Assembly: GCF_027111275.1 (NCBI RefSeq)
Contig: NZ_CP114286.1
Coordinates: 2,480,001-2,544,000 of the forward strand
From: Flavobacterium luteolum
Lineage (GTDB): Bacteria > Bacteroidota > Bacteroidia > Flavobacteriales > Flavobacteriaceae
Direction: 5' to 3'
DNA length: 64,000 nucleotides
Positions 1 to 64,000 of the stretch are shown one piece after another. The notes beneath the pieces are model-generated. The model was not told the origin of the DNA. It searched no databases and saw only the letters and a program-made list of their open reading frames with translations. Made by a program: the position numbers and the translations under genes. The first letter of the stretch is position 1. The number at the start of each line of letters is the position of its first letter.

Positions 1-1
1 C

Positions 2-451
2 ACTGGCGAAGGTGCTAAAACAGTTATTGCGAGCAAAGCTTTCGCTAAAATCTCAATGCGTTTAGTTCCAAATCAGGAATGGGAAGAAATTACAGAACTT
101 TTCACGAAACATTTTATAAGTCTTGCTCCAGCCGGAGTTACGGTAAAAGTAACGCCTCACCACGGTGGTCAAGGTTATGTAACGCCAATTGACAGCATCG
201 GATATCAGGCAGCAAATAAAGCATATACAGAAACGTTTGGAGTTCCTGCAATTCCAGTTCGTTCAGGAGGAAGTATTCCGATTGTGGCTTTGTTCGAAAA
301 AGAATTAAAAAGTAAAACAATCTTAATGGGATTTGGTTTGGATAGCGATGCTATTCACTCGCCAAATGAGCACTTCGGAATCTTTAATTACTTGAAAGGA
401 ATTGAGACTATTCCGTTGTTTTACAAGTATTTTGTGGAATTAAGTAAATAA
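2..451 (+). CDS. M20 family dipeptidase, C-terminal part (5' end outside window)
   Basis: The reading frame is open from base 2, so the gene begins before the window; the first in-frame ATG at 56 is internal. The remaining about 150 residues match the C-terminal catalytic part of M20/M25/M40 zinc dipeptidases: a G-S-I-P-I stretch after the dimerisation (lid) region and a metal-ligand block G-x-D-x-D-x-I-H-S-P-N-E close to the end. Such enzymes hydrolyse short peptides, normally in the cytoplasm. The family is clear, but the substrate cannot be told from this fragment. The stop is followed at once by a palindromic repeat cluster and a hairpin terminator. Confidence 0.85.
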   Translation, partial: TGEGAKTVIASKAFAKISMRLVPNQEWEEITELFTKHFISLAPAGVTVKVTPHHGGQGYVTPIDSIGYQAANKAYTETFGVPAIPVRSGGSIPIVALFEKELKSKTILMGFGLDSDAIHSPNEHFGIFNYLKGIETIPLFYKYFVELSK

Positions 452-458
452 GTTTTTT

Positions 459-573
459 AACCGCAAAGAGCGCAAAGGTTTACGCAAAGTTCGCAAAGTT
501 TAATCATATAGCTTTGCGAACTTTGCGTTTATAAGTGTAACCTTGAAATAAAATCCTTGCGTTCTTTGCGGTT
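459..573. repeat. Palindromic repeat, AACCGC-arm family, copy A
   Basis: The element begins AACCGCAAAGAGCGCAAAGG and ends with the reverse complement type CTTTGCGGTT. An inner pair GCAAAGTTCGCAAAG / CTTTGCGAACTTTGC forms a second stem around an AT-rich loop. The same family recurs at 585, 18031, 36811, 38733 (one arm only) and 59226. It has no coding capacity of its own. Confidence 0.9.
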
Positions 574-584
574 AGGCTTTTTTT

Positions 585-745
585 AACCGCAAAGAGCGCA
601 AAGGTTTACGCAATCCCGATAGCTATCGGGAGCTAAGATTTTTAAGTAAGATTTATAAAAGTTCGCAAAACTTAATCATATAGCTTTGCGAACTTTGCGT
701 TTATAAGCGTAACCTTGAAATAAAATCCTTGCGCTCTTTGCGGTT
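585..745. repeat. Palindromic repeat, AACCGC-arm family, copy B, interrupted
   Basis: This is a tandem neighbour of copy A. Its loop and right half are nearly identical to copy A (shared stretch from the loop through the AACCTTGAAATAAAATCC block), so one was probably copied from the other. Copy B differs by about 45 extra bases inside its left arm, which begin with an 18-bp perfect palindrome at 614-631. Confidence 0.9.
614..631. repeat. 18-bp perfect palindrome nested in copy B
   Basis: TCCCGATAGCTATCGGGA is its own reverse complement. It sits where copy A has an uninterrupted arm, so it looks like a second, short element or its remnant inserted in the first. Confidence 0.85.
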
Positions 746-772
746 AAATTTTTCAGCAGCATTTTAAGATAT

Positions 773-802
773 AAATCCGTTCAGAAATGAGCGGATTTTT
801 TT
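773..802 (+). terminator. Rho-independent terminator
   Basis: AAATCCGTTCA pairs with TGAGCGGATTT across a GAAA loop (one G-T pair) and is followed by a T run. It would end plus-strand transcripts coming through the dipeptidase gene and the repeats. The rest of 452-943 holds only the repeats above and the promoter below. Confidence 0.7.
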
Positions 803-886
803 GTTTCCCATGTTTTAAGATTCAAAAGAAAAACCTTTATCACTTTGCACCTCTGAACCTTTGCTTCTAAAAAAGAAACTTTTTTC

Positions 887-916
887 TTGCATATTTAAAA
901 TTTAACTCTACATTTG
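887..916 (+). promoter_or_regulatory. Bacteroidota-type promoter of the BlaI/M56 operon
   Basis: TTG at 887-889 and TACATTTG at 909-916 match the Flavobacterium -33 (TTG) and -7 (TAnnTTTG) boxes with a 19-base spacer. The -7 box lies inside the first BlaI-type dyad, which would let a bound repressor block RNA polymerase. Confidence 0.7.
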
Positions 917-940
917 TAGAAACGAATCTATAATTGTAGA
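907..940 (+). promoter_or_regulatory. Tandem BlaI/MecI-type operator
   Basis: Two dyads, TCTACATTTGTAGA (907-920, perfect arms) and TCTATAATTGTAGA (927-940, one arm mismatch), start exactly 20 bp apart, about two helical turns, and end 3 bp before the ATG at 944. The TACA-N2-TGTA core is the site known for BlaI/MecI repressors, and a BlaI homologue is encoded at 3435. This supports autorepression of the operon. Confidence 0.7.
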
Positions 941-943
941 GCA

Positions 944-1375
944 ATGATAAATTTGAAAAATATCTTTTTAGTATTTCTTTTGGGTTCAATGCTTTTGAGC
1001 TGTAAAAGCCAGCCGATTAATCAGAAAATTGACAAGAAAAAAGAAGGTGTTTGGATAGATAATTATACTCAAGATGGTACAAATTATAAATCGTATGAAT
1101 ATTATAAAAATGATCTTCCGGTAAAAAAGTGGAAATCATATATTAACGGAAAAATCTACAAAACAGAGAAATATAAAAACGGAATCTGTGTCGTGAAAAG
1201 TTATTACGAAAACGGAAAATTGGAATCGAAAGGGAAAACTAAATTTGAGACTGATTCGGTTCAGTCGCATTGGTTTTATTTTGGAGAATGGAAGTTTTAT
1301 TCGGATAAAGGAAAATTAAAAGGAATCAAAAATTACGATAAAGGAGAATTGATTTCAGAACAAAATATTAAATAA
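944..1375 (+). CDS. Lipoprotein with MORN-like repeats
   Basis: This 143-residue protein has a lipoprotein signal with lipobox L-L-S-C (Cys20), so it should be anchored to a membrane on the periplasmic side. The mature part holds several short Y-x-N-G-K/D-K-G-x-L units (for example YYENGKLESKG and YSDKGKLKG), the pattern of MORN-like or YwqK-type repeats. These repeats are structural; no catalytic residues are evident. It is the first gene downstream of the BlaI-type operator and lies 19 bp before the next gene, so it probably belongs to the operon. The specific function is unknown. Confidence 0.75.
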   Translation: MINLKNIFLVFLLGSMLLSCKSQPINQKIDKKKEGVWIDNYTQDGTNYKSYEYYKNDLPVKKWKSYINGKIYKTEKYKNGICVVKSYYENGKLESKGKTKFETDSVQSHWFYFGEWKFYSDKGKLKGIKNYDKGELISEQNIK

Positions 1376-1394
1376 ACCAACTAACCTCTAAACC

Positions 1395-2360
1395 ATGAAA
1401 AAAATAATCACGCTTTCTTTTCTTTTAATGAACTGCTTTTTACTACAAGCCCAAACGTATAAAGAATGGACTCAAAAAGCAGATTCTTGCTACCGAGCAC
1501 AAAACTATAAATTGTCTGTTGATTTTTACGAAAAAGCCTTTAAAGTAGAAAACAAAGATTCTGGTGATTTTTACAATGCGGGATGTTCTGCTGCTTTGGC
1601 TCAGGAAAATAAAAAAGCATTGAATTGGCTGAATTTAGCAATTGATAATGGATTTGAAGATATTGCTCGTATGAAAAAAGATAACGATTTAAAATCTTTG
1701 CATGAAGATAAGGACTGGAAAAAAATGATCGCTAGATTTCAAAAGAAAAGAGATATTATTGAAGTTAACTACGATAAAGCTTTGCAAAAAGAACTTTTGG
1801 ATATTTATGCAGAAGATCAAGATATTCGCGGTGTAGCCATGAAAATTTATAGAACAGCTGGTCCGGGAAGCAAAGCTTTGGATAGTATTGGTGAAATCAT
1901 GAATTATAAAGACAGTATAACTTTAATTAGGGTTATCAAAATATTAGATGAAAAGGGTTGGGTAGGAAAAGACGTTGTTGGATCTCAGGCTAATAAGGCC
2001 TTGTTTTTAGTGATACAGCATGCCGATTTAAAATATCAGCAAAAGTATTTGCCCATGATGAGAGATGCCGTTAAAAAAGGCAATGCAAAAGCAAGTTCTT
2101 TGGCTTTATTAGAAGACAGAGTTGCTTTGCGTGAAGGAGGAAAACAAATTTATGGAAGCCAGGTAATGAATCATCCGATTACGAAGAAACCCTTTGTTTC
2201 TCCGCTTGAAGATCCCGATAATGTAGATAAAAGAAGAGCATCAGTAGGACTAGGAACTTTATCAGATTATCTTAAATATTGGAATGCAACTTGGGATGTT
2301 GAAGCTTATAAAAAAGAACTTCCTGAACTAGAGGAAATAATTCGTCAAAAAAAAGGTTAA
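1395..2360 (+). CDS. Secreted TPR and DUF6624-type protein (paralogue 1)
   Basis: The protein has 321 residues with an N-terminal signal peptide ending near LLQAQ, so it is exported. Residues about 22-120 form a TPR-like helical region (A-D-S-C-Y-R-A-x-N-Y, then Y-N-A-G-C-S-A-A-L-A). The C-terminal half carries conserved blocks seen in DUF6624 proteins: E-D-Q-D-I-R-G, L-V-I-Q-H-A-D-L-K-Y-Q, Y-L-P-M-M and the E-D-R-V-A-L-R-E-G-x-K-Q-I-Y-G-S-Q block. The biochemical role of the family is not known. It is roughly 60% identical by eye to the next gene, so the two arose by tandem duplication. It is presumably co-regulated with the BlaI/M56 pair. Confidence 0.75.
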   Translation: MKKIITLSFLLMNCFLLQAQTYKEWTQKADSCYRAQNYKLSVDFYEKAFKVENKDSGDFYNAGCSAALAQENKKALNWLNLAIDNGFEDIARMKKDNDLKSLHEDKDWKKMIARFQKKRDIIEVNYDKALQKELLDIYAEDQDIRGVAMKIYRTAGPGSKALDSIGEIMNYKDSITLIRVIKILDEKGWVGKDVVGSQANKALFLVIQHADLKYQQKYLPMMRDAVKKGNAKASSLALLEDRVALREGGKQIYGSQVMNHPITKKPFVSPLEDPDNVDKRRASVGLGTLSDYLKYWNATWDVEAYKKELPELEEIIRQKKG

Positions 2361-2475
2361 GTAAGAATGGTTATTATAAATGAGTTGCTGAGAAACGAGA
2401 TAATGAAAATAAATTCGTGACAAAAGAAAATTAATTTGAGAACATATTAATTTAATAAAAGGCTAAATTTAACCT

Positions 2476-3438
2476 ATGAAAAAATCGATTGTTTTTATTT
2501 TACTTGTAATCAATTTTGGCTTTTTAAATGCTCAAACGTATAAAAACTGGGTTCATAAGGCAGATTCGTGCTATACGGCAAAAAACTATGAGTTGTCTGT
2601 TTCGTACTACGAAAAAGCTTTTAAAATAGAGCAGAAATCATGGTCAGATTTATACAACGCGGGCTGTTCTGCTTCTATGGCAAGACAACATAAAAAAGCA
2701 TTTAAATGGCTAAATCTTTCGATCGATAACGGATACGAGAATATGGCGCATATTAAAATTGACAATGATTTAAAACCTTTGCACTCGGAAAAAGAATGGA
2801 GTAAAACAATTGATAAACTGCAGAAGAAGCTAGATATTATTGGAGCTAATTACGATAAAGTGCTAGAAAAACAACTTGCAGAAATTTATACCGAAGATCA
2901 GGAAATTCGCGGGGAATTTATGAATGTTTATAGAGCCGCCAAACCTGATAAAAAGAAAATTGACAGCATTGGTAAAATCATGCAGAGAAAAGACAGTATT
3001 AATCTCATTAAGGTGACGAAAATACTGGACGAAAAAGGCTGGTTAGGAAAAAATGTGGTGGGGACGCAGGGAAATCAGACTTTATTTCTGGTGATTCAAC
3101 ATGCCGATTTAAAATACCAGCAAAAATATCTGCCTATGATGAGAGAGGCGGTTAAAAACGGAAATGCCAATCCAGGAAATCTAGCGTATTTAGAAGATAG
3201 AGTGGCTTTGAGAGAAGGAAAAAAACAAATTTATGGCAGTCAGAGTTCAAAGAATAAAAAGACTGGTAAAATTTGTATTGCACCAATGATAGATCCTGAT
3301 AATGTTGATAAAAGGCGTGCAGAAGTCGGACTTGGAACTATGGCCGAATATGCAACGAAATTGAATATTGACTGGAATTTGGAGGAATATAAAAAGGAAT
3401 TGGCTGAAACAGAAAAACTTGAAAATACAAAACCATGA
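2476..3438 (+). CDS. Secreted TPR and DUF6624-type protein (paralogue 2)
   Basis: This 320-residue tandem copy of the preceding gene has a signal peptide (cleavage near LNAQ), the same TPR-like N-terminal part, and all the same C-terminal blocks (E-D-Q-E-I-R-G, Q-H-A-D-L-K-Y-Q, R-V-A-L-R-E-G-K-K-Q-I-Y-G-S-Q). Its last codons overlap the start of the BlaI-type repressor by 4 bp (ATGA), showing translational coupling within one operon. A 115-bp gap separates it from paralogue 1. Function is unknown. Since the operon encodes its own sensor and repressor, these two exported proteins are likely effectors of the response it controls. Confidence 0.75.
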   Translation: MKKSIVFILLVINFGFLNAQTYKNWVHKADSCYTAKNYELSVSYYEKAFKIEQKSWSDLYNAGCSASMARQHKKAFKWLNLSIDNGYENMAHIKIDNDLKPLHSEKEWSKTIDKLQKKLDIIGANYDKVLEKQLAEIYTEDQEIRGEFMNVYRAAKPDKKKIDSIGKIMQRKDSINLIKVTKILDEKGWLGKNVVGTQGNQTLFLVIQHADLKYQQKYLPMMREAVKNGNANPGNLAYLEDRVALREGKKQIYGSQSSKNKKTGKICIAPMIDPDNVDKRRAEVGLGTMAEYATKLNIDWNLEEYKKELAETEKLENTKP

Positions 3439-3809
3439 TACAATTATCAAATGCAGAAGAACAGTTAATGGAGCATTTATGGAAGCTTGAAAAGGCTTTT
3501 ATGAAAGATTTGCTCGAAGCGTATCCGGAACCAAAACCGGCAACAACAACCGTAGCGACGCTTTTAAAACGAATGATCGATAAGAAGTTTGTGGCGTATA
3601 ATGAATTTGGGAATTCTCGGGAATATTATCCCCTGGTAAAGAAAACAGACTATTTTGCAAAACACGTAAAAGGACTGATTAGTAATTTCTTTAATAATTC
3701 GGCTTCACAATTTGCTTCGTTTTTTACAACCGAAACCAATTTATCGTCTTCAGAATTGGAAGATCTTAAAAAAATAATCGATTCAGAAATTCAAAAAAAG
3801 AAAAAATGA
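3435..3809 (+). CDS. BlaI/MecI/CopY family transcriptional repressor
   Basis: The 124-residue protein starts with a winged helix (A-E-E-Q-L-M-E-H-L-W-K, then T-T-V-A-T-L-L-K-R-M-I-D-K-K-F-V) and ends with a dimerisation helix, the standard BlaI layout and length. Family members bind TACA-N2-TGTA dyads as dimers and are cleaved when a partner M56 membrane protease senses its signal. The partner is the next gene, overlapping by 4 bp. Two matching dyads lie over the promoter at 907-940, so autorepression is the simplest model. No beta-lactamase is nearby. Confidence 0.9.
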   Translation: MIQLSNAEEQLMEHLWKLEKAFMKDLLEAYPEPKPATTTVATLLKRMIDKKFVAYNEFGNSREYYPLVKKTDYFAKHVKGLISNFFNNSASQFASFFTTETNLSSSELEDLKKIIDSEIQKKKK

Positions 3810-5020
3810 TAACGTATCTTTTAAAATCGGGTTTACTGCTTGCTGTTTTTTATGCAGTGTATAAATTGTTGTTAGAAAACGAAAGGATGTTTCGTTTTAA
3901 TCGTGCTTATCTTCTCGGAAGTTTGATTTTTAGCCTAGTTATTCCGCTGCAATTGTTTTCGATTGCATCATTTTTTCCGTCAAAAATTAAAACAATTCAG
4001 CTGGACGAAATAATGATTGTGGCTAATAAATCAATCTTAAATGAAGTTTCGTACAATCAAATCGTATATTTCTTTTTAGGTGCAATTTATGTTCTAATTG
4101 CAGCAATTTTATTGATTCGATTTGCTGTAAATGTGTCTTCCTTTTTCTTCAAAATGAAAAAGAATTCGGTACAATTTATAGACAATCAGAAACTTGTTTT
4201 AATGAAAGAATCGATTTTGCCGCACTCTTTCTGGAATGCTATTTTTATTAGTAAAGAAGATTTTGCAAATGGAAAAATTCCATCAGAATTAATCGCTCAT
4301 GAAAAAGCACATTTAGAGCAAAAACATACATTGGATATTCTTTTTGTTGAGGTTTTACAAATCGTATTTTGGTTTAATCCGATGTTTGTTTTGTTTGAAA
4401 AAGCCATAAAGCTCAATCATGAATTTTTGGCCGATGAAGCCGTAAATAGACAATTTGGTGAGATAAAAAATTACCAGAATCTGCTGTTAGATTTTGCTTC
4501 AAATAAACAGACTGTTGCTTTGGCTAGTACTATCAATTATTTAATAACTAAAAAACGCTTGCTTATGATGACCAAAAAAGAATCGGTAGTAAAAGAAATC
4601 GGCAAAGTATTTATTGTTGGAGTTGTTTGCAGTTTGTTATTGTTTGCTTTTAATGCAGAGGCAGCTGTACAGACCAGTTTTAATGGAAAAAATAATATTG
4701 ATGTTAATGAAAAGGCAGATGTTGCTCAACCACAATTTCCTGGCGGAATAGAAAAGTTCTATATGTTTGTGGGACAAAACTTTAAAATGCCAGAAGAGTT
4801 TTCGAAACAAAAAAAGGATGGCAAGCTTTTTATTGAATTTATGGTTGAAAAAGACGGGAGTTTGTCTGAATTTAAAATTGTAAAAGATTTAGGATATGGA
4901 GCAGGAGAGGAAGCAATAAGAGTTTTGAAACTTTCGCCAAAATGGATTCCAGCAACTGAAAATGGTCAGGCCGTTCAAGTAAGTTACAGTCTGCCCATTA
5001 CCCTTCAGTCAGCAAAATAG
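3806..5020 (+). CDS. M56 (BlaR1-like) membrane metallopeptidase with C-terminal TonB-like domain
   Basis: The 404 residues show membrane segments at about 5-22, 36-55 and 86-110. The cytosolic zinc-protease motif is H165-E-K-A-H169, with a downstream N-H-E206-F-L-A-D-E ligand block, then a further membrane segment at about 267-285. The C-terminal 100 residues (Q-F-P-G-G near 310, then G-x-L-F-I-E-F-x-V-E-K-D-G-S-L and S-Y-S-L-P-I) are a TonB C-terminal-type domain on the periplasmic side, where classical BlaR1 carries a penicillin-binding sensor. It is expected to respond to an envelope signal and cleave the BlaI-type repressor encoded just upstream. The ligand is unknown. Confidence 0.88.
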   Translation: MITYLLKSGLLLAVFYAVYKLLLENERMFRFNRAYLLGSLIFSLVIPLQLFSIASFFPSKIKTIQLDEIMIVANKSILNEVSYNQIVYFFLGAIYVLIAAILLIRFAVNVSSFFFKMKKNSVQFIDNQKLVLMKESILPHSFWNAIFISKEDFANGKIPSELIAHEKAHLEQKHTLDILFVEVLQIVFWFNPMFVLFEKAIKLNHEFLADEAVNRQFGEIKNYQNLLLDFASNKQTVALASTINYLITKKRLLMMTKKESVVKEIGKVFIVGVVCSLLLFAFNAEAAVQTSFNGKNNIDVNEKADVAQPQFPGGIEKFYMFVGQNFKMPEEFSKQKKDGKLFIEFMVEKDGSLSEFKIVKDLGYGAGEEAIRVLKLSPKWIPATENGQAVQVSYSLPITLQSAK

Positions 5021-5109
5021 TTTTTTTCAAAGTGAAAAAAAGGAACATTAATTCTGGGATAAGAAATAAAATAAACAAATCAGAAATAATCGCAATTTTT
5101 TAATGTTTG

Positions 5110-5128
5110 AAAAGACTACATTTGAAAT
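5110..5128 (+). promoter_or_regulatory. Possible -7 box overlapping a degenerate BlaI-type site
   Basis: TACATTTG at 5117-5124 fits the TAnnTTTG box. Extended to TACATTTGAA it matches 8 of 10 positions of the TACA-N2-TGTA operator. No good -33 TTG lies at the right distance. If real, the standalone TonB-domain gene would be a second target of the same repressor. Confidence 0.35.
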
Positions 5129-5157
5129 TGAAATATTAAAGTGTGTAAAACTTCAAC

Positions 5158-5586
5158 ATGATGTCAAAAAAAATAGTCAAAATTATTATATCGGGTTTAT
5201 TCGTTTTAACTTTTTCTGTCACAGTTTATAGTCAGGAAAAAAAACAAACAAAAGAAATTGACCCTTCAGAATTGCAAAAAGACTTTGATACACAAGCTGA
5301 ATTTCCAGGAGGAATGAATTTGTTTTATAAGTTTGTATATAATTCTATTAAAATTCCGAAAGAAGCGTCTGAAAATAAAGTTTCAGGAACGCTCTTTTTG
5401 CGATTTTATATTGAAGCGGACGGTTCATTATCTGATATTAAAATAATAAAAGATTTAGGATACGGACTTGGAGAAGAGATTACTCGTGTTTTAAATCGTT
5501 CTGTAAAATGGAAACCTGCTACTTTGAATGGAGCTCCGGTTCGTGCCATGTATGCTTTGCCATTTAAGATTTCTACTGTTTATTAA
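5158..5586 (+). CDS. Standalone exported TonB C-terminal-domain protein
   Basis: The protein has 142 residues: a signal peptide or anchor (residues about 8-26), a short charged linker, then a TonB C-terminal-type domain. That domain is a close copy of the tail of the M56 protein: A-E-F-P-G-G-M-N, L-F-L-R-F-Y-I-E-A-D-G-S-L-S-D, K-D-L-G-Y-G-L-G-E-E, W-K-P-A-T-x-N-G. It lacks the proline-rich spacer of a true TonB energy transducer, so coupling to ExbB/D is doubtful. The pairing with the M56 tail suggests the two domains bind the same ligand or each other. It starts at ATG 5158 (the second codon is also ATG) and ends before a hairpin terminator. Confidence 0.75.
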   Translation: MMSKKIVKIIISGLFVLTFSVTVYSQEKKQTKEIDPSELQKDFDTQAEFPGGMNLFYKFVYNSIKIPKEASENKVSGTLFLRFYIEADGSLSDIKIIKDLGYGLGEEITRVLNRSVKWKPATLNGAPVRAMYALPFKISTVY

Positions 5587-5594
5587 ATAAAAAA

Positions 5595-5621
5595 ATCCGC
5601 TTCTTGATGGGAGAAGCGGAT
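5595..5621. terminator. Bidirectional hairpin terminator
   Basis: ATCCGCTTCT (5595-5604) and AGAAGCGGAT (5612-5621) form a perfect 10-bp stem with a 7-base loop, flanked by A-rich and T/A-rich sequence on both sides. It separates the convergent plus-strand TonB-domain gene and minus-strand dehydrogenase gene. Confidence 0.75.
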
Positions 5622-5673
5622 AAAATTAAAAACTAATTAAAAAAAAATTCTAAAAATAAACATGCAATCTAGA

Positions 5674-7038
5674 CTAAAACAAGTCTGGATTGTATCCAAA
5701 ATAAGGTACATTTTGTTCGTTAAAAATGACCCCGTATTCTTCTAACTCCTTTAAAATAGGTTCGTAAACTTCTTTTTTAATTGGAAGCTGAACGCCTGGA
5801 GTTGTAATTTTTCCGTTTAAAATCAATAATGTAGCAATAGCAACCGGAAGTCCGACTGTTTTTGCCATTGCGGTATAAGTTTGGTCATCGCCAATACAAA
5901 CCATTTTAGAATCGATTTGTTTCTTTTCTCCATTTAGTTCATAACCAAATTTGTGATACATCACAATCATATCTTTATCTTCTGGTTCAAGAGCCCAGCT
6001 GTCGGTTAAGATTTTTTCTAAAATCTGAGCTGGAGTGGCTTTAGGAAGATTTACTTTTTTGTTTGGGTTAAATAAATCCAATTCCAGAAGTTTATCCCAC
6101 ATAATATCGTCTTGATCGATTTTTAAGATCAGACGTGTTTTAATTTCAGCTGAATCTGTTGGATGATAAGGTAGAAAAGAATTGATAAACTGACGATAGC
6201 TCATGTTTTCAGAATCTTCTATAATATAGCTGTCATCTGTCATGCCGAGCTGTACAAACATGTTCCAAGCTCTAGAAAAACCAACTCTTCTAATAGTTCC
6301 TCTATATAAGGTAAGAATATCATCTAAACCATAAACCGAACGGTATTTAAGCGAATCGCGATTAGAATAAGCTTCAAATTTCCCGTAGCCTTCTACTTCC
6401 AGAAATTCAGTTCTTCTAAACAAAGCGCTGTACGGAATGTATTTATAAGTGCCTTCCTGAATAAACTTCGCTGCACCGCCCTGACCAGCCAAAACTACAT
6501 TTCTTGGTGCCCAAGTAAATTTGTAGTTCCATAAATTATTGTCAGATTCTGGAGCTACTAAACCTCCGCAGAAAGATTCAAACAAAATCATTTTACCGCC
6601 TTTAGATCTGATTTCGTCAATGACTTTCATGGCGCTCATATGATCGATGCCTGGATCGAGGCCGATTTCGTTCATAAAAATCAGATTGTTTTTGATGGCT
6701 TCTTCATTTAAAGCCTGCATGGCATCGCTTATGTAGGAAGCTGTAACAAGATGTTTTTTGAATTCAAGGCAGTCTTTTGCAATTTCGATATGCAGATGTG
6801 CAGGAAGCATTGAAATTACGATTGACGCATTTGCAATAGCTTTCTTTCTTTCGTCGGCATTAAAAATATCTAAGGCAAGCGGAGTGGCATTTGGGTGATT
6901 TTGTGTTTTTGCTTTGGCAAGATTCAATGAAAGGTCAGCTACCGTTAAATGCAGCTTTTCTTCATTAGATTTTGATAGTAAATATCGAATCAAAGAAGAT
7001 GCAGATCTTCCCGCTCCAAATATTAAAATGTTTCTCAT
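5674..7038 (-). CDS. Saccharopine dehydrogenase family protein (LYS9-like)
   Basis: This 454-residue cytoplasmic protein opens with a Rossmann motif G-A-G-R-S-A-S-S-L at residues 8-16 and contains the family block M-N-E-I-G-L-D-P-G-I-D-H, followed by the C-terminal saccharopine dehydrogenase domain (W-N-Y-K-F-T-W-A-P-R-N-V-V). Family members oxidise or reduce saccharopine-type adducts of lysine/glutamate; related enzymes make carboxynorspermidine. The length and the C-terminal domain fit the saccharopine reductase (Lys9) type and suggest lysine metabolism. No lysine-ketoglutarate reductase gene is adjacent, so the exact substrate remains an inference. It appears to be monocistronic. Confidence 0.85.
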   Translation of the reverse strand: MRNILIFGAGRSASSLIRYLLSKSNEEKLHLTVADLSLNLAKAKTQNHPNATPLALDIFNADERKKAIANASIVISMLPAHLHIEIAKDCLEFKKHLVTASYISDAMQALNEEAIKNNLIFMNEIGLDPGIDHMSAMKVIDEIRSKGGKMILFESFCGGLVAPESDNNLWNYKFTWAPRNVVLAGQGGAAKFIQEGTYKYIPYSALFRRTEFLEVEGYGKFEAYSNRDSLKYRSVYGLDDILTLYRGTIRRVGFSRAWNMFVQLGMTDDSYIIEDSENMSYRQFINSFLPYHPTDSAEIKTRLILKIDQDDIMWDKLLELDLFNPNKKVNLPKATPAQILEKILTDSWALEPEDKDMIVMYHKFGYELNGEKKQIDSKMVCIGDDQTYTAMAKTVGLPVAIATLLILNGKITTPGVQLPIKKEVYEPILKELEEYGVIFNEQNVPYFGYNPDLF

Positions 7039-7225
7039 GTCTTAAATATTTAACACAAATATATTTAATTGTTATAAATATAACAATTAAAATTAAAGAA
7101 AATCAAATTATTTTTTTCGCAAAACCCCAAAAATAATTTGATTTTGTTCTAAATAATCTAGGAACAAAGGCGGTTTTTCAGTTCGTTTGAAGTATTTTTG
7201 TTTGAAATTTCAAAAGAGATATATT

Positions 7226-7612
7226 ATGAAAAGAAGAATCATTTTAACTGGAGCTTTTATTGGTATGTTAGCTATTATTTTGGGCGCTTTTGGTGCTCAT
7301 TTATTGAAAAAATATCTTTCGGTTGATCAGTTAAATACTTTTGAAGTTGGTGTTCGCTACCAAATGTATCATGCTCTTTTTCTTCTATTTTTATCTACCC
7401 AAAAAGATATCGCAGAGAAGACCTTAAAAACGATCTATAATTTAGTTGTGGCAGGCGTTTTGCTTTTTAGTGGTTCAATCTATTTATTGGCAACAAAAGA
7501 CTACACTTTGTTCGAATCTAAAATTATCGTATTCGCAACACCTTTGGGTGGTTTCTTATTAATTATTGCTTGGGCGCTATTATTCTTTACGATTTTGAAG
7601 AGAAAATCATAA
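7226..7612 (+). CDS. DUF423 family membrane protein
   Basis: The chosen start is ATG 7226, giving 128 residues, the normal family length; the frame extends upstream to a TTG at 7187, but that region reads like a promoter. Four membrane segments are evident. The family signature G-A-F-G-A-H-L-L-K-K at about 20-29 and V-G-V-R-Y-Q-M-Y-H-A-L at about 41-51 are present, as is the late T-P-L-G-G block. DUF423 (YwdK/YgdD-type) inner-membrane proteins are widespread and of unknown function. It is followed by a hairpin terminator, so it is probably transcribed alone. Confidence 0.85.
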   Translation: MKRRIILTGAFIGMLAIILGAFGAHLLKKYLSVDQLNTFEVGVRYQMYHALFLLFLSTQKDIAEKTLKTIYNLVVAGVLLFSGSIYLLATKDYTLFESKIIVFATPLGGFLLIIAWALLFFTILKRKS

Positions 7613-7656
7613 AATCCCGAAAAAAAAATTCTGTCTAAGAATTAATCTTTAATTTT

Positions 7657-7697
7657 GTCACATAAATAACATATAACTTTATTTGTGTGACTTTTTT
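7657..7697 (+). terminator. Rho-independent terminator after DUF423 gene
   Basis: GTCACATAAATAA (7657-7669) pairs with TTATTTGTGTGAC (7679-7691) with one mismatch, followed by a T6 run. The rest of 7613-7913 is AT-rich leader and promoter region for pckA; a TAATTTTG -7-like box lies at 7871-7878 without a clear TTG partner. Confidence 0.65.
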
Positions 7698-7913
7698 GTA
7701 TTTTCTGTTGTCAAACAAAAATAATATAACAAATTCACGTATAAGGTTGTAAATAAACAAATTAGAGGCGGTTATTTTTTTCTTTTTATAATTTTTAAAG
7801 TGAAATTTCTCTTTTTTCATATAAATTAAAGTGAAATTTAAGTATTTTAAAAGAAATAAAAATAAATCTGTAATTTTGCTTTAAACAAAAAATCACACAC
7901 AACTTAAAAACTT

Positions 7914-9518
7914 ATGGACACTAATACAGTTTTCGCGCAATCGATTTCGTTAAAAGAGTTAGGAATTGAAAATGCAAAAGTTCGTTATCAACTATCTGCA
8001 GATGAATTACATGCGATTACTTTGCAGTCAGGTCAAGGTGTTGAAAATTCTACTGGAGCGTTAGCAATTAATACAGGTGAATTTACAGGCCGTTCTCCAC
8101 AAGATCGTTTTATCGTAAAAGATGATATCACTAAAGATCAAGTTTGGTGGGGAAATGTAAATATCCCTTTTGAGCCCCAAGCTTTTGAAAAGCTTTATAA
8201 TAAGGTAACAGCATTTTTATCAGACAAAGAAGTTTTTGTTCGCGATTCTTATGTGTGTTCCGATCCAAATTATAGATTAAATGTTCGTGTTGTAACAGAA
8301 ACTGCTTGGTCAAACTTGTTTTGCTACAATATGTTCTTAAGACCAGAAGATTCAGAACTGGCTAATTTTACTCCAGAATGGACAGTAGTTTGCGCTCCAA
8401 GTTTTATGGCAGATCCTGCTGTAGACGGAACACGCCAGTCTAATTTTGCTATTTTAGATTTTACTAAAAAAATTGCTTTAATTGGTGGAACAGGTTATAC
8501 AGGAGAAATGAAGAAAGGAATTTTCTCTGCATTAAACTTTATTCTTCCAGTTTTCAAAAATACACTTCCAATGCACTGCAGCGCCAATGTTGGTGAGGCA
8601 GGAGATACAGCAATCTTCTTCGGATTGTCTGGTACTGGTAAAACAACTTTATCTGCAGATCCAGAGCGTAAATTAATTGGAGACGACGAGCACGGCTGGA
8701 CAAACGAAAACACTGTTTTCAATTTTGAAGGTGGATGCTACGCAAAAGTGATTAATTTAACAGAAGAAAATGAACCAGACATTTTTAGAGCAATCAAAAA
8801 AGGAGCGCTTTTAGAAAATGTGGTTTTCAAAGCAGGAACAAACGTAGTTGATTTTGACGATGTTTCTATTACACAAAATACTCGTGTAAGTTACCCAATT
8901 ACACATATTGATAATGTTCAGCCAGGTTTGGTTGGACACAATCCAAAAAATATATTTTTCTTAACAGCAGATTCTTTCGGAATTTTGCCTCCAATCTCAA
9001 GATTGACTCCAGGTCAGGCAGCGTACCACTTTATTTCTGGATATACAGCAAAAGTTGCTGGAACAGAAGCGGGTGTAACAGAGCCTCAGCCTAATTTCTC
9101 TGCTTGTTTTGGAGCGCCATTTATGCCTTTGCACCCAACGCGTTATGCTGAAATGTTGAGCAAAAAAATGAAAGATGCGGGCGTAAAAGTGTGGTTAATC
9201 AATACAGGATGGACTGGAGGAGCTTACGGAACAGGAAGCCGTATGAAGCTTAAATATACTCGTGCTATGATTACTGCTGCATTAAAAGGAGAATTAAACG
9301 ATTTAGCGTTTAAAAATCATGAAGTATTTGGAATTGAAATTCCTCAAGATTGTCCAAATGTTCCAGTGGAAATTTTAAATCCTAGAAACACTTGGGAAGA
9401 CAAAGATTTATACGATAAAAAAGCGTTGGAATTAGCACATAAATTCAAAGCTAATTTCGCCAAATTTGAAGAGTTTGCAAATGCTGAAATCTTAGCAGGT
9501 GCACCGATTACAGAATAA
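7914..9518 (+). CDS. pckA: Phosphoenolpyruvate carboxykinase (ATP)
   Basis: The 534-residue product has the usual length of ATP-dependent PEP carboxykinase, which converts oxaloacetate plus ATP to PEP, CO2 and ADP in the first step of gluconeogenesis. Visible motifs are the kinase-1a P-loop G237-L-S-G-T-G-K243-T-T, the metal-binding block L-I-G-D-D-E-H-G-W just after it, H-C-S-A-N near 221, and N-T-G-E-F-T-G-R-S-P near 53-62. It stands alone between the DUF423 gene and a strong terminator. Its presence fits an organism that grows on amino acids and organic acids. Confidence 0.97.
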   Translation: MDTNTVFAQSISLKELGIENAKVRYQLSADELHAITLQSGQGVENSTGALAINTGEFTGRSPQDRFIVKDDITKDQVWWGNVNIPFEPQAFEKLYNKVTAFLSDKEVFVRDSYVCSDPNYRLNVRVVTETAWSNLFCYNMFLRPEDSELANFTPEWTVVCAPSFMADPAVDGTRQSNFAILDFTKKIALIGGTGYTGEMKKGIFSALNFILPVFKNTLPMHCSANVGEAGDTAIFFGLSGTGKTTLSADPERKLIGDDEHGWTNENTVFNFEGGCYAKVINLTEENEPDIFRAIKKGALLENVVFKAGTNVVDFDDVSITQNTRVSYPITHIDNVQPGLVGHNPKNIFFLTADSFGILPPISRLTPGQAAYHFISGYTAKVAGTEAGVTEPQPNFSACFGAPFMPLHPTRYAEMLSKKMKDAGVKVWLINTGWTGGAYGTGSRMKLKYTRAMITAALKGELNDLAFKNHEVFGIEIPQDCPNVPVEILNPRNTWEDKDLYDKKALELAHKFKANFAKFEEFANAEILAGAPITE

Positions 9519-9540
9519 AAGGAATTATTTAATTCAAAAT

Positions 9541-9576
9541 AAAAAAGCTGTTCAGAAATGAACAGCTTTTTTTTGT
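9541..9576 (+). terminator. Rho-independent terminator of pckA
   Basis: AAAAAAGCTGTTCA (9541-9554) and TGAACAGCTTTTTT (9559-9572) form a perfect stem with GAAA loop, followed by more T. Confidence 0.9.
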
Positions 9577-9603
9577 TTTTTGTGTCTGTCTGATACTGTT
9601 TGC

Positions 9604-9672
9604 TTGTCTCCTTGAGCGAAGTCGAAGGGCGTTCCAATTGGAAACTGGGCTTCGACTTCGCTCAGCCTGACA
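9604..9672. repeat. Palindromic repeat, GAGCGAAGTCGAAG family, intergenic copy
   Basis: CTTGAGCGAAGTCGAAG on the left pairs with CTTCGACTTCGCTCAG on the right around a loop of about 20 bases. The family recurs at 29582-29646 and, as coding fragments, at 17611-17669 and 29255-29279. Confidence 0.9.
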
Positions 9673-9764
9673 ATGAGTACTTTTTAAAGACATTGAAACG
9701 CAGTTTTCAGCACAGTTTAAAGGAAAGTACTGAAAAACTGCAATTTCAAATCAACACTGAATCT

Positions 9765-10823
9765 TTATTTCTTCGTTTCGTCTATACGTTTTTGGATTAA
9801 ATCCCAAGTATAATAGTGGAAAGTCATTCCGTTGCTCATCGCTACGAAAAGTCCGTTTTTGAATTTTGGCCCTAAGTTTACGTTTGTCACATCTGCACCA
9901 TCACATTCAATCGTCGAAGTTGGAACTTCTGCCAATAATGGATGATTGTTTGGATTTCCGTTGGCACCTTCTCTCGGGTAAACCATAAAAGAGTTTGCCT
10001 GTTGGTTGGATACTAAAATATATCCTGTAGAATCTGTTTTTTTGTAAATCGCGATTCCTTCATGGTCTGCTTTGAAATCTTTCTGACCAAAGAAAGCCAA
10101 TTCTTTATTATCGTTTAAAGCTGGATCTGCTTTGTATTTTCTTATTCCAGCCTGTTCATCGCAATAGTACACAAAGCCTAATTCGTTGTCTACTGCAATA
10201 GCCTCAATTTCTTTTTTACCGCTATATGTTCCGAATTTGCGAACCACTTTTGCTGTCGCGAATTTTCCGTTTCCAGAAAGTTCATATTGCCATAAATAAC
10301 TTCCAGAAGGACCCGTTTTTCTTCCTACAATAGCAAAAATCTTCCCATCGCTTGGGCGAGTGTATAATGAAACTCCCATTGGATCGCGTTGTGCTTCTCC
10401 TTCAAAAACAGGAATTCCGCCGTTATCAATTGGCTCTAAATCAGGTAAACTAAAAATTCTGATTTTGTTTTCTTCACGTTCAGTTGTTACGGCAACATCT
10501 ACTTTTTTTCCGTCAATAATTAATCCGTAAGCGATATCCACATTGTTAGGACGTTTTAGCGGAATTGATTTTTTAAGGATTTTTCCATTCAAATCAAAAG
10601 CATACAAACCTCCGTCTGTGTCTTTATCTGTTCCAACAATAATACTTTTTGAAGCATCTGTAGGGTTTATCCAAATAGAAGGATCGTCTGTATCGTGAGG
10701 TAGTGCTTCTGTAACGGCTGTTGGTTTTACAGCGTTTGGCTGAACTGGCGCTAATTTATCGTTTTTGCAAGCTGTAAAAGCTAAGCTTAAAAGTAAAAAA
10801 GCGACTAAAGATTTATTTTTCAT
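9765..10823 (-). CDS. Beta-propeller 3-phytase, lipoprotein
   Basis: The start chosen is ATG at 10823 (352 residues), because it places a lipoprotein signal K-N-K...L-A-F-T-A-C directly at the N-terminus; the longer frame runs into a hairpin. The mature protein matches beta-propeller phytases: D-T-D-D-P-S-I-W-I near the start, V-G-T-D-K-D-T-D-G-G-L-Y, repeated K-x-E-x-E-A-I-A-V-D and D-H-E-G-I-A-I-Y blade motifs, with many acidic calcium ligands. It releases phosphate from phytate at the cell surface or in the periplasm. The TonB-dependent receptor gene lies just upstream on the same strand, indicating a phytate or inositol-phosphate uptake unit. Confidence 0.88.
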   Translation of the reverse strand: MKNKSLVAFLLLSLAFTACKNDKLAPVQPNAVKPTAVTEALPHDTDDPSIWINPTDASKSIIVGTDKDTDGGLYAFDLNGKILKKSIPLKRPNNVDIAYGLIIDGKKVDVAVTTEREENKIRIFSLPDLEPIDNGGIPVFEGEAQRDPMGVSLYTRPSDGKIFAIVGRKTGPSGSYLWQYELSGNGKFATAKVVRKFGTYSGKKEIEAIAVDNELGFVYYCDEQAGIRKYKADPALNDNKELAFFGQKDFKADHEGIAIYKKTDSTGYILVSNQQANSFMVYPREGANGNPNNHPLLAEVPTSTIECDGADVTNVNLGPKFKNGLFVAMSNGMTFHYYTWDLIQKRIDETKK

Positions 10824-10846
10824 TTGTATAGTATATTTTAATGCAA

Positions 10847-10873
10847 TTAGACAGAGCATTAAACTCTGTCTAA
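10847..10873 (-). other. Hairpin between receptor and phytase genes
   Basis: TTAGACAGAG (10847-10856) and CTCTGTCTAA (10864-10873) form a perfect 10-bp stem with a 7-base loop. On the minus strand no T run follows, so it may be a processing or stability element that sets different levels of receptor and phytase rather than a full terminator. Confidence 0.55.
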
Positions 10874-10899
10874 TTTAAGAATTTTATAAAAGTGCAGAA

Positions 10900-13710
10900 T
10901 TACAAGTCTAATTTCAATCCGAAATTGTAACGTGGCTGGTAGTATTCTGCTTGTTTAGTATGAGCAGCAACTCCTTGGTAGTAACGTAACGGCTGGTTTG
11001 TTAAATTATTTGCCTCAGCAAAAACACGTAATTGCTTTGTGATCTTATAAGAAGCATTTGCATCTAAGAAAAACTGCTTGTCATAGTAACTGTCTTTGTA
11101 AGACTCAGAACCTAATTCATCTAAATAATCAGATGTAAAGTTGGTTGAGATTCTAGCAGAGAAACGTTTGTTTTCCCAAGATAAAGATCCGTTAAACATG
11201 TGAGGCGTTGTTCCAGGAAGACTAATGTCGTTTCTTTCGTTTCCATCTTCATCAGCAATTCCGCTTGCTTTAGATTTTGTATAAGTATAATTTAAATAGA
11301 TACCAAAACCTTTTAAGAACTTACCAGGCAAGAAATCTAATTGACGCTGAATAGCAACTTCAAAACCGTAAACGTCAACATTTTCTCCGTTTCTTGATTG
11401 TAAAAATGACCAGTTTTCTCCTGCTGGAATTGGATTTGCCTGATTTGGAAAATCGGCAGCAAATTTTTCGGCAGTATATTGGTTGTCACTATAGTTGTAA
11501 ATGAAATCATTTAATCTTTTGTAGAAAACACCTCCAGAAATTAAACCAACAGATTTGAAATAGTTCTCTGCCATAAAATCATAGTTGTATGAATATGTAG
11601 CATTAAGATCTGGATTTCCAGCTGTGATTTCTTTATCGGCCGCAATGTTATTTACATAAGGAGCCAATGCGTAATAGTTTGGTCTAGCTAATGCTGTTGT
11701 AGCAGCAGCTCTTAAAACTAGATCTTTTGTTGCGTTGTATTGTAATGAAATACTTGGCAATAAATTAGTGTAAGAGTTGGTATTGTTGATTTTGCTTTCT
11801 AATTCTTCTTCATCTAATACACGGTTTCCTGTATAATCGATATGCGTATTTTCAACACGGAAACCTAAAACCATAGAAAGTTTATCGTTAAAATCCTGAT
11901 CCCATCTTACGTAAGCAGCAGTAATTCTTTCTTTAGCATTGTAGTTTACCGCTAAATATTCTGCTGGATCTGCTTCTTTTTCAAATAGAGAAGCATTGTT
12001 CAAATCTAAACTTCCTAAGAAAGAAGCCGAAGCGAAAGTTCCCGGCACATATTTATTTCCTGGATTAAAATCTTTTCCGTCATAATAACTTGTTGGAACT
12101 TGAGATAATAATTCCATATCGTCGTTTAGCGGAGTATAAGAATAGAACATATTGTTTCTTTCTTTTTCTTTTAAACGAAGTCTAAGACCAGTTCTCAATC
12201 TTCCTTTTTCTCCAGCAATTACAGAGAAAGGGAAACGGATATTTACTTTAGCACCAAACTCGCTTTCGCTAGTTTCGTCTGTGTTTTCAGTAACAGAATC
12301 AAATTTAAATTCGTCAACAGATTCGCCAACAGTTGTCATTAAAGGAAATCTGATATCAGATAAATCTTCGAACATTTCTAAACCTTTCTGACGGTATTCG
12401 ATATAACGCTCACCTGGACGGTATTCTCTAGCTTTTGCATAGTTAGCAGACCAGTCTAAGTCTAATGCAGAATTGATTAAGTGCTCTCCACGAATAGAAT
12501 AGTTTTGTACTCTTTGGTCTTCTAATCTTCTGTTTTTGTTTCTATTATTGTCTAAACCACCTTTTGTCTGACGTTTTACACGACCTTCAAAACCAACAAT
12601 TTCTTCACCATTATAAAGTGGCTCAATATCATCGTAAGTAGTTCTAAAGCGGTTTTCTCTATCATCTCTCCAGTTGTAGATTGCATTTGCAAAAATGGTA
12701 TTGTTGTCATTGAATTTATAATCTAAAGCAACAGATGCACTACGACGGATACGCTGTACATCATATTTTCTAATTTCAGATGCTTGTAAGTACTCATTTC
12801 CAAAATCATCTTTTACCCATTCGTTTTCGATGTTATCAGAACCGTAATCTACATTATTGTATGATCCGCTAAAAACGACTCCTAATTTATCGTTTGCAAA
12901 ACGGTTACCATAAACTAAACCAGCAGTGTAAGAAGCGTGATCGCGAATTGGTAAATATCCTCCAGCTAGAGTTGCAGAAATTCTTTCTCCGTTTGGAGTT
13001 GCTCTTGTAATTAAGTTTACAGAACCTCCAATTGCGTCAGCATCCATATCAGATGTAAGCGTTTTGTTTACTTCGATTGTAGAAATCATATCAGACGGAA
13101 TTAAGTCCATTTGTACGTTTCTATTATCTCCTTCAGCAGATGGAATTCTGTCGCCATTTAAAGTTACAGAGTTCAAAGACGGAGCCAAACCTCTAATAAT
13201 AATGTTACGTGCTTCACCTTGGTCATTTTGCATGGTAATACCAGGAACGCGCTTTAAAGCGTCTCCCACGTTAGCATCTGGGAAACGACCCATTTGATCA
13301 GAAGAGATTACGTTTCCGATATTTTTATTGTTTTTCTGCTGATTAAGTGCTTTTGCCTGACCTTTTAAGATGTCTCCAACAACAACTTCTTTCAGCTCAT
13401 TTTCGGAAGCTTTAAGTGCAAAGTCGATTACATTATTTCTTCCTTGCTCTACTTTTATTTCTTGTGTTAAAGTAGTGTATCCAATATATTTTACTTCAAC
13501 TTTGTAAGTTCCTTCATTAATATTTAATAATTCGAAACGACCGTTATAATCAGAAACGGTGTATTTTTTCTCGCCTACAATTTGAACCATAGCTCCAGGA
13601 AGAGGCAGTTTGTCATCAGCATCCAATATCTTTCCAGAGATAATGGCCTTCTGTGCAAAACCTGTAAAGGCGAATAAAAAGAATGCGGTTAATAGATAAA
13701 ATTTTTTCAT
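10900..13710 (-). CDS. TonB-dependent receptor, phytase-linked
   Basis: The 936-residue outer-membrane receptor has a signal peptide (cleavage near G-F-A-Q), a carboxypeptidase-regulatory-like beta-sandwich (residues about 22-105), then a TonB plug (F-P-D-A-N-V-G-D-A-L-K-R-V-P-G-I, I-I-I-R-G-L-A-P, D-A-D-A-I-G-G-S-V-N-L-I-T-R) and a long beta-barrel ending in a terminal aromatic-hydrophobic strand F-G-L-K-L-D-L. It is a CirA/FhuE-like type rather than SusC (no SusD partner). It lies 77 bp upstream of the phytase gene in the same direction, so the likely cargo is phytate or its breakdown products; this is inferred from context. Confidence 0.9.
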   Translation of the reverse strand: MKKFYLLTAFFLFAFTGFAQKAIISGKILDADDKLPLPGAMVQIVGEKKYTVSDYNGRFELLNINEGTYKVEVKYIGYTTLTQEIKVEQGRNNVIDFALKASENELKEVVVGDILKGQAKALNQQKNNKNIGNVISSDQMGRFPDANVGDALKRVPGITMQNDQGEARNIIIRGLAPSLNSVTLNGDRIPSAEGDNRNVQMDLIPSDMISTIEVNKTLTSDMDADAIGGSVNLITRATPNGERISATLAGGYLPIRDHASYTAGLVYGNRFANDKLGVVFSGSYNNVDYGSDNIENEWVKDDFGNEYLQASEIRKYDVQRIRRSASVALDYKFNDNNTIFANAIYNWRDDRENRFRTTYDDIEPLYNGEEIVGFEGRVKRQTKGGLDNNRNKNRRLEDQRVQNYSIRGEHLINSALDLDWSANYAKAREYRPGERYIEYRQKGLEMFEDLSDIRFPLMTTVGESVDEFKFDSVTENTDETSESEFGAKVNIRFPFSVIAGEKGRLRTGLRLRLKEKERNNMFYSYTPLNDDMELLSQVPTSYYDGKDFNPGNKYVPGTFASASFLGSLDLNNASLFEKEADPAEYLAVNYNAKERITAAYVRWDQDFNDKLSMVLGFRVENTHIDYTGNRVLDEEELESKINNTNSYTNLLPSISLQYNATKDLVLRAAATTALARPNYYALAPYVNNIAADKEITAGNPDLNATYSYNYDFMAENYFKSVGLISGGVFYKRLNDFIYNYSDNQYTAEKFAADFPNQANPIPAGENWSFLQSRNGENVDVYGFEVAIQRQLDFLPGKFLKGFGIYLNYTYTKSKASGIADEDGNERNDISLPGTTPHMFNGSLSWENKRFSARISTNFTSDYLDELGSESYKDSYYDKQFFLDANASYKITKQLRVFAEANNLTNQPLRYYQGVAAHTKQAEYYQPRYNFGLKLDL

Positions 13711-13780
13711 TGTGTGTGTTTAGTTTGATTTTCGATTGCGAAACTAAGGCCTGCGTATTACTAAAGCCTTGAAAAAAAAT

Positions 13781-13839
13781 TAACATAGTGTTATGATTCC
13801 TAGTCAACATTAGAAATAGATTAATGTTAAAATAACATT
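13781..13839. promoter_or_regulatory. Two dyads upstream of the phytate receptor
   Basis: TAACA-TAG-TGTTA (13781-13793) and AATGTTA-AAA-TAACATT (13823-13839) have perfect arms and the same TAACA/TGTTA half-sites in opposite order. They lie 70-130 bp before the receptor start, in the gap between the divergent receptor and DUF4407 genes. They may be operators, and phosphate control would make sense, but the regulator is unknown. Confidence 0.4.
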
Positions 13840-13887
13840 TAAGAAAAAAAGGAATTTTATAGAGTCAAGTAAAAACAAATCAACTAT

Positions 13888-13921
13888 TTGCCTGAGAATT
13901 AAATTTTTGGCGTTAAATTTG
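13888..13921 (+). promoter_or_regulatory. Candidate promoter of the DUF4407 gene
   Basis: TTG at 13888-13890 and TAAATTTG at 13914-13921 match the -33/-7 boxes with a 23-base spacer, the long end of the accepted range. The box lies 31 bp before the ATG. Confidence 0.45.
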
Positions 13922-13952
13922 CCGTATCAATCACAATCAAAAATCATCAATC

Positions 13953-15053
13953 ATGTTAAAACAATTTTTTATCCTATGTTCAGGAGCCGACCGTGATCTC
14001 TTGAAAGACTGCTCAGAAGGCGAACAAACCAAATATGTTGGTATTGGCGCCACAGTATTCTTTACAGCAGTAATGGCTTTTCTAGCCAGTGCTTATGCGC
14101 TTTTTACTGTTTTCGATTCTATTTATCCTGCTTTAATTTTCGGATTTGTTTGGAGTTTACTGATCTTCAATTTAGACCGATTTATCGTTTCTACTATTAA
14201 AAAAAGAGATCGTTTCTTAGACGAATTTCTGCAGGCAACTCCGCGTATTGCTTTGGCTATTATTATTGCTATTGTAATTTCGAAACCTTTGGAGATTAAA
14301 ATCTTCGAAAAAGAAATCAATACCGTTTTGTTGAAAGAGAAAAACGAAATGGAATTGGCCAACAAAAAACAAATCGGAACATATTTCAAAACAGACTTAG
14401 ATAAGAATAAAGCAGAAATAGCTGCTTTAAAAGCTGATATTGTAAAGAAAGAAAAAGAAGTAAACGATTTGTATTCGGTTTATATTACCGAAGCCGAAGG
14501 AACTGCTGGAACTAAAAAGCTAGGCAAAGGGCCAGTTTATAAAGAGAAACGCGAAAAGCACGATGCTGCTTTAAAAGAATTCGAAACGCTGAAAAAGACC
14601 AACGAAGCTAAAATTGCCGAAAAAGAAAAAGCAGGCGTACAGCTTCAAGCCGATTTAGACAAAAAGGTTTCGCAAACACAGCCAATCATTGAAGGTTTCG
14701 ACGGACTAATGGCGCGTATTAATGCATTGAACAAACTGCCTTGGCTGCCGTCATTTTTCATTATGCTGTTGTTTTTAGCTATTGAAACATCTCCGATTAT
14801 CGCTAAATTATTAGCACCAAAAGGAGAATTCGATTTCAAGCAAGAAGAAGCCGAAACAGCCATGAAAGCGACTTTGGCACAAAACAAATACCAACGTGAA
14901 TTATTAGTTAAAACTAGTGCCGAAATGCATGATAAAGTCTACGCTGATATTGCAGAAGATAAAGGTTTATTTGATCTGCAGCGAAAAAATGCAAAAGAGT
15001 TACTAGAACTGCAATCGCATAAATTTGTAGAAAAACAAAAAGCTACGCTTTAG
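13953..15053 (+). CDS. DUF4407 membrane protein with coiled coil
   Basis: This 366-residue integral membrane protein has paired hydrophobic segments at about 30-75 and another near 92-112. A long charged coiled coil follows (about 125-245, rich in K/E/A), then a membrane segment near 262-280 and a charged tail. The N-terminal C-S-G-A-D-R-x-L-L-K-D-C and the N-L-D-R-F-I-V-S-T block are characteristic of DUF4407, a family of unknown function. The gene is monocistronic, and its stop codon overlaps the first base of a long inverted repeat. It converges on the PH/SHOCT gene. Confidence 0.85.
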   Translation: MLKQFFILCSGADRDLLKDCSEGEQTKYVGIGATVFFTAVMAFLASAYALFTVFDSIYPALIFGFVWSLLIFNLDRFIVSTIKKRDRFLDEFLQATPRIALAIIIAIVISKPLEIKIFEKEINTVLLKEKNEMELANKKQIGTYFKTDLDKNKAEIAALKADIVKKEKEVNDLYSVYITEAEGTAGTKKLGKGPVYKEKREKHDAALKEFETLKKTNEAKIAEKEKAGVQLQADLDKKVSQTQPIIEGFDGLMARINALNKLPWLPSFFIMLLFLAIETSPIIAKLLAPKGEFDFKQEEAETAMKATLAQNKYQRELLVKTSAEMHDKVYADIAEDKGLFDLQRKNAKELLELQSHKFVEKQKATL

Positions 15054-15193
15054 TCTTAAAGTCAAAAGTCGAAAGTCTCAAAGTCGAATTGCAGATTTAA
15101 AAAGAACAAGCCAGAAATAGAAATTCTATTTCTGGCTTTTATTATTTAGACAAAGTCAAAAACTTTAAGACTTTCGACTTTTGACTTTAAGAC
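15053..15193. repeat. Long inverted repeat with 26-bp perfect arms
   Basis: The arms 15053-15078 and 15168-15193 (core AGTCAAAAGTCGAAAGTC and its complement) are exact reverse complements. The left arm starts in the stop codon of the DUF4407 gene and the right arm ends 5 bp before the end of the next gene. The terminator described next sits in the loop. Confidence 0.92.
15108..15142. terminator. Hairpin terminator inside the inverted repeat
   Basis: AAGCCAGAAATAGAA pairs with TTCTATTTCTGGCTT around the middle (15108-15138), followed by TT on the plus side and preceded by A-rich sequence. It serves the convergent DUF4407 and PH/SHOCT genes. Confidence 0.8.
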
Positions 15194-15197
15194 TAAC

Positions 15198-15911
15198 CTA
15201 CATATAGCTTAATATCTCTTTTTTGTAAGCGTCATATTCTCCTTGCATGATTAAACCATTGTCAAGAAGTTTTTTATAATTCTGTAATTTATCAAAAAGT
15301 TCTTCTTTAGATAAATCGCTTAATTTGCGTTCTCCTGTTGGTTGAGCTGGCTGAGTTGGAAGCGGTTCGTAAGTTTCTGTAACAGCAGGAGCAGCTGGTA
15401 AAATTTCAGCAAAGCTTGTTACTTCTTCTGTTTCTACTTCTTCGATTTCTTCCTCTGCTTCTTCTTCAAAAGCAGGTTCAGCAGTTTCTTGAATTGGAGC
15501 TGTCGTTTGAACAGGATTTTTCAATAAATCCAATTGTTCTTTAGCGTAAGTATAAATTTTTCTAGCCTGAATTTTTGGAATATAATCAATAGAAACGGCT
15601 AAATCTGTTTTAGTGCCAAATGAAAATTCAGAACCTAAAATGTTTTCTTTTACAAAAGTACTTGCAATATCATCCCAAGTATAATCTGTAAAATCCATAG
15701 AAAGACCTAGATTTTTAGGCTTGCAGATAATGATACGTTTGTTTGTTAATACAATACTATCAGGAAAAACAGTGATTGCAGGTTTTTTTTGCACTGCAAT
15801 GTATCCAACTTCTTCGCCTTTCATCAATAAATCTGTGAGTTTCGAAGTGATTTTTTCAATCGCTTTTGGATCTTGTTCTTCGTTTAGAAATTTTTTAAAT
15901 TGTTCTTTCAT
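15198..15911 (-). CDS. PH-domain protein with acidic linker and SHOCT domain
   Basis: The 237-residue protein has no signal peptide. Residues about 1-130 resemble a YokE-type bacterial PH domain (G-Y-I-A-V-Q-K-K-P-A-I-T-V-F, then L-T-N-K-R-I-I-I-C-K-P, then W-D-D-I). A Glu-rich low-complexity linker follows (about 147-168), then a Pro-rich stretch and a C-terminal SHOCT helix pair (L-F-D-K-L-Q-N-Y-K-K-L-L-D-N-G-L-I-M). Such proteins are cytoplasmic or membrane-associated and of unknown function. It converges on the DUF4407 membrane protein across a hairpin; whether they act together is not known. Confidence 0.8.
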   Translation of the reverse strand: MKEQFKKFLNEEQDPKAIEKITSKLTDLLMKGEEVGYIAVQKKPAITVFPDSIVLTNKRIIICKPKNLGLSMDFTDYTWDDIASTFVKENILGSEFSFGTKTDLAVSIDYIPKIQARKIYTYAKEQLDLLKNPVQTTAPIQETAEPAFEEEAEEEIEEVETEEVTSFAEILPAAPAVTETYEPLPTQPAQPTGERKLSDLSKEELFDKLQNYKKLLDNGLIMQGEYDAYKKEILSYM

Positions 15912-15995
15912 GATGCTATAAAATGCTAATTTGCAAACTGATTCGGGTTGTTAAGTTTTGATCTCACCCTGCAAATGTAATGCCTAATTTTTTAA

Positions 15996-16355
15996 TTAGA
16001 TAATTTCGTTCTGAATTTTCTTTGTCAAACTTTTGAAAACCAAATCATACGAATGGTCTATCAATTCTTTGACGAATCTGTCTGGAAGATTTCCGTTTAA
16101 AGCGATCGTATTCCAATGGACTTTGCTCATATGATAACCTGGCTGAATTTCGTCATATTCGGCTCTGAGTTCTTGTGCTCGGTCTGGATCGCATTTTAAA
16201 TTGACAGACGCTTCGTTTTTTTCCCACTGGGATAAAGAAGATAAAGCAAACATTTTTCCACCTACTTTAAAAACCAGCGTATCTTCATCAAAAGGAAAGT
16301 GCTCGCTTACACCTTTTTTCGACAAACAATATTCGTAAAACGTTTCTAAATTCAT
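15996..16355 (-). CDS. MmcQ/YjbR family protein
   Basis: This 119-residue cytoplasmic protein has the MmcQ/YjbR (CyaY-like fold) pattern: Y-C-L-S-K-K-G-V-S-E-H-F-P-F-D near the start, V-F-K-V-G-G-K-M-F-A-L in the middle, K-C-D-P-D-R-A and the H-W-N-T-I-A-L motif near residues 81-87. Members are often annotated as DNA-binding; no precise role is established. It is the distal gene of a compact minus-strand cluster with the DUF4260 and GNAT genes (6 bp gap). Confidence 0.88.
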   Translation of the reverse strand: MNLETFYEYCLSKKGVSEHFPFDEDTLVFKVGGKMFALSSLSQWEKNEASVNLKCDPDRAQELRAEYDEIQPGYHMSKVHWNTIALNGNLPDRFVKELIDHSYDLVFKSLTKKIQNEII

Positions 16356-16361
16356 AATTGC

Positions 16362-16712
16362 TTATTTACCAATTTCACCTAAATGTGTGTATTTAAAACC
16401 TTTTTCATATTTCAGTCCATAACCAAAAACACGATCCATTGCTGAATGCGAAAATAGAATAATTCCTGTTAATTGAATGCTCTCAATACTTAAATAACAT
16501 CCTAAACCATAAATTAAAAGCGCAATTCCTTTATGATGGAAAATATTGTATAGTAGTGCACCCGTTTTATTGCCAAAAGCATATCCAATCATAGATAAAT
16601 CTGGACTTAAAATTAAAGCCAAAAACCACCACCATTCATAGTTTAAACGGTTAAAAAGGAAAATTCCGAGAATAAATAATGCGACTTCTTCTAGTTTTAA
16701 GACTGTTTTCAT
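16362..16712 (-). CDS. DUF4260 family membrane protein
   Basis: The 116-residue polytopic membrane protein has hydrophobic stretches at about 10-35, 50-60 and 64-92 and the family hallmarks S-P-D-L-S-M-I-G-Y, Y-N-I-F-H-H-K and H-S-A-M-D-R-V-F-G-Y-G-L-K-Y. These are the DUF4260 pattern, function unknown. Its start overlaps the stop of the GNAT gene by 4 bp, so the two are translationally coupled. Confidence 0.85.
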   Translation of the reverse strand: MKTVLKLEEVALFILGIFLFNRLNYEWWWFLALILSPDLSMIGYAFGNKTGALLYNIFHHKGIALLIYGLGCYLSIESIQLTGIILFSHSAMDRVFGYGLKYEKGFKYTHLGEIGK

Positions 16713-17110
16713 TTTACTATTTTTTCCATCATCTTTTCGGGATGATTCAGTTTTGTAAATCCGAATTTTTCATATAAAAAGTGAGCGTCAGTTGTTGCCA
16801 ATCGCCAGATTTTAACTTCTTGCAATTGAGGTTCATTCATCATGGCATCAATTAAAATCGATGAATAGCCTTTTCCACGATGTGCTTCATCAATAAAAAC
16901 ATCCATTAAATAAGCAAAAACCACATAATCTGTTATTACGCGTGCAAAACCAATTTGCTTGTCATCTAAATAAATTCCAAAACAAACCGAAGCATCAATC
17001 GTGCGTTGCACTTCTTCCATTGTTCTTCCTGCTGCCCAATAAATATCTTTCAGGAAGTTTTGTATAAACGGAACGTCGAGTTTAGTTTTGTCAGTTGAAA
17101 CACTAATCAT
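16709..17110 (-). CDS. GNAT family N-acetyltransferase
   Basis: ATG 17110 is preferred (133 residues); the frame stays open to 17158, but that extension is AT-rich repeat-derived sequence with no family similarity. The GNAT core is clear: D-V-F-I-D-E-A-H-R-G-K-G-Y-S-S-I-L-I, with R-G-K-G-Y as the acetyl-CoA pyrophosphate loop, then W-R-L-A-T-T-D-A-H-F-L-Y-E-K-F-G-F. It transfers an acetyl group to an amine; the substrate is unknown. It is the first gene of a three-gene cluster. Confidence 0.87.
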   Translation of the reverse strand: MISVSTDKTKLDVPFIQNFLKDIYWAAGRTMEEVQRTIDASVCFGIYLDDKQIGFARVITDYVVFAYLMDVFIDEAHRGKGYSSILIDAMMNEPQLQEVKIWRLATTDAHFLYEKFGFTKLNHPEKMMEKIVK

Positions 17111-17130
17111 TTTAATTTTAGATTTTAGAT

Positions 17131-17231
17131 TTTTTTGCCACAGATTAAAAAGATTCACACAGATTTAATCATTTTAATCCTTTAATCTGTGACAAAAAAT
17201 TAATTCGTGAAAATTCGTGTAATTAGTGGCG
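17131..17231. repeat. Composite palindromic repeat (GCCACAGATTAAA / AATTCGTG families)
   Basis: TTTGCCACAGATTAAA (about 17135-17150) pairs with TTTAATCTGTGACAAA (17181-17196). It is followed by AATTCGTGAAAATTCGTGT, a half-arm of the second family seen complete at 38607 and 35943. So one full element is joined to half of another. Confidence 0.8.
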
Positions 17232-17236
17232 ACCTT

Positions 17237-18022
17237 TTAAATTTTATATAAAATTGGTTTGCTTGGACTTGCATCATTTTCAAACGAAGCAATTTGAAGA
17301 TTTAATATATAATTTCCATCTTCGATTTTGTCTGAAACATAAATCATTTCGGTAATTGTAGCATTAAATCTTGCGTCTGGATTTACATTATGCGTGTCTT
17401 TTACATTCCAAAACGCTTTATGGGCCAATAATTTTCCTTCATCATGTTCTTTGTCAACACTTGGTAAATCGATCAATAAATGCTGAATTTCGCTTTCGCG
17501 GATGTAAACTGCAGCATCTTCAGACAAATACGGCGGATTTGTATTGGAATATTTTCTTGATTTTTTTTCCTTTTGATTTGGAAGCGTTCTAATGATTAAA
17601 GCCTCATTTGTCACGCTGAGCGAAGTCGAAGCGCTCTCATGCGATGTCACATTGAGCGAAGTCGAAATGCTTTCTTTCGTAATCACAAAATCATCTCCAA
17701 TCTTTTCAGGTTCAACTGTAATCAATTTAGCAGAAAAGAAAAACTGTTTTAAAGATTGATTAATGCTATAAAAATCATTCGTAATATGACCTAAACATTC
17801 CGTATGCGTTCCATGCCCATGCGGATTGAAGAAAATATTATTGAAATTGGTAGATGATTTTCCTTCTGAAACTTTCCCAATCCAGTCGCCAAAAACTACT
17901 GGTTCAATGACTGGTTTTTCAATATACCAAGCAATCGGATTTTCATCTGTATTGGTTAAAGGAATAGAAATATCAATGGGTTTTGATAAGTCGATTTCGA
18001 AGTTGTTGATTTTTGCTATCAT
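17237..18022 (-). CDS. Cyclase (kynurenine formamidase-like) family protein with repeat insertion
   Basis: The 261-residue protein has the metal-binding motif of the cyclase family, H68-x-H70-G-T-H73-T-E, with surrounding N-P-H-G-H-G-T-H-T-E-C-L-G-H. The later blocks A-L-I-I-R-T-L-P-N and D-L-P-S-V-D-K-E-H-D-E-G are also present. Family members are metal-dependent hydrolases, including kynurenine formamidase; the substrate here is not certain. Residues about 117-139 (S-I-S-T-S-L-N-V-T and S-A-S-T-S-L-S-V-T) are the in-frame translation of two direct copies of the intergenic GAGCGAAGTCGAAG repeat (17611-17669). They replace what is usually a short loop. The frame stays intact, so the enzyme may still work. 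Confidence 0.85.
   Translation of the reverse strand: MIAKINNFEIDLSKPIDISIPLTNTDENPIAWYIEKPVIEPVVFGDWIGKVSEGKSSTNFNNIFFNPHGHGTHTECLGHITNDFYSINQSLKQFFFSAKLITVEPEKIGDDFVITKESISTSLNVTSHESASTSLSVTNEALIIRTLPNQKEKKSRKYSNTNPPYLSEDAAVYIRESEIQHLLIDLPSVDKEHDEGKLLAHKAFWNVKDTHNVNPDARFNATITEMIYVSDKIEDGNYILNLQIASFENDASPSKPILYKI
17611..17669. repeat. Two direct copies of the GAGCGAAGTCGAAG repeat inside the cyclase gene
   Basis: CGCTGAGCGAAGTCGAAGCG and CATTGAGCGAAGTCGAAATG lie head to tail, each preceded by GTCA, and both are read in frame by the cyclase gene on the minus strand. They are recognisable by identity to the intergenic element at 9604. Confidence 0.88.
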
Positions 18023-18030
18023 GTTGATTT

Positions 18031-18565
18031 AACCGCAAGGTTCGCTAAGGTTTACGCAAAGGTCGCTAGGATTTTATTAAAGATTGTTTGCTATTCTTTT
18101 AATACCATGTTTTAGTAATGCAACATTAAAATTTATTAATAAGCCTAGTTTGCAATTTGTTAATTTTAAGTAAGTCAATAGTTGAGCAAAATGAACTTCA
18201 TTTAAGCAATCTACAGACTTTATTTCCAAAATTAGTTTATTTTCTACTAAAATATCTAATCGATAACCAACATCTAATTTTACATCTTCGTAAATTAATG
18301 GTAGAGCCTTTTGTTTTTCAACTGTCAAGTTAAATTTTTTCAACTCATAAAATAGACATTCTTCATAAGCACTTTCTAAAAGTCCAGGTCCTAAAGTTTG
18401 ATGAACCTTCAAAGCTGAATGAAATACAATTCGTGATAAATCATTTTCTGACATAAAATCAATATTTAAAGCTCAAATATAATACTTGCGTCTTGAAAAT
18501 ATAGATTTATTCCTACAAAAAAACAGATAGCGTTCTTTGCGTAACCCTTAGCGAACCTTGCGGTT
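18031..18565. mobile_element. AACCGC-arm palindromic element carrying a GxxExxY gene (copy C)
   Basis: The left arm (from 18031, AACCGCAAGGTTCGCTAAGG...) and the right arm (about 18530-18565, ending CCTTAGCGAACCTTGCGGTT) are reverse complements over about 35 bases with a few mismatches. They belong to the same family as the gene-less copies at 459, 585, 36811 and 59226. Here the loop is expanded to hold one complete minus-strand gene, GxxExxY (18077-18454). The element sits between the cyclase and hemW genes, only 8 bp from the cyclase start. It looks like a mobile or formerly mobile unit; no transposase is present. Confidence 0.65.
18077..18454 (-). CDS. GxxExxY protein (PD-(D/E)XK nuclease fold)
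   Basis: The 125-residue protein carries the name-giving motif G24-L-L-E27-S-A-Y30. It also has a complete PD-(D/E)XK-type active-site pattern: R-L-D67, then E77-I-K79, with Q91 in the following helix. Family members are assumed to be nucleases or nuclease-like on the basis of this fold; no reaction is established. All presumed catalytic residues are intact, so the gene is not decaying. It lies entirely within the loop of a palindromic element whose empty copies are scattered through the window, which suggests a link between protein and repeat. It has no operon partner. Confidence 0.88.
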   Translation of the reverse strand: MSENDLSRIVFHSALKVHQTLGPGLLESAYEECLFYELKKFNLTVEKQKALPLIYEDVKLDVGYRLDILVENKLILEIKSVDCLNEVHFAQLLTYLKLTNCKLGLLINFNVALLKHGIKRIANNL

Positions 18566-18569
18566 AAAC

Positions 18570-19697
18570 TTAGCTTTCAACATAAAACAAATCTGAAGCA
18601 ATTCCATCCGTTAAAAATTTTCCTTTTGGAGTTGGTTTTAAAATGTTGTTTTCGACAGATAACAAATCGTCTTTTAAGAACTTTTGAGATTGTTCCAGTA
18701 AATAATTTAAATATTCTGACCCGAATTCCTTTTCAATTCTCTCTAAAGAAACGCCCCAAATTGTTCGCAATCCTGTCATAATATATTCATTATAACGATC
18801 TGAAATAGTCAGGATTTCTGTTTCTATTGGAAGTTCGTCGTTTTGAATCGCTTTTAAATACAAAGAATTATTCGCAATATTCCAGCCTCTTTTTTCGCCA
18901 TCATAACTATGAGCCGAAGGACCGATTCCGATATATTTTTTACCCAGCCAATAAGCCGAATTGTTTTTGGAGAAATAATTCTCTTTCCCGAAATTGGATA
19001 ATTCGTAATGAATAAAACCATTTTTTTGAAGCATTTCGACCAAAATCGCAAAATGATTAGACGCCACTTCGTCTTGAGGTTCAGCAATTTTTCCAGTTTG
19101 AATTAATTTGCTCAAAGCTGTTTTTGGCTCAACCGTCAAAGCATAGCTAGAAATATGTGGAATGCTGAAATCTAAAGCAGTCTGAATATTCTGTTTCCAC
19201 ATTTCGTCACTCATTCCTGGAATTCCGTAAATTAAATCCAATGAAATATTATCAAAGTATTTCGTTGCTTCTTCCAAACATTTTTTGGCTTCCGCCGAAT
19301 TATGAGCGCGATTCATCATCTTCAAATCTTCTTCGTAAAAAGACTGAATTCCGATGCTTAAACGATTTATCGGACTTTTAGATAATTCCAGAATTCGTTG
19401 CGCTGACAAATCATCTGGATTGGCTTCAAGCGTAATTTCAGGGTTTTCTACAACTTTATAGTTTTTATAAACTTCAGAAATTAAAAAATTGATTTCATCA
19501 TTCGATAAAACCGAAGGAGTTCCACCGCCAAAGTAAATAGTTTCAATTTCACCATCACTTTCGGTTTTGCGCATAGCAATTTCTTTAGCCAAAGCCAAAA
19601 CCATATCGTCTTTCTTTTTCATCGAAGTCGAGAAATGAAAGTCGCAGTAATGGCAAGCCTGCTTGCAGAATGGTATGTGAATATAAATGCCGCTCAT
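18570..19697 (-). CDS. hemW: Radical SAM heme chaperone HemW
   Basis: This 375-residue cytoplasmic protein has the radical-SAM cluster motif C11-x3-C15-H-Y-C18-D-F within I-Y-I-H-I-P-F-C, followed by Y-F-G-G-G-T-P-S and E-A-N-P-D-D, and the C-terminal HemN_C region. The C-x3-C-x2-C spacing without the extra cysteine of true HemN, and the length near 375, point to HemW, which binds heme and delivers it to target proteins, rather than coproporphyrinogen dehydrogenase. It begins at ATG 19697 and ends 5 bp from the repeat-GxxExxY element. Confidence 0.9.
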   Translation of the reverse strand: MSGIYIHIPFCKQACHYCDFHFSTSMKKKDDMVLALAKEIAMRKTESDGEIETIYFGGGTPSVLSNDEINFLISEVYKNYKVVENPEITLEANPDDLSAQRILELSKSPINRLSIGIQSFYEEDLKMMNRAHNSAEAKKCLEEATKYFDNISLDLIYGIPGMSDEMWKQNIQTALDFSIPHISSYALTVEPKTALSKLIQTGKIAEPQDEVASNHFAILVEMLQKNGFIHYELSNFGKENYFSKNNSAYWLGKKYIGIGPSAHSYDGEKRGWNIANNSLYLKAIQNDELPIETEILTISDRYNEYIMTGLRTIWGVSLERIEKEFGSEYLNYLLEQSQKFLKDDLLSVENNILKPTPKGKFLTDGIASDLFYVES

Positions 19698-19699
19698 TT

Positions 19700-19786
19700 T
19701 TAATTAGATAATTAGAGAATGTGTCAATTAGATAATTTATGGTTGTCTATAGAATTATCTAATTATCAAATTGGCACATTGACTCA
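19700..19786. repeat. AATTAGATAATT-type palindromic repeat
   Basis: AATTAGATAATT units and their complement AATTATCTAATT alternate with GTGTCAATTAG and CACATTGACTCATTT half-motifs. Similar units recur at 20375-20415 and 45192-45335. The right end overlaps the last codon and stop of ruvC. Confidence 0.7.
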
Positions 19787-20338
19787 TTTCTTAACTCGAT
19801 CCTCGTTTTGTTTCACAAAAGCATCCCAACCAGAATAACTTTTTCCAGCCACAACTTTTCCCGAATTAAAATGATGGCAAACCGCTGCAGCCAAACCATC
19901 TGTTGAGTCAAGATTTTTTGGTAATTCTTTTAGACCCAAAAGCTGTTGCAGCATTTTGGCAACTTGTTCTTTGCTGGCATTTCCATTTCCGGTAATCGCC
20001 ATTTTTATCTTTTTAGGTTCGTATTCTGTAATCGGAATTCCTCTCGAAAGCCCTGCTGCCATTGCAACACCTTGCGCGCGTCCTAGTTTCAGCATCGATT
20101 GCACGTTTTTGCCGAAGAAAGGCGCTTCAATTGCAATTTCGTCTGGACAATGCGTTTCAATTAATTCGATGGTTCGTTCAAAAATGATTCTTAGTTTTTG
20201 GTAATGATTGTCGTATTTGGAAAGTTGCAATTCGTTTAATTGCAGAAATTCCATTTTTTTATTGATTACTTTAATCAATCCAAAACCCATAATCGTGGTT
20301 CCAGGGTCAATACCTAATATGATGCGTTCTTGTATCAA
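19784..20338 (-). CDS. ruvC: Crossover junction endodeoxyribonuclease RuvC
   Basis: At 184 residues this is the normal length for RuvC, the Holliday-junction resolvase working with RuvAB. The catalytic acids are visible: D10 in G-I-D-P-G-T, E in I-A-I-E-A-P-F-F-G-K-N near residue 70, and the late pair in N-L-D-S-T-D-G-L-A-A-A-V-C-H-H. The K-N-V-Q-S-M-L-K-L-G-R-A-Q-G-V motif is typical. The stop codon is formed by a repeat unit (TGAGTCAATGTG on the minus strand), which may have set the exact C-terminus. It lies divergent from the flippase-like gene. Confidence 0.95.
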   Translation of the reverse strand: MIQERIILGIDPGTTIMGFGLIKVINKKMEFLQLNELQLSKYDNHYQKLRIIFERTIELIETHCPDEIAIEAPFFGKNVQSMLKLGRAQGVAMAAGLSRGIPITEYEPKKIKMAITGNGNASKEQVAKMLQQLLGLKELPKNLDSTDGLAAAVCHHFNSGKVVAGKSYSGWDAFVKQNEDRVKK

Positions 20339-20347
20339 GAGATTGTG

Positions 20348-20373
20348 GTTTCAAGTTTAAGGTTTCAAGTTTA
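20348..20373. repeat. TTTCAAGTTTCAGG-type repeat, intergenic copy
   Basis: GGTTTCAAGTTTAAGGTTTCAAG is a tandem of the unit GTTTCAAGTTTxAG. The same unit occurs at 30216-30250 and in frame inside the glycosyltransferase gene at 21613-21648. Confidence 0.7.
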
Positions 20374-20428
20374 GAAAATTGACTCATTTTCTCACTTCCT
20401 AATTGCCACATTTGATTACTTTTGCGGC

Positions 20429-21373
20429 ATGATTTCAATTCCTCACAAAGCTAAGCAATTCCTAGTTCTTCTGGCCAAACTTTTAATTGTTGGCGGCGCA
20501 TTTTATTTTATTTATAATCAGCTGGCTAACAATGACAAATTGGACTGGCAGAAGTTTATTGTTTTGTTCAAGAAAAACCAGTCGGTTTTAGGAATTTCGT
20601 TTATTTTGCTTTTGAGTGTATTGAACCGTTATTTTGAGATTTTGAAGTGGCAGAATCTTGCGCAAGTAATTCATAAAATATCGGTTTATGAAGCTACAAA
20701 ACAGGTTTTAGCTGCTTTGACAGCAGGAATTTTTACGCCAAATGGAGTGGGAGAGTATGCTGGAAAAGCATTGTATTACCCAAAATCGGAAACCAAAAGA
20801 GTTGTTTTCTTAAACTTAATCTGCAACGGAATCCAGATGATTTTAACCATCATTTTTGGGATCTTCGGATTGTTGTATTTTAACGCTGAATTTAATGTAA
20901 TAACAACTAAAACAGTTCTGATTCTTTTTGGCGGATTTGCACTAATTTTAATTCTATTATTCTCCATTAAAAAGATAAAAGTAAAAGGCTATTCGATTGA
21001 GAAACTGATTCATAAAATCAATGAAATTCCGAAATCTATTCACCAGAAAAATTTCTTTTTAGGAATCTGCCGTTACTTGGTTTTCTCGCATCAATATTAC
21101 TTTTTGTTTTTAGGTTTTGATGTCGATCTGCCTTATTTAACTTTAATGGCGGCGATAACATCGGTTTACTTTTTGGCTTCTTCGCTACCGACATTTCAGT
21201 TTTTGGATTTTGCGGTAAAAGGAAGTGTTGCGATATATTTCTTCGGAATTTTAGGTGTAAACGAATGGATTGTAATTTTTATCAGTACTTTAATGTGGTT
21301 TCTGAATGTCGTTTTACCAGTTGTTTTAGGAAGTTATTTTGTGCTGAATTTTAAAACCAAAACAGCATCATGA
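20429..21373 (+). CDS. Flippase-like / lysylphosphatidylglycerol synthase-type membrane protein
   Basis: The 314-residue polytopic membrane protein has about eight hydrophobic segments spread along its length. The pattern, with N-R-Y-F-E-I-L-K-W, A-A-L-T-A-G-I-F-T-P-N-G-V-G-E-Y-A-G-K-A and late S-L-P-T-F-Q-F-L-D-F-A-V-K-G, is that of the UPF0104/AglD-type domain shared by MprF flippases and related lipid-linked transporters. It overlaps the downstream glycosyltransferase gene by 4 bp, so the two are coupled and probably act on the same membrane-lipid glycan, as in similar pairs elsewhere. The substrate is unknown. Confidence 0.8.
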   Translation: MISIPHKAKQFLVLLAKLLIVGGAFYFIYNQLANNDKLDWQKFIVLFKKNQSVLGISFILLLSVLNRYFEILKWQNLAQVIHKISVYEATKQVLAALTAGIFTPNGVGEYAGKALYYPKSETKRVVFLNLICNGIQMILTIIFGIFGLLYFNAEFNVITTKTVLILFGGFALILILLFSIKKIKVKGYSIEKLIHKINEIPKSIHQKNFFLGICRYLVFSHQYYFLFLGFDVDLPYLTLMAAITSVYFLASSLPTFQFLDFAVKGSVAIYFFGILGVNEWIVIFISTLMWFLNVVLPVVLGSYFVLNFKTKTAS

Positions 21374-22473
21374 TTTTCGGATTGTTTGCCATATTAGCCA
21401 TTTATATCGTTAGCATTTTTTTGCTGATTTATGGTTTTTTCAAAGTGCAGCAATATCAGAAAAGAGATTTAAAGCCGAAGACTAGTTTTACGATTATAGT
21501 TCCGTTTCGGAATGAAGAAGAAAACTTGCCAAATCTTTTAAACAGCATTTCGAACTTAAATTATCCGACAGATTTATTTGAAGTGATTTTAGTTGATGAC
21601 GCTTCAATTGAAAAGTTTCAGGTTTCAATTTTCAGGTTCCAAGTTTCAATAATTGATAACATTAGAATTTCCAGTTCTCCCAAAAAGGACGCCATTACAA
21701 CGGCAATGCAGCATGTAAAAACCGATTGGGTTATTACAACCGATGCCGATTGTATTGTTCCTGAAAACTGGCTTTTAACGTTTGATAATTATATTCAGGA
21801 AAAGAAAGTTTCTATGTTGGCAGGAGCAGTAACTTATCAATGCGAAAACTCATTTTTAGATCATTTCCAGCAATTAGATTTAACAAGTCTTCAAGGCGCG
21901 ACTATTGGAAGTTTTGGGATAAAGAAAGGTTTTATGTGCAACGGAGCCAATTTTGCCTACACAAAATCATTGTTTGAAAGCTTAAACGGCTTTGATGGAA
22001 ACGACAAAATTGCCAGCGGAGATGATGTGTTTTTACTTCAGAAAGCAATTGAAAAGTTCCCTGACGAAGTTCATTATTTAAAAGGCACAGATGCAATTGT
22101 GATTACTAAGCCAACAGAGAATTGGAAAGCTCTTTTTTATCAACGAGTGCGTTGGGCGGCTAAAACTAGTTCATATAGAAGCACTTTTGGTAAACTCTTG
22201 GGCTTGATTGTTTTCTTTGGAAATCTGAGTTTTGTTATTGGCTTTTTCTCTGTGATTTTAGGAATTTGGTCTTATGCCATTTTTGTGCTTTTTGCTTTTT
22301 CTAAGTTTGCAATCGATTATGTTTTGCTTTTTATAACGAATCAATTTTTGACAAAAACTAGAATAAAAAGCCTTTTATTGAGTAGTTTGCTGTATCCGTT
22401 TTTTAGTTCGATAGTGGCTTTGTATAGTTTGGTTGGTTCTTATGAATGGAAAGATCGCCAGTTTAAAAAATAG
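21370..22473 (+). CDS. Family 2 glycosyltransferase with repeat insertion
   Basis: The 367-residue protein has an N-terminal membrane helix (about 3-23), a GT-A domain and C-terminal membrane helices (about 275-360). Catalytic signatures are T-I-I-V-P-F-R-N-E-E, V-D-D-A-S, T-T-D-A-D-C, the G-D-D-V-F-L block near 218 and Q-R-V-R-W, so it is a processive-type membrane GT2. Residues about 82-94 (K-F-Q-V-S-I-F-R-F-Q-V-S-I), right after V-D-D-A-S, are the in-frame translation of the TTTCAAGTTTCAGG repeat found between genes nearby; family members have only a short loop there. The frame and all motifs are intact. Confidence 0.87.
   Translation: MIFGLFAILAIYIVSIFLLIYGFFKVQQYQKRDLKPKTSFTIIVPFRNEEENLPNLLNSISNLNYPTDLFEVILVDDASIEKFQVSIFRFQVSIIDNIRISSSPKKDAITTAMQHVKTDWVITTDADCIVPENWLLTFDNYIQEKKVSMLAGAVTYQCENSFLDHFQQLDLTSLQGATIGSFGIKKGFMCNGANFAYTKSLFESLNGFDGNDKIASGDDVFLLQKAIEKFPDEVHYLKGTDAIVITKPTENWKALFYQRVRWAAKTSSYRSTFGKLLGLIVFFGNLSFVIGFFSVILGIWSYAIFVLFAFSKFAIDYVLLFITNQFLTKTRIKSLLLSSLLYPFFSSIVALYSLVGSYEWKDRQFKK
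21613..21648. repeat. TTTCAAGTTTCAGG-type repeat inside the glycosyltransferase gene
   Basis: AGTTTCAGGTTTCAATTTTC followed by AGGTTCCAAGTTTCAA matches the intergenic copies at 20348 and 30216. It is read in frame. Confidence 0.8.
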
Positions 22474-22485
22474 CTACTTATAAAA

Positions 22486-22971
22486 CTACTTCTCATCTTT
22501 TGCTTTTATGATAACAGGCAGAATAAATTGCGTTTTTACAGGAATTCCACGTTTTATAGCTGGATTTACTTTCGGGAAATTGACTAGACGCGCATGCAAA
22601 ATGCTGTCTATTTTTATGGTGTCGTAAGCTACAGAATCTTTAGGAAACTGAGGCTCAAACTTCATGGTAGAATTTGGAAAAACGGTTACTTTGACTTCGA
22701 TTGTGTCCAACTCTGGATACATTATAGACAAAGTATCGATGTTTAGTTTTTCTTGAATAAGACCCGACATGACTTCAAAAAAACACTGTTGGCGTAGTTT
22801 TTTATCGGCAATTTTGTCGCAGTTAGGAACAGAAGGATATTCGTCTACTTCTTTCCAGTTGATCGATTTTAACTCTTTTTGAAGTAACTCTTTTTCAGAA
22901 GGAACCTGCTTCTCAAAATATTGACAAGAATTAAAAAGAATACATATAAAAAAAGGGAAAAACTGCCTCAA
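22486..22971 (-). CDS. Small lipoprotein with degenerate TonB-C-like region
   Basis: This 161-residue protein has a signal ending in F-N-S-C (Cys16), so it should be a lipoprotein. The blocks E-Y-P-S-V-P-N-C, L-R-Q-Q-C-F-F-E and the end N-P-A-I-K-R-G-I-P-V-K-T-Q-F-I-L-P-V resemble the C-terminal domain of Flavobacterium energy-transducer-like proteins, but no membrane anchor or Pro-rich spacer is present. It converges with the glycosyltransferase gene (12 bp gap). Function is unknown; the TonB relationship is an inference from these blocks. Confidence 0.6.
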   Translation of the reverse strand: MRQFFPFFICILFNSCQYFEKQVPSEKELLQKELKSINWKEVDEYPSVPNCDKIADKKLRQQCFFEVMSGLIQEKLNIDTLSIMYPELDTIEVKVTVFPNSTMKFEPQFPKDSVAYDTIKIDSILHARLVNFPKVNPAIKRGIPVKTQFILPVIIKAKDEK

Positions 22972-23125
22972 AGTTTTAAAATTGAATGAATGAACAAAAA
23001 TACGGATTATTTTTTTGTGAAGCTTTTAGAAGCTTACGAAACTTCATATTTTAAAGATACATATTTTAACGTTTGTATGAAAAAAAATAAAGTAGTAATT
23101 TGTAAAAACAAATTTACAAAATGAT

Positions 23126-23626
23126 ATGGATTTACTTTTGGTATTGCTGGGACTTATATGTGTAATTGTTGGTGTTTTTGGGAGTTTTCTTCCTGTTTTG
23201 CCGGGATTATCAAGCTGTTGGGTAGGATTGTTATTGCTCTATCTGACCAAGGCGGTAGAAAACAATTATTGGGTTCTCGGGATTACTTTTCTTGTAATGG
23301 TAATTATCACAATTTTAGACTATGTAATTCCATCAAAAGGGACTAAAAAATTTGGTGGAAGTTCTTACGGAGTCTGGGGAACGAATATTGGTTTAATTGT
23401 TGGAATTCTTGCGCCAATTCCGTTTGGAGTTATTATTGGACCGTTTGCCGGGGCGTTAATTGGTGAGCTATTATACGATTCTCAAAATCACAAACGCGCT
23501 TTGAAAGCGGCTACTGGCTCTGTACTCGGATTCTTAGCTTCGAGTTTTGTTAACTTCTTTTTCTCAGTAATTTATCTAGGTATTTTTCTGACTATCCTTT
23601 GGCAAAATAGACACTTGATTTTCTAA
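23126..23626 (+). CDS. DUF456 family membrane protein
   Basis: The 166-residue polytopic protein is rich in Gly, with segments at about 1-20, 28-45, 50-65, 88-115 and 135-160. The pattern V-G-V-F-G-S-F-L-P-V-L-P-G, L-D-Y-V-I-P-S-K-G-T-K-K-F-G-G-S-S-Y-G-V-W-G and G-P-F-A-G-A-L-I-G-E-L is the DUF456 signature. These glycine-zipper inner-membrane proteins have no assigned role. It seems to be a single-gene unit. The next 278 bp (23627-23904) are AT-rich and show no gene or clear signal. Confidence 0.88.
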   Translation: MDLLLVLLGLICVIVGVFGSFLPVLPGLSSCWVGLLLLYLTKAVENNYWVLGITFLVMVIITILDYVIPSKGTKKFGGSSYGVWGTNIGLIVGILAPIPFGVIIGPFAGALIGELLYDSQNHKRALKAATGSVLGFLASSFVNFFFSVIYLGIFLTILWQNRHLIF

Positions 23627-23904
23627 ATGGTAATTTTGACTTTAAGCTTTTTCTTATATTTTTGATTTTTTGAAAAAAACTCTTAAAATTTTGAATATAA
23701 TTTTCGTATCTTATAACTACGCCAAGCTTTATATTTACTCATTTCCTTATTTTTTAGGGCTAAATGCTTGAAAATCGACTGTCTAAATTTTTAACTTAAT
23801 TTTTGGAAATGTTAAAATATTTTATATTTTTATCACGATAATCGATGAAAAGCCTCACTTTATCGGTTATTTTAAATAAGTATAAATAATCATTTTTTTA
23901 AGTT

Positions 23905-24513
23905 ATGAGTATGACCCCAAACCTACAAATTGAACTTAGACGCTTTATTTCTTCTAATGTTGTCTCCAAGTTAAACAAGTTTTATTTTGAGAATGATGCA
24001 CTTTTAATCAAGGGAATAGACGTCTCGATCGGCACAATTTTGATGGGACTCTACAACAAAGCCGAAGAATCTGATTTTTACTCCGAAATTGTTTCTCTTA
24101 TCCAAGAAGATTCCACTTTTTACCAAGAAGTAGATTTTAATGCAGGCAGAATTTTATCAGTCGACGACTGTTACCGTTTAGAAGGAAATGTATTGCTGAA
24201 AGAATTGTTTTCTAACAAAAAAGGCAGAATTTCAGAAATGGTTTCTAACGAAGTTGGCATCAAAAGCGAAACAGCCAGAGAAATACTTAACTTTTCGGCA
24301 TTACTTGTAATGTCTTATTTAAGATACAATCTTCAATTAATAGAAAGTTTAAAACTCCTTTTAGAAGATCAAAAAAGAGATATTTTAAACAGCATTCCGC
24401 CCGGAATCAAAATCATCCTAGGTTTTTCAAATTACGAAACAGTAGAAGATAAAAACCAATCTATCGGAAGATCTATTTTTACCCTTTTCGGACATAATTT
24501 CTTTAGTTTTTAA
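23905..24513 (+). CDS. Helical protein of unknown function, possibly DUF937-like
   Basis: This 202-residue protein has no signal peptide or membrane segment. It is mostly helical, with two similar-looking halves around G-T-I-L-M-G-L-Y and I-S-E-M-V-S-N-E-V-G-I-K-S-E-T-A-R-E-I-L-N, a pattern that recalls DUF937 proteins, though this is not certain. It stands alone between the DUF456 gene and the convergent pseudouridine synthase gene. No catalytic motif is evident. Confidence 0.55.
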   Translation: MSMTPNLQIELRRFISSNVVSKLNKFYFENDALLIKGIDVSIGTILMGLYNKAEESDFYSEIVSLIQEDSTFYQEVDFNAGRILSVDDCYRLEGNVLLKELFSNKKGRISEMVSNEVGIKSETAREILNFSALLVMSYLRYNLQLIESLKLLLEDQKRDILNSIPPGIKIILGFSNYETVEDKNQSIGRSIFTLFGHNFFSF

Positions 24514-24521
24514 AAATAAAA

Positions 24522-24550
24522 AATCCCATTTTCAATAAGAAAACAGGATT
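24522..24550. terminator. Hairpin terminator between convergent genes
   Basis: AATCCCATTTTC (24522-24533) pairs with GAAAACAGGATT (24539-24550) with a two-base internal mismatch and an AATAA loop, flanked by A-rich and T-rich sequence. Confidence 0.55.
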
Positions 24551-24577
24551 CATTTATGACTTAAATTTGAAAAATGC

Positions 24578-25486
24578 TTATACGTTTTTCAAATTGATAA
24601 CTTCTTGATCGGTCAAAAAGCGCCAGTTTCCGCGAGGAAGATTCTTTTTGGTCAATCCAGCAAACGAAACACGGTCAATTCTTAAAACATTATATTCGAA
24701 AGATTCAAAAATAGAACGCACCACTTTTACGTTAGCCGTACGTAGTTTAAGACCAACTTCGCTTTTTGGTTCATTATCAATATAGCTTACTTCTTCAACA
24801 AAAACGCGGTGTCCGTCAAGAACTAAACCTTTGCTGATTTTTTCTAAATCTTCAAATTTTAAGTTTTTGTCTAAAGAAACCTGATATATTTTAGATGATT
24901 TCTGATTCGGCAATGTAAATTTACGAATCATATCGGTGTCGTTTGTAAACAAAAGCAAACCAGTTGTATTCTTGTCCATTCTTCCGACAGCAGCAATTTT
25001 TGCATTTGTAGCACCACGAACAAGTTCTAGAACGTTACGATATTCCTGGCCTTCATCAAAGGCAGTTGTAAAGTTTTTAGGTTTATTCAATAAAATATAT
25101 TCTTTCTTTTCAGGAGTTAATGTCACACCGTCAAAGTTTACAACATCATTCAGTTTTACCAAATAACCCATTTCTGTAACTACAGTACCGTTCACTTTAA
25201 CGTTTCCAGACTGAATATAAATGTCGGCGTCACGACGAGAACAAACACCAGAATTAGAGATGTATTTGTTCAGACGAATTTCATCTGAAGCTTTTTGTCT
25301 CTTCGCTGGCTGATTTTGTTTTCTAAATTTTTCAGCAGCAGCTTCCTGAGCAGCTTTAACTTCAGGTTTTACTTTTTTAGGCCCTTGCGCGCGCTTAGCC
25401 ATAGGAGGTTTTGGCTTGTTAGAGTTTGGTCGTGAGCTATTTGGTCTCGATCCGCCTCTTTTATTGTTGCCTTCCTTGTTGTTCAT
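24578..25486 (-). CDS. 23S rRNA pseudouridine synthase, RsuA/RluB family
   Basis: The 302-residue protein has a basic, Asn/Pro/Lys-rich low-complexity N-terminus (about 1-65). An S4 RNA-binding domain follows (R-L-N-K-Y-I-S-N-S-G-V-C-S-R-R-D-A-D), then the RsuA/RluB/E/F catalytic domain with V-G-R-M-D-K-N-T-T-G-L-L-L-F-T-N-D; the Asp of R-M-D is the nucleophile. It converts specific uridines in rRNA to pseudouridine; RluB (23S) is most likely from the layout. It is the last gene of the mevalonate cluster, 224 bp after ubiA with a repeat in between. Confidence 0.9.
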   Translation of the reverse strand: MNNKEGNNKRGGSRPNSSRPNSNKPKPPMAKRAQGPKKVKPEVKAAQEAAAEKFRKQNQPAKRQKASDEIRLNKYISNSGVCSRRDADIYIQSGNVKVNGTVVTEMGYLVKLNDVVNFDGVTLTPEKKEYILLNKPKNFTTAFDEGQEYRNVLELVRGATNAKIAAVGRMDKNTTGLLLFTNDTDMIRKFTLPNQKSSKIYQVSLDKNLKFEDLEKISKGLVLDGHRVFVEEVSYIDNEPKSEVGLKLRTANVKVVRSIFESFEYNVLRIDRVSFAGLTKKNLPRGNWRFLTDQEVINLKNV

Positions 25487-25613
25487 AGAATCATTAATTT
25501 GTGCAAAGATAGTTTTTTCCTGCTAATAAATCTTAAGTTCAATGTTCTTAGATTAATAGCGTTTTATTTTAAGATGTTCAGAAGCAATGTAATTGGCTTT
25601 TTTGTAATAGATT

Positions 25614-25702
25614 ATTACGCAAAGATTCACAAAGAATTTCATGGAGTTGCACAAAAATACTCTGCGAATCTCTGTGAAATTCTTTGTGTATCTCTGTGGA
25701 AG
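25614..25702. repeat. Palindromic repeat related to the AACCGC family (TTACGCAAAGATTC variant)
   Basis: CACAAAGAATTTCATGGAG on the left is complementary, with two mismatches, to CTCTGTGAAATTCTTTGTG on the right. It lies between the UbiA and pseudouridine synthase genes and creates a spurious plus-strand reading frame. Confidence 0.75.
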
Positions 25703-25709
25703 AAAAAAC

Positions 25710-26636
25710 TTAGTAATTAGAAATCAATTCGCGACCATGCCATAAGACGCTTGGATTAATGAGAACAATGCAGCAAACGCCAGATACAATCAGGAACTTA
25801 AGAACATTATGAAGTTTTAGATATTGTTCTTTAGAATCAGATTTCCATAAATAAATTAGGAAGAAAAGCAAAACTCCAAAACAGACGTAAAAATAAATAT
25901 CCATATAGCCCACGTCATAAATATTAACCAAAACATAAACAGGTAAGATGGTAGACAAAGTCAAAACTGTTATAATTTGCTTAGAAATTTTTTCTCCGTA
26001 TAAAACCGGAATTGTTCTATACTCACTTACCAAGTCACCTTTCAGGTTTTCAAGATCTTTTATCATTTCGCGAATCAACAAAAGCAGAAACAGGAAAACC
26101 GCATGTGCCGAAATCACCACAAAATGACTCATGTGATTCTCAATTTCTTCAAACGAAATCTTATTATAGAAATAAAGTAAAATGGCAAAAAAAGGTGTCA
26201 CAGCAAGCAATGCAGACATTAAATTCCCAATAATTGGATACTTTTTAATTTTATGCGAATAAAACCAAATCATAAAAATATAGCCTGAAAAGAACAAAAA
26301 AGCTCTCCACGAAACTATAAAAGCCATTAGAACCGCAAGAAAATTCAAACTGAAATAAACGTTTAATTTAGTTTTCTGACTTACCAAACGATCGAGCATT
26401 GATTTATTCGGACGATTAATCAGATCTTTCTGGCTATCGTAAAAATTATTGATAATATAACCAGAAGCAATTGTAATAGCTGAAGCAAAAACAATTAAAA
26501 ACAAAGGAAAATCAAGCAAGATATCCAGTGCTCTAATTTCTGGTGCCAGTATAAAAATTGCCGATAAGTATTGTGCTAAAACAATAATAGGAATATTGTA
26601 ACCTCGAACTACAGAGAACAGACTAACAATTTTCAT
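25710..26636 (-). CDS. UbiA family prenyltransferase (geranylgeranylglycerol-phosphate geranylgeranyltransferase-like)
   Basis: With ATG 26636 as start the protein has 308 residues and about eight membrane segments; the frame extends 10 codons further, but M-K-I-V-S-L-F-S-V-V-R-G-Y-N is the natural beginning. The prenyl-diphosphate binding motifs are N-N-F-Y-D-S-Q-K-D near 65-73 and a second acidic motif E-M-I-K-D-L-E-N-L-K-G-D near 190-201. UbiA enzymes move isoprenyl groups onto a ring or glycerol-phosphate acceptor. The position in a mevalonate cluster fits an isoprenoid user; the archaeal-lipid-like name is customary for Flavobacteriia but unproven here. Confidence 0.82.
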   Translation of the reverse strand: MKIVSLFSVVRGYNIPIIVLAQYLSAIFILAPEIRALDILLDFPLFLIVFASAITIASGYIINNFYDSQKDLINRPNKSMLDRLVSQKTKLNVYFSLNFLAVLMAFIVSWRAFLFFSGYIFMIWFYSHKIKKYPIIGNLMSALLAVTPFFAILLYFYNKISFEEIENHMSHFVVISAHAVFLFLLLLIREMIKDLENLKGDLVSEYRTIPVLYGEKISKQIITVLTLSTILPVYVLVNIYDVGYMDIYFYVCFGVLLFFLIYLWKSDSKEQYLKLHNVLKFLIVSGVCCIVLINPSVLWHGRELISNY

Positions 26637-26728
26637 TACTAAAAGTTTGTGTTGTCTGCTTAACATAAATGATATAGTGGGATTGATTTGATTTAGGGAA
26701 GTTAAAGTATATTTTTCGATTCTGAAAA

Positions 26729-27319
26729 CTAGAGCTTGTTTTTTAACAATTCTTCAGATCCATAACCTAATTTTCGAATGCACGCCAAAGCTTGTTTTTG
26801 TGTAATGTCGATTTCTGTAATGTCTTTTTTGTCTACAAAAACTACTGATCCGCTCCACGGATTTGGAGCATCTGGTATAAAGACGGTGAATTTCTCATCA
26901 CTGACTTGCTCTATTAAAAAAGCAAATTGCAAACCCGCATCTGTAGGGACTAAAATTACTTTTAAATCGTCTTTAGATTCTAAACCCAATATATTTTCAT
27001 TCATGCTTTTCATAAATGAATAGCCAGGAACAAAACTTAAAATTCCGTCTTCTAATTTCTGAACTAATTTTTCTGCGGCTGCAGTTTTTGCCAATAATCC
27101 AGCAATAAAACAAATTAGAACTATGATTAATATTCCAACAAGCTCCTGAATTGCAAGACCTAAAACGCTTACTTTTGGTAAAGTGCTTACAAGTGGCAGT
27201 GTAGTCTTTTGTACAAGACCATATCCTTTTTCCAAAACGATTAATAGTACAACCAGCGGTACTAAGAACAGAATTCCTCCTAAAAAAGTTGCTTTGAGAA
27301 TCTTTAAAATACTTTTCAT
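26729..27319 (-). CDS. DUF502 family membrane protein
   Basis: The ATG at 27319 gives 196 residues. There are two membrane segments (about 8-30 and 48-72), then a soluble domain with S-F-V-P-G-Y-S-F-M-K-S, V-L-V-P-T-D-A-G-L-Q-F-A-F-L and the F-I-P-D-A-P-N-P-W-S-G-S motif. These are DUF502 signatures (related to plant COV1-type proteins); the function is unknown. It lies between ubiA and the GHMP kinase in the mevalonate cluster, on the same strand with short gaps. Confidence 0.87.
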   Translation of the reverse strand: MKSILKILKATFLGGILFLVPLVVLLIVLEKGYGLVQKTTLPLVSTLPKVSVLGLAIQELVGILIIVLICFIAGLLAKTAAAEKLVQKLEDGILSFVPGYSFMKSMNENILGLESKDDLKVILVPTDAGLQFAFLIEQVSDEKFTVFIPDAPNPWSGSVVFVDKKDITEIDITQKQALACIRKLGYGSEELLKNKL

Positions 27320-27389
27320 AGGCAATAATTTTTTAAGATTAAATGTTTAGGAAATGGTATTCAATAGCAATATTTTAAGAGGTTTAACT

Positions 27390-28328
27390 TTAAAACTGAT
27401 AAACTACTTCTAATTTATAGTCTTTCAAGGACGCTTTGGCTCTTTCTAAATCTTCCGTAAAACCTAGAATATAACCTCCACCACCAGAACCGCAAAGTTT
27501 TAGGTAATAATCGTTTGTATCAATTCCGTGTTGCCAGATTCCGTGAAATTGTTCTGGAATCATTGGTTTAAAATGATTTAAAACAACTTTAGAAAGCTTT
27601 TTAGTATTGGTAAACAAAGATTTCATGTCACCATGTAAAAAGTTTTCTACACAAGCATCGGTATATTTTACAAACTGGTTTTTAAGCATGGCACGGAAAC
27701 CTTTATCTTTTAAGTTTTCCATAAAAATGCTAACCATTGGAGCAGTTTCGCCCACAATTCCTGAATCTAACAAAAAGACCGCACCTTTTCCGTCAAAACT
27801 TTGAGTCGGAATTCCAGTAGCTTCAATATTATCTTTAGAATTAATCAGGATTGGAATACTCAAATAGCTGTTTAAAGGGTCTAAACCAGAACTTTTTCCG
27901 TGGAAAAAGCTTTCCATTTGAGAAAATATATTTTTTAAGTGTAATAATTTTTCACGAGTCAGATTCTCCAGAACAGTGATTTTGTTGGTAGCATATTTAT
28001 CATAAATAGCTGCAACAAGCGCACCGCTACTTCCAACGCCATATCCTTGCGGAATACTAGAATCGAAGTACATTCCAGTTTCAACATCATTTTTTAAAGT
28101 TTCTAAATCGAAAGTAACCAATTCTGGTTGCTGTGTATGCAACACTTCAAGATAAGAAGCAAAACTTCTTAAACTTCTGTTTGATGAAATTGCTTCTTCT
28201 GTAGGCTCTTCAGATTTTTTTAAAGCGCCATTGTAAAAGTTATAAGGAATAGAAAGTCCTTTAGAGTCGCGGATAATTCCGTATTCTCCAAAGAGTAATA
28301 TTTTTGAGTAAAATAGTGGTCCTTTCAT
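27390..28328 (-). CDS. GHMP kinase (mevalonate kinase-like)
   Basis: The 312-residue cytoplasmic kinase starts K-I-L-L-F-G-E-Y-G-I-I (motif 1). It has the ATP loop P-Q-G-Y-G-V-G-S-S-G-A-L-V-A-A near 96-110 and the C-terminal G-S-G-G-G-G-Y-I-L-G motif 3. GHMP kinases phosphorylate small alcohols; mevalonate is the likely substrate because diphosphomevalonate decarboxylase is the adjacent gene. Phosphomevalonate kinase is also possible, since Bacteroidota use several divergent GHMP kinases in this pathway. It lies 50 bp after mvaD in the same operon. Confidence 0.85.
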   Translation of the reverse strand: MKGPLFYSKILLFGEYGIIRDSKGLSIPYNFYNGALKKSEEPTEEAISSNRSLRSFASYLEVLHTQQPELVTFDLETLKNDVETGMYFDSSIPQGYGVGSSGALVAAIYDKYATNKITVLENLTREKLLHLKNIFSQMESFFHGKSSGLDPLNSYLSIPILINSKDNIEATGIPTQSFDGKGAVFLLDSGIVGETAPMVSIFMENLKDKGFRAMLKNQFVKYTDACVENFLHGDMKSLFTNTKKLSKVVLNHFKPMIPEQFHGIWQHGIDTNDYYLKLCGSGGGGYILGFTEDLERAKASLKDYKLEVVYQF

Positions 28329-28378
28329 GATTTATTTTATGTCTTTCTAATAAAAAATTTAATTAAAGATACGGAAAA

Positions 28379-29479
28379 TTATAATGCAATTGCACCGCTC
28401 CCAATTTTGTCGCAAATGTACTGACCATTCTGACAAAAAACAACTAATTCATCCTGAATAAATTGTAATACTTTTTCGCTAACGTTTTCAGGATAAAGTA
28501 CATGAACATTTGCTCCAGCATCAAGCGTAAAACATACTGGAATCTTGGTTTCATTTCTGAATTTCCAGATTGCATTTATGATTTGTAATGTATTAGGTTT
28601 CATTAAAATAAAATACGGCATCGAAGTCATCATCATGGCATGCAAAGTCAAAGCTTCACTTTCTACAACTTTGATGAATTCGTCTAAGTTTCCACTTTCA
28701 AAAATGGCAATCAATTTATCTAGATTTTCGTGTGCTTGTGCAAAACGTCTTTCGGCATACGGATGATTGTGCATTAGATCGTGTCCAACGGTACTCGAAA
28801 CTTGTTTTTCGCCTTTGTCAACCAATAAAATAGTATCTTGATAATTCTTGAAGTTCTGGTGAATTGTATATGGAAATTCAACTCCAAATAAGTCGGTGCT
28901 TCCTTCAATATTAGCCTGATTCCCCCAAACTACTACATTTCCTTTTACGCTTCGGCAAGCACTTCCAGAACCTAAACGAGCTAGAAATGAAGCTTTTTGA
29001 AAGAAATAATCATCCGCCATCTCAGGATTTAGTTTCCTTTCTAAACTCATAAAATTCATTGCCAATGCAGCCATTCCAGACGCTGAAGAAGCAATTCCTG
29101 AGCTGTGTGGAAAAGTGTTCTGAGTGTCAATCGTAAAATGATAGTCTTTCAAAAACGGCAAATAAACCTCAACTCTTTCTAAAAACTTCTGAATCTTTGG
29201 TTTAAAGTCTTCTTTTGGTTTTCCTTCAAAAAGCAAATCAAAAGAAAAACCATTTGTCTCGCTGAGCGGAGTCGAAGCGTCTTTTTTAGAGAACGCAAGT
29301 TTGGTGATCGTTTTACAATTATTCAAAGTAAAACTTACAGAAGGATTTGCAGGAATCTGGTTGTCTTTTTTCCCCCAGTATTTCACCAATGCAATGTTGC
29401 TTGGAGCGCTCCATTCAAAATTTCCGTTTTCGATTGTTGAAGTATATGGATTTGGTATAAAATCGGCTGCTGTAAACAT
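28379..29479 (-). CDS. mvaD: Diphosphomevalonate decarboxylase with repeat insertion
   Basis: The 366-residue protein decarboxylates mevalonate diphosphate to isopentenyl diphosphate. Signatures: A-P-S-N-I-A-L-V-K-Y-W-G-K near 25-37, N-P-S-V-S-F-T-L near 45-52, H-S-S-G-I-A-S-S-A-S-G-M near 124-135, the C-terminal D-A-G-A-N-V-H block. Residues about 67-75 (D-A-S-T-P-L-S-E-T) are translated from a fragment of the GAGCGGAGTCGAAG intergenic repeat (29255-29279), in frame, in a surface beta-region. It heads the minus-strand isoprenoid cluster; a TATCTTTG -7-like box reads from 29504 to 29497. Confidence 0.93.
   Translation of the reverse strand: MFTAADFIPNPYTSTIENGNFEWSAPSNIALVKYWGKKDNQIPANPSVSFTLNNCKTITKLAFSKKDASTPLSETNGFSFDLLFEGKPKEDFKPKIQKFLERVEVYLPFLKDYHFTIDTQNTFPHSSGIASSASGMAALAMNFMSLERKLNPEMADDYFFQKASFLARLGSGSACRSVKGNVVVWGNQANIEGSTDLFGVEFPYTIHQNFKNYQDTILLVDKGEKQVSSTVGHDLMHNHPYAERRFAQAHENLDKLIAIFESGNLDEFIKVVESEALTLHAMMMTSMPYFILMKPNTLQIINAIWKFRNETKIPVCFTLDAGANVHVLYPENVSEKVLQFIQDELVVFCQNGQYICDKIGSGAIAL
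29255..29279. repeat. GAGCGGAGTCGAAG repeat fragment inside mvaD
   Basis: CTCGCTGAGCGGAGTCGAAG is identical in its core to the left arm of the intergenic element 300 bp away at 29582, including the GGAG variant that the copies at 9604 and 17611 do not have. Confidence 0.85.
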
Positions 29480-29496
29480 GAAAGTATAAATTTTGG

Positions 29497-29504
29497 CAAA
29501 GATA
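29497..29504 (-). promoter_or_regulatory. Candidate -7 box of the mevalonate cluster
   Basis: CAAAGATA on the plus strand is TATCTTTG on the minus strand, matching TAnnTTTG, 18 bp before the mvaD ATG. No exact TTG is found at the -33 position, so support is partial. Confidence 0.35.
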
Positions 29505-29521
29505 ACTTTTTCATTTTTCCA

Positions 29522-29687
29522 CCATATAAGTTATATAAGAAATTATAAGCATGGTTTACTAAAAATGAACTGTGACATGATTGTCATCCTGAGCGGAGTC
29601 GAAGGCTTATGAATTGGAAAGGGCTTCGACTCCGCTCAGCCTGACACAGAATTAAATCCTTCAAATGAACTTATATAACTTATATGG
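29522..29687. repeat. Palindrome nested in palindrome upstream of tspO
   Basis: The outer arms CCATATAAGTTATATAAG (29522-29539) and CTTATATAACTTATATGG (29670-29687) are exact reverse complements. Inside lies a complete GAGCGGAGTCGAAG element (29582-29604 with 29624-29646, also exact apart from two positions). A close relative of the outer element is at 40661-40736. Confidence 0.9.
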
Positions 29688-29732
29688 TTTAAACTTTTCT
29701 TTTGACTATTTTTGAATTCAAAATTTGATACA

Positions 29733-30209
29733 ATGAATAAGTTCGTAAAAATCGCTATAGCTTTAGTAATTTGTTTAACAGTAGGATATTCTGCCGGAGT
29801 AGTTACAAAACCCAGCATTGAAACTTGGTATGTCATGCTGGAAAAGCCAGTTTTTAATCCACCGAACTGGATTTTTATGCCAGTTTGGACTGTGATTTAT
29901 ATTTTAATGGCAATTGCAGCGGCGTTGGTTTGGGATAGAATAAAAGAAAATACAGAAGAGGTTAAAAAAGCATTGCTGTTCTTTATCATTCAATTGATTT
30001 TAAACTCAATTTGGTCTTATTTATTTTTTGGATTAAAAAATCCGATGTTGGCTTTAATCGAAATTGTTCTTTTATGGCTAATGATTTATGAAACGTATTT
30101 GAAATTCATCAAAATCAATAAAATTTCAGGTTATTTATTAATTCCATATTTGGCTTGGGTTGGATTTGCGACAGTTTTGAATGCTAGTATTTGGTGGTTG
30201 AATAAGTAA
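29733..30209 (+). CDS. TspO/MBR family tryptophan-rich sensory protein
   Basis: ATG 29733 is chosen (158 residues); the frame can be extended to a TTG in the promoter region. Five membrane helices and the Trp-rich pattern W-Y-V-M-L-E-K-P-V-F-N-P-P-N-W-I-F, P-V-W-T-V-I-Y, L-N-S-I-W-S-Y-L-F-F-G and a final L-N-A-S-I-W-W-L-N identify TspO. The family binds porphyrins and other ligands in the membrane and is linked to stress responses. A TATTTTTG -7-like box lies at 29707-29714. Confidence 0.93.
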   Translation: MNKFVKIAIALVICLTVGYSAGVVTKPSIETWYVMLEKPVFNPPNWIFMPVWTVIYILMAIAAALVWDRIKENTEEVKKALLFFIIQLILNSIWSYLFFGLKNPMLALIEIVLLWLMIYETYLKFIKINKISGYLLIPYLAWVGFATVLNASIWWLNK

Positions 30210-30215
30210 AATTTA

Positions 30216-30250
30216 GTTTCAAGTTTCAGGTTTTTCTTTGTTTCAAGTTT
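30216..30250. repeat. TTTCAAGTTTCAGG-type repeat, intergenic copy
   Basis: GTTTCAAGTTTCAGG, then TTTCAAGTTT, follows the tspO stop. It is the same unit as at 20348 and in the glycosyltransferase gene. Confidence 0.7.
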
Positions 30251-30270
30251 AATTAGTGCGTTAATACTTT

Positions 30271-31251
30271 ATGAATAGATTTAAAATCTTCGTGGCTATT
30301 TTGGTTTTGATATCATTTAAAGCTTTTGCTTGTTTGAATGGTGAAACTAAAATTTTAAAAAATGGAGCTTATGCTTATCAAGATTATGATGGAATTAATC
30401 CTCAAGGGCATTATTTTTTCAAGGGAGATTTTCCAAGATTGATTATTGAACTTGACAGCTTATATAAGAAGACCAAAGATTTAGATTATCTATCTGATAA
30501 AGGATATCTTTTAATTGTTCTAGGAAAATATGATGAAGCTCTAAAATTATATCTGAACATTGAAAAAATTAAACCTAATAGATATTCCACGGCATCTAAC
30601 TTAGGAACACTTTACGAATTAATGGGTGAAAACCAAAAAGCCTATGATTGGATTAAAAAGTCTATTGCTATAAATCCAAAATCTCATGAAGGATCAGAAT
30701 GGCTTCACTTGAAAATATTAGAAGCAAAAATCAAGAATTTAAAGGATGTTTCAGGTCAGTTTTTAATAAATACAAATTTTGGAACTTCACGTGAGCCTAA
30801 AACAAAATTGTCTCAAAAAGAGATTGAGGAATTGGCACAATCAATTTATTTTCAGGTAAATGAAAGAATGTCTTTTATAGAACCAAAAGATAAAATTATT
30901 GCTATTCTACTCTTTGAACTTGGCAATCTTGCAGAATTGTTAGGAAAAAATAACAGTGCGCTTGAGACTTACAGAACTGCAAGAAATTATGGTTATGAGG
31001 GAGATTTGATTGTAGAAAGAATGATCAATAGCGCTCAAGGTGAAATTGATTACTATCGTGAAAGAGCAGTAAGTTATGGTTCTCAACTTCGTGAATTAAG
31101 AGAAAGCAAAGGGAATATATATTCAGATTATATATCTCAAATTGAAATAATTATTATTATCCTTTCGGGAATAATGCTAATTTTATTAATTGTTTTTGTT
31201 GTGTTTTTTTTAAAATGGAAGAAATTAAAAAAAACTACTTCAACTTCTTAA
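30271..31251 (+). CDS. Exported TPR protein with C-terminal membrane anchor
   Basis: The 326-residue protein has a signal peptide (about 1-20), two or three TPR-like units (for example L-G-K-Y-D-E-A-L-K-L-Y and G-E-N-Q-K-A-Y-D-W-I-K-K-S-I-A-I-N-P near 85-130), a helical middle and one C-terminal membrane helix (about 290-315) followed by basic residues. The TPR part should face the periplasm. Function is unknown. Its last 17 bp overlap the 3' end of the convergent gene at 31235. Confidence 0.7.
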   Translation: MNRFKIFVAILVLISFKAFACLNGETKILKNGAYAYQDYDGINPQGHYFFKGDFPRLIIELDSLYKKTKDLDYLSDKGYLLIVLGKYDEALKLYLNIEKIKPNRYSTASNLGTLYELMGENQKAYDWIKKSIAINPKSHEGSEWLHLKILEAKIKNLKDVSGQFLINTNFGTSREPKTKLSQKEIEELAQSIYFQVNERMSFIEPKDKIIAILLFELGNLAELLGKNNSALETYRTARNYGYEGDLIVERMINSAQGEIDYYRERAVSYGSQLRELRESKGNIYSDYISQIEIIIIILSGIMLILLIVFVVFFLKWKKLKKTTSTS

Positions 31252-31957
31252 ACTCTTCATTTTTAGAATATAGAAAGTCTATTAATTCTAAATCATTTGA
31301 TTTTTCTAAAAGGGTTTTAGATTTTGGGTCTTCAATACAAAATTTTAAGAAAATTTCTTTCTCTTCGGGTTTTATCTTCAAATTTTTGATGAAAAAATCA
31401 GGAGAGCAAGAAGCAATGACAAGTTTCTTAAAACGGTCATCACGTGGCTCAATTTTTTTCTTCGGTTTATCAAAAATGGGGTAACTAAAATCTAGTCCAT
31501 TTTTGATCCTCCCGTCATAAACATTCAATTTTGAAGCCACTTCGTCAAATTGTTTACGATTTTTAATCTCCTTTATTTTTTCCTTATTATTGGCGATTTT
31601 TTTAATTTCAGCTTTATTAAAAACGGATCTAGAAACCGTAACATTCTCCAATTCTTCAGCTTTTGGAGTCATTTCAACAATGAGATAGCTTTTTTCTAAA
31701 TCTTTCGCGGTTAGTTTCAATCTTGTAAATAAGTAATTATTGGAAAAAAACAATATACTGTCTTGCTCTTTAACTAAAATTGAAAATTCTCCAAATTCAT
31801 TTGTTCTCGTGCTGATTTTGGCTGTTTTATTAATGACTTCTACATTTTGAAGTGCACTTTCCTGAGAAACAACTTTTCCATGGAGTAATTTTTCGGTTTG
31901 AGAAATACTAAGCTGATAGGTTAAAAAAGAAATTGTAGTAAGTAATTTTACTTTCAT
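31235..31957 (-). CDS. Exported carboxypeptidase-regulatory-like domain protein (paralogue 1)
   Basis: The 240-residue protein has a signal peptide (about 1-19) and an N-terminal beta-sandwich of the CarboxypepD-regulatory-like type (L-H-G-K-V-V, N-V-E-V-I-N-K-T-A-K-I-S-T-R-T-N-E-F-G-E-F-S-I-L-V, near 25-70). An unassigned C-terminal region ends with a conserved L-K-I-K-P-E-E-K-E-I-F-L-K-F-C motif. It lacks the plug and barrel of a TonB-dependent receptor. It is a tandem paralogue of the gene upstream (10 bp gap), and the two are likely co-transcribed. Function is unknown. Confidence 0.7.
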   Translation of the reverse strand: MKVKLLTTISFLTYQLSISQTEKLLHGKVVSQESALQNVEVINKTAKISTRTNEFGEFSILVKEQDSILFFSNNYLFTRLKLTAKDLEKSYLIVEMTPKAEELENVTVSRSVFNKAEIKKIANNKEKIKEIKNRKQFDEVASKLNVYDGRIKNGLDFSYPIFDKPKKKIEPRDDRFKKLVIASCSPDFFIKNLKIKPEEKEIFLKFCIEDPKSKTLLEKSNDLELIDFLYSKNEEFKKLK

Positions 31958-31967
31958 GTAATGACTT

Positions 31968-32684
31968 TTAGTTTTTAATTCCTGAATTTAATTTTTGAAA
32001 CTCTTTGTTTTTAGTATGCAGGAAATCCATTGTGTAAAGTAAATTTTTCTGCTGTACAAGAATTTTAGCCTGCGGATCAGCATCACAAAATTGTAAAAAC
32101 AGTTCTTTTTCTTCTGGCTTTATTTTCAAATCATTTGTAAAGAAATCTAATGGAACAGTCGCTTCGGCTAATTTTTTAAAATCCAATTCCTTGAACTTAA
32201 ATTGCTCTTTTTTTCTTTTTCCTCTAAACAAATTGAAAATAGCGACTAAATCCATTCCATTTGCTATAGTCCCGTTGTATACACCTGTAGATATTGGCCC
32301 CACTGGCACAACAGTAGAATTCTCGTCTGCTGGACCGACTTTTGGAAATTTTATGTTTGTAATTAAGACTTCATCTAGTTCTTCAGGCTTTAGAATCATA
32401 TTTACAACCATGTTGTTTTGATCTATGTTTTCCTGAGAAATTTTAAATCTTTTAAAGAAATAGTCTTTGGAGTAAAAAAGCAGACTGTCTTGTGGACGGA
32501 CTAAAATTGAAAACTCGCCTAGCTCATTTGTTCTCGTACTTGTTCGAGCTGTTTTATTAATCACCTCTACTTTATTAAGCGGAATGTTTTGCGCAAGAAC
32601 TTTTCCGTTTAATAGTTTTTCTGTTTGAGAAACGCTGAGCTGATAAGTGAAAATAGAAATTGTGGTAAGTAATTTTACTCTCAT
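31968..32684 (-). CDS. Exported carboxypeptidase-regulatory-like domain protein (paralogue 2)
   Basis: This 238-residue protein has the same architecture as its neighbour: signal peptide, V-I-N-K-T-A-R-T-S-T-R-T-N-E-L-G-E-F-S-I-L-V domain core, and the C-terminal L-K-I-K-P-E-E-K-E-L-F-L-Q-F-C block. The central part, G-P-I-S-T-G-V-Y-N-G-T-I-A-N-G-M-D, differs most from the neighbour. The two ends are strongly conserved between the pair, so those parts should carry the function, which is not known. Confidence 0.7.
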   Translation of the reverse strand: MRVKLLTTISIFTYQLSVSQTEKLLNGKVLAQNIPLNKVEVINKTARTSTRTNELGEFSILVRPQDSLLFYSKDYFFKRFKISQENIDQNNMVVNMILKPEELDEVLITNIKFPKVGPADENSTVVPVGPISTGVYNGTIANGMDLVAIFNLFRGKRKKEQFKFKELDFKKLAEATVPLDFFTNDLKIKPEEKELFLQFCDADPQAKILVQQKNLLYTMDFLHTKNKEFQKLNSGIKN

Positions 32685-32766
32685 ATAGGATTAATTAGTT
32701 GAGAGTAAAATTATTAGAATAGTCTTAATGAAAACTTACGGAATATGTAAATTCTTGTTAATTAAA

Positions 32767-33432
32767 CTAAATTGAGTTTTTGAACTTCTCCAATTCTCGA
32801 TTGTTAAATAAAATAGGGCCGTGACCAAAACACAATATTTTGGGTTGTAATGAAGCTAATTTTTGTATCGATTTTCTATTGGTTTCTTTATCAGCGGTAA
32901 ATAAATGGGGAGGTTCATGCAGACCAACTTTTGTAGTCAATAAATTCATATTAGTCATCACATCACCTACAATCAAAACGCCATCTTTTTCTCTAAAAAA
33001 GGACAAATGACCTCGTGAATGTCCAGGAGTTTCAATGACCCTAAATCCGCCAATTTGATCTCCTTCTTTTAAAGTTTGAGAAACCGGATGCCCTTTTCCT
33101 GCCCAAAAATTTTTCTGAAATTTCGAAATAATATGATTCGGATTTGGGTATTCTGTAATCACATTTCCGTTTTCTGCAAATGCTTTTTCAGGTTCGCTGC
33201 AAAAAAAAGGAATGTTCAAGGTTTCGCAGATTATTTTACTGCTTCCTTGATGATCGGCGTGGGCATGCGTCAAGGCGTGTTTGGCAATGGATTTGCCTTT
33301 TATCGACTTTAATATTTTATTTGAAGAAGTTCTAATTCCAGCGTCAATTAAAACATCCTCGATTAAATAACAATTGATAGCATTTCTTGGAAATAACGGA
33401 ATTTGGTAAACATCTTTGGCAATATTCTTCAT
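32767..33432 (-). CDS. MBL-fold metallo-hydrolase
   Basis: The 221-residue cytoplasmic protein has the metallo-beta-lactamase ligands H-A-H-A-D-H near 74-79, H in T-P-G-H-S-R-G-H near 138, D in I-V-G-D-V near 154 and a final C-F-G-H-G-P near 203. This is a glyoxalase-II-like hydrolase of unassigned substrate. It lies 62 bp from the Crp-type regulator gene in the same direction, so they may form one unit. Confidence 0.88.
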   Translation of the reverse strand: MKNIAKDVYQIPLFPRNAINCYLIEDVLIDAGIRTSSNKILKSIKGKSIAKHALTHAHADHQGSSKIICETLNIPFFCSEPEKAFAENGNVITEYPNPNHIISKFQKNFWAGKGHPVSQTLKEGDQIGGFRVIETPGHSRGHLSFFREKDGVLIVGDVMTNMNLLTTKVGLHEPPHLFTADKETNRKSIQKLASLQPKILCFGHGPILFNNRELEKFKNSI

Positions 33433-33494
33433 CTTTTTTCAAATTTTATTTTGACAAAGATTCGAATTCCGTTTTTCAATCCACTTGATAAATG

Positions 33495-34067
33495 TTAAGA
33501 AATGTCCTGACGGATTCTGCTCAACGATTCTGGCGTAATTCCGAGAAAAGAAGCGATGTAAATTAAAGGTGTTCGCTGCATTATTTTGGCTGGAGCCGAA
33601 GCTAAAAAAGTCTGGTATTTTTCTTTTGCCGGAATCATTTGCAGTTTTAAAACACGATCAGCCATACATAGGTAGTTCTGTTCGGCAAGAATTCTTCCGA
33701 CACGTTCCCAATTTGGAATTTCGTTATACAAAAACTGCATTTTTTCGAAAGTAATCGAAAGCACTTCACAATCTTCAATAGATTGAATATTTTCAAAAGA
33801 AGGAGATTGATTTATGAAGCTAGAATATGAAGCAATAAAACCCTCATCACAGCTTAAATAAGTAGTAATTTCTTTTCCGTCTTTGAGGTAATAAACTCGT
33901 GCTAAACCTTCAACAATAAAGAAAATCTTGTTGCTGATTTTTCCCATTGATGAAAGATATTTTTTGGCTGTAAAATTTTCATATTCAAAACAAGAATCGA
34001 TCTTTTCGATTTCATTTTCAGAAAACGAAGCGATCGATAGTATTTGTTTTTTTAATGAAGGATGCAT
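33495..34067 (-). CDS. Crp/Fnr family transcriptional regulator
   Basis: This 190-residue protein has an N-terminal cyclic-nucleotide-binding-type beta-barrel (K-I-F-F-I-V-E-G-L-A-R-V-Y-Y, near 45-60) and a short C-terminal helix-turn-helix (T-P-L-I-Y-I-A-S-F-L-G-I-T-P-E-S-L-S-R-I-R). No Cys cluster for an Fe-S group is seen, so it is not an Fnr-type oxygen sensor. The ligand is unknown. It directly abuts the HAD gene. Confidence 0.88.
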   Translation of the reverse strand: MHPSLKKQILSIASFSENEIEKIDSCFEYENFTAKKYLSSMGKISNKIFFIVEGLARVYYLKDGKEITTYLSCDEGFIASYSSFINQSPSFENIQSIEDCEVLSITFEKMQFLYNEIPNWERVGRILAEQNYLCMADRVLKLQMIPAKEKYQTFLASAPAKIMQRTPLIYIASFLGITPESLSRIRQDIS

Positions 34068-34715
34068 TTATAAAATTTCGATTAATTCTGAAGCAGTATT
34101 AATAACCACTTTTGCCCCGCTAGATTTCAATTCATCTTCTGTTCTGTAACCCCAAGTTACACCAACAGGAAACATGTTAGCGTTTACAGCTGTTTTCATA
34201 TCAATATCAGAATCGCCTACAAAAAGGATTTCTTCTGGTTTTAAATTCCATTTTTTACTGATTTCAATCGCTTCAAACGGATTTGGTTTTTTAAGTTCTT
34301 CTGTGCTTAAACCAATTGCAGTATCAAAATGATTTGGAAATATTTCTGTTGCTATTTTCTTGGTCAATTCATCGGCTTTGTTGGAGAAAACCGCCATTTT
34401 GATATTTTGTGAAGTCAGGTTTTCTAATAACTCTACAATTCCGTCATATGGTTTCGTTTTCAGCGTACAGATTTTAGTATATTCATCGACCATACATTCA
34501 AAACAACTTTCGATTTCATCATCAGAATTGTTTGTGGCTGGCAATGCTTTGCTTACCAAATTTCGTAAACCACTTCCGATAAAATATTGGTAAGTATCGT
34601 AATCATGCGTTGGGTAACTTAGAGCGGTAAGTACTTTGTTCATTGCATCTGAAATATCGTGTAATGAATCTACTAGCGTTCCGTCTAAATCAAAAATAAT
34701 TCCTTTAAATTTCAT
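34068..34715 (-). CDS. HAD-family phosphatase (phosphoglycolate phosphatase-like)
   Basis: The 215-residue enzyme has HAD motif I D-L-D-G-T-L-V-D-S at 9-17, motif II V-F-S-N-K near 112-116, the K of motif III, and motif IV V-G-D-S-D-I-D near 170-176, with a helical cap between. The pattern is that of Gph-type phosphatases; phosphoglycolate is the likely substrate, but HAD specificity is hard to assign by sequence. It is adjacent to the Crp-type regulator and the flavoprotein gene. Confidence 0.87.
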   Translation of the reverse strand: MKFKGIIFDLDGTLVDSLHDISDAMNKVLTALSYPTHDYDTYQYFIGSGLRNLVSKALPATNNSDDEIESCFECMVDEYTKICTLKTKPYDGIVELLENLTSQNIKMAVFSNKADELTKKIATEIFPNHFDTAIGLSTEELKKPNPFEAIEISKKWNLKPEEILFVGDSDIDMKTAVNANMFPVGVTWGYRTEDELKSSGAKVVINTASELIEIL

Positions 34716-34721
34716 TTTGTA

Positions 34722-35930
34722 TTAAATATTTTGAGCCAGAATAAACCCGCTTGTCCAGGCATTCTGAAAATTAAATCCGCCTGTAATAGCGTCGATATTA
34801 ACAATTTCGCCGGCAAAATAAAGGTTTTCGTGAATTTTGCTTTCCATGGTTTTGAAGTTGATTTCTTTTAAATCGATTCCGCCAGCGGTAACAAATTCTT
34901 CTTTAAAAGTACTTTTTCCGTTTACTTTAAATTCGGCTTTTGTTAATTGTGAAGTTAAATTCTGTAATTGAATTTTAGATAAATCTGCCCATTTCGTTTC
35001 AACTTCAATTCCCGAAGCGAGAACCAAACTTTCCCATAAACGGTTTGGAAAATCAAAAGGAGATTTTTTAGAAACGGCTTTTTTAGCGTGTTCTTGTTTT
35101 AAATCTTTTAAGATTTTTTCGGCATCTTCAAAATCAACATCATTTAGCCAATTCACGAAAATAGTAAATTGATAATTTTTGTCGTGCAAAATGCGTGCGC
35201 CCCAAGCTGAAAGCTTCAAAATTGCAGGTCCACTCATTCCCCAATGCGTGATTAATAAAGGGCCTGTAGATTCTAATTTCGTATCTTTTACATTTACAGT
35301 AACTTGTGCAGCAACGCCTGGTAGTTCTTTAATTCGAGAATCTTTGATGTTGAAAGTAAATAGGGAAGGAACGGGACTTACAACAGCATGTCCATGTTCC
35401 TGAAGCATTTCCCAGATTTTGGGATTACTTCCCGTTGCCATTACTAATTTTTCGGCAGCATAATTATCAGTTTGTGTATCAATTTTCCAATGATTTTCTT
35501 TTTTGAAAATAGATTGTACACTTTGTCCTGTCAAAACTTTTATACCTAATTTTTCGGTTGCTTTTAAGAAACAATCAATAATGGTTTGTGATGAATTCGA
35601 AACTGGAAACATTCTGCCATCTTCTTCAATTTTTAATTCGACACCATGTTTTTCAAACCATTCAATGGTATCGCCCGAACAAAATTGATGAAAAGGTCCT
35701 CGAAGTTCTTTTTCTCCTCGAGGATAAAATTTTACTAATTCGTTTGGTTCAAAACAAGCATGCGTAACATTGCATCGTCCACCTCCGGAAACACGGACTT
35801 TAGAAAGAACTTCTTTACCCCTTTCTAAAATGGCAATTTTCAGTTTCGGATTTTTCTCTGCAATATTAATTGCGGTAAAAAAACCTGCAGCGCCTCCGCC
35901 AACGATTATTATGTCGAAATTTTTGATCAT
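34722..35930 (-). CDS. BaiN/HI0933-family flavoprotein oxidoreductase
   Basis: ATG 35930 is used (402 residues); the frame is open 10 codons further but those come from a repeat arm. The FAD-binding motif D-I-I-I-V-G-G-G-A-A-G is at about residues 5-15, followed by K-V-R-V-S-G-G-G-R-C-N-V-T-H, the family hallmark. T-A-G-G-I-D-L and the C-terminal G-G-F-N-F-Q-N-A-W-T-S-G close the fold. It is an NAD(P)/FAD-dependent oxidoreductase of the HI0933/BaiN type; its physiological substrate is unknown. Confidence 0.92.
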   Translation of the reverse strand: MIKNFDIIIVGGGAAGFFTAINIAEKNPKLKIAILERGKEVLSKVRVSGGGRCNVTHACFEPNELVKFYPRGEKELRGPFHQFCSGDTIEWFEKHGVELKIEEDGRMFPVSNSSQTIIDCFLKATEKLGIKVLTGQSVQSIFKKENHWKIDTQTDNYAAEKLVMATGSNPKIWEMLQEHGHAVVSPVPSLFTFNIKDSRIKELPGVAAQVTVNVKDTKLESTGPLLITHWGMSGPAILKLSAWGARILHDKNYQFTIFVNWLNDVDFEDAEKILKDLKQEHAKKAVSKKSPFDFPNRLWESLVLASGIEVETKWADLSKIQLQNLTSQLTKAEFKVNGKSTFKEEFVTAGGIDLKEINFKTMESKIHENLYFAGEIVNIDAITGGFNFQNAWTSGFILAQNI

Positions 35931-35942
35931 ATTTTTTTGGGT

Positions 35943-36104
35943 TGCCACGAATAACACCAATTGGCACTAATTTTTTTTCTGCCACAGATTAAAGTGATTA
36001 ACACAGATTTCTCAAATTTAAATACGAATAAATTAATTCGTGGAAATTCGTGTTATTTGTAGCAAAAGAAAAAATCCTTTTAATCCTAATAATCTGTGGC
36101 TAAA
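35943..36104. repeat. Interleaved pair of palindromic repeats
   Basis: TGCCACGAATAACACCAATTG near 35943 is complementary in parts to AATTCGTGGAAATTCGTGTT near 36034. GCCACAGATTAAAGTGATTA (35981) pairs with TTTTAATCCTAATAATCTGTGGC (36078-36100). The order is arm 1, arm 2, arm 1', arm 2', so two elements overlap rather than nest. The region is the gap between the flavoprotein and GDPD genes. Confidence 0.75.
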
Positions 36105-36115
36105 AATTTTATACT

Positions 36116-36793
36116 TTATATTTTATCTGGATTATCAGAGATAATCCCGTTTACGTTGTAACTTTTTACTTTTTGAATGTCTTTTTCTGAGTTTACTGTC
36201 CATGGTAAAACTAAGAATCCTTTGTCTTGCATTTGATGAACATTTTCTTTATTCAATAAATTAAAATCAGGATTAATAGCTTTTGCTTTTATTTTTTCGG
36301 CGAAAGCCAAAGCTTTATCTAAATCTTCTTCTGTTAAGATACCTATTGGAATATTCGGATTTAGGTTTGATGTTTCTTCTAACATATTCCAATCAAAACT
36401 TGAAATGATGAAATGATCGTATTTCCAGTTTTTCTCTGAGATATATTTCTCAATTAATGCAACAGCTTTCGGTGCAGTTCCTAAGCCTTTTAATTCGATA
36501 TTGATTAGACATTTTTTGTTAACCAAATCAAAAACCTCGTTTAAAGTTGGGATTTGGTATTTTCCATCAATTAAAAATGATTTTAATTCTGCTAAAGTAA
36601 AACTGCTTACTAAACCTTTTCCGTTAGTGGTTCGGTCGATGGTTTCGTCATGAATTACGATAATATGTTCATCGGAACTCAAGTGAACATCGAGTTCAAT
36701 TCCGTCTGAATTTAAGTCTAGGGCTTTTTGAAAAGCTTGTAAAGTATTTTCAGGTTCGTAGGCTTTGGCGCCTCTGTGAGCTATTTTTAGCAT
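36116..36793 (-). CDS. Glycerophosphodiester phosphodiesterase
   Basis: The 225-residue protein has the GDPD active-site pattern: I-A-H-R-G-A near 4-9, E-N-T-L-Q-A-F at 18-24, G-I-E-L-D-V-H at 36-42 and H-D-E-T-I-D-R-T-T near 54-62, then K-C-L-I-N-I-E-L-K-G. It cleaves glycerophosphodiesters to glycerol-3-phosphate and alcohol. No signal peptide is seen, so it is cytoplasmic. It lies between two repeat elements and is not clearly linked to the amylase genes. Confidence 0.93.
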   Translation of the reverse strand: MLKIAHRGAKAYEPENTLQAFQKALDLNSDGIELDVHLSSDEHIIVIHDETIDRTTNGKGLVSSFTLAELKSFLIDGKYQIPTLNEVFDLVNKKCLINIELKGLGTAPKAVALIEKYISEKNWKYDHFIISSFDWNMLEETSNLNPNIPIGILTEEDLDKALAFAEKIKAKAINPDFNLLNKENVHQMQDKGFLVLPWTVNSEKDIQKVKSYNVNGIISDNPDKI

Positions 36794-36810
36794 TCTACAG
36801 TTTTTTTCTT

Positions 36811-36902
36811 AACCGCAAAGGTCGCAAAGTTTTACGCAAGGTTCGCAAAGTTTTTTATAATCTTTGCGAACCTTGCGATTTACCCTTGCGACCTTTGCGG
36901 TT
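36811..36902. repeat. AACCGC-arm palindromic repeat, copy D (short, gene-less)
   Basis: AACCGCAAAGGTCGCAAAG... and ...CTTGCGACCTTTGCGGTT pair, with inner arms GCAAGGTTCGCAAAG / CTTTGCGAACCTTGC around a short AT loop. It lies between the GDPD and amylase genes. Confidence 0.92.
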
Positions 36903-36908
36903 AAACTT

Positions 36909-38570
36909 TTAGATCAGTTCGAGTAAAACTATATCAAAATCATTGTCGATAATCACTTTTCCATCTATTACTTCGACTTCTTGATTTGAATAAGCATCTT
37001 TTAGTTTTGTCCCGTTTGAGAAGATATCACCAACTGGAAGTTCTTTTCTGCCTTTTGGTAAATCTACTCCCATCACTACTTTATCTATAAAAGAGCCTCT
37101 TGTAAATGTTCTGGAAAAAGTATAAGGATACGGATTAATTAGTTTGTGAACCCCAGCTCCAACGGCAGGATGATTTCGTCTAAACTGGCCTAATTTCTGC
37201 CAGTGCAAAAGTGTTTTTTGTGTTTCAGGATTGTTCTGAATATCTTCCCAATTCATATTAGAACGTAATGTTGCATCGCCTTGAGTGCCTTCGACAACTA
37301 AAGATCTTGCCGATTCATCTCCATAATAAACCTGTGACATTCCAGGAGAAAGCAATAGTTTATTGGCGGTTTCGATGCTTTTGGTTCTGTTGGCATCAAA
37401 AGGCTGTCCATCGTCATGAGAAGACATATAATTAAGGACAGAATATCCTTTTAATTCATTGTTAAGTGCATTCGAATATTTAGAAAATAAACCTTCATAA
37501 TCGTTTTGAGCAGCATTCCATTTAAATTCAAAATTGATCATGCTGTTGAAACCATTTTGAAAATAATTGACTTTTCGATCTCCAAAATCATAATCCTGAC
37601 CTCCGCTGATTCCGTAACCGTAAACTTCAGCAATGGTGTAAAACGGATTTTGATCTAAAACTTGCATTGGATGATGTTTTTTCCAAGTTTCAAAAGCGTA
37701 CTCACATTCTTTTTTGAAATCTGCCCAAACGTTTTCATCAGTATGTTTTACAGTATCTCCTCTGTAGCCGTCAATTCCGAATTCCAGAATGTAATCTGTA
37801 AGCCATTTTATGATGTAATACTTTGGACTTCTTGGATAACCTGTCCTTTTGAAGAATTCGTCTAATGAAGCGATTTCTTTTTCGTAACGACCTTCTTTTT
37901 TCCATTTTTCAATTAAAAAAGGAGGGAGCGCTACTTCCTGAGTACTTTCAGTTCTAATATCTGGAAGATTATCAACCAAAGTACACATCGTTGTATTTTC
38001 GAACGATTTGTAATCGCAGACAACGCCAGTTCTAACCCAGTCTGAAGGCCAAACAGGATCTTCTGGAGTTACAGGTCCAGTATGATTTATTACCCCGTCA
38101 AGAATTATTCTGATGCCTTTTTCGTGCGCTTTTTTTACCAAATTGGCCAAATCTTCTTTGGTTCCAAAGTTTGGATCAAGAGCTGTCCAATCTTTTGCCC
38201 AATAGCCATGGAAGCCGTAAGTAAGCCCAGTTCCTTCGTCAACACCATCGTGAATCTGCTCTACAATCGGCGTAAGCCAAATGGCACTAATTCCTAATTT
38301 CTCAAAATAACCTGATTCGATTTTTTTAGTGATTCCGATAATATCACCGCCTTCAAATCCGCGTAGTTTTCCGGGAGTTTTGGTTCGGTTAAAGTTGACG
38401 TCGTTTGAAGTGTCTCCGTTGTAAAAACGATCTGTAAGTAAAAAATAAACATTTGCTCCTTCCCAAACGAAAGGTGTTTTCGAAGTATTATTCATTGTAA
38501 CTGATTTTGAGCCAGAACAACTCATTATTAAGAATACTAAAGGTAAAAAAAGGAAAGGGTATTTTTTCAT
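36909..38570 (-). CDS. GH13 alpha-amylase-family lipoprotein
   Basis: The 553-residue lipoprotein (lipobox I-M-S-C, Cys18) has a GH13 catalytic barrel. Region I is D-G-V-I-N-H (about 158-163). The nucleophile is D272 in G-Y-R-G-D, the acid is E315 in I-A-E-V-Y, and H385-D386 form region IV. It degrades starch-type oligosaccharides in the periplasm or at the outer membrane. It is the last enzyme of the minus-strand maltodextrin cluster (MFS, pgmB, GH65, GH97, GH13, GH13). Its length lacks extra binding modules. Confidence 0.92.
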   Translation of the reverse strand: MKKYPFLFLPLVFLIMSCSGSKSVTMNNTSKTPFVWEGANVYFLLTDRFYNGDTSNDVNFNRTKTPGKLRGFEGGDIIGITKKIESGYFEKLGISAIWLTPIVEQIHDGVDEGTGLTYGFHGYWAKDWTALDPNFGTKEDLANLVKKAHEKGIRIILDGVINHTGPVTPEDPVWPSDWVRTGVVCDYKSFENTTMCTLVDNLPDIRTESTQEVALPPFLIEKWKKEGRYEKEIASLDEFFKRTGYPRSPKYYIIKWLTDYILEFGIDGYRGDTVKHTDENVWADFKKECEYAFETWKKHHPMQVLDQNPFYTIAEVYGYGISGGQDYDFGDRKVNYFQNGFNSMINFEFKWNAAQNDYEGLFSKYSNALNNELKGYSVLNYMSSHDDGQPFDANRTKSIETANKLLLSPGMSQVYYGDESARSLVVEGTQGDATLRSNMNWEDIQNNPETQKTLLHWQKLGQFRRNHPAVGAGVHKLINPYPYTFSRTFTRGSFIDKVVMGVDLPKGRKELPVGDIFSNGTKLKDAYSNQEVEVIDGKVIIDNDFDIVLLELI

Positions 38571-38606
38571 TTATTTCAAATTTAACGAAGATTTATAATA
38601 AAAAAG

Positions 38607-38674
38607 TTCCGCCACGAATTCACGAATTTTATTCTCAAAGATTGTCAAAAATAATTCGTGAATTCGTGGCGGAA
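38607..38674. repeat. Inverted repeat with 22-bp perfect arms (CGCCACGAATTC family)
   Basis: Arms 38607-38628 and 38653-38674 are exact reverse complements (core CGCCACGAATTCACGAAT). The related half-arm occurs in the repeats at 17131 and 35943. Confidence 0.92.
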
Positions 38675-38683
38675 AAACTTTGC

Positions 38684-38709
38684 GTAGACGCACTGCTGTG
38701 CGCCTCTAC
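38684..38709. repeat. GTAGA-CGCAC inverted repeat
   Basis: GTAGACGCAC, a TGCT centre and GTGCGCCTCTAC form an imperfect hairpin directly after the preceding repeat. This is a separate short family, seen only once here. Confidence 0.7.
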
Positions 38710-38732
38710 GATACATACTGTGGCAAAAAAAC

Positions 38733-38771
38733 ATTGCGAACTTTGCGCTTGTCCTTGCGAACTTTGCGGTT
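38733..38771. repeat. Single right arm of the AACCGC family (half copy E)
   Basis: ATTGCGAACTTTGCGCTTGT, then CCTTGCGAACTTTGCGGTT, has the right-arm sequence, but no left arm AACCGC lies within reach. The two repeats just above occupy its place. Confidence 0.8.
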
Positions 38772-38775
38772 AGGT

Positions 38776-40641
38776 CTATTCCAATTCTAAAACCAAAGCC
38801 GATTTTGGTTCTAAAGTAATTTCAGAAGCTAAATCGAATGTTTTTCCTGTAATAATATCTTTACCTGATTTAAAGTTTTTGATATTTTCTTTAAAACGAT
38901 TTGTTTTTACAACCTGCTCTTTTGCATTGTTATTGAAAACAACCATAACCGTTTTAGCATCAGTATATCTGAAATATACATAAGTGTTATTCTCAGGAAT
39001 ATAATGCGTCATTTTCCCGAAATGAACCGCTTCGTTTGTTTTTCTCCAGTTGAATAATTTTGAAGAGAAATCAAAATAAGTAGCTTGTTCTGCGGTTCTT
39101 CCTTCTTTAATGAAAGCATTGTTTTTATCCCCAGCCCATCCGCCCGGGAAATCCTGACGAATATCGGCATCTCCGCCTTTGCCTTTGTCACCACCCATTC
39201 CGATCTCTGAACCGTAATAGATTTGCGGAATTCCGCGAACTGTTGCCAATAAAGTCATCGCCAGTTTGTATTTTGGTAAATCATATTTGAATTTTTCATT
39301 CATACGATCCGTGTCATGATTTTCGGCAAAAACTAAGATATTATTCGTGTTTGGATATAAAAAATCCATAGCAAAATTGTTGTAGAATTTAATCAATCCG
39401 CTGTCCCAGTTTGGTTCATCTTCACTGAAAGCAGAAGTAATCTGGCTTTGAAGCGTAAAATCCATTACACTTGGAAGGTTTGAATTGTAATTTTCAATAG
39501 CACCAATTTTACTGTCTTTTTGCCAAAAAGCTAAATTCGCCTGATTGTGCATCCAGATTTCACCCACAATATTAAAATTAGGATATTCATCTGTAATAGA
39601 TTTTGCCCAATTTGCCATGGCAGTTTTATCTGAATAGTTATAAGTATCAACTCTAAATCCGTCAAGGTTTGCAAATTCAATCCACCAAATCGCATTTTGC
39701 GTTAAGTATTTTGCAACAAGAGGATTTCTTAAATTCAAATCCGGCATAGAAGGTACAAACCAGCCGTCAACACAAACTTCCTGATCTGTTTTTGAAGCGT
39801 GAATATCTGTAATTACTTCACGACGGTGATGCGTTTGTGTGAAAGTTTCAAATTGATTGAACCATGTTTTGGTTGGAATATCTTTCATCATCCAATGCAT
39901 AATTCCCCAGTGATTGGTTACATAATCCATAACCAACTTCATGTTCTTTTTGTGCATTTCTGCCGATAAACGAGCATAATCGTCATTCGTTCCGTAACGT
40001 GGATCAATTTTGTAAACATCAGATTGTCCGTAAGTATGGTATGAATGCTGTTTGTCATTGTCTTCACATAAAGGCGTGCTCCAAATTGTAGTTGCACCAA
40101 GAGATGAAATATAATCTAAGTTTTTGATGATTCCTTCGATATCTCCGCCGTGACGTCCGCTTGGATCTTGACGGTTTCCTTTTTCAGTTAAAGAAGCATC
40201 GCTGTCGTTTTTCGGATTTCCATTAGCAAAACGATCTGGCATGATTAAGTAAATCAAATCCGATGCGTCGTAACTTTTTCTGTCGGCCGAATTTGCTCTT
40301 CTTTCTTTAAGAGCATATTTTTGTTTAAAAGCAACTTTTTTATTGTTTTTAAAAGAGAAAACTAATTCAGAAGATTTTACGTCTTTTGTATCGATTGTTA
40401 CGAAAAGATAGTTTGGGTTTTCAGTTTTTTCTACATTTTTAATCACAACATTGTTTGAAACTGAAGCTTCATATTGTGCAATGTTTTTTCCGTAGAACAT
40501 AATCTGCAGTTCCGAATTTTTCATTCCGGCGTACCAAAACGGCGGTTCTACTTTTTGGATTTGCGCTTTCGCGGAAGCGGAAAACAACAAAACCATTAAA
40601 ACTATTTTATAGAATGTGTGGTTAATTTTTAGGTTATTCAT
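38776..40641 (-). CDS. GH13 maltodextrinase (neopullulanase/SusA-like), exported
   Basis: The 621-residue protein has a signal peptide ending S-A-K-A-Q (about residue 27), an N-terminal beta-sandwich (about 30-110) as in cyclomaltodextrinase-type enzymes, and a GH13 barrel. Region I is D-Y-V-T-N-H (about 239-244). The nucleophile is D332 in F-R-V-D-T, the acid E361 in V-G-E-I-W, and H442-D443 form N-H-D. A C-terminal beta-domain follows. The layout matches SusA-type periplasmic neopullulanases that shorten imported maltooligosaccharides. It lies 106 bp from the GH97 gene, with a repeat between. Confidence 0.93.
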   Translation of the reverse strand: MNNLKINHTFYKIVLMVLLFSASAKAQIQKVEPPFWYAGMKNSELQIMFYGKNIAQYEASVSNNVVIKNVEKTENPNYLFVTIDTKDVKSSELVFSFKNNKKVAFKQKYALKERRANSADRKSYDASDLIYLIMPDRFANGNPKNDSDASLTEKGNRQDPSGRHGGDIEGIIKNLDYISSLGATTIWSTPLCEDNDKQHSYHTYGQSDVYKIDPRYGTNDDYARLSAEMHKKNMKLVMDYVTNHWGIMHWMMKDIPTKTWFNQFETFTQTHHRREVITDIHASKTDQEVCVDGWFVPSMPDLNLRNPLVAKYLTQNAIWWIEFANLDGFRVDTYNYSDKTAMANWAKSITDEYPNFNIVGEIWMHNQANLAFWQKDSKIGAIENYNSNLPSVMDFTLQSQITSAFSEDEPNWDSGLIKFYNNFAMDFLYPNTNNILVFAENHDTDRMNEKFKYDLPKYKLAMTLLATVRGIPQIYYGSEIGMGGDKGKGGDADIRQDFPGGWAGDKNNAFIKEGRTAEQATYFDFSSKLFNWRKTNEAVHFGKMTHYIPENNTYVYFRYTDAKTVMVVFNNNAKEQVVKTNRFKENIKNFKSGKDIITGKTFDLASEITLEPKSALVLELE

Positions 40642-40660
40642 AGTAAAGATGAATTTAAAC

Positions 40661-40736
40661 CATATAAGAAATGTAAGAACATTTAAGACAAAAACTGGGG
40701 AGATTTCTATTTAAATGGACTTACATTTCTTATATG
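40661..40736. repeat. Inverted repeat with 17-bp perfect arms (CATATAAG family)
   Basis: CATATAAGAAATGTAAG (40661-40677) and CTTACATTTCTTATATG (40720-40736) are exact complements; they are related to the outer arms at 29522. It lies between the GH97 and GH13 genes. Confidence 0.88.
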
Positions 40737-40747
40737 ATTAATTAAAA

Positions 40748-45185
<4,438 letters not shown>

Positions 45186-45191
45186 CTCTTT

Positions 45192-45335
45192 TTAATTAGA
45201 TAATTCGGCAATTTGATAATTAGATAATTGCCTTGGTTTTTAATAACTTTTTACATTCATTTGAGTAATTGTAGCATTAGAAAATTTGTCGGTGAGATTA
45301 ATTATCTCATTGACACATTTTCTAATTAACCAATT
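45192..45335. repeat. AATTAGATAATT-type repeat, second copy
   Basis: AATTAGATAATT and AATTTGATAATTAG units on the left face CATTGACACATTTTCTAATTA on the right. It is the same family as at 19700. It lies between the pgmB and GH65 genes, and its right end overlaps the end of pgmB. Confidence 0.7.
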
Positions 45336-45979
45336 AATTTCTCAATAAAGCTTGTTTCGATTTGGGTAAAATCTTTAAAAATGTGATCAGCTTCATGTAA
45401 AATTGTTTCCTCACCAATTCCCACACTTACCATTTCTGCGATGTTTGCTGCCTGAATTCCGGCAACAGAATCTTCAAATACAATTGAATTTTTTGGATCA
45501 ATGTTTAATAATTGAGCCGCTTTTAAGAATACTTCAGGATCTGGTTTTGCATTGCTGACATCGTTTCCGTCAACAATAACATCGAAGTAAGATAGAACTC
45601 CTGTTTTTTCTAAAATTGGTCTTGCATTTTTACTGGCAGAGCCTAATGCAATTCCTTGGTTTTTATCTTTTAATAGTTTTAGAATTTTTAAAACTCCTGG
45701 AAGAACCTCACTTTCATCCATGTCAACTAAATAAGATAAATAATCTTCGTTTTTTTGAATTAACCATTTGTCTTTTTGTTCTTGAGTGGCCTGAACATTC
45801 CCTAACCCAAGTATAATGTCTAGCGAGCGAACGCGACTAACACCTTTTAGAAGTTCGTTGTCTTCATGTGTAAAATTGATATTTAACGATTTGGCAATTT
45901 TTTGCCAAGCCAAAAAGTGGTATTTAGCGGTATCAACGATCACTCCGTCAAGATCGAATATGAATGCTTTTTTGCTCAT
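45326..45979 (-). CDS. pgmB: Beta-phosphoglucomutase
   Basis: The 217-residue HAD enzyme has motif I F-D-L-D-G-V-I-V-D-T at 8-17 with the beta-PGM form D-x-D-G-V-I, a helical cap with L-L-K-G-V-S-R near 44-50, motif II L-G-S-A-S-K-N near 114-120, and E-D-S-V-A-G-I-Q-A near 169-177. It interconverts beta-glucose-1-phosphate and glucose-6-phosphate, linking the GH65 phosphorylase to glycolysis. It lies between the GH65 and MFS genes on the same strand. Confidence 0.95.
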   Translation of the reverse strand: MSKKAFIFDLDGVIVDTAKYHFLAWQKIAKSLNINFTHEDNELLKGVSRVRSLDIILGLGNVQATQEQKDKWLIQKNEDYLSYLVDMDESEVLPGVLKILKLLKDKNQGIALGSASKNARPILEKTGVLSYFDVIVDGNDVSNAKPDPEVFLKAAQLLNIDPKNSIVFEDSVAGIQAANIAEMVSVGIGEETILHEADHIFKDFTQIETSFIEKLIG

Positions 45980-45997
45980 TGTATGGAAAATTCTTTA

Positions 45998-47353
45998 TTA
46001 TGATTTTTGAGTAAAGTCGTCTACATCTTTTACTTTAGAAACTAAAGCAGCAGCAATTAGAAAACTAACTCCGCTTGTAACTAAGGCATAAATTGCATCT
46101 CCATTGTAAAGGTATTTTACAATTGGACCACCGATTAGAGCATTTACAATTTGTGGAATAACAACAAAGAAGTTGAAGATTCCCATGTAAACCCCCATTT
46201 TTTTAGGTGTAATTGAACCTGCAAGAATAGCGTATGGCATTGCTAGGATACTCGCCCAAGCAACTCCGATTAAGATCATTGGCAATACTACCCAGTCTTC
46301 GTTTGGCATGAAATAAATAGATATTAAACCTATTCCTCCAATTATAAGTGAAAGGGAGTGTGTTGCTTTTCGGCCAATTTTTTTAGCGATGTACGGAAGG
46401 AAAAACAATGCAACAATAGCAGAAACTAAGTTGTAAACACCAAATAGAATTCCGACCCAGTCTCCAGCATCTTGATATTGTTGGCTAGAAGTGTCTTCTA
46501 ATGGCAGACCATAAATGTGGTGCGCAATCGCAGGAGTTGTAAAAACCCACATTCCGAATAATCCAAACCAAGAGAAAAACTGGACCCAGCTAAGCTGACG
46601 CATGGTAGTTGGCATTTTTGCAAAATCGGTAAAGATGTCTGTGATTTTTGATTTCTCTTCTGAATCAGAAATTGCATCATTTTGCGGATCCTCAAATTTT
46701 GCTAATTCTTCTGGCGAATATTCTTTGGTTGTAAATAAAGTTACTAAGATGGAACCGATTAAAACCGCCGCGCCAATGATGAATGACAAGGTTAAATTTA
46801 ACGGTACACTTCCTGGAACTGTGCTATTTGGTACACCAAAATACTTGGTTAAAATGTATGGCAATGCAGAACCAATTACGGCTCCAAAACCAATTAAAGA
46901 AGTTTGAATGCTAAATCCAGCAGTACGCTGATCTGTTCTTAAATTGTCTCCAACAAGCGCTCTGAAAGGTTCCATTGCAATATTGAAAGAGGCATCCATA
47001 ATCATTAGCATTCCTGCTCCAACCCATAAAGCGGGTAATACAGAAATGAAAATGTTAGCTTGTGGCATTAAAATTAATCCCACAGAAGCTAGAACGGCTC
47101 CCACTAAAAAGAAAGGTTTTCGTCTGCCGAATTTCCCCCAAGTTTTGTCGCTGTAGTGACCAATGATTGGCTGTACTATTAATCCCATTAGAGGAGCAAT
47201 AATCCAGAACCACGAAAGTTCATGTACGTCGGCACCAAAGATTTGAAGAATTCTGCTGGCATTTGCATTTTGAAGTGCAAACCCCATTTGGATTCCTAAG
47301 AAACCGAAACTCATATTCCAGATTTCCCAGAAACTTAATTTACGCTTTTCCAT
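45998..47353 (-). CDS. MFS / SLC45-type maltose permease
   Basis: The 451-residue protein has about 12 membrane segments and the GPH/SLC45-like pattern: W-N-M-S-F-G-F-L-G-I-Q-M-G-F-A-L-Q, P-I-I-G-H-Y-S-D-K-T-W-G-K-F-G-R-R-K-P near 62-80, A-G-S-I-T-P-K-K-M-G near 382. Such permeases import sucrose, maltose or other disaccharides with protons. In this cluster maltose is the expected cargo. It is the first gene of the minus-strand cluster and follows a LacI-type operator candidate. Confidence 0.9.
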   Translation of the reverse strand: MEKRKLSFWEIWNMSFGFLGIQMGFALQNANASRILQIFGADVHELSWFWIIAPLMGLIVQPIIGHYSDKTWGKFGRRKPFFLVGAVLASVGLILMPQANIFISVLPALWVGAGMLMIMDASFNIAMEPFRALVGDNLRTDQRTAGFSIQTSLIGFGAVIGSALPYILTKYFGVPNSTVPGSVPLNLTLSFIIGAAVLIGSILVTLFTTKEYSPEELAKFEDPQNDAISDSEEKSKITDIFTDFAKMPTTMRQLSWVQFFSWFGLFGMWVFTTPAIAHHIYGLPLEDTSSQQYQDAGDWVGILFGVYNLVSAIVALFFLPYIAKKIGRKATHSLSLIIGGIGLISIYFMPNEDWVVLPMILIGVAWASILAMPYAILAGSITPKKMGVYMGIFNFFVVIPQIVNALIGGPIVKYLYNGDAIYALVTSGVSFLIAAALVSKVKDVDDFTQKS

Positions 47354-47378
47354 TATCGTAATTTGTAAAAAATTATAC

Positions 47379-47397
47379 GATAAGCGCTTTGCTTATC
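47379..47397. promoter_or_regulatory. Candidate LacI-family operator of the maltose cluster
   Basis: GATAAGCGCTTTGCTTATC contains the 8-bp palindrome AAGCGCTT with a central CG (the usual core of LacI-family sites) and an additional GATAAGC/GCTTATC pair. It lies 26 bp upstream of the permease ATG, between it and the LacI gene. Confidence 0.5.
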
Positions 47398-47480
47398 AAA
47401 ACTTACTGTTTTTTCGAAGTAAAAGTAAAAGCCTTGACGGGCGTAAAATTATAAATTATTTTTTTATATATGCTAATAAA

Positions 47481-47507
47481 AAAGCCATAAATATTTTTTA
47501 TGGCTTT
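47481..47507 (-). terminator. Rho-independent terminator of the LacI gene
   Basis: AAAGCCATAAA (47481-47491) and TTTATGGCTTT (47497-47507) form a stem with a 5-base loop. On the minus strand it is followed by T-rich sequence (A run at 47476-47480), 24 bp after the LacI stop. Confidence 0.75.
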
Positions 47508-47530
47508 AGAAAGTATTGATTTTAAGAAAA

Positions 47531-48562
47531 TTAGTCAGTAGATTCTCGTTCTATTAGGTGGGTTTCGATAACTTCTGTGGTGTAATTTTCGGTATGTTCT
47601 TCGTCGTCATCTTCTTCGGCTTCAAGTCTTTCAATAAGCATTTTAGCTGCTTTATTGCCCATTTTTTCGCCGCTCTGGCTTACTGTTGTAATGGTTGGAG
47701 TAGAATATTTAGAAATAATTCCGTCAGTAAATGCAATAACAGCTAAATCTTCTGGGACTTTTAATCCCATTTTGTTTGCTGTTTTAATAATTGTCACGGC
47801 AAAAAGCTCATTTACAGCAAAAACAGCATCGAAAGCTCTGGCGTGTAGAAGCTCAGAAATAGTTATTTCGCAAGTATCTACATCTTCAATTTTTATGATT
47901 AAATCTTCATTAAACGGTAATCCGTTATCTAATAAAGCTTTTTCGTAGCCGTCTGTTCTCAGTTTTCCGACACTTACATAATCGACTGTAGTAACTAGAG
48001 CAATCTTTTTGCGGCCATTATCAATCAAGCTCTGAACAGCTTCATAAGCAGCCGCTTTATCATCAATAATTACTTTATCGCAAAGAATATCATTAGTTAC
48101 GCGGTCAAACATAACTACAGGCATTCCTTGGTTGATCACTTCTGTAATATGATGGAAGTCACCTTTAAACTGAGTTTCTTTAGAAAGCGACATGATAAAG
48201 CCATCGATGCTACCGTTGGCTAACATTTCCATGTTTAATACCTCTTTGTCAAAAGAATCGTCAGATACACAGATTACTACGCTGTATCCGTATTCGTTTG
48301 CAACCTGTTCCACCCCGTTGATGACAGTGGAGAAAAAATAGTGTACGATTTCTGGAATAATGATGCCTATACTCTTGGTTTTTCGGTTTTTTAAACTAAG
48401 GGCAATATTGTTGGGTTTGTAGTTGTAAAACTTTGCAAAAGCCTGCACTTTTAGACGTGTTTCTTCTCCAATTTCGAGACTGTTTCTGAGTGATTTTGAG
48501 ACAGTTGAAATCGATACGTCAAGTTCCTTTGCAATCTGTTTGAGGGTTATTTTGCGTTTCAT
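47531..48562 (-). CDS. LacI family transcriptional regulator of starch/maltose use
   Basis: The 343-residue regulator has an N-terminal helix-turn-helix I-T-L-K-Q-I-A-K-E-L-D-V-S-I-S-T-V-S-K-S-L-R (residues about 4-25). A periplasmic-binding-protein-like sensor domain follows (S-I-G-I-I-I-P-E-I-V-H, then A-F-T-D-G-I and T-I-T-T-V-S-Q). It sits between the MFS-led enzyme cluster and the divergent susC operon, so it probably controls both, with a sugar or sugar phosphate as signal. The Glu/Asp-rich tail near 310-325 is unusual in length. Confidence 0.93.
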   Translation of the reverse strand: MKRKITLKQIAKELDVSISTVSKSLRNSLEIGEETRLKVQAFAKFYNYKPNNIALSLKNRKTKSIGIIIPEIVHYFFSTVINGVEQVANEYGYSVVICVSDDSFDKEVLNMEMLANGSIDGFIMSLSKETQFKGDFHHITEVINQGMPVVMFDRVTNDILCDKVIIDDKAAAYEAVQSLIDNGRKKIALVTTVDYVSVGKLRTDGYEKALLDNGLPFNEDLIIKIEDVDTCEITISELLHARAFDAVFAVNELFAVTIIKTANKMGLKVPEDLAVIAFTDGIISKYSTPTITTVSQSGEKMGNKAAKMLIERLEAEEDDDEEHTENYTTEVIETHLIERESTD

Positions 48563-48724
48563 GTAGTTAATCGAAAAAAATCTAATTAATAATAAAGGTG
48601 TATAATATTTTTGGTATTTGCAATTTTAACACTGAAAGATTACAAAAAATAGAAAGTTTTCAACACTACCACGTTTTCGTAAAGCAATAAAAAGTGCCTG
48701 CTGTCGAGCATGTTAATAAATTCA

Positions 48725-48732
48725 TAATTTTG
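48725..48732 (+). promoter_or_regulatory. Candidate -7 box of the susCDE operon
   Basis: TAATTTTG fits TAnnTTTG. It lies in the 236-bp gap between the divergent LacI and susC genes. A second match, TATTTTTG, is at 48606-48613. AACGTT at 48763-48768, a short CG-centred palindrome, could be an operator core. None has a strong -33 partner. Confidence 0.35.
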
Positions 48733-48798
48733 AAATTCGAAGTAAAATTAAAAACTTAACTAACGTTCAAAAACTCAAAACTAATTTAAACAAAAAGT

Positions 48799-51780
48799 AT
48801 GAAAACAATTTACAAAAAGTTGTTATTTTTATTCCTATTGTTGCCTTTTACAGTGTTGGCTCAGAACACTTTAAAAGGAACTGTCGTTGATAAAACAACA
48901 GGGCAGCCAATACCAGGAGTAAATGTAAATGTACAAGGTGCTCCAAACGGTGCATCAACTGGATTTGATGGAAATTACCAGCTATCAAATGTTAAAAATG
49001 GTAACAAGATTGTTGTTTCTTTTATTGGCTACAAAACAGAAACAATTGAGTACACCGGTCAAAAAACACTTAACGTTACTTTAGAAGAAGACACTAATCA
49101 GCTTAAAGAAGTTGTGGTGCAAGTTGGTTACGGTACTGTGAAGAAAAAAGACGCAACAGGATCTGTTTCTCAAATTGCTGCAAAAGACTTTAATAAAGGA
49201 ATTAACGTAACTCCTGAAACATTAATCAGCGGACGTATTGCTGGTGTAAATGTTGTTGGAGGCGGTGCTCCTGGAGCAAAGGCAGATATTAGAATTCGTG
49301 GAGGATCTTCTTTAAGTGCTTCTAATGAACCATTAATTGTTATTGACGGACTTCCAATGAGTAATTCAGTTCCTGATGGTGCAACTAGTATTTTGTCTAC
49401 AATTGATCCTAATGACATTGAATCTTTTACTGTTCTTAAAGATGCTTCTGCAGCTGCAATTTATGGTTCTCGTGCTGCAAATGGTGTAATTGTTATTACA
49501 ACTAAAAAAGGTACAAAAAGCGGTGTAAAAGTTAACTTTAGCTCTCAGGTTGGTATTAATACTGTTGCTAATACTGTTGACGTATTAAGTGCAGATCAAT
49601 ATCGTGCTTTAGTAAATGAAAAAGGTACTGCGGCTCAAAAAGCTTTATTAGGTACGGCAAATACTGATTGGCAAGATGAAATTTTCCATACTGCTTTAAC
49701 AACAAACAATAATATTTCTGTAAGTGGTTCTTTATTCAATAAATTACCAGCACGTTTATCTATTGGAAATGTTGATAATCCTGGAATATTAAGAAACACT
49801 TCTTTTGAAAGAACTACGACATCGTTATCGTTGAATCCAGTTCTTTTTGACAATCACTTAAAAATTGACATTACTGGAAATTTAGCTTTTGGAAAGAATC
49901 AATTTCAAAATGAAGGAGCGGTAATTAGTAGTGCAATCATATTCGATCCAACACAGCCAGTTTATCAGGCAGGTTCTCGTTATGGAGGATACTTTGAATG
50001 GCTTGAGCCAAATGGAAATGTACCATTATTGCCAGCAAGAAACCCTGTGGCAAGATTAAATCAAGAAGACAGAAGAGCAACTTCTACAAGAAAATGGGGT
50101 AATATTAGATTAGATTATAAATTCCATTTCTTTGAAGATTTGAGAATCGTTGCAGAAGCAGGTATCGATGCATTTGATAGTGATGGTTATAATGCTATAA
50201 GTACTGAGAGTATTTTAGGATATCAGCCTACAACATTTGATAAAGGGAACTGGACTAATTTAGGAGGATATACGCATTATACAGATCACCGTCAGAATAA
50301 AAACTTAAATACTTACTTTAATTATACTAAAGATTTAGGAAAGTTTAAAATTGATGCTACTGCAGGATACAACTATCAGTTGTTCCAGCGTGAAGGATTT
50401 AATTCAGGAGATATTAAACAGCCAAATCCGCCTGCAGATGTTACTACAGATCCAGACGTTAACTTGCAATCGTATTTTGGACGTTTGAATTTAGGATACG
50501 ATAGTAGATATTTATTAACTGTAAACTACAGAAGAGACGGAACTTCTCGTTTTTCTAAAGAAAACAGATGGGGTAATTTTGCGGGAGGAGCTTTTGCATG
50601 GAACGTTGCAGAAGAAGCTTTCTTAAAAGATAATGAGACTTTGTCTAGTTTGAAATTAAGAGTAGGTTATGGTACTACAGGACAACAAGATATTCCGCCT
50701 GCATACGATTACTTACGTCGTGTGACTTTAGGGACACTTAATACGCAATACGTTTTTAACGGAGTTATTTACAGAGCTGCGAGACCTGAAGGATATAATG
50801 AAGATATAAAATGGGAAGATCTTGCTGAGATGAACTTAGGAGTTGATTTTGGATTTTTTAATGAAAGATTGACTGGTTCGGTTAACTATTTTGATAAAAA
50901 ATCAAGCGATTTATTAGCAAATATTCCTGTGCCAGATGGAGCAAATATTAGAAATCAAGGTTATAGTAACATTGGTAGTGTAAGAACAAAAGGGGTGGAA
51001 TTCAGCCTTCAGTCTGATATTATTAAAAATGATAAATTAACATGGAATGTTGCAGTTAATGCAACTTACATTGACCAGAAAATCTCTGATTTAGGAAATA
51101 CAATTCCTGGATTCCAAGGATATTTGACAGGAGATAATATTGCTGGAGGAACTGGAAACCAAATTTTAATACATTCAGAAGGATATGCGCCAAATTCATT
51201 CTTTGTATTTGAGCAATTATATGATGCAAACAAAAGACCAATTCAAGGTGCTTATGCAGATAGAAATGGTGACGGAGTTATTACAGATGCTGACCGTTAC
51301 AAATTTCACAAGCCAACAGCAGATTATACTTTTGGATTGTACTCTACTTTGAATTACAAAAATTTCGATTTTTCAATGAACTGGAGAGCTAGTTTAGGAA
51401 ATTATATTTTCGATAACGTAAGCTCTGATAAAGGATATTTAGAAGCAGGATTAAGAAGACAATCTGATTTAGCTAACATAACTACAGATTACTTTAATAC
51501 TGGCTTTACTACTGAAAGTAACTCTAATGGAACACAGCGTAATTATTCAAATTACTTTATAAAAGACGCTTCTTTCATTAAGTTGGATAACATTGTATTA
51601 GGATATACTTTTAATAAAACGTTATTAAAAGCAGCGTCACTAAGATTTACAGCGGGAGTTCAAAATGTTTTTGTTCTTACAAAATACAATGGCTTGGATC
51701 CTGAAAAATTCAACGGAATAGACAATAACGTTTACCCAAGAGCTAGAACATTCTTGTTTGGAGTAAATGCAAATTTCTAA
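48799..51780 (+). CDS. SusC-family TonB-dependent receptor
   Basis: The 993-residue outer-membrane protein has a signal peptide (cleavage near V-L-A-Q), a carboxypeptidase-regulatory-like domain (about 24-100: G-T-V-V-D-K-T-T-G-Q-P-I-P-G-V-N-V), a plug (V-V-V-Q-V-G-Y-G-T-V-K-K-K-D-A-T-G-S-V, I-R-I-R-G-G-S-S-L) and a barrel ending F-G-V-N-A-N-F. The I-R-G-G-S-S-L plug and the susD partner directly downstream mark it as SusC type. It imports bound maltooligosaccharides using TonB energy. Confidence 0.95.
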   Translation: MKTIYKKLLFLFLLLPFTVLAQNTLKGTVVDKTTGQPIPGVNVNVQGAPNGASTGFDGNYQLSNVKNGNKIVVSFIGYKTETIEYTGQKTLNVTLEEDTNQLKEVVVQVGYGTVKKKDATGSVSQIAAKDFNKGINVTPETLISGRIAGVNVVGGGAPGAKADIRIRGGSSLSASNEPLIVIDGLPMSNSVPDGATSILSTIDPNDIESFTVLKDASAAAIYGSRAANGVIVITTKKGTKSGVKVNFSSQVGINTVANTVDVLSADQYRALVNEKGTAAQKALLGTANTDWQDEIFHTALTTNNNISVSGSLFNKLPARLSIGNVDNPGILRNTSFERTTTSLSLNPVLFDNHLKIDITGNLAFGKNQFQNEGAVISSAIIFDPTQPVYQAGSRYGGYFEWLEPNGNVPLLPARNPVARLNQEDRRATSTRKWGNIRLDYKFHFFEDLRIVAEAGIDAFDSDGYNAISTESILGYQPTTFDKGNWTNLGGYTHYTDHRQNKNLNTYFNYTKDLGKFKIDATAGYNYQLFQREGFNSGDIKQPNPPADVTTDPDVNLQSYFGRLNLGYDSRYLLTVNYRRDGTSRFSKENRWGNFAGGAFAWNVAEEAFLKDNETLSSLKLRVGYGTTGQQDIPPAYDYLRRVTLGTLNTQYVFNGVIYRAARPEGYNEDIKWEDLAEMNLGVDFGFFNERLTGSVNYFDKKSSDLLANIPVPDGANIRNQGYSNIGSVRTKGVEFSLQSDIIKNDKLTWNVAVNATYIDQKISDLGNTIPGFQGYLTGDNIAGGTGNQILIHSEGYAPNSFFVFEQLYDANKRPIQGAYADRNGDGVITDADRYKFHKPTADYTFGLYSTLNYKNFDFSMNWRASLGNYIFDNVSSDKGYLEAGLRRQSDLANITTDYFNTGFTTESNSNGTQRNYSNYFIKDASFIKLDNIVLGYTFNKTLLKAASLRFTAGVQNVFVLTKYNGLDPEKFNGIDNNVYPRARTFLFGVNANF

Positions 51781-51817
51781 TAGTACATTGAAAAATAAAA
51801 TTTTAAAAATCAATAAA

Positions 51818-53425
51818 ATGAAAATATCATTTAAATATATATCTTATTTTTTCCTATTAATTTTAGGATTAAATATGACGCTTACTTCGTGTACGAACGA
51901 TTTAGATGTGAAGCCAACAGATGATGATGAGTTTCTTTCTGATGACTTTTTTAAAGATCCTGCATCTTACAAGCAAGTATTGGCAAAATTATATGCAGGT
52001 TTGTATGTAGGAGGAAATGATGGTGACGGGCAACCTGATATTTCAGGTCTTGGGGGTGATTTTAGCAGTTATTTGCGTTTGCTTTTTGTTACTCAGGAGT
52101 TTCCTACTGATGAAGCTATTGTTGCTTGGTCTGATGATGGTTTGCCAGCGATAAATGGACAAAAATGGAGTCCAAGTAACCAGTTTTTATATGGGATTTT
52201 CTCAAGAGCATTTTATGAAATTAGCGTTGCTAATGAGTTCTTGAGACAAACGACAGATGAAAAATTAACTGAGCGTGGTGTTGATACAGCAACAAAAGCA
52301 GAAGTTGAGAGATTTAGAGCAGAAGTTCGTTTTTTAAGAGCATTTTCGTATTATAATTTAATGGATTTGTTCGGGAATGTGCCAATTACTACTGAAAAAG
52401 ACCCTGTTGGTTTCTTCTACCCAGAACAAAAAACCAGAGCAGAAGTTTTTGCTTTTATAGAATCTGAATTGAAGGATATCGATAATACTTTAGCGCCTTC
52501 TAAAGCAAATGAATATGGAAGAGTTGATAAAACTGCAGCTAAATTTTTGTTAGCACAAATTTATTTAAATGCTAAAGTTTATATTGGAACAGAAAGATAT
52601 AGTGAAGCTGCTACAGTTTGTAATGAAATTATAACAGGTTCTTCGTACGCTTTTGCAAATGTACCATATAACTATTTGTTTGCTGCGGATAATGATAGAA
52701 ATGGAGCTCAAAATGAAGTTATCTTCCCAGTAGTTGGAGATGGTAATGCTATTAGAGCAACAGGAGGAGGAATGAGTTTTATTCTTCACGCATCTATTGG
52801 AGGAAGCATGGTGGCAGCTGATCAAGGTATGGACGGAGGCTGGTCTGGTATAAGAACAAGACCTGAATTTGTTCGACTATTCCCTGATGTAAATGCAGCT
52901 TTGGATAAAAGAGGAACTTTTTATACCAATGGACAGACTTTAGATGTTACCGATTATGGAGTGTTTACAAATGGTTATGCAGTTACAAAATATTCAAACA
53001 TAAATTCTGACGGATCTGCAGCACAAAGAAATAATATTCCTGATACAGATTTCCCTATGTTCAGATTGTCGGATGTGTATTTAATGTATGCTGAAGCAAC
53101 TCTTAGAGGAGCATCTACAGGTAATATTGCATTAGCATTAGAATATGTAAATAAAATTAGATTAAGAGCTAGTGCAGGTATTATTACGACTACAGATTTA
53201 ACTTTGGATTTTATTTTAGACGAGAGAGCTCGCGAATTATTTTGGGAGTGTCATAGAAGAACAGATTTGATTCGTTTTGGTAAATTCACGGGATCGTCTA
53301 AAATCTGGCAATGGAAAGGTGGCGTTAAAAATGGTAGTGGTACAGACTCATTCAGAGATTTGATGCCTATTCCGTCACGAGCTATTCAAGCTAACCCAAC
53401 TTTAAAACAAAATCCAGGATACTAA
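51818..53425 (+). CDS. SusD-family starch-binding lipoprotein
   Basis: ATG 51818 gives 535 residues and places the lipoprotein signal properly (lipobox L-T-S-C); an earlier in-frame ATG at 51767 would overlap susC and put an extra 17 residues before the signal. SusD features are the N-terminal F-L-S-D-D-F-F-K-D-P-A-S-Y, the RagB/SusD TPR fold (A-E-V-R-F-L-R-A-F-S-Y-Y-N-L-M-D-L-F-G-N-V-P) and the C-terminal D-E-R-A-R-E-L-F-W-E-C-H-R-R-T-D-L. It sits on the outer surface as a lid on SusC and captures glycans. Confidence 0.95.
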   Translation: MKISFKYISYFFLLILGLNMTLTSCTNDLDVKPTDDDEFLSDDFFKDPASYKQVLAKLYAGLYVGGNDGDGQPDISGLGGDFSSYLRLLFVTQEFPTDEAIVAWSDDGLPAINGQKWSPSNQFLYGIFSRAFYEISVANEFLRQTTDEKLTERGVDTATKAEVERFRAEVRFLRAFSYYNLMDLFGNVPITTEKDPVGFFYPEQKTRAEVFAFIESELKDIDNTLAPSKANEYGRVDKTAAKFLLAQIYLNAKVYIGTERYSEAATVCNEIITGSSYAFANVPYNYLFAADNDRNGAQNEVIFPVVGDGNAIRATGGGMSFILHASIGGSMVAADQGMDGGWSGIRTRPEFVRLFPDVNAALDKRGTFYTNGQTLDVTDYGVFTNGYAVTKYSNINSDGSAAQRNNIPDTDFPMFRLSDVYLMYAEATLRGASTGNIALALEYVNKIRLRASAGIITTTDLTLDFILDERARELFWECHRRTDLIRFGKFTGSSKIWQWKGGVKNGSGTDSFRDLMPIPSRAIQANPTLKQNPGY

Positions 53426-53451
53426 CTAACCTTTATAAAAAAATAGACAAA

Positions 53452-54267
53452 ATGAAAAATATATATAAAATTTTAATCGCATTTATTGGTGTATTAGCGG
53501 TGTCATGTAATGCAGACGATGTAGAAGAAAGACCAGTAATTACACCAGAGTCAGCACCAGTTTTGCTTAGCCCTCAAAATGATTTCAACATTGTTCTTAC
53601 AAAAGAAAATGAAAATGAGATTGCTACAACAGTAATTTGGGATTATGCAAAGTATGATGGTACAGCAACGGTTATCAATTATACTATCGAGATTGCAAAA
53701 GCGGGAACAAAATTTGCGACACCAGTTACTGTTACTACTACGACAGCGCGTTATAAAGCTTTAACTGTTGCAGAATTAAACTCTGCTTTGGTTAATGGAG
53801 GTTTTATTGAGAAAGAAGAAAACAATGTTGATATTCGTATCAAAGCTACAGTTGGTACTGGAGCAGAAGCGCAATATTCTAATTTCTATACTTTTAAAGC
53901 AACTCCTTATCACACACCATTAGCAACTTCTCACTGGTTAGTTGGTGCTGCTACTCCAGGAGGATGGTCTTGGGATGGTGATGCTGAAACTGAATTCCCA
54001 TTAGTAGTTGGTAAAACAGATGTTTATCAAGTAACAGTTGTTCTTAAAAGCGGAGAAGCGTTTAGAGAATTCTTAGGAAATAACTTTACAAGTAATGGTA
54101 ACTGGGATGCAAGCCACAACTATACTTACTACTCTGGATTAGGTTATACTATTGATGACGAATTAGTAAACGCTGGTGACGGTGACAGTAATTTTAAATA
54201 TACTGGACCAACTGGACCAAGAGTTTTAACTATTGACAATGGTGCGAAAAAAATAACATTAGACTAG
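53452..54267 (+). CDS. Short SusE-like surface glycan-binding lipoprotein
   Basis: The 271-residue lipoprotein (A-V-S-C, Cys19) has an N-terminal SusE-type Ig-like domain (about 35-150, I-V-W-D-Y-A-K-Y and Y-T-I-E-I-A-K-A-G) and one C-terminal starch-binding-like domain with W-L-V-G-A-A-T-P-G-G-W-S-W-D-G-D and G-N-W-D. Bacteroides SusE and SusF have two or three such binding domains, so this is a minimal version. It follows susD by 26 bp and ends at a terminator. It should help hold starch at the cell surface. Confidence 0.85.
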   Translation: MKNIYKILIAFIGVLAVSCNADDVEERPVITPESAPVLLSPQNDFNIVLTKENENEIATTVIWDYAKYDGTATVINYTIEIAKAGTKFATPVTVTTTTARYKALTVAELNSALVNGGFIEKEENNVDIRIKATVGTGAEAQYSNFYTFKATPYHTPLATSHWLVGAATPGGWSWDGDAETEFPLVVGKTDVYQVTVVLKSGEAFREFLGNNFTSNGNWDASHNYTYYSGLGYTIDDELVNAGDGDSNFKYTGPTGPRVLTIDNGAKKITLD

Positions 54268-54284
54268 TTTTTAATGTGTTATAC

Positions 54285-54315
54285 AAAAAGGGCTATCTTC
54301 AGATAGCCCTTTTTT
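54285..54315 (+). terminator. Rho-independent terminator of the susCDE operon
   Basis: AAAAAGGGCTATCT (54285-54298) and AGATAGCCCTTTTT (54301-54314) pair almost completely, with T following. It separates susCDE from the amylase gene, though partial read-through is possible because only 29 bp then remain before the next ATG. Confidence 0.9.
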
Positions 54316-54343
54316 AATCGACTAACTAGATAACCACGAGATT

Positions 54344-57220
54344 ATGAAAAAAACTTTACTATCAATATTTTTATTGATGGCAGTGACCGTTTTTGCCCAG
54401 CCTCAAACAGTTACTTACTCAATAAATCCTTCTACTTTTGAAGATACGATGCCTATTACCATTACAATTAATGGCAATAGTGTTAATGAAACTTCATGGG
54501 GAATCAGTACCACTAATGCATTATATCTTTGGTCATGGTCTTTTGATGTAAATGATATTAATCAATCAGATAGTCCTTCTAATGGAACTTGGACTTCATC
54601 CAATGAAGCAAGTAAATTTACTTATAATGCAGTAACCGATACTTATACTAAAACAATTACCCCTTCTACTTATTTCGCAAGAAACGGAATAGGAAGAATT
54701 GGTTTTTTGGTTAAAACGAAAGACGGAACGGGCGATAAAAAGTCACAAGACATTATAGTTGAAGTCGGATCTTTTCAAGTAACATTAACTTCGCCAGCCG
54801 AAAACAGTACAACGATTATTAACTCTGGTTCAAGTTTTAATATTACAGCAACAAATACAGGTGGAGCTGGAAGCTACACTTTGAAATCCAACGGAGTAAC
54901 AATCAATACAAACGCAAGTACTTCAAGTTATTCTTATACTCATACTAATGTTACAGGAAATCAGACTTATGAATTGATCGCAACTCAAGGAGCTACAGCC
55001 GTTTCTAAGAAATTTGCGGTGGTCGTAAATCCAAACACAGTTTCTGAAGCTATGCCAGCAGGTCTTGAGGACGGAATTAATTACAATTCTGTAGATCCTA
55101 CAAAAGCAACTTTGGTTCTGGATGCACCATTAAAAGACTTTGTTTATGTTGCAGGAAGTTTCAATAATTGGCAGCCAACATCGGCATATGCAATGAAAAA
55201 GGATCCTACTTCGGGTAAGTTTTGGCTGGAATTAACTGGATTAGTTTCTGGTGTCAACAATACCTATCAATATTGGGTTTTAGACACTACGCCAATTGCC
55301 AATTCGCCATCAATGGTAAAAATTGCTGATCCATATTCTACATTAGTATTGTCTCCTTATGATGATTCTTCAATTCCTGCTTCAAAATATCCAAATATGC
55401 CCGTTTATCCAGCGGGACAAAATTTTGAAGTGACAGTTTTAAAAACAGGACAGACTCTATACAATTGGCAAGTAACCAATTTTGAAAAACCTGAAAAAGA
55501 GAAACTAGTAGTTTATGAAGTTTTGGTTCGTGATTTTGATGCGTCTAGAAGCTATCAAAGTTTAATTGATCGAATAGATTATTTTAAAAATCTAAAAATA
55601 AATGCAATCGAGTTAATGCCGGTAATGGAATTCGAAGGCAATGAAAGCTGGGGTTATAATACTTCATTCCATATGGCTTTGGATAAGTTCTACGGAACTT
55701 CGGATAAACTAAAAGAGTTTATTGATTTGTGCCATCAAAACGGAATTGCAGTAATTCTTGACGTTGCATTAAATCATGCCTTCGGAAGAAATCCGATGGT
55801 GAGAATGTGGATGAATGATCCTGATGGAGACGGTTTTGGATCGCCAACTGCCGAGAATCCTTATTTTAATACAGTAGCAAAACATAGTTATAGTGTAGGA
55901 GAAGATTTCAATCATCAATCACCAAAAACGCAGTATTATGTAAATCGAGTGATCAAACAATGGATTCAAGAGTATAAAATTGATGGTTTCCGTTGGGACT
56001 TAACAAAGGGATTTACACAATTATGTACAGCGGGCGATAATGCTTGCACCGATGCTTACAAACAAGATCGTGTTGATATTCTGAAAAAATATGCTGATTT
56101 TTCTTGGGCAATAGATCCAACGCATTATACCATTTTTGAACATTTAGGAACAGACACAGAAGAAAAAGAGTGGGCTAATTACAGAGTAACAGAAACACCA
56201 AGTAAAGGTGTTATGATGTGGGGAAAAATGACAAAAGAGTATAATCAATTGTCGATGGGATATGCTTCTGAAAGCAATATTTATAGAATGAATAGTGCAA
56301 ATCGTGGTTTTGCTGCCAATCGTTTAATGGGTTATGCTGAAAGTCATGACGAAGAACGTTTGATGTATAAAAATGTACAGTATGGAGCTGTAAATGGTGC
56401 TTATAATGTAAAAACATTAAATACAGCTTTGTCTAGAATGTCGGCAATTGGTGCAGTTTCTTTATTGATTCCTGGCCCAAAAATGATCTGGCATTTTGGA
56501 GAATTGGGTATGGACGATTCTATATTTAGCTGTAATAACGGAACTGTAAATGATGAAACACCAACTATTTCTGGCGATTGTAAATTAGATACAAAACCAC
56601 AACCGCAATGGACAGAAAACTGGTTAGGAGATTCTAATCGTAATAAAATTTATAACGATTGGGCTAAGATGATTACGCTTAAAAAAGCTGAGCCTGTTTT
56701 CTCTGGAACATCAACAATTCCAAATACTAATTCGTTAACAATAAATATCAAAATTACAAACAGCAATTTGACTTCTTCGCAACTAAAAGATGTTTTGATT
56801 TTAGCCAATTTTGATACTACAGCTCAAAATGTTGCAACTGGTTTTCCGTATGTAGGGACTTGGTATAATTTAATGGATAATACTACTATTACAGTAACAG
56901 ATGTAAATGCTGGTATAAATCTTCCAGCAGGAGAATATAGAATTTACGGTAACAAAGTCGCAAATTTAGCTATAGAAGATTTTGAAAAGGGGAATTCTGT
57001 TAATCTCTATCCAAATCCAGTTGCAGATTATTTTACTTTAAATGCTGGTTTTGTAAAGGTTCAAATTTATTCTGTTTCAGGCCAGCTGGTCAAAAGTTTT
57101 AATTCTAAAGGCGTTCCAGATTCTCAATTTGGCGTAAGTGAATTGCAATCAGGATTGTACATTGTAAAAGCTTCTGACGAAAACAACAAAACTCAGGTGA
57201 TGAAGTTTATTAAAAGATAA
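54344..57220 (+). CDS. Secreted GH13 alpha-amylase with T9SS sorting domain
   Basis: The 958-residue protein has a signal peptide (A-V-T-V-F-A-Q), two N-terminal beta-domains (about 20-230) and a CBM48-like domain (F-V-Y-V-A-G-S-F-N-N-W-Q-P-T, about 265-275). A GH13 barrel follows, with region I D-V-A-L-N-H, nucleophile D552 (F-R-W-D), acid E599 (I-F-E-H) and D669 (S-H-D). A C-terminal Por/T9SS type A tail (N-L-Y-P-N-P-V-A-D-Y-F near 885, then G-L-Y-I-V-K-A and K-F-I-K-R at the end) follows. It is therefore exported by the gliding/T9SS machinery and degrades starch outside the cell, unlike the lipoprotein SusG of Bacteroides. Confidence 0.95.
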   Translation: MKKTLLSIFLLMAVTVFAQPQTVTYSINPSTFEDTMPITITINGNSVNETSWGISTTNALYLWSWSFDVNDINQSDSPSNGTWTSSNEASKFTYNAVTDTYTKTITPSTYFARNGIGRIGFLVKTKDGTGDKKSQDIIVEVGSFQVTLTSPAENSTTIINSGSSFNITATNTGGAGSYTLKSNGVTINTNASTSSYSYTHTNVTGNQTYELIATQGATAVSKKFAVVVNPNTVSEAMPAGLEDGINYNSVDPTKATLVLDAPLKDFVYVAGSFNNWQPTSAYAMKKDPTSGKFWLELTGLVSGVNNTYQYWVLDTTPIANSPSMVKIADPYSTLVLSPYDDSSIPASKYPNMPVYPAGQNFEVTVLKTGQTLYNWQVTNFEKPEKEKLVVYEVLVRDFDASRSYQSLIDRIDYFKNLKINAIELMPVMEFEGNESWGYNTSFHMALDKFYGTSDKLKEFIDLCHQNGIAVILDVALNHAFGRNPMVRMWMNDPDGDGFGSPTAENPYFNTVAKHSYSVGEDFNHQSPKTQYYVNRVIKQWIQEYKIDGFRWDLTKGFTQLCTAGDNACTDAYKQDRVDILKKYADFSWAIDPTHYTIFEHLGTDTEEKEWANYRVTETPSKGVMMWGKMTKEYNQLSMGYASESNIYRMNSANRGFAANRLMGYAESHDEERLMYKNVQYGAVNGAYNVKTLNTALSRMSAIGAVSLLIPGPKMIWHFGELGMDDSIFSCNNGTVNDETPTISGDCKLDTKPQPQWTENWLGDSNRNKIYNDWAKMITLKKAEPVFSGTSTIPNTNSLTINIKITNSNLTSSQLKDVLILANFDTTAQNVATGFPYVGTWYNLMDNTTITVTDVNAGINLPAGEYRIYGNKVANLAIEDFEKGNSVNLYPNPVADYFTLNAGFVKVQIYSVSGQLVKSFNSKGVPDSQFGVSELQSGLYIVKASDENNKTQVMKFIKR

Positions 57221-57270
57221 ACTTAAAAATAAATCTTAACAGATTAAAAATTTGGTTAGGTTAGTAATGA

Positions 57271-57308
57271 GAAAGGGCTGTTCTGCACATTGCAGACAGC
57301 CCTTTTCG
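57271..57308. terminator. Hairpin terminator between amylase and MFS-partner genes
   Basis: GAAAGGGCTGT and ACAGCCCTTTTC form the outer stem, with inner CTGC/GCAG pairing around ACATT. A T run follows on the plus side. Confidence 0.8.
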
Positions 57309-57327
57309 ATTTTTTTTAAGATAGGTT

Positions 57328-57564
57328 TTATTTGTTTTTTCTTTTCGTATCGTTGTATTCTCCAATTAGAGAATAATATCCAAATGTTCCTAAACCCATA
57401 ACAATAAGCGGTGTAAGTATAAATAAAATAATGGCACCAAATACCAGATCGTCTTGTTGGTCCGAAAGCAGTTTAGGCAAACCAAATTCAAAGACACAGA
57501 AATAAGCCGCTGCAGCCGCTAAAGCAATCCATAAAGCCCCTAAAACTTGTTTAATCGCATTCAT
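57328..57564 (-). CDS. Small membrane protein paired with MHS transporter (DUF6814-like)
   Basis: The 78-residue protein has two membrane segments (about 8-25 and 42-66) separated by a D-Q-Q-D-D loop, and a basic C-terminus D-T-K-R-K-N-K. It lies 10 bp after the MHS transporter gene, in the same direction. The DUF6814 assignment is from the pattern and position; function is unknown, and a partner or regulatory subunit of the transporter is an inference. Confidence 0.7.
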   Translation of the reverse strand: MNAIKQVLGALWIALAAAAAYFCVFEFGLPKLLSDQQDDLVFGAIILFILTPLIVMGLGTFGYYSLIGEYNDTKRKNK

Positions 57565-57574
57565 TTTTTAAATT

Positions 57575-59068
57575 TTAAAGGTGAGTAGTTTTGTTTTTGT
57601 TGTCAATATAAATCATTCCAATTACAAAGCAGATTCCTGCAATAATAATCGGATACCATAATCCATCGAGATAAAAATCGGTTTTGCCAGCTGTTTTGGC
57701 GTGAGATACAAAATAAGTAGAAATAGCTGGAAGTAAACCTCCGAAAATTCCGTTTCCAACATGATAAGGCAATGACATAGAAGTATATCTAATTTTGGTT
57801 GGAAACATTTCGACTAAGAAAGCTGCAATAGGGCCATAAACCATTGTTACAAATAGTACTTGAATAAAAACTAAGAAGGTTAACGTCCATTTATCGCTTG
57901 AATTAATTGTTACTGAAATGCTAGTTTGAGCATCTTTTTTGTGCATGTACGTTTTTTTCTCCACCACGGATGTTCCGTCTGTATATTTTTTTTCTGTAAT
58001 TGTGATCGAACTTCCATCGGCATTGTTTTCAGTTTTTATTCTTGGAGTTTCAAGAATCTCTGTTTTCTTGCTTACATCAGTAGTATCGTACATCATCTTG
58101 TAAATAGGTCTGTATGATAGTATAGCAATCAACATTCCGAACATCATTATATATTTACGGCCAATCTTATCGCTAAGCCATCCAAAAACAATAAAAAATG
58201 GGGTTCCAATTAAAAGAGCAATTCCTAGTAGTTCATCAACTTGCGAAGAATCGACATTCATTACTGTTTTCATAAAGCTCATCGCATAAAATTGTCCCGT
58301 ATACCAGACAACACCTTGACCCATTGTGGCTCCAAACAATGCTAAAAGCACAAATTTTAAATTGTATCGGTTTCCAAAACTTTCCTTTAACGGATTAGCA
58401 CTTGTAGTTCCCTCTTTTTTAGCCTTTGCAAAAACAGGAGATTCATCCATATTTTTTCTAATCAGATATGAAACTCCAACCATAGCAATTGAAACCCAAA
58501 AAGGAACGCGCCATCCCCAAAGATCAAAAGCTTCAGGAGAAAGTATATTTTTGGTAGCTAGAATAACCATCAGAGAAATAAATAAACCAACAGTAGCAGT
58601 AGTCTGAATCCATGAAGTCCAATATCCTTTTTCTCCCGGTGGAGCATGCTCGGCAACATACGTGGCGGCGCCGCCATATTCTCCTCCAAGAGCAAGACCT
58701 TGAAGTAAGCGTAAAATCAAAACCAATAAAGGAGCTAGAAAACCAATTGTTTCATAGCTTGGAATACAGCCTATTAAAAAGGTTGAACCGCCCATTAATA
58801 ATAAGGTAGCCATAAAAGTATATTTTCGGCCAATAATATCTCCAAGCCTTCCAAAAAATAAAGCTCCAAATGGCCGAACTACAAATCCAGCGGCAAATGT
58901 GGCTAAAGTAGATAAAAATGCTGCGGTTGGATTGTCGCTAGGAAAAAATTTTGTTGAAATTACGACAGCCAAACTGCCAAAAATGTAAAAGTCGTACCAT
59001 TCGATCATGGTGCCCATTGAAGAGGCCGAAATTACTTTCCAAATGCCTTTAGTAGAAGTTTTGCTCAT
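57575..59068 (-). CDS. MHS-family MFS transporter with a large loop insertion
   Basis: The 497-residue permease has about 12 membrane segments and MHS/ProP-KgtP-type signatures: G-T-M-I-E-W-Y-D-F-Y-I-F-G near 17-29, G-R-L-G-D-I-I-G-R-K-Y-T near 73-84, and R-L-L-Q-G-L-A-L-G-G-E-Y-G-G-A near 118-132. Family members import organic acids, betaine or proline with protons. Residues about 325-390 form an unusually long hydrophilic loop (E-I-L-E-T-P-R-I-K-T-E-N, then T-I-T-E-K-K-Y-T-D-G-T-S) that ordinary members lack. The substrate is unknown; it is co-directed with the small membrane protein. Confidence 0.9.
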   Translation of the reverse strand: MSKTSTKGIWKVISASSMGTMIEWYDFYIFGSLAVVISTKFFPSDNPTAAFLSTLATFAAGFVVRPFGALFFGRLGDIIGRKYTFMATLLLMGGSTFLIGCIPSYETIGFLAPLLVLILRLLQGLALGGEYGGAATYVAEHAPPGEKGYWTSWIQTTATVGLFISLMVILATKNILSPEAFDLWGWRVPFWVSIAMVGVSYLIRKNMDESPVFAKAKKEGTTSANPLKESFGNRYNLKFVLLALFGATMGQGVVWYTGQFYAMSFMKTVMNVDSSQVDELLGIALLIGTPFFIVFGWLSDKIGRKYIMMFGMLIAILSYRPIYKMMYDTTDVSKKTEILETPRIKTENNADGSSITITEKKYTDGTSVVEKKTYMHKKDAQTSISVTINSSDKWTLTFLVFIQVLFVTMVYGPIAAFLVEMFPTKIRYTSMSLPYHVGNGIFGGLLPAISTYFVSHAKTAGKTDFYLDGLWYPIIIAGICFVIGMIYIDNKNKTTHL

Positions 59069-59225
59069 AAAACTGCTTTGAGATCTTGTTAATGAATGAA
59101 AAAGAAAAATACAGTTTTACGAATATAGAAGATATTTTTTTATTCAGTCAATACTTTTTTAACAAAAACTATTAATTTGTTGACATTTTGGATTTAAGAA
59201 CTAAAGTAAATTTGAAGAGGTTTTT

Positions 59226-59320
59226 AACCGCAAAGAGCGCAAAGATTTACGCAAAGGTTCGCAAAGTTATTTTTAAACTTTGCGAACCTTGCGCTTTTTT
59301 TCTTTGTGTACTTTGCGGTT
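59226..59320. repeat. AACCGC-arm palindromic repeat, copy F (gene-less)
   Basis: AACCGCAAAGAGCGCAAAG and ...ACTTTGCGGTT are the outer arms, with inner arms GCAAAGGTTCGCAAAG / CTTTGCGAACCTTGC. It lies in the gap between the MHS transporter and the tRNA gene. Confidence 0.92.
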
Positions 59321-59350
59321 AAATAAAACAGAAAAGTATAAAAAACAAAA

Positions 59351-59374
59351 AACCCGAATATTTCTATTCGGGTT
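59351..59374 (-). terminator. Rho-independent terminator of tRNA-Phe
   Basis: AACCCGAATA (59351-59360) and TATTCGGGTT (59365-59374) form a perfect stem with a 4-base loop. On the minus strand it is followed by T-rich sequence. It starts 4 bp after the tRNA end. Confidence 0.88.
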
Positions 59375-59377
59375 TTG

Positions 59378-59450
59378 TGGTACCTCCAGGGATCGAACCA
59401 GGGACACATGGATTTTCAGTCCATTGCTCTACCATCTGAGCTAAGGTACC
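59378..59450 (-). tRNA. tRNA-Phe (GAA)
   Basis: Read on the minus strand this gives a 73-nt cloverleaf: acceptor stem GGTACCT with AGGTACC and discriminator A, D-loop AGCTCAGATGGTAGAGC, anticodon loop CTGAAAA (anticodon GAA) in stem GGACT/AATCC, and T-arm with GGTTCGATCC. CCA is not encoded. A single tRNA gene, followed by a strong terminator. Confidence 0.97.
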
Positions 59451-59549
59451 GTGCTTGTTGCGGGTGCAAATATATAATCATTTTTGGTTTGTGCAAAACA
59501 TTTTTTAGAAAAAATCAATTCGTATCTTCGCAAAAGCAAAAAAGGAAAT

Positions 59550-60284
59550 ATGATTTTAACGGTTGATGTCGGAAATACTAGAATTAAAGCGTCTGTCTTT
59601 GAGGATAATACTGCACTCGAAAGTTTTGTTTTTGAAAAAAAAGAGCTTGAAAAAAAAATTGAAAAAATTTTAGAAAAATATCCAAAATGCTCCGATTTAG
59701 TTGTTGCTTCGGTAGGAAGTATCGAAAAACAATCATTTTTGTCTTTCGAAAATAGACTCAAAGTTCATTTTTTTACCCACGAAGATATTTTTCCTTTCCA
59801 TAATAAGTATGCAACTCCAAAAACTTTAGGAATAGACCGAATGATTTTGGCTGCAGGAGCAACGCTTCAATTTCCAAAACAAAACCGTTTGGTTATAGAT
59901 GCTGGAACGTGCATTACCTACGATTTTATCGACGAAAAAGACAATTATCTGGGAGGAGCCATTTCTCCAGGTCTTCGTTTACGATACGAATCATTGCATA
60001 ATTTTACGGCCAGACTACCGTTATTAACCTTAGAAGAACCTGATTCTTATGTGGGAAACTCTACGGCACAAGCCATACATTCTGGTGTTGTCAACGGTTT
60101 CGTCTATGAGATTGACGGTTTTATCGATGAATATCGCAAAGAGTTTTCAAATTTTATCATAATTTTAACGGGAGGCGATGCAGATTTTTTGGCTAAACGA
60201 TTAAAAAATACCATATTTGCCAATTCAAATTTCCTTTTAGAAAGTTTGAGCCAAACATATCAATATAAAATCGACAATGATTAA
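59550..60284 (+). CDS. coaX: Type III pantothenate kinase
   Basis: Start ATG 59550 gives 244 residues, the normal size; the frame is open 22 codons further upstream but those have no family similarity. Signatures of CoaX (acetate-kinase/Hsp70 fold) are L-T-V-D-V-G-N-T-R-I-K at 3-13, T-L-G-I-D-R-M near 92-98 and V-I-D-A-G-T-C-I-T-Y-D near 116-126. It phosphorylates pantothenate, the first step of CoA synthesis. Its end overlaps the next gene by 8 bp. Confidence 0.95.
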   Translation: MILTVDVGNTRIKASVFEDNTALESFVFEKKELEKKIEKILEKYPKCSDLVVASVGSIEKQSFLSFENRLKVHFFTHEDIFPFHNKYATPKTLGIDRMILAAGATLQFPKQNRLVIDAGTCITYDFIDEKDNYLGGAISPGLRLRYESLHNFTARLPLLTLEEPDSYVGNSTAQAIHSGVVNGFVYEIDGFIDEYRKEFSNFIIILTGGDADFLAKRLKNTIFANSNFLLESLSQTYQYKIDND

Positions 60285-61506
60285 AAAAGTAATACTAAGC
60301 GCTTGTTTGCTTATATCGTTCGTTTCATTCGCTCAACAAGGTACTGCTTCGCCTTATTCTTTTTTCGGAATAGGAGATGTGAGATTCAAGGGAACTCTTG
60401 AAAACAGATCTATGGCAGGAGTTGCAGTAGAGCAGGATACGATTCACTTAAATTTAGAAAATCCGGCAAGTTATGCCAGCTTAATTCAGACAACTTTTAC
60501 AGTTGGAGGAACATTTGCTACTTCAAATTTAAAAACGGATTCTGCATCAGAAAAAGCACAGCGTTCTACTTTTGATTATTTAGCATTAGGAATCCCGATG
60601 GGGAAATTTGGTGCTTCATTTGGTTTGATACCAGTAACTTCGGTAGGGTATAAAATCCGTAACGACAATTCTGCAACAGAAGGAGCAACAAGTTCACAGC
60701 TTGATGGAAAAGGTGGTGTAAACAAGGTGTATTTTGGTTTGTCATACAAAATAATGAAAAACTGGAATATTGGAGTAGATGCACAGTATAACTTTGGAAA
60801 AATTACTACAACAAGTGTCGAAGCTATTACAGGAGTTCAAAATGGAACAGCAGAAGTAAATACTTCTGAACTTTCAGGTATGGCATTTAGTTTCGGGACT
60901 ATGTATCAGAAAAAGATCTATAAAAAGATGAGCATATTCTCTAGTTTGAGTTATTCTTTTGCAAGTAATTTAAATTCAGATAATACGCGAGTTATTTCAG
61001 TTCAAGGAGATCCAGAGGCTTATGGCGTTCCTACAGAATCAACAAAGCTAAAACTTCCAAACAAATTAAGTATCGGAGTAGGAGTTGGTGAAGCTAGAAA
61101 ATGGCTTGTGGGAGCAAATATGACTTTTCAAGGAGATGGGCAGCTAGAGAATTATTACAATGCCGCAAACAATGTAAGATACGAAAGCTATTCTAAATAT
61201 GCTGTTGGAGGATATTACCTTCCAAACTACGCATCTTTTACTAGCTATATGAGCAGAATTACCTATAGAGCTGGTTTGAAATACGAAAAAATCGGTTTGA
61301 TTGTAAATAACGAATCAATTAAAGATATCGGAATGTCATTAGGTGTAGGAGTTCCAATTCCACAATCTTATTCAAATGTAAATTTCGGAATAGAGTTTGG
61401 TAAGCGTGGTACAACAGCTGCAGATTTAGTGCAGGAAAATTATGTGAATTTTAGCGTAAGTTTCTCTTTCAACGATAAATGGTTTGTGAAGAGCAAATAC
61501 CAATAA
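60277..61506 (+). CDS. Outer-membrane beta-barrel-type protein
   Basis: The 409-residue protein has a signal peptide (cleavage near S-F-A-Q) and many alternating strands with aromatic/Gly patterns (G-V-D-A-Q-Y-N-F-G-K, then F-G-I-E-F-G-K-R-G). The C-terminal segment reads V-N-F-S-V-S-F-S-F-N-D-K-W-F, as in outer-membrane barrels distantly like OmpP1/FadL transporters. The overlap with coaX and the adjacency to lptC place it in an envelope-biogenesis neighbourhood typical of Flavobacteriia. The function is not established; fatty-acid or hydrophobic-ligand transport is only a guess. Confidence 0.75.
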   Translation: MIKKVILSACLLISFVSFAQQGTASPYSFFGIGDVRFKGTLENRSMAGVAVEQDTIHLNLENPASYASLIQTTFTVGGTFATSNLKTDSASEKAQRSTFDYLALGIPMGKFGASFGLIPVTSVGYKIRNDNSATEGATSSQLDGKGGVNKVYFGLSYKIMKNWNIGVDAQYNFGKITTTSVEAITGVQNGTAEVNTSELSGMAFSFGTMYQKKIYKKMSIFSSLSYSFASNLNSDNTRVISVQGDPEAYGVPTESTKLKLPNKLSIGVGVGEARKWLVGANMTFQGDGQLENYYNAANNVRYESYSKYAVGGYYLPNYASFTSYMSRITYRAGLKYEKIGLIVNNESIKDIGMSLGVGVPIPQSYSNVNFGIEFGKRGTTAADLVQENYVNFSVSFSFNDKWFVKSKYQ

Positions 61507-61557
61507 TCAAAACATATTATCTTTTCGAAGCTCATTACAATTTACTACATTTGGCAA

Positions 61558-62115
61558 ATGAATTTACCAAAAAGATATAGTCTCATAGCTGTCACAGTTT
61601 TTGCTGTGACACTATTTTTTGGATGCGAAAGTAATTTTAAAGAAGTTCAGAAAATTAACTTCTCAGAATTTGTTCCTGCCAGCGATGCTGATACTGTAAA
61701 TATTAAATATACAGATTCTGGACGCATTACGGGAGTTTTGATAAGTCCAAAAATGTTAGACTATTCAAATCTCGATTTTCCTTTTACAGAATTTCCTAAA
61801 GGAATCGATGTTACATTATATGATAAAAAGCAAAAACGTACCTTTATAAGAGGTAATTACGCGGTTTCTTATAAGAATACTGGAATTATTGATTTAATAG
61901 GAAAGGTAAAAATCACTTCAGAAGCGGGACAAGTTTTGGAAACAGAACAGTTGTATTTCGATCAGAAAAACGAATGGTTTTATACGGAAAGAAAATTTAA
62001 ATTGACCGATACAAAAGGGGTTTCCTATGGTCAGGGAATAGATTTTAGCAAAGATTTTAAAGTGATCAATTCGCAGCGAATAAGCGGTGAAATTGAATCG
62101 AACGAAGAATTATAA
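61558..62115 (+). CDS. lptC: LPS export protein LptC
   Basis: The 185-residue protein has a hydrophobic N-terminus ending in L-F-F-G-C (Cys23), so it is a lipoprotein or membrane-anchored. The LptC beta-jellyroll pattern is present: Y-T-D-S-G-R-I-T-G-V-L-I-S-P-K-M-L-D-Y, L-I-G-K-V-K-I-T-S, Q-L-Y-F-D-Q-K-N-E-W-F-Y-T-E-R, G-Q-G-I-D-F-S-K-D-F. LptC bridges the LptBFG ABC transporter to LptA in LPS transport. A TACATTTG -7-like box is at 61546-61553, only 4 bp before the ATG, which would yield a nearly leaderless transcript if used. Confidence 0.88.
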   Translation: MNLPKRYSLIAVTVFAVTLFFGCESNFKEVQKINFSEFVPASDADTVNIKYTDSGRITGVLISPKMLDYSNLDFPFTEFPKGIDVTLYDKKQKRTFIRGNYAVSYKNTGIIDLIGKVKITSEAGQVLETEQLYFDQKNEWFYTERKFKLTDTKGVSYGQGIDFSKDFKVINSQRISGEIESNEEL

Positions 62116-62119
62116 TATT

Positions 62120-62314
62120 ATGGGTTATTTAAAATATACACAATACGTTTACATCCTTTTTGCAGTTTTCTTTACTTATGACGGTATTGTAAAACTAAAT
62201 GAGGGTGATGAGAGCTATCCTTTCTATTTTGTGATTGCGGGGATGGCTATTTTTATGTTTTTCTTCAGAAGAAGATTTCTTAACAGGCACAACGACCGAA
62301 ACAAAAAACAATAA
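62120..62314 (+). CDS. Small two-helix membrane protein
   Basis: ATG 62120 is chosen over a longer frame that overlaps lptC; this gives 64 residues. There are two membrane helices (about 10-23 and 35-52), with a short D-E-S-Y loop and a basic tail R-R-R-F-L-N-R-H-N-D-R-N. It lies 4 bp after lptC and 3 bp before the CNNM gene, so all three are probably co-transcribed. Function is unknown. Confidence 0.75.
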   Translation: MGYLKYTQYVYILFAVFFTYDGIVKLNEGDESYPFYFVIAGMAIFMFFFRRRFLNRHNDRNKKQ

Positions 62315-62317
62315 AAA

Positions 62318-63574
62318 ATGGAAATTAGTATTATAATAATATGTTTAATACTAGCTGCCTTTTTTTCTGGGATGGAAATTGCTTTTACATCCGCCAACAA
62401 AATTTATCTTGAAATCGAAAAGAAACAAGATGATTTCCTGTCTCGAATCTTAACCAAGCTAACCGAAAATCCATCCAAATTTATTGCTGCCATGCTTATT
62501 GGCAACAATGTAGCTTTGGTGATTTACGGCTTTTTTATGGGCGATCTTATTTTAAGCTGGATGGCTTATTTTGGATTGGTTTTTTCTGATTGGTGGAATA
62601 TACTTATTCAGACACTTCTTGCCACATTTGTGGTTTTGCTTACTTCGGAGTTTTTTCCAAAGGTGTTTTTTCAAATTTATGCCAATTCTTTAATTAAAAT
62701 TCTGGCGCTTCCAGCTTATCTGTTCTATCGATTATTCTATTATATCTCTACTTTCTTTATTTGGATTGCAGATTTTGTGTTAAGCAAATTCTTTAAAACA
62801 GAAGGAAATCAAATCCATTTGTTTAGCCGTATAGAGTTAGGGAATTATATAACAGAACAAATGAGTACTGTTGAAGAAGATGAAGAGGTAGATTCTGAAA
62901 TTCAGATTTTTCAAAATGCATTAGAATTCTCGGGTGTAAAGGCGCGTGATATTATGACGCCTCGCACAGAAATTGTAGATATAGATCTTTTTGATACTGT
63001 TGATGATCTTAGAGCTTTGTTTATTGAAACGGGATATTCAAAGATTATTATAAGCCAGAATTCACTAGATGATATTGTTGGATATGTTCATTCGTTTGAT
63101 TTGTTTAAAAAGCCAGCGACTATAAAATCGGTTTTAATGACCGTTGAATTTGTGCCGGAAACAATTCTGATTAAAGACGTCTTGAATCTATTGATCAAAA
63201 AACGAAAAAATATTGCTGTTGTTTTAGATGAATATGGAGGAACTTCTGGAATTATTACAATTGAAGATATTGTCGAGGAGCTTTTTGGAGAGATTGAAGA
63301 TGAGCACGATTTGGATGAAGAATTAATCGAAGAAGAATTAGGAGAAGGAAAGTATTTGTTTTCTACCAGATTAGATGTTGAGTATTTGAATGAAACTTAT
63401 AAATTATTGATTCCAGAAGAAGATTCTTATGGCACATTAGGAGGTTTTATTGTAAATCATACTAAAGAAATCCCACAAAAAGGAGACAAAATTGTAATAG
63501 ATAAGTTTCATTTTTCTATTGAAGAGGCTTCAAATAAGAAAATAGAACTAGTCAAATTGACAATTAAAGAGTGA
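62318..63574 (+). CDS. CNNM/HlyC-type transporter with CBS pair
   Basis: The 418-residue protein has an N-terminal DUF21/CNNM membrane domain (about 1-160; F-F-S-G-M-E-I-A-F near 15-23 and L-I-G-N-N-V-A-L-V near 60-68). A CBS pair follows (I-M-T-P-R-T-E-I-V near 213-221; V-V-L-D-E-Y-G-G-T-S-G-I-I-T near 302-315), then a C-terminal CorC_HlyC domain. Such proteins are linked to magnesium or cobalt efflux; the older name hemolysin is misleading. It resembles the gliding protein GldE in layout, but the gld neighbours are absent. Confidence 0.88.
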   Translation: MEISIIIICLILAAFFSGMEIAFTSANKIYLEIEKKQDDFLSRILTKLTENPSKFIAAMLIGNNVALVIYGFFMGDLILSWMAYFGLVFSDWWNILIQTLLATFVVLLTSEFFPKVFFQIYANSLIKILALPAYLFYRLFYYISTFFIWIADFVLSKFFKTEGNQIHLFSRIELGNYITEQMSTVEEDEEVDSEIQIFQNALEFSGVKARDIMTPRTEIVDIDLFDTVDDLRALFIETGYSKIIISQNSLDDIVGYVHSFDLFKKPATIKSVLMTVEFVPETILIKDVLNLLIKKRKNIAVVLDEYGGTSGIITIEDIVEELFGEIEDEHDLDEELIEEELGEGKYLFSTRLDVEYLNETYKLLIPEEDSYGTLGGFIVNHTKEIPQKGDKIVIDKFHFSIEEASNKKIELVKLTIKE

Positions 63575-63622
63575 TTTTTTAAATTAATGAAAAAAAATGT
63601 TGAAAATAAAACGCTAGTTGTA

Positions 63623-63651
63623 TTGTTATTAACTAGATAATTGTATTTTCG
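63623..63651 (+). promoter_or_regulatory. Candidate promoter of the foldase gene
   Basis: TTG at 63623-63625 and TATTTTCG at 63644-63651 match the -33/-7 boxes with an 18-base spacer and one mismatch (C for T in TTTG). It lies 30 bp before the ATG at 63682. Confidence 0.5.
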
Positions 63652-63681
63652 CAAACTGAATATAAAATTAACGATAATAAA

Positions 63682-64000
63682 ATGGCAGTTTTAGCAAAAA
63701 TTAGACAGCGTTCCGCTTTATTGATAGGAGTTATTGCACTTGCATTATTTGCATTTATAATACAAGATCTATTTACAAGAGGAACATTCGGTCAAAGTTC
63801 AAAAGATGTAGGAAGCATCGATGGAAAAGATATTTCATTTGAAGACTTTAGAGTTAAAGTTAGTAATGTTGAAAAAAGTGGGCAAGGAATAACTTCCACT
63901 GAAGCTGCAAACAGAGTTTGGGATCAAGAAGTTTCAATCGCTTTATTATCATCACAGTTTGATAAATTAGGATTGAGAGTTGGTGAAAAACACATTTTAG
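63682..64000 (+). CDS. SurA/PpiD-like peptidylprolyl isomerase, N-terminal part (3' end outside window)
   Basis: The frame is open from ATG 63682 to the end of the window (106 residues). It begins M-A-V-L-A-K-I-R-Q-R-S and has one membrane helix (about 12-28), followed by a periplasmic stretch with V-G-S-I-D-G-K-D-I-S-F-E-D-F, then a helical chaperone-like region. This is the standard start of PpiD-type membrane-anchored peptidylprolyl isomerases (SurA_N family) that fold outer-membrane proteins. The parvulin domain would lie beyond the window. Confidence 0.82.
   Translation, partial: MAVLAKIRQRSALLIGVIALALFAFIIQDLFTRGTFGQSSKDVGSIDGKDISFEDFRVKVSNVEKSGQGITSTEAANRVWDQEVSIALLSSQFDKLGLRVGEKHIL

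Follow-up and report, generated by a model that had tools for sequence, protein, structure and literature searches.

Many GxxExxY nuclease-fold genes lie between palindromic repeat arms that track protein subfamily, suggesting an enzyme-and-repeat partnership

The closest described counterparts of the locus analysed here are the RAYT/REPIN systems, which it resembles in its palindromic extragenic repeats and in an enzyme gene that is flanked by repeats and vertically inherited, as set out in passages of two papers (PMC8049555, PMC3733652). In the same passages, the repeats are commoner where the enzyme gene is present and persist where it is absent, a further point of likeness (PMC8049555, PMC3733652); for example, the part of one paper that treats them has E. 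coli genomes without a RAYT retaining REPINs (PMC8049555). For the CGTC palindromic repeats, which seem to be without one, no dedicated transposase was found by the authors according to the passages that deal with them (PMC3733652). Another comparison is offered by MITEs and their autonomous insertion sequence, where inverted termini are likewise found on one gene-bearing and many gene-less copies. On the enzyme side, Cas4, lambda exonuclease and Hjc are PD-(D/E)XK nucleases, Cas4, the nuclease of CRISPR adaptation, being marked by the cysteines of an iron-sulphur cluster and by cas gene neighbours.

The window, that is, the whole stretch of 64,000 nt that was analysed (positions 2,480,001 to 2,544,000 of NZ_CP114286.1), comes from the 5.36-Mb, single-contig genome of Flavobacterium luteolum. 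Its central feature is a gene that belongs to the GxxExxY family by score and conserved residues (147.6 bits against a cut-off of 35 for TIGR04256; 142 bits against a cut-off of 22 for PF13366, the sole Pfam match of the enclosed gene at E 0.001), a family whose names carry no link to repeats. An alignment of 32 sequences from several phyla, the window protein among them, shows no variation at G24, E27, Y30, D67, E77, K79 and Q91; of these, D67, E77, K79 and Q91 are the presumed catalytic residues. The profile scores and this alignment bear out the first-pass annotation, which had described an intact nuclease-fold gene with these four residues inside the arms. An AlphaFold model of the protein (pLDDT 94.4) shows a PD-(D/E)XK-type fold, and the relation to Cas4, lambda exonuclease and Hjc is one of fold likeness of this predicted model, the fold-likeness lists being compatible with other nuclease families too; a profile of eight family members found no solved chain at E below 0.1. 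The family comprises at least 8000 scored homologues in one search, and the close homologues of the window protein come from named Flavobacterium, F. johnsoniae among them at 94% identity. GxxExxY genes are under purifying selection, as shown by a median dN/dS of 0.08 in 49 pairs of same-site orthologues. PADLOC and PHROGs gave no match for the window protein or for a Bacteroides GxxExxY protein, and a known defence or phage gene was therefore rejected for the former; a Sphingomonas GxxExxY protein gave a weak RTasPDDEXK match in PADLOC.

The arms around the gene are 41 nt long each, instead of the 35 bp or so first estimated, lie where they had been placed, are separated by 459 nt and are the sole inverted pair reported within 17900-18700 at a minimum length of 12 (Table 1). 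The neighbours of the gene are, we assume, a cyclase-family gene and hemW. Within the cyclase-family ORF (17237-18022, minus strand), two in-frame copies of a GAGCGAAGTCGAA repeat are found at 17605-17675, where relatives vary in length and sequence, and these resemble palindromic elements inserted into genes. The host genome holds two GxxExxY genes above the cut-off, the second of which (C1:3041121-3041462) lies between inverted arms of a different sequence, TTTTTGCCACAGATTAAAGTGATTAA, with 24 of 26 positions matched.

Table 1. Features of the window related to the GxxExxY gene and its repeat arms
Feature	Position	Strand	Remarks
Gene-less hairpin, window arm family	456..576	.	Single-stranded DNA fold z -8.8
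Gene-less hairpin, window arm family	582..748	.	Broken by TCCCGATAGCTATCGGGA palindrome at 614-631
Left arm TTTAACCGCAAGGTTCGCTAAGGTTTACGCAAAGGTCGCTA, CGCNRRG-like units	18028..18068	+	Inverted-repeat search
GxxExxY gene (TIGR04256 / PF13366 PDDEXK_3)	18077..18454	-	125 aa; intact ORF wholly between arms
Right arm, inverted copy of left arm	18528..18568	-	93% complementary; inverted-repeat search
Hairpin of other GxxExxY-associated arm type (TTCACAGAGATTCGCAGAG)	25617..25699	.	
Gene-less hairpin, window arm family	36809..36905	.	Fold z -12.5; sister species with other-family or nested hairpin here
Lone arm fragment, window arm family	38757..38772	-	Sister genome G077 without hairpin at site
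Gene-less hairpin, window arm family	59223..59323	.	3' side of tRNA gene; fold z -8.5
tRNA gene	59378..59450	-	Rfam; window hairpin family shortly past 3' end

Gene-less copies of the same arm family had been noticed at 459, 585, 36811 and 59226, with a lone arm at 38733, and all of them proved real, with the limits given in Table 1. Three of the gene-less copies were folded as single-stranded DNA, and for each one none of 200 shuffles was as stable. The arm pattern AACCGCAARGNNCGC has 96 matches in the host genome against 0 for the reversed pattern, which places the window repeat far beyond chance; a looser pattern gives 151 against 4, some places being counted twice. The ends of the window copies read, by inspection, TTAACCGC...GCGGTTA, and nested hairpins are also present in the host genome (L004, L011). 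Rfam at gathering thresholds found only a tRNA in the window, and a known RNA element as the identity of the arms was rejected on this ground. The arm type of the hairpin at 25617..25699 has its matching subfamily in neither of the two host GxxExxY genes. At the site of window 36805, G077 likewise has an arm broken by the TCCCGATAGCTATCGGGA palindrome that interrupts one window hairpin. A hairpin with ACCATATAAGTTATATAAG arms at 29520-29688 is shorter in two relatives (G088 and G049), with different sequence at this place in G077; a similar hairpin lies within a 141-nt stretch present in G006 and absent from G063, and these hairpins may be one further family.

A GxxExxY match was found in 121 of 150 sampled Flavobacterium genomes. 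For the survey of the genus, an inverted match was sought between the 300-nt flanks of 62 GxxExxY genes in 60 stretches of about 8-10 kb, hand-picked from the matches listed, and a score of at least 14 was reached by 50 of the 62 genes and by 3 of 196 neighbour genes (47 and 1, respectively, at a score of at least 16). Extended to the unique Flavobacterium genes with usable flanks, 88 of 109 reach 14. This answers in the affirmative whether GxxExxY genes carry flanking inverted arms more often than other genes, a question raised at the first reading together with the opposite prospect that such genes usually lack arms. Among the 12 genes below the threshold, five still show arms by eye (L176, L170, L190, one of L157 and one of L187), one is a broken copy (L142) and six show none by eye (L153, L171, L189, L191, L192 and the other L157 gene). 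The L187 locus holds two genes of one subfamily in tandem, with ACGAATTA-type arms. Two other controls were of no use: direct-orientation scores (median 11.5, up to 36.5) are raised by the palindromic arms themselves, and mismatched flanks, for which an early look covered 31 of 32 loci, are uninformative because the flanks of homologous loci share sequence.

The arrangement extends well beyond the genus. Among the best 80 of at least 571 relatives, retrieved with a query headed by a Sphingomonas protein so that the mix of phyla is not random, 45 of 78 GxxExxY hits reach a score of 14 against 7 of 312 neighbour genes; three loci were dropped for short flanks, and the remaining 77 gave 78 hits, including one of 246 nt that is probably false (L276). 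Loci reaching 14 include those of Geobacter, Chthoniobacter, Phycisphaerales, Nostoc, Acidobacteria, Chloroflexi, KSB1, Gemmatimonadetes and SAR324. The loci L216-L230, almost all of Sphingomonas type, mostly have no inverted arms at this threshold and are a real exception. Plasmid records of Bacteroides, Bernardetia and Gemmatirosa (where the gene is broken) show CACAGAG or CGCAGAG arms, Sphingomonas shows one upstream arm, and Fusobacteria, Prevotella, Treponema and Persicobacter show weak matches or matches of other type. In the alphaproteobacterial family around G156, 20 of 30 fetched GxxExxY loci reach 14. The link between the gene and inverted arms is thus confirmed as real and found in many phyla. 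As regards gene order, the GxxExxY gene of Sphingomonas parapaucimobilis (L071) lies with one upstream arm between fabD and fabG, in the fatty-acid gene cluster, and a fabG-like start follows the gene in 4 of the 30 alphaproteobacterial loci (L335, L341, L342 and L345 were named as related), three of them with arms on both sides.

Moreover, the arm families track the protein subfamilies. The protein-arm pairs are ENELSRIVFDCALKVHQ with AACCGCAAAG, ENEISAIVVDICYKMHV with TCGCGCAAAGACGCAGAG, SERTEEIGKIIVNSAFK with GCCACGAAGGCACTAAG, KKEVTQLSYEITGFAIK with ACCATTAAGRNATTAAG, ENEISYLVRGAIFKVYN with TTTCACGCAGATTTTGCAGATT, DTYKIIGICMEVHRNL with GCCACAGATTAAAAGGATTAA, and YKIIGLAIEVHRQL with TTCACAGAG or TTCACAAAG. 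Protein identity and arm likeness are correlated (Spearman 0.68; the largest of 999 permutations gave 0.14), and in a set where one cluster makes up 54 of 88 genes, the nearest arm is one from the same protein cluster in 85 of 87 cases, whereas shuffling gives 34 on average and 49 at most. CRCNRRG units number two or more in 130 of 176 arms, with 9, 8 or 12 nt as the commonest spacing. Subfamilies with separate arms coexist in one genome: two in the host genome, and up to 12 GxxExxY matches elsewhere. Covariation between the two arms of an element was 0.85 against 0.69-0.71 when the arms were chosen by their own match (13 elements) and 0.80 against 0.76 (p 0.0014) when they were anchored independently (17 elements), right arms being 0.81 alike between species; as it is weak once anchored independently, it is not counted as proof. 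Arms and gene are linked, so that common descent alone could yield the match between subfamily and arm, and a test in trans was needed.

This test compared arm copy number with gene presence across the 150 Flavobacterium genomes, whose shared ancestry makes the p-values overstated. Both arm A (AACCGCAARG, the window's own) and arm B (ACCATTAAG) have a median of 3 copies in the 121 genomes with any GxxExxY gene and of 0 in the 29 without, nine of which were assigned to the gene-free set by exclusion (p 5e-7 and 9e-7, respectively). For arm B, the 24 genomes of its own subfamily B (KKEVTQL; at least 69% identity, G097 at 65% being left out) have a median of 20 against 0 in the 126 others, with an AUC of 0.91 compared with 0.64 for the non-cognate subfamily A. 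For arm A, the 34 genomes of subfamily A (at least 70% identity) have a median of 7.5 against 1 in the 116 others, with an AUC of 0.77 compared with 0.71 for the non-cognate subfamily B; broken genes occur in some lines, and three of the 34 genomes (G053, G065 and G066) have a gene with an internal stop. These counts include the gene-flanking arms. In a stricter test, restricted to GxxExxY-positive genomes and with two arms subtracted for the gene, arm B gave 0.86 for the cognate and 0.57 for the non-cognate subfamily, and arm A 0.61 (p 0.025) and 0.65. The window's arm A therefore shows little specificity for its own subfamily. Orphan copies also occur, of arm A in genomes without its subfamily (122 in G103, 73 in G083, 68 in G077 and 67 in G091) and of arm B (32 each in G051 and G029); these may be leftovers of GxxExxY gene loss, or be served by related subfamilies with near-identical arms (TTTTAACGCAAAG).

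A triple-unit pattern, CRCNRRGRCRCNRRGRCRCNRRG, was found in 34 of 40 GxxExxY genomes of many phyla, with 804 matches against 32 for the reversed pattern; the 40 genomes were hand-chosen from the best 80, mostly with visible arms, and the fraction is not a rate. In the alphaproteobacterial family around G156 (locus L239, Parerythrobacter lacustris), 38 of 199 genomes have a GxxExxY match above the cut-off, and at least three triple-unit matches occur in 27 of these 38 against 13 of the 161 gene-negative genomes (odds ratio 28, p 4e-15, uncorrected for shared ancestry); a gene-negative genome of this family can have as many as 27 matches. The pattern misses some arm types, since five of six loci fetched from genomes scoring zero for it reach an inverted-repeat score of 14. 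In Litoribacter ruber (locus L273, G177:C12:54111-57481), triple-unit arms are lined up head to tail, in many cases at a spacing near 51 or 95 nt, and most triple-unit matches of this genome lie in such tandem arrays. Taken across these data sets, an association in trans between arm copy number and the GxxExxY gene is shown, being strong for arm B and for one alphaproteobacterial family and weak for arm A.

The gene-less repeats also turn over, in that a place with a hairpin of one family can have a hairpin of another family in a sister species. In species lacking the gene, the hemW site is occupied by hairpins of other types, GCCGCAAAGACGCTAAG or ACGGATTTTACGGAT, and in G102 by a gene-less hairpin of the same family as the window arms. 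One hairpin is common to G000 and G042 at the place that corresponds to window 36805; G049 has a hairpin of another family nested inside it, and G088 and G135 have two others. Between G006 and G063, which are 93.5% identical over 170 kb, the 14 entries of the former correspond in the latter to six of the same family, five of another family at the same spot, one remnant, one with nothing and one unmapped. As a single hairpin supplies two of the five entries, by its outer and its inner stem, the hairpins number 13, of which four are replaced. With an arm library built from the survey's own genes, 72 hairpins were counted over eight stretches and 8 over the same stretches reversed; G077 is the exception, with 2 cognate hairpins and 4 in the reversed control. 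What stands out is that hairpins are replaced at fixed places instead of being inserted at new sites. Neither a target duplication nor a clean insertion junction was found for a cognate hairpin in five syntenic relatives or in the 93.5% identical pair, and one hairpin absence, in G049 compared with G000, looks like a deletion remnant.

On balance we favour, with some confidence, a reading in which GxxExxY is a sedentary PD-(D/E)XK enzyme that acts in trans on dispersed hairpins, creating or exchanging copies. The gene occupies the loop of one long palindrome, and the arms of the palindrome contain direct units about 8-12 nt long, which in most families are CGCAAAG-like; without the gene, the arms occur dispersed between genes, in hairpins of about 80-230 nt. 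The protein would recognise its cognate direct units in extruded or single-stranded hairpin or cruciform DNA and might cut at or near the hairpin stem, and repair after cutting could then copy hairpins into, or exchange them at, intergenic sites. A wider proposal would make GxxExxY proteins the dedicated enzymes behind a very large unrecognised superfamily of palindromic repeats (CGCAAAG, CACAGAG, CACGAAG, CACAGATTA, CGCAGATTT, CATTAAG), each subfamily reading its own unit and spreading or swapping hairpins by means of a lone PD-(D/E)XK nuclease, unlike HUH, DDE, serine or tyrosine transposition; we put this forward tentatively, being close to undecided about it. The same observations could reflect repeat control, where a structure-selective and unit-specific nuclease trims, resolves or deletes palindromes and the arms flanking its gene tune its own expression or copy number. 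We regard this as unlikely, with a modest chance of being correct.

It is also conceivable that the GxxExxY gene is a passenger that was caught between two hairpin copies, the spread of the hairpins being due to a different enzyme (a RAYT or an insertion sequence). There are four Y1_Tnp matches in the host genome, arm families exist without their GxxExxY subfamily, and the copy number of arm A is not subfamily-specific, all of which would fit. However, none of the four Y1_Tnp loci has arms of the window type; three are enclosed by separate inverted repeats, and in two of these repeats the heptamer CGCAAAG is present within a different 27-mer; RAYTs were rejected as the source of the window arms for this reason. 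Also, capture does not easily account for numerous separate shared sites whose arm families track the protein, nor for the same arrangement in many phyla or the odds ratio in the alphaproteobacterial family, and we judge it improbable. Near 5.22 Mb of the host genome, two Y1_Tnp genes (L036, L037) lie between inverted copies of GCTGCGCAAATGTCTCTGACTTTGCGC, and a third (L034) is surrounded by a different inverted repeat, which suggests that RAYT-type systems with repeats of their own are present in this genome as well.

Returning to a sedentary enzyme, its gene appears to be inherited in place. Of 106 Flavobacterium gene records, among them fragments of broken copies, 100 have a homologous neighbouring gene in common with a record of another species, in 16 groups, and 6 stand alone; requiring neighbours on both sides gives 27 groups instead of 22. 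The site group of the window gene has 23 records, and among the first 14 of the 22 groups there is mostly one subfamily each, with two in one group, and one subfamily can hold a few sites. As their sites are shared, the gene-bearing unit was not seen to jump, and neither a clean empty site nor a target duplication nor a recent jump was found in the five syntenic relatives and the 93.5% identical pair, the closest compared. The first-pass annotation had pictured an autonomous element with non-autonomous offspring and had proposed a comparison of its site across strains: arm copies do tend to go with the gene and gene-less hairpins differ at the same sites, but the mobile gene-bearing unit with clean borders was not recovered. 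An autonomous transposon with MITE offspring, in which the whole gene-bearing unit moves, would account for arms and gene forming a unit and for the occurrence of members of one broad subfamily at multiple sites (locus groups 0, 9 and 10); against the shared sites, we consider it very improbable, and a jumping unit was rejected as the best reading. Finally, that the hairpins are selected transcription terminators at gene ends, with terminators on both sides of GxxExxY genes, is scarcely credible: 10 of 15 own-genome elements start no more than 80 nt from the end of a left-hand plus-strand ORF (mechanical ORF calls), often with T/A runs at their borders, but the subfamily-tracking arms, the trans association and the arm upstream of the gene would all be left unexplained.

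In the open-licence PMC literature, outside which subscription journals and preprints lie, no link of GxxExxY proteins with these arms and no enzyme for them was found. The passages of such papers that name the family mention nothing on repeats, and searches with arm sequences gave no paper, or only papers on other subjects by their titles. The present data suggest an unrecognised enzyme-and-repeat partnership, which could explain the origin and change of some common bacterial palindromic repeats. CACAGAG- and CGCAAAG-type arms have many copies in GxxExxY-bearing genomes of several phyla, for which GxxExxY would be a candidate enzyme. The link makes the origin of the repeats testable and gives a first functional lead for a large family named after a motif; moreover, the matched pairs of subfamily and arm are a natural data set for how a PD-(D/E)XK protein might choose its DNA.

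Compared with the RAYT/REPIN systems, GxxExxY genes have flanking repeats of their own, a fixed site, as judged from shared neighbours, and more repeats where the gene is present, weakly so for arm A. The differences lie in the enzyme, a PD-(D/E)XK-fold protein instead of the HUH/Y1 tyrosine transposase of RAYTs, in the arms, which are runs of direct units of about 8-12 nt and, in the window copies, end in neither a GTAG nor a CGTC tag, and in the coexistence of subfamilies with separate arm families in one genome; membership in RAYT/REPIN was rejected for want of the HUH transposase and of either tag. The absence of the CGTC tag also sets the window arms apart from the CGTC repeats. The contrast with MITEs and their insertion sequences is that no transposase lies between the window arms, no target duplication was found among the relatives compared and gene-bearing copies share their sites between species. 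To our knowledge, enzyme class and repeat build are both unlike those of the known enzyme-plus-repeat systems, or, on a stricter view, the partnership falls within the enzyme-plus-REP systems. A RAYT/REPIN-like organisation with an unrelated enzyme would amount to convergent evolution of enzyme-plus-repeat systems.
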